Shown piece after piece: positions 1-25,014 of a DNA stretch of 25,014 nucleotides (its first letter is position 1; the number at the start of each line of letters is the position of its first letter). The position numbers and the translations under genes are program-made. Source of the stretch: a virus. The stretch covers positions 1 to 25,014 of the IMG/VR virus record IMGVR_UViG_3300048583_000145. The stretch is one strand, 5' to 3'. The notes below the pieces were generated by a model. The model was not told the DNA's origin and ran no database searches. It worked only from the letters and a program-made list of their open reading frames with translations.

Positions 1-45
1 ACCTACATGCAACAGATCAACCGCCTACGCCTTGGACGCCGCTGA
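1..45 (+). CDS. C-terminal end of an upstream phage gene (partial)
   Basis: Only the last 14 codons are visible, in frame 1, ending in TGA at 43-45. The visible residues are basic (ending RLRLGRR). The stop overlaps by one base the ATG of the next gene (TGATG), so the two are probably translationally coupled. By position, ahead of a gpW-like gene and a lambda-family portal, this could be the terminase large subunit, but nothing in 14 residues proves that. Confidence 0.5.
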   Translation, partial: TYMQQINRLRLGRR

Positions 46-329
46 TGGACGTGCTCACCCTCATCCTGCGCACCGTGCGCCAGCAGATCGAAGCCACCGG
101 CGTGCCGCCGGACCAGCTGCAGGACGCGCTGAGCGAAGCCGAGCGCCTGTCGCGCAGCAGCCTGGGCGGCGCCATGCACCACATCAGCCGCGCGCCGAAC
201 GTGGCGGCCAAGGCCAGGATCATCGACCTGGCGGCGCAGGGGCTCAGCACGAGCGAGGTCAGCGAGAGGCTGGGCGTCTCGCCTCAGTGGGTGCGCCGGG
301 TGTACCGACAGCTCCGGGGCGATAGCTGA
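45..329 (+). CDS. Small helix-turn-helix protein, Mor/C-activator-like
   Basis: A 94-residue protein with an alpha-helical N-terminal half and a clear helix-turn-helix at about residues 62-90 (AAQGLSTSEVSERLGVSPQW, then arginines). A GG-x-ISR stretch just before the HTH resembles the layout of the Mor/C family of phage late-gene activators (Mu Mor type), where a short beta strand precedes a C-terminal HTH. It starts at the ATG overlapping the previous stop. It could instead be a terminase small subunit-like DNA-binding protein, although those usually carry the HTH at the N terminus. The HTH is seen; late-gene activation is inferred. Its stop is followed at once by repeat copy A. Confidence 0.6.
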   Translation: MDVLTLILRTVRQQIEATGVPPDQLQDALSEAERLSRSSLGGAMHHISRAPNVAAKARIIDLAAQGLSTSEVSERLGVSPQWVRRVYRQLRGDS

Positions 330-333
330 GCGC

Positions 334-375
334 GGCGAAACAACGCGGCCCCCGGAGTTTCGCTCCGCTTGGCAT
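334..375. repeat. Imperfect 42-bp direct repeat, copy A, with palindrome
   Basis: This stretch matches 3920-3961 at 37 of 42 positions without gaps. It contains the inverted pair GCGAAAC (335-341) and GTTTCGC (357-363), separated by 15 bases. The mismatches fall in the loop and the 3' flank, not in the arms. It lies between the stop of the HTH gene and the GTG start of the gpW-like gene. There is no T-run, so it is not an ordinary intrinsic terminator. Confidence 0.85.
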
Positions 376-384
376 GCTCCCCGC

Positions 385-939
385 GTGAGCACCGCCATCC
401 CCACCCAGCACACTGCTGGCGACACCTTTGCCGCCACCATCAGCGGCACCGACTACCCGCCGGCTGCCGGCTGGTCGGCGCAGTTGGTGCTGATCGGCAT
501 CGCGCGGTACACCATCAACGCCACCACCAGCGGCAGCGACTTCGCCGCAGCAGCCACGGCCGCCCAGACGGCCGCCTGGGCGCCTGGCGACTACACCTGC
601 AGGCTGATCTACACCAACGGCGCCCAGCGCGCCACCGGCGCGAGCTCGAGCCTGCGCGTGCTGCCTGACCCGGCAGCCGGAACCACGGACGCGCAGGCGC
701 TCAAGAGCCCGGCGCAGCGCGTGCTCGACGACCTCATGGTGGCCTATCGGGCGCACCTCTCTGGCGGCCAGGTGCATGTGGCCGAGTACACGATCAACGG
801 CCGGACCATGAAGTTCCGCAGCATCGCCGAGCTGCTGGCCGCCATCAATGCCGCCCGGCGCGACGTGGAGGCAGAGAACGCTGCCGCGCGCGTTGCCGCC
901 GGGCTCTCGCCGCGCGTGCGGTACGTCACGCGGATGTGA
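385..939 (+). CDS. gpW-like head-completion protein with an extra N-terminal beta domain
   Basis: A 184-residue protein with a GTG start. Residues 110-184 follow the pattern of lambda gpW (head-tail joining): a first helix (QRVLDDLMVAY), a beta hairpin containing NGRTMKF, then a second helix (SIAELLAAINAARRDVE) and a basic tail. gpW itself is only about 68 residues, so residues 1-105 are an addition. That part is Thr/Ser/Ala-rich and beta-rich, resembling the Ig/BppU-like sandwiches of phage structural proteins. Genes of this class sit just before the portal in lambda-like phages; here about 3 kb of cargo separates the two. The gpW assignment is by pattern and position; the role of the N-terminal domain is unknown. 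Confidence 0.6.
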   Translation: MSTAIPTQHTAGDTFAATISGTDYPPAAGWSAQLVLIGIARYTINATTSGSDFAAAATAAQTAAWAPGDYTCRLIYTNGAQRATGASSSLRVLPDPAAGTTDAQALKSPAQRVLDDLMVAYRAHLSGGQVHVAEYTINGRTMKFRSIAELLAAINAARRDVEAENAAARVAAGLSPRVRYVTRM

Positions 940-957
940 CCGCGAAGGATCAGAGTC

Positions 958-1662
958 ATGCAAGTCAGGATGCTGTCAAGCCGCTTTGCGGCCAACGGTG
1001 CGCTGTCGTACGTCGCGGGCACGCAGTACGACATCCCGGATGACCTCGCGCTGCAGTTCATCGGCGCTGGGGTAGCTGTCGATGTGGGCAACAGCCGCGC
1101 CGTGGCCAACAGCACCCAGCGCGACGAGCCCACGCCAGCCGAGGGGATCGCGCAGATCGCCTTGGTGTCAGGGAATGGGAAATACGCCTACGGCTCGCTG
1201 GTCATTGACCAATTGCCGAACAACTCGCTGACGGACACCATCGCAACGGAGCAGCAGATGGCCGTGGCAACCATCCAAGGCGGTCTGTTCGGCCCGCGCT
1301 CCAGGCTGGAGGTCAACGCTACCGGGCAGTGCTCAGGCGCATCGGCCACCAAGTCGGTGGGATTCAAGGCCGGCCCGGTAGGCGGCAGTCTTGCCACGGC
1401 AACGCTGTTCGGTGGAACGGGCGGACTGACCGCGCAGTATGTCGGCTCCAAAGCCATCATTTGGGGCAACGGCACACTAGGCAATCAGCGCGCATCGCCA
1501 AGCGGCCCGATCAACTGGGCGTCAACCAACGCTGGCTCCATCGTCACGCTCGGGATTGACACTGAGATGGACTGGAACATTTACGTCTACTTCACGGCCG
1601 GCTCTACGGGCGGCGCTAACTCTTTCCTCCTACGCAGCTTCTGGGCTCAATGGGTCGGCTGA
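958..1662 (+). CDS. Fibre-like or decoration-type phage structural protein
   Basis: A 234-residue protein with ATG preceded by GAAGGA at good spacing. The N-terminal 50 residues (IPDDLALQFIGAGVAVDV) resemble the short adaptor found in many phage structural proteins. Residues from about 85 onwards are beta-rich and Gly/Ser/Thr-rich, with a 'LPNNSL' opening typical of beta-sandwich fibre-tip or receptor-binding-like domains. Base composition is visibly lower in GC than the flanking head genes, and it shares this trait with the following glycoside hydrolase gene, which begins one base after its stop. I infer a host-recognition or decoration role; no enzyme motif is seen. Confidence 0.5.
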   Translation: MQVRMLSSRFAANGALSYVAGTQYDIPDDLALQFIGAGVAVDVGNSRAVANSTQRDEPTPAEGIAQIALVSGNGKYAYGSLVIDQLPNNSLTDTIATEQQMAVATIQGGLFGPRSRLEVNATGQCSGASATKSVGFKAGPVGGSLATATLFGGTGGLTAQYVGSKAIIWGNGTLGNQRASPSGPINWASTNAGSIVTLGIDTEMDWNIYVYFTAGSTGGANSFLLRSFWAQWVG

Positions 1663-1663
1663 G

Positions 1664-2875
1664 ATGAGCTTCACTCGCCCGATTACAACGCCGATCAACA
1701 CGCGGTCATCGCAGTGGCCGCCGTTCATTTACGCAGAGGCGTCAGGGGCCGATTGGGTCTGCTACGAAGAGAGCGACCTTTTCTCTCCGAGCTTGCCGGC
1801 CGCTCTCGGCACGAACCTGCTGAACACGCCGACCGGCGTGCACGCCAAGTTCATGGGCCTGCACTGCCCGACATACACACCGGCAGGTATTGCGATCAAC
1901 ACCGCTCGGTCGCATGACATGGTGGCGGGCAGCGGCGCAGAAGCGTCGAAGAAGTGGCGCGACATGAACCCGTCCGATGGGGTGTTTGTCGATGCCGGCC
2001 TTGGCGCGTGGCTGACGCGAATGAAAAGCGCAGGCGCTGATGTGATTTACACAGTGCTGGGCACGCCCGCATGGGCCAGCGCTCGGCCGAGCGAAACAGG
2101 CGACCCCTACGGAAACTTGGGCGCGATTGCAGAGCCGGCCAACATGGCGAAGTTGGGCGCGTTCGTGACATGGCTGATGACGACCTACGGCAGCCAGATC
2201 GACTACCTCGAAGTGTGGAACGAGCCGAAATACACCAACACCGGAAACAGCTTCTTCAGTGGCACAGCCAGCAAGCTGGCAGAAATCGCCAAGACCATCA
2301 ACCAGGCGGCCAAAGCGGTCAAGCCGAGTATCCAGATACTCGGCGTCGGCTGCACGGGTTTGTTCACGTTTGACGGCCTTGCAGACGCCGGCATCACGCA
2401 CACCAATTCATTCCTGGCGGCGAGCGACGGCGCGGGCGGCTTCGGCAAAGACTGGATTGACATTCTTAGCGTTCACACCTACGCGAACGACGGCACCAAC
2501 AACCTGCGCTATGTGCCCGACTCCAAGACGCACCTCGACGTGATCCGCACGTCCAACGGCATCTTGGGCAAGCCGGTGTGGTGTACCGAATACGGTTACG
2601 TCACCCCAGAGTTTGGGCTCTACCGTGGGCCGACTGAAGGGCAGATCAAGGCGCAGGTGCGCTATGCCCTGCAGCACGTCGCCGCCGGCATGCAACGGTG
2701 CGTGCTGTACGCCTACGCGCGCACGGGCATGAACTGGCCGGCAGGCGAAGCGGGCGTGCCCGAGTGGAATCGCTGGTGCTCGATCATCAACGGCAGCACG
2801 ATCAGCGTAATCAACAGGATCGGCCCGCGCGGGCATCTAGCCTGCGTCATCAACGGCCAGAACTACATCGTTTGA
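1664..2875 (+). CDS. TIM-barrel glycoside hydrolase (GH39/GH5-like, clan GH-A)
   Basis: A 403-residue protein. I chose the ATG at 1664, just after the previous stop; the frame is open further upstream but would overlap that gene by about 100 bases. The sequence has clan GH-A features: a beta strand with YTVLGTPAWAS, the acid/base motif EVWNEP (W185-N186-E187-P188), a histidine/tyrosine strand (SVHTYAND) and a candidate nucleophile in WCTEYGY (E309). No signal peptide is visible. It lies between a fibre-like gene and an integrase pseudogene inside the head module. A virion-associated polysaccharide depolymerase is a reasonable inference; the substrate cannot be read from sequence. Lower GC suggests separate acquisition. 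Confidence 0.75.
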   Translation: MSFTRPITTPINTRSSQWPPFIYAEASGADWVCYEESDLFSPSLPAALGTNLLNTPTGVHAKFMGLHCPTYTPAGIAINTARSHDMVAGSGAEASKKWRDMNPSDGVFVDAGLGAWLTRMKSAGADVIYTVLGTPAWASARPSETGDPYGNLGAIAEPANMAKLGAFVTWLMTTYGSQIDYLEVWNEPKYTNTGNSFFSGTASKLAEIAKTINQAAKAVKPSIQILGVGCTGLFTFDGLADAGITHTNSFLAASDGAGGFGKDWIDILSVHTYANDGTNNLRYVPDSKTHLDVIRTSNGILGKPVWCTEYGYVTPEFGLYRGPTEGQIKAQVRYALQHVAAGMQRCVLYAYARTGMNWPAGEAGVPEWNRWCSIINGSTISVINRIGPRGHLACVINGQNYIV

Positions 2876-2890
2876 TTCCATCCCCTGCCG

Positions 2891-3908
2891 GTGTCCATGA
2901 ATCCTGCTGACCTTGCCGCCGCCCTCGAGCTGATGGCTCAAGCGCTGCGCCACCTGCCCGCCGCCGCTGCGGCCGCGCCTCAACCTCAGCCGCAGCCGGC
3001 GCCGGCCGAACTGCACCGGACGCTGGCCGAGTGGCTCGACGTGCACGAGCGGCTGCTCCGAGACCGCGGCTACAAGGCGCAGACGCTGAAAAACCGGACG
3101 GCCAACCTCGCGCACGTCCGGCGCCTCTGGGGCCAGCGGCCGGTGGCCAGCATCAAGCCGCACGAGGTGGCGACTCAGCTCAAGACGTTCGGGCCTGATC
3201 GCACGTCGACTGCCGGCCGTGTGCTCGCCGAGCTGCGCGACGCCTACACCGAGGCGATCGCCAACGGCTGGGCCGACAACAACCCGGCGGCGCACATCAA
3301 GGCACCGAAGCACCGCGTGCTGCGCGCCAGGCTGAAGCTGGAGACGTGGCAGGCGATGCGCACCCTCGCGCACGCCGGGCCACAGCGCTGGGTGGAATCG
3401 ATGCTGCTGCTGGCCCTGGTCACTGGCCAGCGCCGCGCCGACCTGGCGCGCATGCGCTTCGAAGACGTCGTCGACGGCCACCTGCGCGTCGAGCAGCAGA
3501 AGCAGGCCGGCAAAGGCTACGGCGCCCGCGTCGAGATCCCGCTGGCCTTGCGCCTGGACGTTATCGGCATGACCGTCGGCGAAGTCATCGAGCACTGCCG
3601 CAGCACCGCCAAGCCCGGTGCAACGCTGCTGCGCAAGGCGGGCGGCGGTGCAATCGAAGAGTCTTCGCTGTCGGCACGGTTTCGAGCATGTCGTCGCGGT
3701 GCTGGGTGACGGGGCACATCGTCAGTACGAATGGCCCAGCCTGCACGAGGTGCGCTCGCTCTCGGCTCGGCTGTACCACGCGCAAGGCATCGACGTGCAG
3801 ACCCTGCTCGGCCACAAGCACGCCGAGATGACCGAGGTCTACAAGGACGATCGGGGTCTGTCGCGTGACCAGTACAAGCGCGTCACCGTGCCCGCGCCGG
3901 CTCGCTGA
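2891..3908 (+). pseudogene. Lambda-Int-type tyrosine integrase split by a one-base frameshift
   Basis: Two overlapping frames make one integrase. The first frame (from GTG 2891 or ATG 2897 to the stop at 3707-3709) carries a Pro/Gln-rich N-terminal extension, an SAM-like core-binding domain and the first catalytic arginine (TGQR, R181). The second frame, ending at 3906-3908, carries HEVRSLSARLYHAQ, LLGHKHAEMTEVYKDDRG and the tyrosine, very close to the lambda Int C terminus (HELRSLSARLY, LLGHK, YRDDRG). Skipping one T in the TTT at 3680-3682 joins them smoothly as SLSARFEHVVAV. It is most likely inactivated or a sequencing error; a +1 slip of tRNA-Phe from TTT to TTC before a CGA codon is a less likely alternative. 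Its location inside a late operon is unusual. Confidence 0.8.
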
Positions 3909-3919
3909 AGGCGCCTTCG

Positions 3920-3961
3920 GGCGAAACAACACGCCCCCCTGAGTTTCGCTGCGCTTGGAAT
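3920..3961. repeat. Imperfect 42-bp direct repeat, copy B, with palindrome
   Basis: Second copy of the element at 334-375 (37/42 identical, same orientation, offset 3586 bases). The arms GCGAAAC (3921-3927) and GTTTCGC (3943-3949) are perfectly kept with the same 15-base spacing. As with copy A, it follows a stop codon closely (integrase, 3908) and precedes a start by about 10 bases (portal ATG, 3971). Confidence 0.85.
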
Positions 3962-3970
3962 CATCCGAGC

Positions 3971-5569
3971 ATGCCCTCCCTGCTGCATCGCATTGCCACC
4001 CGCCTGGGCTACGCGCCGGCGGCGCAGGTCATCGCAGCAGCGGCCGAGGCCGACGAGCGCGCCACCGCTCGCACCCTGCACCAGGCCGCGGTGCACCAGC
4101 GCAACCTGCTGGCCGCGCTGACCACCAACGACGTCGCCAGCTGGCAGGCAGACGGCCTGCACGTCAACGCCAGCACCGAGACCGGCCTGGCCGTGGTGCG
4201 GGCCCGCAGTCGCGACGCCTCGCTCAACAACTCCTTCGCCCGGCGCTTCCTGGGCATGGTCTCCAGCAACGTGCTGGGCCCGCACGGCGTGCGCTACCAG
4301 AGCCGCGTGCGCGCCGGCAGCGGCACGCTGAAGGCTGGCCTCAACGACTCGCTGGAAGCCGCGTGGGCCGCCTGGTGCGCCGTCGGCGCCTGCGAGATCA
4401 CCGAGCGCTACACCTGGCGCGACCTGCAGCGCCTGGCGCTGCGCCATGTGGCTGTCGACGGAGAGTGCTTCCTGCGCATGCTGCCCGGCCGCGGCCCGCA
4501 CCGCTTTCAGGTGCAGCTGCTGTCGGCCGAGATGGTGCCCGTCACCGCCCGCATGGACATGGCCGGCGGCGTGAAAGTGCGCCAGGGCATCGAGGTTGAC
4601 GCCAACGGCCGCGTGCTCGCGTACTACATGCGCAGCGACGACCCGGCCACCAGCACCCTGGGCATGTCCGAGGCCATCGGCGGCGTGCGCGGCCTCAAGC
4701 GCGTGCCGGCGTCCGAGATCCTGCACCTGATGCTGCCCGAGCAGGTGGGCCAGCTGCGCGGCATCCCGTGGATGGCCGCGGCGCTCAAGCCCATGCACCA
4801 GGCCAACGACTTCGCCAGCGCCGGCCTGAACAAGGCGCGCGAGAGCGCCAAGCGTGGCGGCTGGCTCAAGCCCAGCCTGGACGCCGAGCCCCCGAAGCCC
4901 GAGGCGTTGGCCGATGGGACGGACGCCGCCGGCACGCCCTACCAGAGCCTGCACGACGGCACATGGGAGCAGCTGCCGGCCGGCATGGAGGCGATGCCGT
5001 TCGAAAGCGACTACCCGAACATCGAGTACGGCCAGTTCATCAAGGACTGCACGCGCCAGATCAGCAGCGCGCTCGACGTCGCCTACATCACGCTGGGCAA
5101 CGACCTCGAGGCCGTCAACTACAGCAGCGGGCAACTCGGCCTGGAGGGCGAGCGCACCATGTGGCTGGCGCTGCAGGGCTGGTTCATCGAACACCTGTGC
5201 GCCGTGGTGCACCGCCGCTGGCTCAGCTACGCGCTGGTGGCCGCGCCCGAGCTGGCCAGCCTGAGCTTCGACCGGCTCGACACCTACGCCGCCGGCGCCC
5301 GCTGGCAGGCGCACCGCTGGCAGCCCATCGACCCGCTGAAGACCATCGAGGCCCAGCGCTCGCGCATCGAGGCCCGGCTCACGAGTCCGCAACGCGTCAT
5401 CGCCGAGATGGGCGACGACCCCGACGAGGTGATCGCCGAGCTGAAGGAGTGGGAGGCCAAGACCACCGGCCTGCCGCCCATGCCCAGCGCCAAGCCCGCG
5501 CCGGCTGGCGAGCCCGCCGACCCCGCCGCCCGCCGGCTGCAGCTCATCGCCAGCCGGTCGCTCGACTGA
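3971..5569 (+). CDS. Phage portal protein (lambda gpB family)
   Basis: A 532-residue protein that fits the lambda-family portal (Phage_portal_2) in length and sequence: an N-terminal stretch with DASLNNSFARRFLGMVSSNV, then GPHGVRYQSR, a central FLRMLPG block, a helix with HQANDFASAGLNKARESAKRG split by short gaps, and QISSALDVAYITLGNDLEAVNYSSG in the C-terminal third. The portal dodecamer sits at the capsid vertex and is the channel for DNA packaging and ejection. It is followed 13 bases later by the protease/capsid gene. The start ATG lies just behind repeat copy B. Confidence 0.93.
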   Translation: MPSLLHRIATRLGYAPAAQVIAAAAEADERATARTLHQAAVHQRNLLAALTTNDVASWQADGLHVNASTETGLAVVRARSRDASLNNSFARRFLGMVSSNVLGPHGVRYQSRVRAGSGTLKAGLNDSLEAAWAAWCAVGACEITERYTWRDLQRLALRHVAVDGECFLRMLPGRGPHRFQVQLLSAEMVPVTARMDMAGGVKVRQGIEVDANGRVLAYYMRSDDPATSTLGMSEAIGGVRGLKRVPASEILHLMLPEQVGQLRGIPWMAAALKPMHQANDFASAGLNKARESAKRGGWLKPSLDAEPPKPEALADGTDAAGTPYQSLHDGTWEQLPAGMEAMPFESDYPNIEYGQFIKDCTRQISSALDVAYITLGNDLEAVNYSSGQLGLEGERTMWLALQGWFIEHLCAVVHRRWLSYALVAAPELASLSFDRLDTYAAGARWQAHRWQPIDPLKTIEAQRSRIEARLTSPQRVIAEMGDDPDEVIAELKEWEAKTTGLPPMPSAKPAPAGEPADPAARRLQLIASRSLD

Positions 5570-5582
5570 GGACCCACGCACC

Positions 5583-7547
5583 ATGACCACCGCCACCCGC
5601 GAGACCATCCCCGCCGACGTGCGCCAGGCCGCCGCCACGCGCCAGCAGCGCGGCATGCGCTACCAGCGCGACACCATCGACGTCGAGGCCCGCACCGTCG
5701 AGCTCGCCTTCGCCAGCGAGGTGCCCTACCAGCGCTGGTGGGGCAACGAGATCCTCGACATGTCGCCCGGCAGCGTGGATCTCAGCCGCCTGAATGGCGC
5801 GCACCCGCTGCTGCTGAACCATGACCCCGCCCAGCAGATCGGCGTGATCGAACGCGCCTGGCTCGATGCGGACCGCAAGGCCCGCGCCGTGGTGCGGTTC
5901 AGCCGCAGCGCGCTCGGGCAGGAGGTCTTCCAGGACGTGCAGGACGGCATCCGCGAGCTGGTGTCGGTGGGCTACTCCATCGACGACATGGTGCTCGAAA
6001 GCCGCAACGGCGACGAAGCCACCTACCGCGTCACCCGCTGGACGCCGCACGAGATCTCGATCGTTTCCGTCCCTGCCGACGCCTCCGTGGGTGTCGGCCG
6101 TTCCCTTGCCCCAGCCGGGGCTGCCAACGCTCAACCCAAGGAGCCTTCCATGAGCGATCCCACCACCGCCGCCCCGGCCGCCACCCAGCAGCCGGACATT
6201 CGCGTCATCGCCAGCGAGGCCATCACGGCCGAGCGCGAGCGCACGTCCGCCATTCGCGCCATGGGCCACGCCCACGGCCTGGTGGCCGAAGCCGACGCCG
6301 CAATTGCCGCCGGCAAGACGGTCGACCAGTTCCGCGCCACCGTGCTCGAGAAGCTGGAAGCCGCTGGCAAGATCACCCCGGCCGTCAGCCCGGTGATCGG
6401 CCTGAGCGAAGGCGAAAAGCGGAAGTACAGCATCGCCAACCTGATGTTCGCGCTGCTCGAGCCGAACGACAAGGAGGCGCAGAAGCGTGCCGGCCTGGAG
6501 ATCGAAGCCTCCGTCGCTGCGCGCAAGCTGCGCCCGCTGGACGAGCAGGGCGTGTACCACAGCCACCGCGCCGCCGGCTACACCGTGCCGGTGGACGTGC
6601 TCCAGGGCCCGGTCAGCCACGACATGATGCAGGCCCGGGCGCTGATCCAGCGCCTCATGCAGCGTGACCTGACCGTCGGCACCGCCAACCAGGGCGGCAA
6701 CCTCGTCGCCACCGACCTGCTGGCCGCCAACTTCATCGACCTGCTGCGCGCCCGCATCGTGCTGGCCGGCCTGGGCGCCACGGTGCTCGACGGCCTCACC
6801 GGCAACGTCGCCATCCCGTCGCAGACCGCCGGCGCCGCCACCTACTGGGTGGCTGAGGCCACGGCCGTCACCGAAAGCCAGGCCGTGTTCGGCCAGGTCA
6901 CGATGACGCCCAAGACTGTCGGCATGTTCACCGACTACACCCGCAAGACGCTGCTGCAGGCCACGCCGGCCATCGAGATGCTGGTGCGCGCCGACCTGGC
7001 CAACGGCATCGCCAACGAGATCGACCGCGTCGGCATTGCCGGCTCCGGCTCCGGCGCCGAGCCGCGGGGCGTGATCAACACGGCCGGCATCGGTGCGGTC
7101 GCCGGCGGCACCAACGGTGCGGCGCCCACTTACGCCAACATGGTCGCGCTGGAAGAGGCCGTCGGCATCGCCAACGCCGACATGGGCGCGCTCGCCTACC
7201 TGACCAACGCCCGCATGCGCGCGCAGCTCAAGCTGACCCAGGTCTTCAGCGGCACCAACGGCGTGCCTGTGTGGCAAGGCCAGGAGGTCAACGGCTACCG
7301 CGCCGCGGCCACCAACGCCGTGCCCAACACGCTGACGAAGGGCACCTCGAGCGGCGTGTGCTCGGCCATCGCCTTCGGCAACTGGAACGACCTGCTGATC
7401 GGCTTCTGGAGCGGGCTCGACCTGATCCTGGACCCGTACGCGCTGGCCACCGCCGGCGGCCGCCGCATCGTGGCGCTGCAGGACTGCGACACCGCCGTCC
7501 GCCGCGCCGGCAGCTTCTCCGCGATGCTGGACGCGCTACGCACCTGA
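5583..7547 (+). CDS. Fused prohead protease (U35) and HK97-fold major capsid protein
   Basis: A 654-residue fusion. Residues 30-180 are an HK97-type prohead protease with H80 (LLNHD), S128 (ELVSVGYS) and a following PHEISIVSVPAD strand, as in the His-Ser family. Residues 190-350 are a charged, Ala-rich stretch expected to act as scaffold/delta domain. From about residue 365 the HK97 major capsid domain begins (GNLVATDLLAANFIDLLRAR, VAEATAVTESQ, GSGSGAEPRGVINT, DLILDPYA). Protease-capsid fusions are known in tailed phages. A perfect AAGGAG with an ATG at 6150 lies in the linker, so a separate 465-residue scaffold-capsid product is also likely. Confidence 0.93.
   Translation: MTTATRETIPADVRQAAATRQQRGMRYQRDTIDVEARTVELAFASEVPYQRWWGNEILDMSPGSVDLSRLNGAHPLLLNHDPAQQIGVIERAWLDADRKARAVVRFSRSALGQEVFQDVQDGIRELVSVGYSIDDMVLESRNGDEATYRVTRWTPHEISIVSVPADASVGVGRSLAPAGAANAQPKEPSMSDPTTAAPAATQQPDIRVIASEAITAERERTSAIRAMGHAHGLVAEADAAIAAGKTVDQFRATVLEKLEAAGKITPAVSPVIGLSEGEKRKYSIANLMFALLEPNDKEAQKRAGLEIEASVAARKLRPLDEQGVYHSHRAAGYTVPVDVLQGPVSHDMMQARALIQRLMQRDLTVGTANQGGNLVATDLLAANFIDLLRARIVLAGLGATVLDGLTGNVAIPSQTAGAATYWVAEATAVTESQAVFGQVTMTPKTVGMFTDYTRKTLLQATPAIEMLVRADLANGIANEIDRVGIAGSGSGAEPRGVINTAGIGAVAGGTNGAAPTYANMVALEEAVGIANADMGALAYLTNARMRAQLKLTQVFSGTNGVPVWQGQEVNGYRAAATNAVPNTLTKGTSSGVCSAIAFGNWNDLLIGFWSGLDLILDPYALATAGGRRIVALQDCDTAVRRAGSFSAMLDALRT
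6138..6152 (+). promoter_or_regulatory. Internal Shine-Dalgarno and ATG inside the protease-capsid fusion
   Basis: AAGGAG at 6138-6143, six bases, then ATG at 6150-6152 in frame with the fusion. It lies exactly in the linker between protease and scaffold/capsid parts. Most genes here have weak ribosome binding sites, so a full AAGGAG at correct spacing is unlikely to be chance. It would give extra capsid subunits without the protease. Confidence 0.7.
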
Positions 7548-7562
7548 TCGGCTGACGCCTTA

Positions 7563-7590
7563 GCCGCCGCTGGTGCAAGCCGGCGGCGGC
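7563..7590 (+). promoter_or_regulatory. Strong hairpin behind the capsid gene
   Basis: An 11-bp stem (GCCGCCG with CGGCGGC, then C-G, T-G wobble, G-C, G-C) closes a six-base TGCAAG loop, 15 bases after the capsid stop. No T-run follows, so it is not a standard intrinsic terminator. It may be an mRNA stability or partial-termination element separating abundant capsid mRNA from low-abundance connector genes. Confidence 0.55.
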
Positions 7591-7614
7591 CTCGCAACCC
7601 AACCCGAGACCGCA

Positions 7615-7857
7615 ATGAAGATTCTGATCACCCTCGACACCTTCGCGCCCAGCATGGACGGCCCGCAGTTCCTGCCCGCGAACAGCTTCGCCGACGTCGA
7701 CAAGGACACCGCCGGTGCTGTCGTGCAGGCCGGCAAGGCGCTGTACATCGACCCCAAGGACGACCCCACGCGCCACAAGCAGTGGACCGCGCCGGAGACC
7801 CGCGTCAAGGCGCTGGTCGACGCGCTCAAGGCCGCAGAGAAGGCTGCCAAGGGCTGA
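7615..7857 (+). CDS. Small phage head protein of unknown function
   Basis: An 80-residue protein; the ATG at 7615 is preferred over an upstream in-frame GTG at 7573, which lies within the hairpin stem-loop region. The sequence begins MKILITLDTFAPSMDGPQFL and ends in a Lys/Ala-rich helix (RVKALVDALKAAEKAAKG). It lies between the capsid and connector genes, four bases ahead of the next ATG. Small proteins in this position can be head decoration or connector accessories, but I do not recognise a family. Confidence 0.65.
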   Translation: MKILITLDTFAPSMDGPQFLPANSFADVDKDTAGAVVQAGKALYIDPKDDPTRHKQWTAPETRVKALVDALKAAEKAAKG

Positions 7858-7861
7858 GGCC

Positions 7862-8134
7862 ATGGCGCTGGTCGAAGACTACTTCGCGTTCTTCGGCGAC
7901 TTCGGCGTTGATGCAACGCTGAACGGGTCGCCGGTGCGAGGCATCTTCGACAACGCGTACGTCGACAGCTTCGGCCTGGCAACACGCCAGCCCCGGTTTG
8001 CGCTGAGCACGGCGCAGGCCGGTTCTGCCGCGCAGGGCGCCACGCTCGTCATCGGCGTGGCCACCTACCGCGTCACCGCCGTGCAGCCCGACGGCACCGG
8101 CATGACCGAGCTGGCCCTGGAGCTGCAGCCGTGA
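7862..8134 (+). CDS. Head-tail joining protein (lambda gpFII-like)
   Basis: A 90-residue protein, four bases after the previous stop. It opens with an acidic helix (EDYFAFFGDFGVDATLNG), followed by a beta-rich part with VRGIFDNAYVD, GATLVIGVATYRVTAVQPDGTG and a C-terminal strand (TELALELQP). This pattern of a 'G-x-x-V/I-R-G-I-F-D' strand and a final 'V-x-P-D-G-T-G' loop is that of the lambda FII/Phage_attach head-tail connector family. The protein would seal the head and provide the tail docking surface. Its TGA overlaps the GTG of the next gene. Confidence 0.65.
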   Translation: MALVEDYFAFFGDFGVDATLNGSPVRGIFDNAYVDSFGLATRQPRFALSTAQAGSAAQGATLVIGVATYRVTAVQPDGTGMTELALELQP

Positions 8135-8571
8135 ACCACCAGCGGCACATCATCCGCGAGGCCATCGTCGCTGCGCTGGCCGCCGCAGGCACGTCCGCTG
8201 CTTCGCGCGTGTACGACTGCCCGACCGACGTGCGCACCGTGTTCCCGTCGCTGGTGGTCGAAGACCTCGCCGAGCAGCAGGAAGCCAACACGCTGCCGGG
8301 TGGCGGCTCCAGGCTGATAGAGCGCACGCTGCTGATCGAGGTCACGGCCGAGATCCAGCAGAACACAGCGCCGGCCCGCGCGCGCGACCAGCTGCTCGCC
8401 GACGTCGAGCGAGTGATCGGCGGGCTGTCGATCGCGGGCGTCAAGTCCATCGTGCCCACCAGCTTTGCGCCTGACCGCAATGGCTCAGGTGAGCGCCCCA
8501 TCTTCGTCGGCCGCCAGCGTTTCGACGTGCTCTACATCACCACGCAGGCCGACCCTGCATCCATGTATTGA
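8131..8571 (+). CDS. Tail completion/terminator-like protein (gpU/gpZ-type)
   Basis: A 146-residue protein with a GTG start overlapping the previous TGA (GTGA). It has an N-terminal helix (HIIREAIVAALAAAG), a middle beta strand region (FPSLVVEDLAEQQE, then RTLLIEVTAEIQ) and a helix followed by a strand near the C terminus (ARDQLLADVERVIGG; RPIFVGRQRFDVLYIT). This alpha/beta pattern and the position between connector and tail tube fit siphophage tail completion proteins. The assignment rests on pattern and synteny. Confidence 0.6.
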   Translation: MNHQRHIIREAIVAALAAAGTSAASRVYDCPTDVRTVFPSLVVEDLAEQQEANTLPGGGSRLIERTLLIEVTAEIQQNTAPARARDQLLADVERVIGGLSIAGVKSIVPTSFAPDRNGSGERPIFVGRQRFDVLYITTQADPASMY

Positions 8572-8588
8572 ACCAGTAGGAGGCCACC

Positions 8589-9800
8589 ATGCCCCAAGCA
8601 TCCGGCGTTTTCAAGCAGCTCACGTACAAGGTCGAAGCCACCTATGGCGTGGTCCCCGCGGCCGCCAGCGCGCAGAGCCTGCGCCGCGTCACGTCCGACC
8701 TGGATCTGCGCAAGCAGACGTACCAGAGCAACGAGATCCGCACCGACCAGCAGATGCAGGACATGCGGCACGGCGTGCGCAGCGTCGAAGGCACGCTGGC
8801 CGGCGAGCTGAGCCCCGGCACCTATGCCGACTGGATCGACGCCGCACTGCGCCGGGACCGCACCATCGGCGTCAGCGCCGCGTCGGTGGGCCTCACCATC
8901 GCCGGCACCGGCCCCACCTACACCGTCACGCGGGCGGCCGGCTCCTACCTCACCGACGGCTTCAAGCGCGGCGACGTCATCCGCCTCAGCGTCGGCGGCT
9001 TAAACGCCAACAACCTGGCCAAGAACCTGTTGATCGTCACGCTCACCGCGACGATCGCCACTGTGCGGGTGGTCAACGGCTCGACGCTGACGGCAGAAGG
9101 CCCGATCGCCGGCTGCACCGTCAGCGTTGTGGGCCGCAAGACCTTCGCGCCGGCCAACGGCCACACCAACCGCAGCTTCAGCGTCGAGCACTGGTTCAGC
9201 GACGTGCCGGCCAGCGAGGTCTTCACCGGCTGCCAGCCCACGCAGATCGACCTGCAGCTGCCGCCCACGGGCCTGAGCACCATCAGCATCGGCGTCATGG
9301 GCCAGAACGTGGTGGCTGCGGGTTCGCAGTACTTCACCTCGCCGCTGGCCGCCACCACCACCGGGCTGACGGCTGCCGTCAACGGCGTGGTGCTGGTCGG
9401 CGGCGTCGCCGTGGCGGTGCTCACCGGCCTCACGCTGAACATCCAGAGCAACCGCTCGGGCGACCCGGTGGTCGGCAGTAACGTGATCCCCACGCGCTTC
9501 CCGGGCCGCATCCTCGTCAGCGGCCAGGCGACGGCCTACTTCGACGACGCCACCTTCCGCGACGCGTTTCTGAACGAGACCGAGGTCGAGATCATCGTCG
9601 TGCTCACCAGCGACAACTCCGCGGCCAGCCAGTTCATCAGCTTCGTGCTGCCCCGCTGCAAGCTGGGCGGCTCGAGCAAGAGCGACGGCGAAGGCGGCAT
9701 CGTGCAGACGATCCCCTTCACCGCGCTGCTGCCCATCACGGGCGGCGCCGGCATTGCCAACGAGCTGACGACGATCAGCGTCCAGGATTCCGCTGCCTGA
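8589..9800 (+). CDS. Phage tail tube (major tail) protein
   Basis: A 403-residue protein with ATG preceded by a full AGGAGG (8578-8583), the best ribosome binding site in the structural operon, as expected for an abundant virion protein. Features match the Phage_tube_2 type: N-terminal SGVFKQLTYKVEATYG, then LRRVTSDLDLRKQTYQSNEI and VRSVEGTLAGELSPGTYADW, a middle insert domain, and a C-terminal FPRCKLGGSSKSDGEGGIVQ-like stretch with TIPFTALLP. It polymerises into the tail tube around the tape measure. The 94-base gap to the next gene holds a long inverted repeat. Confidence 0.85.
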   Translation: MPQASGVFKQLTYKVEATYGVVPAAASAQSLRRVTSDLDLRKQTYQSNEIRTDQQMQDMRHGVRSVEGTLAGELSPGTYADWIDAALRRDRTIGVSAASVGLTIAGTGPTYTVTRAAGSYLTDGFKRGDVIRLSVGGLNANNLAKNLLIVTLTATIATVRVVNGSTLTAEGPIAGCTVSVVGRKTFAPANGHTNRSFSVEHWFSDVPASEVFTGCQPTQIDLQLPPTGLSTISIGVMGQNVVAAGSQYFTSPLAATTTGLTAAVNGVVLVGGVAVAVLTGLTLNIQSNRSGDPVVGSNVIPTRFPGRILVSGQATAYFDDATFRDAFLNETEVEIIVVLTSDNSAASQFISFVLPRCKLGGSSKSDGEGGIVQTIPFTALLPITGGAGIANELTTISVQDSAA

Positions 9801-9840
9801 CGGCGGCAACCCCGCACCTACCCGGCCGGGTTCGTCCTTC

Positions 9841-9889
9841 CTCGCAGTTGGACGGCTCGGTCGGGCAAGGGCACAACTTCAACTGCGAG
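9841..9889 (+). promoter_or_regulatory. Long inverted repeat just upstream of the tail chaperone start
   Basis: CTCGCAGTTG (9841-9850) and CAACTGCGAG (9880-9889) are perfect 10-base inverted copies, extendable to 12 pairs with one G-T wobble. The stem ends five bases before ATG 9895, so its 3' arm covers the region where the ribosome binding site should be. It could limit translation of the tail chaperone relative to the abundant tube protein upstream. Confidence 0.6.
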
Positions 9890-9894
9890 AACCC

Positions 9895-10320
9895 ATGACC
9901 GACAAGACCCCCGTGCCGCCCGACGCGGCGCCCTTCGACTTCAGCGCCTTCGAGGACGTCGACCGTGCAGACGTCCGCATCAAGGACCCGACCACCGGCG
10001 CGCCCACCGCCATGGTCATCACGCTGGCCGGCCCGGAGCACCCGGACCGCAAGCGCCTCACCTTCGCCCGCCAGCGCCGCCTGCGCGCCGCGCTGGCGAA
10101 GACCGGCAAGCTGCAGGTGGGCGACCCGGAAGACGACGCCGCCGACCAGCTCGACATGCTGGTGGCCTGCACGCTCGGCTGGTCGGGCGCTGCCGTGGCC
10201 TACACGCCGGCCGCCGCGCGCGCCCTGTACAGCGACAAGCGCCGCACCTGGCTGCGCGACCAGGTGCAGGCCGCGCTCGACGAGCGCGAGCTTTTTACGC
10301 GCAGCTCCGCGGCGACCTGA
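9895..10320 (+). CDS. Tail assembly chaperone, upstream frame (lambda G-like)
   Basis: A 141-residue protein lying between tail tube and tape measure, the fixed place of the tail assembly chaperone in siphophages. It has an acidic, proline-rich N terminus (PFDFSAFEDVDRADVRIKDP), a beta stretch (APTAMVITLAGPEHP) and basic helices (DRKRLTFARQRRLRAALA). A CTTTTTA stretch lies eight codons before its stop. Slipping back one base there leads into the next reading frame, giving a longer G-T fusion. The hairpin at 9841-9889 may control its translation. Confidence 0.75.
   Translation: MTDKTPVPPDAAPFDFSAFEDVDRADVRIKDPTTGAPTAMVITLAGPEHPDRKRLTFARQRRLRAALAKTGKLQVGDPEDDAADQLDMLVACTLGWSGAAVAYTPAAARALYSDKRRTWLRDQVQAALDERELFTRSSAAT
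10291..10298 (+). promoter_or_regulatory. Probable -1 programmed frameshift site
   Basis: The zero frame reads CTT TTT ACG at 10291-10299. After a slip of one base back within the five T bases (10292-10296), reading continues as TAC GCG CAG into FYAQLRGDLIALVELE, a natural-looking continuation of the preceding helix, and on to 10664. The slip site lies 8 codons before the zero-frame stop, as in other tail chaperone pairs. It is not a perfect X-XXY-YYZ heptamer. Confidence 0.55.
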
Positions 10321-10328
10321 TCGCGCTG

Positions 10329-10664
10329 GTGGAGCTGGAAATGCACCTGGCGCACCGCGAGCCCGACGGCGCCACGCTGCGAGAGCACCTGCAGGCGGCG
10401 GCCAAGGCCACCGGCGACACCGACCCGCGCCTGCTGCGCACGGTGCCGGCCGGCTGCGGTGCGCTCTGGGGCGCCTTCGCTGAACTGAACGGCTCGCGCC
10501 CGCTGGGCATGGGTGCCGTCGGCGCCATCCCGCTGAGCGAGCTCGAGGCCTGGCAGCGCCTGAACGGCGTGCGCCTGAGCCCCTGGGAGGTCGAGACCCT
10601 CACCGCCATGGACCGCGCCGCCATCGGCGTCATGGCCAGCAACGCGAAGAGGGCACCGCAGTGA
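10329..10664 (+). CDS. Tail assembly chaperone, downstream frame (lambda T-like part)
   Basis: The 111-residue open frame starts at GTG 10329, but its coding character begins earlier, at about 10296, overlapping the end of the upstream chaperone frame. There is no convincing ribosome binding site, so it is probably made only as the C-terminal part of a frameshift fusion. The sequence is helical with LRTVPAGCGALWGAFAELNG and a C-terminal LEAWQRLNGVRLSPWEVETL block. 'Choose-where-to-filter' helices of this kind (ending in LSPWEVETL-x-x-MD) are common in phage tail chaperone T parts. Its TGA overlaps the tape-measure GTG. Confidence 0.65.
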   Translation: MELEMHLAHREPDGATLREHLQAAAKATGDTDPRLLRTVPAGCGALWGAFAELNGSRPLGMGAVGAIPLSELEAWQRLNGVRLSPWEVETLTAMDRAAIGVMASNAKRAPQ

Positions 10665-13600
10665 GCAGCGTAATCGGTGGCATCGAGATCCAGATGGCGG
10701 CCGACCTGGCGCGCCTGCGCCGGGACATGGCCGACGCCAAGACCATGGTGGGCGGAGCGGCCACCTCGCTGCAGAGCATGGCCAACACGGTGAAGGCGGC
10801 CTTCGGCGCCATCGGCCTGGGCCTCAGCGTGGCCGCGTTCGGCAACTGGATCAAGAGCGCGATCAACGCCGCCGACGAGACTTTCAACCTCAGCCAGAAA
10901 GTCGGCATCGCCGCGCAAGACCTGGCCGGGCTGCAGCTCGCCTTCGGCCAGGCGGGCGTCGGCTCGGCCGCCATGCAGACGGCGCTGGTCAGGCTGTCGA
11001 AGGGCGTGACCGAAGGCAACGAGGCCTTTGCCCGGATGGGTGTCAGCGTGCGCGGTGCCGACGGTTCGCTGAAGAGCAGCAAGCAGGTGCTGTACGACGT
11101 GGCCGACGTCTTCGAAGGCATGCCCGACGGCATCCGCAAGACCGCGCTGGCCACCGAGGTCTTCGGCAAGGCCGGCGCCGACCTGATCCCGATGCTGAAC
11201 GGCGGCAGCGAGGGCCTCGAGGCCATGGCTGACATGGCCGAGAAGCTGGGCCTGGTCATTGACGACAAGACCGCGAAGGCCGCCGACGAGTTCAACGACA
11301 CCATCGACCTGCTGGGCAAGGGCACCCAGGGCGTGGCGATGCAGGTCGCGGCGCAGCTGCTGCCCACGCTGACCAACCTGGCCGGCGCGTTCCTGACCAG
11401 CATGACCTCAGGCAACCGGCTGGCCAACGTGGCGGCGGTGCTCAGCACCGTGCTCAAGAGCCTGTACAGCGTGGCCGTCGGCGTGGTCGGCTACATCACC
11501 GCGCTCGGCCAGAGCCTGGGCGGGCTGGCAGCGGCCACGGTGATGCTGGCGCGCGGCGAGTTCGCGCAGGCGGCGGCCACCATGCGGTCGACCTACACCG
11601 ACGCCGGCGACACCATCAAGGCCACCGCTGCCGAGATCGTGAAGGCCTGGGACGACACCGGCGGCGAGGGCGTCCAGGCCGCCGTGCAGATGGGTCAGGC
11701 CAGCGACCGCATGGTGGTCAGCACGCGGGAGCAGGAGGCCGCCATCAAGGCTGCCGCTGCCGAAGCCAAGCGCGCTGCCGACGCGGCCCAGCGCAACACC
11801 GAGGCCGTGCTCAAGGCCCAGGCCGAGCAAGAACGGTGGCGCAAGGAGTGGTTCGACGAAGAGGCCAAGCGCGACCTGCAGCGCATCGCCCAGTTCGAAG
11901 CCGCCCAGCAGGCCGAAGACGCCCGCGTGGCCAGCGCCGCGAAGATGGTGCAGGCCATCCGCCTGGAGACCGAGCAGCTCGGCATGAGCAACGAAGAGCG
12001 CGAGATCAGCGTCGCGCTGCTCAAGCTCGAGGAGGCCGGCATCGTCGAGGGCACCTACGCCTACCAGGTGTACGCCGAAGAGATCCGCGCCGCGATCGTC
12101 GACCGCAACGCCGTCAAGGCCAGCATCGACCAGACGCGCGCGATCTCCGACGAGTGGCAGAAGAGCGTCGACGCCATCAACGCCAGCCTGAGCGACGCGC
12201 TCTTCCGCGCCTTCGAAAGCGGCAAGGGCTTTGCAGACGCCTTCAAGAGCACGCTGATCAACGCCTTCAAGACGATGATCCTGCAGCCCACGATCAAAGC
12301 CATCATGGCGCCGATCAGCGGCGCGCTGGGATCGATCTTCAGCGGCGGCGCCAGCGCCTCCACCGGCGGCGGTGCCGGCGGCATGCTCGGAAACCTCGGC
12401 TCGCTGGGCAGCATGATCGGCGGGCTCGGCAGCCTGGGCACGATCTTCGGCACCGGTGCTGGCATGACCATCGGCACCGGCATCTCGGGCACCATCGGAG
12501 CGCTGGGCAGCGCTGGCGCCATGATGAGCGGCGGCGCCACCATGTCCGGCCTGGCGATGGGCGCCGGCGCGATCGCGCCGTACGCGCTGGCGGCCTACGC
12601 GCTGTACCAGGCGTTCAAGCACAAGGCCACGCCGCACATGGGCAGCGCGGTGCGCTCCAACGCCAGCGGCCAGGCCACCATGTGGGGCATCGACGGCTCG
12701 CAGATCCTCAACAACTACAGCGCCGAGACCGACGCCGCCATGCGCGCGCTGTCGGCCGGCAGCGTCGGCGGCCTCAACACCCTGGCGGCGGCCTTCGGCG
12801 GCGCTGCCAACTTCAGCGCCGACAGCCGCTTCGCCAGCGACGGCAACGACCCGAGCATCGGCCAGTACATCCTGAACCGCGGCAGCGCGCGGGTGGGCTA
12901 CGTCGGCAACGGCACCGACTACGCCAAGTACAGCGCCAACGGCGAAGAGGCGTTCAAGGCCTACTCGGCCGGCGTGCTGCAGGCGACCCTGGGCGCGCTC
13001 GACGAGATCGGCCTGCCGAAGTGGGCGCAGAAGCAGTTCGAAGACCTGGGCAGCGGCGCCACCATCGACAACTTCAACCAGGTCGCCCAGGCCGTGGCGC
13101 AGACCAACGTGGCGCTGCTCGGCCTGCAGGACAACCTGCAGCCGCTGGGCGGCGTGTTCAGCCGCGTGGCCGGCCTGAGCAGCGACGCGCTCTTCCAGCT
13201 CACCGAGTTCGCCGGCGGCATCGACGCCTTCGCCCAGAAGACTGCCAGCTTCGTCAGCAACTACTACAGCAAGGACGAGCAGGCCGGCATCCAGGCGCGC
13301 GACGTGATCGCGTCGCTCAAGGCTGCCGGCTTCAGCGACAGCACCATCGCCGGGCTCGACACCCGCGCCGAGTTCCGCGCCCTGGTGGAAAGCCGCAACG
13401 TCAACACCGCCGCCGGCCGTGAGCAGCTGGCCGCGCTGCTGACCATCGGCGATGCCTTCGCCGGCCTCACCGACATCATGTCCGAGCAGGGCAAGGGCCT
13501 CAACGCGCTGGCCGCCGCGGCGCCGGGTGGAAGCAACGCCCTGGGCAACCTGCTGACCGACAGCGCCAACGCCGGGCCGGCCGAGCTGAGCGTGAGCAGC

Positions 13601-13813
13601 CAGGTAGGGCAGTCCAACGCGCTCCTGCAGCAGGTCATCGACTCGCTGGCCGCGGTGCAGGCCAACGTGACCGCAGCGCTCAACACCGGCAGCGCGGCCA
13701 CTGTGGCGGCCGTCAACAAGGTGACCACGGCCATCGTCACCGGCGGCAACCCGAACAACATGGGCCCGCAGTACTACGGCGACATCGGCGGTCAGCTGAA
13801 CCCGGGCAGCTGA
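10661..13813 (+). CDS. Tail tape measure protein
   Basis: A 1050-residue protein with a GTG start overlapping the previous stop. The N terminus (IEIQMAADLARLRRDMADAK) and residues 30-220 are the usual helical tape-measure head. Residues about 352-430 form a long charged coiled coil rich in Ala, Glu, Lys and Arg. Residues about 547-653 are Gly/Ala/Ser/Met-rich and hydrophobic, the segment thought to insert into the host membrane. The C-terminal part is again helical. Tape-measure length scales with tail length, roughly 1.5 angstroms per residue in known siphophages, so a tail of around 150 nm is expected. The position after the chaperones confirms the call. Confidence 0.93.
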   Translation: MSSVIGGIEIQMAADLARLRRDMADAKTMVGGAATSLQSMANTVKAAFGAIGLGLSVAAFGNWIKSAINAADETFNLSQKVGIAAQDLAGLQLAFGQAGVGSAAMQTALVRLSKGVTEGNEAFARMGVSVRGADGSLKSSKQVLYDVADVFEGMPDGIRKTALATEVFGKAGADLIPMLNGGSEGLEAMADMAEKLGLVIDDKTAKAADEFNDTIDLLGKGTQGVAMQVAAQLLPTLTNLAGAFLTSMTSGNRLANVAAVLSTVLKSLYSVAVGVVGYITALGQSLGGLAAATVMLARGEFAQAAATMRSTYTDAGDTIKATAAEIVKAWDDTGGEGVQAAVQMGQASDRMVVSTREQEAAIKAAAAEAKRAADAAQRNTEAVLKAQAEQERWRKEWFDEEAKRDLQRIAQFEAAQQAEDARVASAAKMVQAIRLETEQLGMSNEEREISVALLKLEEAGIVEGTYAYQVYAEEIRAAIVDRNAVKASIDQTRAISDEWQKSVDAINASLSDALFRAFESGKGFADAFKSTLINAFKTMILQPTIKAIMAPISGALGSIFSGGASASTGGGAGGMLGNLGSLGSMIGGLGSLGTIFGTGAGMTIGTGISGTIGALGSAGAMMSGGATMSGLAMGAGAIAPYALAAYALYQAFKHKATPHMGSAVRSNASGQATMWGIDGSQILNNYSAETDAAMRALSAGSVGGLNTLAAAFGGAANFSADSRFASDGNDPSIGQYILNRGSARVGYVGNGTDYAKYSANGEEAFKAYSAGVLQATLGALDEIGLPKWAQKQFEDLGSGATIDNFNQVAQAVAQTNVALLGLQDNLQPLGGVFSRVAGLSSDALFQLTEFAGGIDAFAQKTASFVSNYYSKDEQAGIQARDVIASLKAAGFSDSTIAGLDTRAEFRALVESRNVNTAAGREQLAALLTIGDAFAGLTDIMSEQGKGLNALAAAAPGGSNALGNLLTDSANAGPAELSVSSQVGQSNALLQQVIDSLAAVQANVTAALNTGSAATVAAVNKVTTAIVTGGNPNNMGPQYYGDIGGQLNPGS

Positions 13814-13815
13814 GC

Positions 13816-15375
13816 ATGGGCGTGCAGATCCTCATCGCCGACGTCGACGCGTACGACCCCGCTTTGCCGGGCGTCGTCACGCTGCGCTTCGCGACGCAGG
13901 GCTATGCCACCGGGCCGGCGGACACCCCGGCGCACACGTTCTACGACGGCCGCATCACGCAGCGCCCGAGCGTCACCCGCAGCCTGTTCGCGGGTGCTGC
14001 GCGCACCTTCGGGCGCACGCAGGTCAGCTACGGCGACCTGGTGCTGGCCAACAACGACGGCGGGCTCGATGCCATCATCGGCTACGGCTTCGCCGGCCGC
14101 GCCGTCACGCTGCGGGTGGGCGAGCTGGCCGCCGACGGCACCGTGCCGAGCTGGTCGACGGTGTTCACCGGCGTGATGGAGCAGGCGGTCTTCTCCTGGA
14201 CCCGCGTCACCCTGCGCCTGCGCGACCGGCAGCAGGACATCGCCAAGCCGCTGCAGGGCAACCGCTACGGCGGCACCAACGCGCTGCCGGCCGGCCTGGA
14301 CGGCGTGCCCGGCGACATCCAGGGCGAGCCCAAGCCGCTGATCTACGGGCGGGTCTTCAACATCCAGCCGCCGTGCGTCAACACCACGCGCCGGATCTAC
14401 CAGCTGCACGACGGCAGCGCGCTGCAGAGCGTCGACGGCGTGTACGACCGCGGCGTGCCTCTGACCGCCGGCGCCGCCTACGCCAGCCAGGTGGACATGG
14501 AGACCACCGCGCCCGCTGCGGGCCAGTACCGCGTGTGGAACAGCGCCGCGGGCTGCTTCATCCGCCTGGGCTCGCAGCCGACCGGCACGCTCACGGCAGA
14601 CGCCTCGCAGGGCGCGGCCGTGGCCAACCGCACGGCCGGCCAGCTGTGGAGCCAGGTGCTGCAGAAGGCCGGCGTGTCGGCCGGCAGCATCAGCGCGGCA
14701 GACATCACCGCGCTCGACACGGCGGCCAACTACGCGCTGGGCGTGTACGTGGGGCCCGGCAGCGACACCAGCGCGATCGAGGTGCTCGACATGCTGGCCG
14801 CCAGCGTGGGCGCCTGGTACGGGCCCGACGTGGCCGGCCTGTGGCGCATCAAGCAGGTGACCGCGCCGGCCGGCGCCGGCGTCGGCACGCTCACCGAGCT
14901 GGAGGTGCTGAGCGTCGAGCGCGTGGTAAGCCAGGACCCGGGCATCGGCATCCCGTCGTACCAGGTGACGGTGAAGTACCAGCCGCTCTGGGCGGTGCAG
15001 GTCGACCTGGCCGCGGCCGTGGCGGCAGACCGCACCAGCTTCCTGGCCAAGGACTACCGCAAGACGGTGGCCAGCGACGCCGCGGTGCTGACCGTGTACC
15101 CCACGAGCCCCGCGCTGACCTTCACCACGGTGATCAACACGGCCGCCAATGCCGCGACCGAACGCGACCGGCTGCTGGCTCTGTACAAGGTGCGCCGCGA
15201 CATGCTGCAGGTGCGCGTGCGGGTTGACGCCGCTTTCGGCGCGCTGCTGGTGCCCGGCGCGGTGGTGGAGCTCGAGCTGCCGCGCTACGCGATGACGGCC
15301 GGCAAGCCCTTCCTGATCGTTGCCGTGCAGGCCGAGTACCGCACCGGCACCTACAACCTCACGCTCTGGGGCTGA
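13816..15375 (+). CDS. Tail-tip/baseplate hub-like protein
   Basis: A 519-residue protein starting two bases after the tape-measure stop. It opens with beta strands (VQILIADVDAYDP, VVTLRFATQGYAT) and includes ITQRPSVTRSLFAGA, VTLRLRDRQQDIAKPLQG, then EPKPLIYGRVFNIQP, and ends in a compact beta domain (PGAVVELELPRYAMTAGKPF). Proteins of this sort at this place form the hub or distal tail ring at the tail tip. No peptidase or hydrolase motif is seen. The assignment is mainly from synteny plus the beta-rich character. Confidence 0.6.
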   Translation: MGVQILIADVDAYDPALPGVVTLRFATQGYATGPADTPAHTFYDGRITQRPSVTRSLFAGAARTFGRTQVSYGDLVLANNDGGLDAIIGYGFAGRAVTLRVGELAADGTVPSWSTVFTGVMEQAVFSWTRVTLRLRDRQQDIAKPLQGNRYGGTNALPAGLDGVPGDIQGEPKPLIYGRVFNIQPPCVNTTRRIYQLHDGSALQSVDGVYDRGVPLTAGAAYASQVDMETTAPAAGQYRVWNSAAGCFIRLGSQPTGTLTADASQGAAVANRTAGQLWSQVLQKAGVSAGSISAADITALDTAANYALGVYVGPGSDTSAIEVLDMLAASVGAWYGPDVAGLWRIKQVTAPAGAGVGTLTELEVLSVERVVSQDPGIGIPSYQVTVKYQPLWAVQVDLAAAVAADRTSFLAKDYRKTVASDAAVLTVYPTSPALTFTTVINTAANAATERDRLLALYKVRRDMLQVRVRVDAAFGALLVPGAVVELELPRYAMTAGKPFLIVAVQAEYRTGTYNLTLWG

Positions 15376-15379
15376 ACGC

Positions 15380-16240
15380 ATGGCCAACATCCTGCTCGCC
15401 TGGCGCAACCGCATCGACGACGCCACGCTCAGCGGTGGCACGTGGCAAGCCACGCTGCCGCTGAACAACCTGAAGAACCGCCAGATCCAGCGGGTGGCTC
15501 GCAGCGTCAACGACAGCACCGGCTCCACGCTCTTCGTTGCCGACCTGACGCAAGGCCGCAGCGTCGGCGTGCTTGCCTTGGCAGGGCACAACATCAGCGC
15601 CGTGGGCCGCATCCGGGTGATGGGCCACACCGCCGACAGCTGGGCTACGCCCACGTACGACAGCGGCTGGCTCGACGCCTGGGCGCCGGGCATCGTGCCG
15701 ATCGAGCTGCAGGCCTGGGAAATGGACGAGTTCTGGATCGGCTCGCTCACGGCCGAGTTCCGCAACAGCTACCGCAGCCCGTTCATCCACGTGCTGCCGG
15801 CCGAGCAGTACCTGCGCTACTGGCGGGTGGAGATCGACGACACCACGAACGCCGCGAACTACGTGCAGATTGGCAGGGTGTTCCTCGGCCAGGCCTGGCG
15901 GCCGACCGTGAACTACGAGTACGGCGCCGAGCTGGGCTTCGAGGACCCGAGCGTCATCGACACAAGCCTCAGCGGCGCCGAGTACTTCGACGAGCGGCCC
16001 AGCTTCCGCGTGCTGCGCTTCACCCTGGCGGGCATGAGCGACTACGAGGGGAAGCTGTTCGCCCTGGACGTGCAGCGCGTGGCCGGCGTCACCGGCGAGG
16101 TGCTGGTGGTGCCCGACTCCGAAGACGACAGATCCGTCCTCACCGGAGCGTTCCTCGGCCGGATGCGCCGCCTGGCCGCGCTGCAGGCCCGCAACATCGA
16201 CCGCACCAGCGGCGTCTTCGAAATCAAGGAGTCCCTGTAA
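15380..16240 (+). CDS. Tail structural protein with galactose-binding-like beta fold
   Basis: A 286-residue protein; ATG at 15380, four bases after the previous stop. The N-terminal 110 residues (LLAWRNRIDDATLSGGTWQA, LPLNNLKNRQIQRVAR, FVADLTQGRSVGVLALAGHN) follow a pattern seen in phage tail proteins with a discoidin-like carbohydrate-binding jelly roll: 'NL-x-x-R', a strand, then 'LAGHNIS'. The C-terminal part includes FRVLRFTLAGMSDYEGKLF. It may bind a surface polysaccharide or dock the fibres. The family-level call is inference from pattern. Confidence 0.55.
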   Translation: MANILLAWRNRIDDATLSGGTWQATLPLNNLKNRQIQRVARSVNDSTGSTLFVADLTQGRSVGVLALAGHNISAVGRIRVMGHTADSWATPTYDSGWLDAWAPGIVPIELQAWEMDEFWIGSLTAEFRNSYRSPFIHVLPAEQYLRYWRVEIDDTTNAANYVQIGRVFLGQAWRPTVNYEYGAELGFEDPSVIDTSLSGAEYFDERPSFRVLRFTLAGMSDYEGKLFALDVQRVAGVTGEVLVVPDSEDDRSVLTGAFLGRMRRLAALQARNIDRTSGVFEIKESL

Positions 16241-17067
16241 TGGCTTCAGTCACGTTTCCGGTCGCCATTGGCGGCGACGGCTCGACGGTCAGCGACGACA
16301 GCAACGTCAGCACCGGTTTGGCAAACGGCGGGCATCGCACTCGCTTTGTGCCGGCGCTGGGTCAGCTGGTGGCCATCGGCAACCTGATCGTGCCGCTCAG
16401 CCAGAACGCGCTGAACGCGCCGGGAACGTCGGCAACCAGCTCGAGCAGCAACACCATCGGCACCGGCACCAGAATCTTCGTGCTCGACCAGGCTGGCAAG
16501 TCGTTTGCCGTCGGCCAATGGGTGCAGATTGCCAGCGTGGTTGCGCCGGCAGTCAACTACATGGTCGGCGCCATCAGCGGCTTCAGCGGCTCGACCATGA
16601 CGGTAGAAGTCGTGCAGGCGGCTGGCTCGGGAACGATCAGCGCGTGGGCGGTGCATCCTGCAACGCCAATCCGCAACGCTTTTCAGTTGATTGGCTCGGA
16701 TGGCTCGCTGGCGATTATCGGCGCAGGTGGTCTTGGATACGGCACTGGCGCAGGCATATCGGTAACGCAAACCGGCAGCAAGTCGTCCAGCGTTTCCTTC
16801 AACAAAAGGGTCGGCAGGATAACCATGCACAACGCGGCTTTGGCTGGCGGCGCTTCGGTGACGTTTTCGATGATCAACACCACCATCGGACCCAACGACA
16901 TCATGGTCATCAGTCTGGCTGGTGGGTTTGGCGGCACTTACAGGGTTGACCACGGCATCAATCTGGGCGGTAGCGGCGCCGAGATCAGGGTCACAAACAT
17001 CACCGGCGGCTCATTGTCTGAAGCGGTGCAGATGAACTTTGCATTGCTAACTGGCGCTGTCGCTTAA
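16241..17067 (+). CDS. Tail fibre/virion protein, lower GC than its neighbours
   Basis: A 275-residue protein whose ATG directly follows the previous TAA, with AAGGAG upstream. It contains an SGSTMTVEVVQAAGSGTISAW segment (shared with many phage fibres: 'F-x-VGQ-W-V-x-I', then 'GSGT-x-x-W'), a Gly-rich centre and a C-terminal beta domain (RITMHNAALAGGASVTFSMI; ends SEAVQMNFALLTGAVA). Such domains form trimers at fibre tips or capsid decorations. The gene uses clearly more A/T-ending codons than the tail genes around it, suggesting exchange of a host-range module. Confidence 0.6.
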
Positions 17068-17072
17068 CTGAT

Positions 17073-17372
17073 ATGGCCGACAACATCCGCACCAAAGACC
17101 GCGACGATGCCGACATCAGCATCGCCGCGAAGGACATCGCGGGGGTACTGCACCCGCGCAACATCATCACGGACCCGGCTGGCAACGACATCACGCCGGC
17201 GACGCAGGCCACGCTGGCGGCGCTGAACGTCATTGCTGCGGCGGTGCAGTCTGCGGTCGAGGCGATCAACGGCAAGACGACAGCCGTCAACACCGGCGCG
17301 ATCGCCGGCACCGTGGCGATCGGTGGGCCTTTCGCGATCAACTTCGCGCTGCAGCGCATGAGCGCGAGCTGA
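17073..17372 (+). CDS. Small phage protein, unknown
   Basis: A 99-residue protein, ATG five bases after the previous stop. The N terminus is polar (DNIRTKDRDDADISIAAKDI), followed by GVLHPRNIITDPAG and an Ala-rich helix (ATQATLAALNVIAAAVQSAV), then INGKTTAVNTGAIAGTVAIG. Short proteins of this build accompany fibre genes in betaproteobacterial siphophages. No catalytic motif; a virion accessory role is inferred from position only. Confidence 0.55.
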   Translation: MADNIRTKDRDDADISIAAKDIAGVLHPRNIITDPAGNDITPATQATLAALNVIAAAVQSAVEAINGKTTAVNTGAIAGTVAIGGPFAINFALQRMSAS

Positions 17373-17377
17373 CGAGC

Positions 17378-17860
17378 ATGACCGGCTTCCACCACGCCAC
17401 GCACTTCGACGCCGAGCGCGCCGTGAGCCAGCTTGACCAGCAGGGCCAGGCCCTGGCCAAGATGACCAGCGCCGAGTCGCAGCGCATCGATGGGCTGGTC
17501 AAGGACGTCGGCGCGATCAAGGGTGACGTGTCTGCGGTCAACAACAAGGTCGACAGCGTCGTCAGCGGCGTCGACAAGCTCAACACGGCCATGGCCGACA
17601 TGGTCAAGTTCACCATCAGGGTGGAGCACCAGCACCAGGCGCAAGACGCATACCGCGCCACGGTTGCCGCGCATGAGCAGCGCATCCAGACGCTGGAGAA
17701 GCAAGTCGACCCGCTGGTCAAGGCAAAGCTCGACGAGCGCGTGCCCACGCTGGAAAAGCAGATCGGCCCGCTGATCGAGCTGCGCACCTGGGTCATCGGG
17801 CTGTGCCTCGGCGCGGCCGGGCTGATCGTGGCCAAGCTGGCCGACCTTCTCGGGAAGTGA
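17378..17860 (+). CDS. Coiled-coil protein with a C-terminal membrane segment
   Basis: A 160-residue protein. Residues about 20-130 form a heptad-rich coiled coil (LDQQGQALAKMTSAESQRID; VSAVNNKVDSVVSGVDKLNT). Residues about 138-156 (WVIGLCLGAAGLIVAKLADL) are a single membrane-spanning helix near the C terminus. The layout resembles small phage membrane proteins such as tail-anchored accessory or lysis-related proteins. There is no lipobox or signal peptide, so an outer-membrane spanin is unlikely. Function unknown. Confidence 0.6.
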   Translation: MTGFHHATHFDAERAVSQLDQQGQALAKMTSAESQRIDGLVKDVGAIKGDVSAVNNKVDSVVSGVDKLNTAMADMVKFTIRVEHQHQAQDAYRATVAAHEQRIQTLEKQVDPLVKAKLDERVPTLEKQIGPLIELRTWVIGLCLGAAGLIVAKLADLLGK

Positions 17861-17871
17861 AAGGACACGAC

Positions 17872-17931
17872 ATGCATCTCATCGACAACGCCCGCGCCAC
17901 GAGCCGCGCGCCGGCCATCAACAAGGAGTGA
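17872..17931 (+). CDS. Possible 19-residue translated leader ORF
   Basis: A short frame, ATG at 17872 to TGA at 17929-17931, preceded by AAAGGA at normal spacing. Its last codons overlap the AAGGAG that serves the next gene (ATG 17936), so translating it would bring ribosomes straight to that site. It may be a coupling leader or chance; the peptide (MHLIDNARATSRAPAINKE) is not recognisable. Confidence 0.25.
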   Translation: MHLIDNARATSRAPAINKE

Positions 17932-17935
17932 CACC

Positions 17936-18376
17936 ATGCCCAAGAGTACCGACGCCTGCAACCGATTCGTGAACCTGCTGTACCGCGCCGTGGCGTGGCC
18001 CAACGTGGCCGACAACGCCGCATCGGCGCCGCTGACGAACGTCGTCGTGGCGCTGCATGCTGCCGCGCTGACGGCCAGCGCCAACAGCCAGGCCGAGAAC
18101 GAGTCGGCCTATACAAACTACGCGCGCCAGAACGTGGCGCGCGGCGCCGGCTGGACAGCAGGCAGTGGCGGCTCCACCAGCAACGCTGCGCTGCTGCAGT
18201 TCCCGCAGTCCGGCGCCACCGGCGGCACGCTCAACTCCGTGAGCACCGGCACCACGCTGACAGGCGCCACGCCGGTGTGGCACTACGGCCCGCTCAACTC
18301 GCCCATCACCATCGGCGCGGCGGCCTCAATCACGCCGCAGTTCCTGGCCGGCGGCCTGGTCATCACCGAGACCTGA
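17936..18376 (+). CDS. Phage tail fibre-family protein
   Basis: A 146-residue protein with an AAGGAG ribosome binding site. It follows a recurrent phage pattern: N-terminal LLYRAVAWPNVADNA, a strand (NVVVALHAAALTASA), then ENESAYTNYARQNVARGAGW followed by SGGSTSNAALLQFPQSGA and a C-terminal strand (LNSPITIGAAASITPQFLAG). The 'Y-x-x-YARQ-x-V-x-R-x-x-x-W' and 'SNAA-x-x-x-FP' motifs are typical of small beta-sandwich fibre proteins in siphophages. The TGA overlaps the next ATG (TGATG). A virion role is likely; exact position unknown. Confidence 0.7.
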   Translation: MPKSTDACNRFVNLLYRAVAWPNVADNAASAPLTNVVVALHAAALTASANSQAENESAYTNYARQNVARGAGWTAGSGGSTSNAALLQFPQSGATGGTLNSVSTGTTLTGATPVWHYGPLNSPITIGAAASITPQFLAGGLVITET

Positions 18377-18609
18377 TGCTGTTCCCGCGGTTCCCGTACC
18401 TGTACTCGTGCGCCGAGTGCGGGGCGAAGGTCAAGGTCAGCAAAGACGGAGAGGTCACACGAACATGCAGCCACAGCACGGCGGGGATCAACGCCCCGAG
18501 GAAGTCGATCCTGACGGGGGACGGCACGCTCAACAGCCTGCCCCGGGTGAAGCGGTGGGAGTGGGCCCTGCGGTGCCTGCTGACCCGGCTCACCGGACGG
18601 TCAATCTGA
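18376..18609 (+). CDS. Small zinc-ribbon protein between fibre genes
   Basis: A 77-residue protein overlapping the previous stop by one base. An N-terminal aromatic segment (LFPRFPYLYS) leads into C12-x2-C15 and then C31-x-H33, a probable zinc-binding site. The C terminus is basic (VKRWEWALRCLLTRLTGRSI). Small proteins with 'FP-Y-x-Y-x-C-x-x-CG' openings recur in the fibre regions of related siphophages, but no role is known to me. A short 42-base gap follows. Confidence 0.6.
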   Translation: MLFPRFPYLYSCAECGAKVKVSKDGEVTRTCSHSTAGINAPRKSILTGDGTLNSLPRVKRWEWALRCLLTRLTGRSI

Positions 18610-18651
18610 GCGCCACGCTCACCGGCAAGGGCGGGGCTGCGGCCGGCTGAC

Positions 18652-19548
18652 ATGAACGGCTTCCGCAACGTGGCCGAGTGGGCGACCGCGCAAGACGCGG
18701 GGCGCAGCCACGTCACCACCTTCCGCAAGCAGGTGGCCAGCGCGGCGACGGTGGCCAACGACTTCATCGACTACACCTACTTCGCCGGCAACCCCCCGGC
18801 GAACTTCTACGCCAGCGCGCCGCTGGTGGCCGCCGAGGTCGAAGGCATCCGCGGCCTGCTGCTGCCCAACGTCGGCAAGTCGCAGTGGATGAAGAGCCTG
18901 ACCGTGATGTCGGCGGCCTCGTCCAACACCAACACGACGAACCAGAACCAGCGCCTGGCGCTCTGCGACTACCTGCTGTACTACCCGTTCATCGACACCG
19001 ACGCGGTCGGCGAAGAGCAGGTGATGGACAACACCGTGACCGTGCCGCGCTACGCGGCCGGCGGGCAGATCATGTGCGTGGCGCAGTCGGCCAGCTCCAC
19101 GGTCGGCCAGTTCACCGTGAACTACACCAACCAGGACGGCGTGCCGGGCCGGATCAGCCAGAACACCTTCACCAAGGTGGTGGCCGGCGGCGGCATTCTG
19201 GTCAGCAGCACCAATGCGACGGTCGCCGGTTCGCAGCAGTTCGTCAACCTGCAGGCCGGCGACACGCTGGCGCGCTCGATCGAGTCGGTGACGTTCACCG
19301 CGGCCGGCGGCGGGCTGATGGCGCTGGTGATCGTGCGCGACCTCTACAGCTTCTACAGCACGCAGGAGTGCCGGCGCAACACGGACCTGAGCGTCGGCGC
19401 GGCGTCGCAGTTCGAGAGCCTGATCCACCACGACCGCCCGCCGGAGGTCAAGAGCGGCGCCGTGCTGGGCGTGGTCGGGCTCGGCAATGCAGGAACACTG
19501 GCGTCGTCCGTTCTGGTCGGCACCCTCGAAACCTACTGGAGCGAATGA
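18652..19548 (+). CDS. Phage virion-associated protein, first of a paralogous pair
   Basis: A 298-residue protein. The N-terminal 60 residues (GFRNVAEWATAQDAGRSHVT) are helical; the rest is beta-rich with a conserved block of YTNQDGVPGRIS, FVNLQAGDTLARSIESVTF and ALVIVRDLYSFYS. The same block is recognisable in the next gene, so the two are tandem paralogues. No enzyme motif is present. It is probably a structural component of the tail tip or fibres. The TGA at 19546-19548 overlaps the next ATG. Confidence 0.65.
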   Translation: MNGFRNVAEWATAQDAGRSHVTTFRKQVASAATVANDFIDYTYFAGNPPANFYASAPLVAAEVEGIRGLLLPNVGKSQWMKSLTVMSAASSNTNTTNQNQRLALCDYLLYYPFIDTDAVGEEQVMDNTVTVPRYAAGGQIMCVAQSASSTVGQFTVNYTNQDGVPGRISQNTFTKVVAGGGILVSSTNATVAGSQQFVNLQAGDTLARSIESVTFTAAGGGLMALVIVRDLYSFYSTQECRRNTDLSVGAASQFESLIHHDRPPEVKSGAVLGVVGLGNAGTLASSVLVGTLETYWSE

Positions 19549-20441
19549 TGGGCTGGACCTCGATCGACGATCTGATCAACCAGATCACCAACAACGGAAA
19601 GGCGGACAGCGGCTTCTATCAGAAGACGACGGTGGCGGCCGGCCTGGCTGGGCACTGGCAGCACATGGTGAACAGCGCCGGCACGCCGCCGGCGGCCACG
19701 TTCGGCGGCGCCGAGGCCACCTTCGTGCCGACCGATCACACATGGAGCGAGGGCGCGATCTCGATCCCCGACCAGACGCTGCCGGCCACCAAGCACCTGA
19801 TGACGGCCGGCGCCGGCTGCGTGGCCGCCGCGGGCGCGCCTTGGTTTGCCATGCCGATCGACATGGTGGGCTACGTCAAGCTGACCACGACGAACGTCAG
19901 CACCACCGGCGCCAAGACGGTCACCATGACGCCCCTGGACGGCGCTTCGCGCTACCCCAACGGCGAGGGCCTGCGCCTGTGCGTGGCCTCGTTCGCGGCG
20001 ATGGGCGCCAACGCGCCGACCATGCAGATCACCTACACCAACCCGGGCGGCACGACGGGCCGCGTGACGACGGCCGGCTGCGTCTCGACCGCCTCGGCCA
20101 CCAACGGCATCATCCTGAACAGCGGCAACGCGGCCAACAAGTACGGGCCCTTCCTGCCGCTGCAGGGCAACGACACCGGCGTGCGTGACATTGAATCGCT
20201 GACCTGGGGCGGCACGGCGCACGCCTCCGGCTCGGTGGTCATCCTGCTGTGCCGGCAGCTCGCTACGCCGATCCCGATCCCCGCGACCGGCCTGTACGTG
20301 CCGTTCAGCTTCGGCGGCACGCTGCCCAGCTACCCGCGCCTGCGCAACGGCGTCAACCTGCAGTGGCTGCTCTTTGCCACCGGCGCCACGACGGCGGGTG
20401 CCACGTTCTTCAGTGCCTTCGACTACGGCTGGGGCGGCTGA
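19548..20441 (+). CDS. Phage virion-associated protein, second of a paralogous pair
   Basis: A 297-residue protein; ATG at 19545 and 19548 are both in frame, and I use the second. It opens with WTSIDDLINQITNNGKADSG and carries, in the second half, YTNPGGTTGRVT, FLPLQGNDTGVRDIESLTWG and VVILLCRQLATP, the same block as in the upstream protein. The C terminus (PSYPRLRNGVNLQWLLFATG, ending FSAFDYGWGG) is aromatic-rich and probably forms an assembly surface. Role as a structural protein inferred from position. Confidence 0.65.
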   Translation: MGWTSIDDLINQITNNGKADSGFYQKTTVAAGLAGHWQHMVNSAGTPPAATFGGAEATFVPTDHTWSEGAISIPDQTLPATKHLMTAGAGCVAAAGAPWFAMPIDMVGYVKLTTTNVSTTGAKTVTMTPLDGASRYPNGEGLRLCVASFAAMGANAPTMQITYTNPGGTTGRVTTAGCVSTASATNGIILNSGNAANKYGPFLPLQGNDTGVRDIESLTWGGTAHASGSVVILLCRQLATPIPIPATGLYVPFSFGGTLPSYPRLRNGVNLQWLLFATGATTAGATFFSAFDYGWGG

Positions 20442-20442
20442 C

Positions 20443-21246
20443 ATGCCGCTGTTGTTCAACGGCTACCTGCAAACGCACCTCGGCGGGGTCCAGGGGGCGA
20501 CCAACGTCGACGGCGCGTTTCGGTCGGCGCAGCTGGACAACGTGCTGAACGAGCCGGCGTACTTCAACGCCATGCTGCACTACGACGCGCGGGCGTCGGT
20601 GCCCGATGGCGTGCGGGCGCCGGTGGCCTGGGTGCTGCCGCGCGTGGCCGGCGGGTTGTCGGCGCGGAACACGGTCATCGGCAGCGGTGGCGTGGCGGGC
20701 CCGGCGCAGACGGCGCGCAACATCGACGCGACCCTGACGGGCTCCGGCGGCGTGTCCGAGGGCCTGCTCGGGCTCATCGTCTCCATCGCTGCCACGCTGA
20801 CCGGAGCCGGCGGCGTCTCGTCGGCCACCACGCAGGCCCTGGCCACGCTGACCGCGACGCTGGCCGGCTCGGGCAACGTCAGCGCCACGGCGGCCGGCCT
20901 GGCCAGCCTGGTGGCCACGCTGACCGGCGCCGGCACGGTGACGGCGAACAACACCGCGCTGATGGACATCTCGGCCACCATCGTGGGCTACGGCGACGCG
21001 ACGGCGCAGGGCATCCGGGATGCCGTGTGGTCAGCCACCGCTTCCGAGTTCAATGCCGCCGGCACGATGGGCGCGAAGCTGAACACCGCCAGCAGCGGCG
21101 GCGTGGATCTCGACGCGCTGGCGGCGGCAGTCTGGGCGTACACCGTGCGCGGCCTGACCGGCAACGTGTCTGCGGACGTCCGCTACGTCGCCGGCGTGGA
21201 AGTCACCGGCACCGGCGAGGCCGGCGACCCCTGGGGGCCGGCATGA
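20443..21246 (+). CDS. Virion protein with tandem 20-21 residue beta repeats
   Basis: A 267-residue protein. The N-terminal 65 residues contain LFNGYLQTHLGGVQGATNVD. Five repeats follow, starting at 20728, 20791, 20854, 20914 and 20974, with the consensus ATLTG-x-G-x-V-x-A and spacings of 63, 63, 60 and 60 bases. The C-terminal part (IRDAVWSATASEFNAAGTMG, LAAAVWAYTVRGLTG) holds two 'A-V-W' motifs often seen in phage tail proteins of this type. The repeats suggest a solenoid or fibrous shaft. The stop overlaps the next ATG (ATGA). Confidence 0.65.
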   Translation: MPLLFNGYLQTHLGGVQGATNVDGAFRSAQLDNVLNEPAYFNAMLHYDARASVPDGVRAPVAWVLPRVAGGLSARNTVIGSGGVAGPAQTARNIDATLTGSGGVSEGLLGLIVSIAATLTGAGGVSSATTQALATLTATLAGSGNVSATAAGLASLVATLTGAGTVTANNTALMDISATIVGYGDATAQGIRDAVWSATASEFNAAGTMGAKLNTASSGGVDLDALAAAVWAYTVRGLTGNVSADVRYVAGVEVTGTGEAGDPWGPA

Positions 21247-21383
21247 GCGCGTGGGGCTCGAGCTGGGGCAGCAGCTGGGCGGGCGCGTGGGGCGCCATCG
21301 CCAGCGCCGGCCGGCGCGTGGTGCTGCGCTTCGACAGCCGGGCGGCCAAGGTGGTCGAGCTCGACTCACGCATCTGGATGTGA
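21243..21383 (+). CDS. Short Trp/Ser/Gly-rich phage protein
   Basis: A 46-residue protein whose ATG overlaps the previous TGA. It starts with a Trp-rich repeat (SAWGSSWGSSWAGAWGAIAS) and ends in a basic beta segment (RRVVLRFDSRAAKVVELDSR). The tight overlap and clean Trp repeat favour real translation. Similar short ORFs occur behind fibre genes in phages. Function unknown. Confidence 0.5.
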   Translation: MSAWGSSWGSSWAGAWGAIASAGRRVVLRFDSRAAKVVELDSRIWM

Positions 21384-21385
21384 GC

Positions 21386-21547
21386 ATGGAAACCGTCGCC
21401 CTTCTGTCGCCGATCGCCTTGGCCGTGGCGGCGGCTTCGCCGCTCACGCTGCAGGTGGCCGAGGCCAGCGCGGTGATGCAAGGCGTGGCGCTGGCCAGCC
21501 CGCCTGCGCGCGTGGTGGCGCTGCCGTCACCGATCTACCTGGAGTGA
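21386..21547 (+). CDS. Short Ala/Val-rich phage protein
   Basis: A 53-residue protein, ATG two bases after the previous stop. Composition is mostly Ala, Val, Ser, Pro and Leu (ETVALLSPIALAVAAASPLT). It contains three 'AL-x-SP' motifs (ALLSP, ALASP, ALPSP), so it looks like a short beta repeat rather than a membrane protein. Its place in the gene series, and the GGAGTG before the next start, support it. Function unknown. Confidence 0.45.
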   Translation: METVALLSPIALAVAAASPLTLQVAEASAVMQGVALASPPARVVALPSPIYLE

Positions 21548-21551
21548 AAGC

Positions 21552-21833
21552 ATGACCAAGGTCTACGTGGGCGACACCGGCACCGAGCTGAAGCTCGACA
21601 CCGGCGTCAGCCTGGCCGGCGCCACCGCGCAAAGCATCGAAGCCCGCCGGCCGGATGGCACGACGGTGAGCTGGTCCGGCACGGTGGTCGAGAGCACGAA
21701 GGTGCGCTACATCAGCCTGGCCGACACCTTCAACCAGGCCGGCGACTGGAAGCTGCAGGCGAAGGTGACGCTGCCGACCGGCACGTGGACCGGCGAGGCG
21801 GTGGCGCTGCGGGTGTACAGGCTGTTCGAGTAG
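21552..21833 (+). CDS. Small Ig-like beta-sandwich protein (BppU-N-like)
   Basis: A 93-residue protein, ATG with GGAGTGAAAGC upstream. Alternating strands are evident: TELKLDTGVSLAGAT, SIEARRPDGTTVSWSG, KVRYISLADTFNQAGDWKLQ and GEAVALRVYRLFE. The 'I-x-x-R-x-PDGT-x-x-W' followed by 'AGDWKLQ' pattern matches the N-terminal domains of small phage baseplate/fibre proteins of BppU type. The protein could form a small tail component or an adaptor. The fold is inferred from pattern. Confidence 0.6.
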   Translation: MTKVYVGDTGTELKLDTGVSLAGATAQSIEARRPDGTTVSWSGTVVESTKVRYISLADTFNQAGDWKLQAKVTLPTGTWTGEAVALRVYRLFE

Positions 21834-21841
21834 GGGCGCGC

Positions 21842-22036
21842 ATGATCCGCCGCGTCAAGCAGCCGCGCAAGATCGTCCGGCGCTACACGTTCCGGGCGCT
21901 GTCAGCGGTGGCGGCGGTCCAGGCGGCCACATTGCTTTGGGGCCTGTTGCCGCCGGCCTGGGTGCAGTGGCTCACCCTGCTGGTGGCGCTGCTCGGCGCG
22001 TTCGGTGCGTTCGTTGACCAGCCCGACGCCAGATGA
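21842..22036 (+). CDS. Small two-helix membrane protein, holin-like candidate
   Basis: A 64-residue protein with a strongly basic N terminus (IRRVKQPRKIVRRYT), then two hydrophobic helices (about residues 19-34 and 40-57, LSAVAAVQAATLLWG and WVQWLTLLVALLGAFGAFVD) and a short polar tail. This is the shape of a small phage holin or membrane accessory protein and it sits at the end of the late operon, where lysis genes are common. However, no endolysin follows in the window. The stop overlaps the next ATG (ATGA). Confidence 0.6.
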   Translation: MIRRVKQPRKIVRRYTFRALSAVAAVQAATLLWGLLPPAWVQWLTLLVALLGAFGAFVDQPDAR

Positions 22037-22266
22037 ACGCCCAGCCTGCCGGCGCGCCAGACGATGACCGCGACACGGTGGTGGAAGCCTGCCTGCGCTG
22101 CGGGCGCGTGCTGCGCATTCCGGGCGTGTTCCCAGCTGCCGAGCCCGCAGCCTGGATGGTGATCGCCGCCGGCGGCGCGCGATCGCTGCACCTCGAGCGG
22201 CCGGTCGCAGAGGCCTACGCGGCGCGGGTGCATGGGGTGTGCCGGGCGCTGCATCTCGCCATCTGA
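22033..22266 (+). CDS. Small late-operon protein with a CxxC motif, unknown
   Basis: A 77-residue protein whose ATG overlaps the previous stop. It has a polar, acidic N terminus (NAQPAGAPDDDRDTVVEACL), C20-x2-C23 in ACLRCGRVLRIPG, and a later single cysteine. It is the last plus-strand gene before the convergent attachment region. A lone CxxC is too little for a family call. Confidence 0.5.
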   Translation: MNAQPAGAPDDDRDTVVEACLRCGRVLRIPGVFPAAEPAAWMVIAAGGARSLHLERPVAEAYAARVHGVCRALHLAI

Positions 22267-22334
22267 GCCAGCCGCTTTGCGGGAGCGGTTGCGGGAGTTG
22301 CGGGAGCGATTCGCGCTAAGTTGTTGATTTTGGC

Positions 22335-22377
22335 TGGCGGAAGGGGCGGGATTCGAACCCGCGGAGGGCTGTTAACC
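22335..22377 (-). pseudogene. 3' fragment of a class II tRNA gene (tRNA-Ser-like), attachment core
   Basis: On the minus strand the segment contains a variable-arm piece (GGTTAACAG), the T-arm GCGGG-TTCGAAT-CCCGC, the acceptor 3' strand CCCTTCC, the discriminator G and an encoded CCA (22337-22335). The matching 5' acceptor strand (GGAAGGG), D-arm and anticodon arm are absent from the next 100 bases. So this is not a functional tRNA but the part a phage carries to restore the host gene on integration. The long variable arm and the CTTCCGCCA end indicate tRNA-Ser. Confidence 0.8.
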
Positions 22378-22446
22378 AAACGGCCCGATGAGCACTGGCG
22401 CGGGTTCTGAGGCGATTGCTCCCGCATCCGACATGCGGTTGGCATG

Positions 22447-22469
22447 AAAAAGCCGCCTATGAAGGCGGC
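22447..22469 (-). terminator. Intrinsic terminator of the minus-strand recombination operon
   Basis: Read on the minus strand: GCCGCC, loop TTCATA, GGCGGC, then TTTTT. It is a perfect 6-bp GC stem with a five-T tail, 18 bases beyond the stop of the last minus-strand gene and just before the attachment core. Confidence 0.85.
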
Positions 22470-22487
22470 CTGATGCGGGAGCGGTTT

Positions 22488-22688
22488 TCAGTCTAGCGTC
22501 AGCGTCGTATCTGTCGTCTGCGAGACCCGCCGCTTGATCGTGCGCTGCGGATGTCCTCTGCGCAGCATCCAGTACAACGCGCGGCGCCACCAGCGCGTAT
22601 CTCGCACGGTGAGGCTGATGAAGTCGCCGGCCTTGAACCCGTGGCCATCAGCCGGAAACGCTGTCGTGATCGTCGTTCTGGAATCCAT
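22488..22688 (-). CDS. Small basic phage protein downstream of the integrase
   Basis: A 66-residue protein if started at the second of two close ATGs (22688), which has AAGG at normal spacing; the first ATG (22694) directly abuts that site. The sequence starts MDSRTTITTAFPADGHGFKA, continues GDFISLTVRD, and has a Trp/Arg-rich helix (TRWWRRALYWMLRR). It is the last gene of the operon, 16 bases after the integrase stop and just before the terminator. Not recognised; the basic, Trp-rich helix would suit nucleic-acid or membrane binding. Confidence 0.5.
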   Translation of the reverse strand: MDSRTTITTAFPADGHGFKAGDFISLTVRDTRWWRRALYWMLRRGHPQRTIKRRVSQTTDTTLTLD

Positions 22689-22704
22689 CTTCATCCTTGG
22701 TTGT

Positions 22705-23709
22705 TCAGCGCAGCGGCTTGATGATCTCGCCCTGCCTGTAGTGCTGCCTGGTTGTCGAGGTCGACGAATGCTGCAGCAGCGTCGATGCGGCCTGCAGTGA
22801 CTCGCTCTGCTGGGCCGCCCGCTTACGCATGTCACGCAGCCACAGATCCGCCGCGGCAGGGCACTCGGCGGCGGCCTTCGCCCGCGCGGCAGTGAAGCGG
22901 TCAGACAAGCGCCGGTAGGTCACCGGACGCCGGCCAGCGGCGAGCAGGAAGACATGCTCGCATCCCCGCATCGCCCGTCGGCGCTCGACGATCTCCGACA
23001 GGACCGAGCCGGCCAGTGGGAACTCGGCGCGCTTGCCCGTCTTGCCGGCGTCGACCACCAGGCGGCCGTCGCGCACGTCGGACAGGCGTAGCGCCAGGAC
23101 GTCATAGACCCGCAGCCCGGTCGCGGTGGCAATGTCGATCGCGTCGCGCAGGCACTGGTCGGCGTGCTTGTAGATCGCGGCCAGCGGCGCGTCCTGCACC
23201 TCGATCTGCCGCACCCCGGCCTTGCCCTTCCACCCGGAGCGCTGCATGCCCACGGCCGGCCACGGGCGGTCGGTAAGTCCTTGCAGGCGCGCCCAGCTCC
23301 AGATGACCGACAGCAGCTGCATCTCGTGTCGCGCGCGGGTCTTGGCCGAGCGCTTGTCGACGTACTGCTTGAGGATGGGCAGGGTAATCTCTTCCCACCG
23401 GGCACGACCGAACACCGGCCGCATGGCGCGCAGGCAGTTGCCGTAGTTGCGCCGGGTGTCGGCGTTGGTGTACGCCGGCAGCGCGCCGCGCTCCCAGGCC
23501 TTGAACGCTTCCTCAAGCGTGCCGGCCATGCGCGGCGCGTCGAGGTAGAGCTCGGCCCACTTGCGCAGCGCCTGCGCGTGGTCGGTGCCCAGCGCGATGT
23601 CGGGCTGGCCGGTGCCGCGCATGTCGTACCAGTAGCTGGTCCACACCTGGCCAGCGCGCCCGCGCTTGACGCTGACGCGGAGCTTCGGGTGCTTCGACTT
23701 CTTGGGCAC
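22705..23709 (-). CDS. int: Phage tyrosine integrase
   Basis: A 334-residue site-specific recombinase with a GTG start. A basic N terminus (MPKKSKHPKLRVSVKRGRAG) could form an arm-binding domain; a SAM-like core-binding domain follows at about 65-150. Catalytic residues are R200 (TATGLRVYDVLAL), R295 in RDMRKRAA, H314 in LLQHSST and Y324 (RQHYRQGE). The usual HxxR histidine is an arginine (R292), as in the common phage 'RDLRAKA' subfamily. It starts four bases after the DUF4224 stop and ends next to the tRNA-Ser-derived core, so it is the likely integrase for that site, catalysing attP x attB recombination. Confidence 0.92.
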   Translation of the reverse strand: MPKKSKHPKLRVSVKRGRAGQVWTSYWYDMRGTGQPDIALGTDHAQALRKWAELYLDAPRMAGTLEEAFKAWERGALPAYTNADTRRNYGNCLRAMRPVFGRARWEEITLPILKQYVDKRSAKTRARHEMQLLSVIWSWARLQGLTDRPWPAVGMQRSGWKGKAGVRQIEVQDAPLAAIYKHADQCLRDAIDIATATGLRVYDVLALRLSDVRDGRLVVDAGKTGKRAEFPLAGSVLSEIVERRRAMRGCEHVFLLAAGRRPVTYRRLSDRFTAARAKAAAECPAAADLWLRDMRKRAAQQSESLQAASTLLQHSSTSTTRQHYRQGEIIKPLR

Positions 23710-23713
23710 GGCG

Positions 23714-23926
23714 CTACCTGACGGCGCCGAAGTCTACGCCGGCCGCAACTGGTGCCCGTTGCGGGAGCAGGGCGTGCGCCGCGGCCACTGTGCGGGAGAC
23801 GCGCACGGCGCGGCCGAGGAATTGAAACGGCACACCCAGCCGGGCCAATGCAGCGGCCTGAGACGGCGCGCGAGTCTTGCCGGTGATCTCGACCAGCTCG
23901 GCGTGGGTGAGGGTGTCGTCGGTCAC
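23714..23926 (-). CDS. DUF4224 protein, probable integration/excision accessory factor
   Basis: A 70-residue protein. The segment LTHAELVEITGKTRAPSQAA followed by ALARLGVPFQFLGRAVRVSR matches the DUF4224 pattern (L-x-x-EL-x-E-x-TG-x-x-R-x-x-x-Q-x-x-x-L-x-x-x-GI-x-F), a family almost always encoded just upstream of phage integrases and probably acting as a small winged-helix excisionase-like protein. Start is GTG at 23926-23924, overlapping the intI TGA (GTGA); no other start fits. Its C-terminal half contains two further TGCGGGAG motifs (23760-23767, 23791-23798), the same motif found around attP. Confidence 0.75.
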   Translation of the reverse strand: MTDDTLTHAELVEITGKTRAPSQAAALARLGVPFQFLGRAVRVSRTVAAAHALLPQRAPVAAGVDFGAVR

Positions 23927-24954
23927 GCCAGCGCGTCCAATGGGCTGCGCACGCCTGTCCGGCCCATGGCCGCGACGTGGGTGTAGATCATCGTGGTGCT
24001 GACGTCTGCATGCCCGAGCAGTTCCTGAATGCGGCGGATGTCAGTGCCGGCCTGCAGCAGGTGCGTGGCGAAGCAGTGCCGCAGCGTGTGCGGGGTGGCT
24101 GGCTTCGTCACGCCGGCAGCGCGCACCGCGTCCTTCATGGCGCGCTGGATGGTCCAGTCGAACAGGTGGTGGCGGCGCTCTTCGCCGGTCTCGGGGTTGA
24201 CGTGGTACTCGGGCGTGGCAAAGACGTACTGCCACGGCCACTCGGCGCCGGCGCGCGGGTACTTCTTGGCCAGCGCGTGTGGCAGATCCACGCTGGCATG
24301 CCCCGTGGCCATGTCGATCTGGTGCCAGCGCCGGCGCTGCTCGAGCAGCTCGGTCAGCGGCTTGACCAAGCGCTCGGGCAGCACGGTGACGCGGTCCTTG
24401 TCGCCCTTGCCGCCGCGCACGATCACCAAGCGCTGCGGGATGTCAATGTCCTTGACCCGCAGGCGCAGACCTTCCATCAGCCGCAGGCCGGTGCCGTACA
24501 GCAGCCGCAGGAAGAGCCCAGGCGTGCCGCTGGTGGCTGCCAGCACTGCGGCGGTCTCGTCGACGGACATCACCGTGGGCAGCCGCTGGGGCTGCTTGGC
24601 GCGCACGATGTTGTCGACCCAGCCGATCTGTATGCCGAGGGCGGCCTGGTACAAGAACAGGATGCCGTGCAGGGCCTGGCGCTGAGTGCTGGCCGAGACG
24701 TTGCCGTCGGTGGCCAGCCAGGTCAGGAACTCGGACACCTCAAGCTGGCCCATGTCGCGAGGGTGCCGCTTGCCGGACCAGAGGATGAAGCGCTTGGACC
24801 AGTGCCAGTAGGCCTGGAACGTCCGGCGGCTGTAGTGGCGCACAGCGCAGGCCTCGCGCATCAGCTGCTCAAGCCGCTTGGGCGGCGTGTCGCATAACGC
24901 GGGCGCAGCGTCGTGCGTAACCGCTGCGGGTGCTGGCAGATCAAGGACTTGCAT
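23923..24954 (-). CDS. intI: Integron integrase
   Basis: A 343-residue tyrosine recombinase of the IntI family. All catalytic residues are present: R158 (GTGLRLMEGL), K183 (RGGKGDKDR), H289 and R292 (HTLRHCFAT), H315 (LLGHADVSTTMIYTH) and Y324. Each is exactly 12 positions beyond its IntI1 counterpart (R146, K171, H277, R280, H303, Y312). The IntI-specific insertion is intact (LPHALAKKYPRAGAEWPWQY), as is the C-terminal GVRSPLDAL. IntI recombines folded attC hairpins with attI to capture gene cassettes. The unusual point is context: its stop overlaps the start of the phage DUF4224 gene, which is followed by phage int, making one apparent operon. It looks full-length and active. The start ATG has only a weak ribosome binding site. 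Confidence 0.93.
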   Translation of the reverse strand: MQVLDLPAPAAVTHDAAPALCDTPPKRLEQLMREACAVRHYSRRTFQAYWHWSKRFILWSGKRHPRDMGQLEVSEFLTWLATDGNVSASTQRQALHGILFLYQAALGIQIGWVDNIVRAKQPQRLPTVMSVDETAAVLAATSGTPGLFLRLLYGTGLRLMEGLRLRVKDIDIPQRLVIVRGGKGDKDRVTVLPERLVKPLTELLEQRRRWHQIDMATGHASVDLPHALAKKYPRAGAEWPWQYVFATPEYHVNPETGEERRHHLFDWTIQRAMKDAVRAAGVTKPATPHTLRHCFATHLLQAGTDIRRIQELLGHADVSTTMIYTHVAAMGRTGVRSPLDALA

Positions 24955-25014
24955 GCGGCGGCTCGGTGTTATGCGACGGTTGCGGCGTCAGGGTGTTGGC
25001 GAATTGAAGTTAGG
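24955..25014. other. attI-like integron recombination site (cut by window edge)
   Basis: This is the leader just upstream of intI, where attI sites lie. The final six bases are GTTAGG, the first six of the core site GTTRRRY; in class 1 attI the core is GTTAGGC preceded by A-rich DNA, and here it is preceded by GAATTGAA. Upstream, GTTATGCGAC (24968-24977) resembles the GTTA-Y-GC direct repeats that IntI1 binds in attI1, and it has a perfect inverted copy inside the intI start (24889-24898). The seventh core base lies outside the window. Confidence 0.6.

Follow-up and report, generated by a model that had tools for sequence, protein, structure and literature searches.

Integrons have been described in four temperate phages among 10,705 genomes (Qi et al., 2023; PMC9892861), namely Vibrio Va_90-11-286_p16 and PF430-3_p42, phage P1 L-II, and Shewanella M16-3, and have been explained as captured chromosomal integrons, as class 1 integrons or as lying in a cryptic prophage. 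Like the phage studied here, these phages carry IntI on the phage genome, with or without cassettes. Class 1 and sedentary chromosomal integrons share with the present set the IntI family, the attI core, and attC sites in the classical orientation. For the attachment site, the closest described systems are the tRNA-type attP sites of lambda- and P2-like phages, in which a core made of a tRNA 3' end is flanked by arms on both sides and adjoins int, with the excisionase gene beside int, and with the structural genes on the far side of the site from int.

The locus described here lies in a 25,014-base linear virus record, which is incomplete, lacks end repeats, and was analysed over its whole length (referred to as the window). 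It shares all of these attP features, but the combination of the TGCGGGAG arm and a tRNA-Ser(GGA) core with DUF4224 was met in our search only in the window phage and in one relative, L082. The IntI proteins of the four described phages are 43-54% identical to that of the window. Whereas the integrons of those phages were explained as captures, class 1 integrons or parts of a cryptic prophage, the window IntI belongs to a viral clade and lies in an int operon, and the cassette genes of its relatives are reversed.

Results

The window ends in a module with the order attI - intI - DUF4224 - int - attP. Its features, and the last gene on the other side of the site, are as follows:

22033..22266, plus strand: small gene that closes the structural/late side (77 aa, no family; ORF list); ends 11 bp ahead of the first arm site
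22277..22311, plus strand: P' arm with three TGCGGGAG sites (22278, 22290, 22299); spacing pattern common to L082
22335..22377, minus strand: attP core, the 3' 43 nt of tRNA-Ser(GGA), running from the variable arm through CCA; the 5' half is missing; L082 has this type of core as well
22419..22426, minus strand: inverted arm site inside a CGGATGCGGGAGCAATCG stretch; the stretch is kept in L082
22447..22469, minus strand: GC hairpin (GCCGCC-loop-GGCGGC) with five T on the int strand, spotted by eye; possible end of the int transcript
22474..22481, plus strand: distal P-arm site, TGCGGGAG; counterpart in L082
22488..22691, minus strand: small ORF that separates int from attP; no family (ORF list, domain and PHROG searches)
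22705..23709, minus strand: phage tyrosine integrase, 334 aa (PF00589, E 4e-10; phrog_1 integrase, E 2e-23)
23714..23926, minus strand: DUF4224 protein, probable excisionase, 70 aa (PF13986; phrog_1266 excisionase); GTGA overlap with the intI stop
23760..23798, plus strand: TGCGGGAG twice more, within the DUF4224 gene (23760-23767, 23791-23798; motif search)
23923..24954, minus strand: integron integrase IntI, 343 aa (TIGR02249, 427 bits); phage clade in the tree
24990..25014, minus strand: attI, by alignment with L002, L003 and L005; the contig ends with the six-base core GTTAGG (read on the plus strand), 25009-25014

The structural and late genes end at 22266, and the int and DUF4224 genes, which adjoin each other and the site, lie opposite. 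An earlier reading of this DNA from sequence alone (the sequence-only reading) had likewise placed structural genes on one side and int on the other. The product of 22033..22266 gave no PHROG match. A terminator scan called no terminator, the hairpin at 22447..22469 included.

The five arm motifs claimed earlier were all recovered, with TGCGGGAG at 22278(+), 22290(+), 22299(+), 22419(-) and 22474(+), so that arm-type repeats occur on both sides of the tRNA core. TGCGGGAG is the sole 8-mer in the window with at least five non-overlapping copies inside 210 bp, and shuffling of 224 bp of window DNA gave not even three copies in any of 20,000 trials. The two copies at 23760 and 23791, in the DUF4224 gene upstream of int, had been overlooked; they are possible binding sites for Int or Xis, with a possible role in autoregulation.

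The core, which lies on the minus strand, had been read as the 3' end of a tRNA-Ser gene, and its last 30 nt match complete tRNA-Ser(GGA) genes exactly. Such genes were found in 2/300 genomes drawn from the order to which a Roseateles genome belongs; their variable arm is similar to that of the window core (GGTTAA-AGCC). ARAGORN detected no complete tRNA anywhere in the window; the 5' half is therefore absent, as claimed. The proposed search for a host gene with the whole 43-base 3' end succeeded in part: the last 30 nt were matched, and the full 43-mer was not found in the hosts searched. An exact 43-mer search of viral contigs gave no match, and a 33-mer search allowing up to two mismatches gave none in 369 genomes of the class. 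No integrated copy of the window phage was seen in 401 genomes from the family of a Roseateles genome. Relatives of Int in these genomes are at most 48% identical, and thus there is no integrated copy giving attL and attR to read.

Among viral contigs, only two relatives of Int were found, L082 (63% identical) and L083 (46%). L082 (IMGVR_UViG_3300012346_000560) is a separate viral contig that shares with the window a DUF4224-like gene, int and the attP arm by arm, but differs in having no integron integrase beside int. In L082, int adjoins the 3' end of a tRNA-Ser, phage genes lie to either side of the site, and this site and that of the window correspond in the distal P-arm, the inverted site in CGGATGCGGGAGCAATCG, the tRNA-Ser core and three P'-arm sites. 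The P'-arm sites have the same spacing in L082 and the window, the middle one being decayed in L082. In Burkholderiaceae-type genomes with Int proteins about 44-48% identical, 5/10 loci read have a tRNA-Leu-like 3' end at the same place, about 130-400 bp past the end of int. The place is therefore a trait of the family, whereas the tRNA has changed.

A second tyrosine integrase (phrog_7244) is encoded at 2891-3908 of the window; its gene lies between those for head-tail joining (385-939), a glycosyl-hydrolase-like protein and the portal. The C-terminal part of this integrase, which includes the HEVR and LLGHK motifs, is encoded in a different frame, and therefore this gene is frameshifted or misassembled near 3700.

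The ORF at 23923-24954 is an integron integrase, scoring 427 bits with TIGR02249 against a cut-off of 265. It precedes the DUF4224 gene and int, its stop overlapping the DUF4224 start as GTGA. Homology with L002, L003 and L005 places attI beside intI. L002 is 91% identical over intI and attI and continues past the core into an ORF and an attC site; in L003 and L005, the cassettes begin at the same attI core junction. L002 and the window share a tail gene and the succession structural genes - lysis-side genes - int - intI - attI, although the int and excisionase gene of L002 differ from those of the window. The window contains no cassette since the contig stops at attI, but attC cassettes are present in the close relatives L002, L003, L004 and L005. 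The contig starts of L019 and L020 also lie at the attI core; such breaks in three phage contigs would be expected if the cassettes differ across the population. The sequence-only reading of the site as attP was supported; it had missed both the integron integrase in the same operon and the end of the contig at attI. A weak scan of 22200-25014 for a Pc promoter gave no sigma-70-like match.

The relatives of the window IntI in viral contigs are 95, 83, 83, 79, 75 and 73% identical, versus at most 60% for bacterial-genome IntI proteins among the best 80 matches listed; closer chromosomal IntI proteins could exist beyond these matches. IntI in 401 genomes of one family likewise showed at most 60% identity to that of the window. 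A quick tree built from 136 IntI proteins placed 47/62 viral rows, the window's included, in one clade with an SH-aLRT support of 97. The sole bacterial-genome row in this clade is L084, a Rubrivivax MAG contig of 34,391 bases, which is probably the viral contig of L020 (also 34,391 bases) binned in the MAG. A second bacterial contig, contig 21 of G1103, also belongs to the viral clade; in it, genes for IntI, an HTH protein and a phage integrase adjoin tail genes.

On that contig (L187; L197, 15588-18279), the phage-type intI-HTH-int module lies by a complete tRNA-Val and tail genes, with cassettes opposite the module, followed by genes resembling host DNA. Two viral loci with IntI outside the main clade (L067 and L075) differ in layout: their attC sites lie downstream of intI, which is the opposite side, and on the opposite strand.

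The records behind the viral loci were examined for phage hallmarks. The phrog_2 terminase model is a poor probe for these phages (5/45 records), and therefore portal and GpA models were used, giving a portal in 16/44 and a GpA terminase in 14/44. L005 is visibly a prophage and adjoins tRNA-Cys, tRNA-Gly and lon; 4.8 kb from the far contig end, where its second end was sought, contained no copy of the tRNA region.

An overlap of 4 or 1 bp between intI and the gene that follows was observed in 38/76 viral loci versus 14/79 bacterial-genome loci, and is not diagnostic alone because of the latter. The genes next to viral intI often encode small HTH or DUF4224-type proteins. A regex search detected a second tyrosine recombinase downstream of intI in at least 13/56 cases versus 2/73 in genomes; the regex misses divergent Ints, the window's included, and the count is therefore only a lower bound. 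Four loci (L016, L017, L018 and L038) have a ParB-like gene (623-640 aa) 17 bp after intI, with no excisionase there; this neighbour is another operon setting for phage intI.

For the cassettes, an attC covariance model was derived solely from sites in bacterial-genome loci. A first search with a strict pattern had missed L002, and the covariance model found both of its attC sites. In the relatives, 146 sites from 60 viral sources were found, all 146 on the classical strand relative to intI. The genes between them are oriented differently from those of class 1 and sedentary chromosomal integrons, which read away from intI. By a codon model trained largely on phage genes and intI, which left most chromosomal cassettes unscored, the ratio of genes towards to genes away from intI was 59:8 in viral loci versus 3:20 in bacterial-genome loci (Fisher 8e-11). 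Plain longest ORFs gave 59:25 versus 20:93 (1e-13), and the independent first attC scan gave 16:1 versus 4:18. The usual direction away from intI, which is typical of integrons and not defining, is thus not that of the phage relatives, the set on which direction was tested.

In the codon-model set, the start of 13 genes directed towards intI lies within the gene's own attC, and 18 such genes have their stop in the core box GCCTAAC; the bacterial set has none. In several relatives the attC is long, about 90-120 nt, and its hairpin loop contains a start codon and a stretch that resembles a ribosome site; at most of these sites the start belongs to a gene directed towards intI. The sites are:

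L059, 7771-7884
L072, 8981-9075
L043, 7404-7521
L014, 7552-7671
L004, 6115-6235
L022, 9566-9667

Cassettes are shared by phages with distant IntI proteins: L021 and L051 have in common a cassette of 90% nucleotide identity with IntI proteins 64% identical, and L054 and L051 one of 80% identity with IntI proteins 56% identical. The cargo of the relatives includes N6/N4 DNA methylases and PAPS-reductase-like, DUF5131, DHH-like and exonuclease-like proteins.

Discussion

The site is read as an intact attP, as had been claimed, because conserved two-sided arms, a 5'-truncated tRNA and phage genes on both sides fit such a site, and because the anatomy is equal in L082. One doubt concerns the repeats themselves: they could be, for example, operators for a repressor or excisionase, or replication iterons, as two TGCGGGAG copies sit in the DUF4224 gene, distant from attP. 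This is unlikely, given that copies border the core on both sides with a spacing kept in L082, like arm sites. It is extremely improbable that one flank of the site is host DNA and the site itself the attL or attR of a single integrated prophage. A tRNA 3' end would be present at one prophage end too, and L005, which is related through its IntI, is visibly integrated next to its tRNA genes and lon; but arm sites and phage DNA lie on both sides of the site, here and in L082, and this reading was rejected for that reason. Neither the complete tRNA-Ser gene outside one end nor the host DNA inside the window that would mark attL or attR was seen, and the window lacks a complete tRNA-Ser gene altogether. 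The central junction of two tandem prophages (P-O-P') would be equal in sequence to attP and indistinguishable from it on a linear 25 kb contig, and the proposed check of circularity, on an incomplete record of linear form, does not separate it from free DNA. Tandem lysogens are rarer than free phage DNA, and L082 has the same junction on an independent contig; we regard this alternative as quite unlikely. The contig thus appears to come from an unintegrated (virion or circular) genome, a tandem-prophage junction being less likely.

For the integron part, the alternative is either a chimeric assembly or, as has been proposed for the Vibrio anguillarum phages, a chromosomal integron that adjoins a prophage or was captured by one. 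Phage integrons described to date are mostly such captures (PMC9892861). For the window, however, this is very improbable: intI overlaps the excisionase gene, L002 keeps the gene order despite a different int and excisionase gene, and overlap with small HTH/excisionase or phage genes recurs among the relatives. Capture of a chromosomal integron was rejected on the tree, with its support for the viral clade, and on the identities, by which IntI is close to proteins of viral contigs and not to those of bacterial chromosomes, among the best 80 matches listed and in the 401 genomes.

Taken together, the locus is, with high confidence from its sequence, the intact attP of a temperate tailed phage with its Int, DUF4224 protein and TGCGGGAG arms, in an unintegrated genome that carries an integron integrase in its int operon. 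Judging from homology and anatomy, Int would bind the TGCGGGAG arms, with the DUF4224 protein as the probable directionality factor, and would carry out recombination between the tRNA core and the host's tRNA-Ser(GGA) gene, at its 3' end, integration restoring the tRNA. IntI would recombine cassettes at attI, upstream of its own gene. By analogy with the relatives, cassettes inserted there would have their genes facing intI, and would thus be readable within the phage operon by the transcripts of intI, the excisionase gene and int.

There is nothing unusual in the attP as such, a new member of the known tRNA-type class. We found no report in the open-access literature of a phage-specific IntI lineage, of placement of intI in an int operon, or of reversed cassettes, and the surrounding module is an integron variant not previously reported there.

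More broadly, temperate phages, at least some of them of Burkholderiales-like hosts, probably own a separate integron lineage situated in the excisionase-integrase operon, with reversed cassette genes, some having their ribosome site and start in the attC hairpin and their stop in the recombination core, which could be swapped between phages and, read from the phage operon, be expressed without Pc. An attP-int-excisionase-intI-attI module of this kind would offer temperate phages a site-specific exchange of accessory genes, and would add a mechanism for phage mosaicism as well as a natural reservoir of cassettes. It would also be a case in which the direction of cassette genes has been reversed to suit the transcription unit of the carrier.
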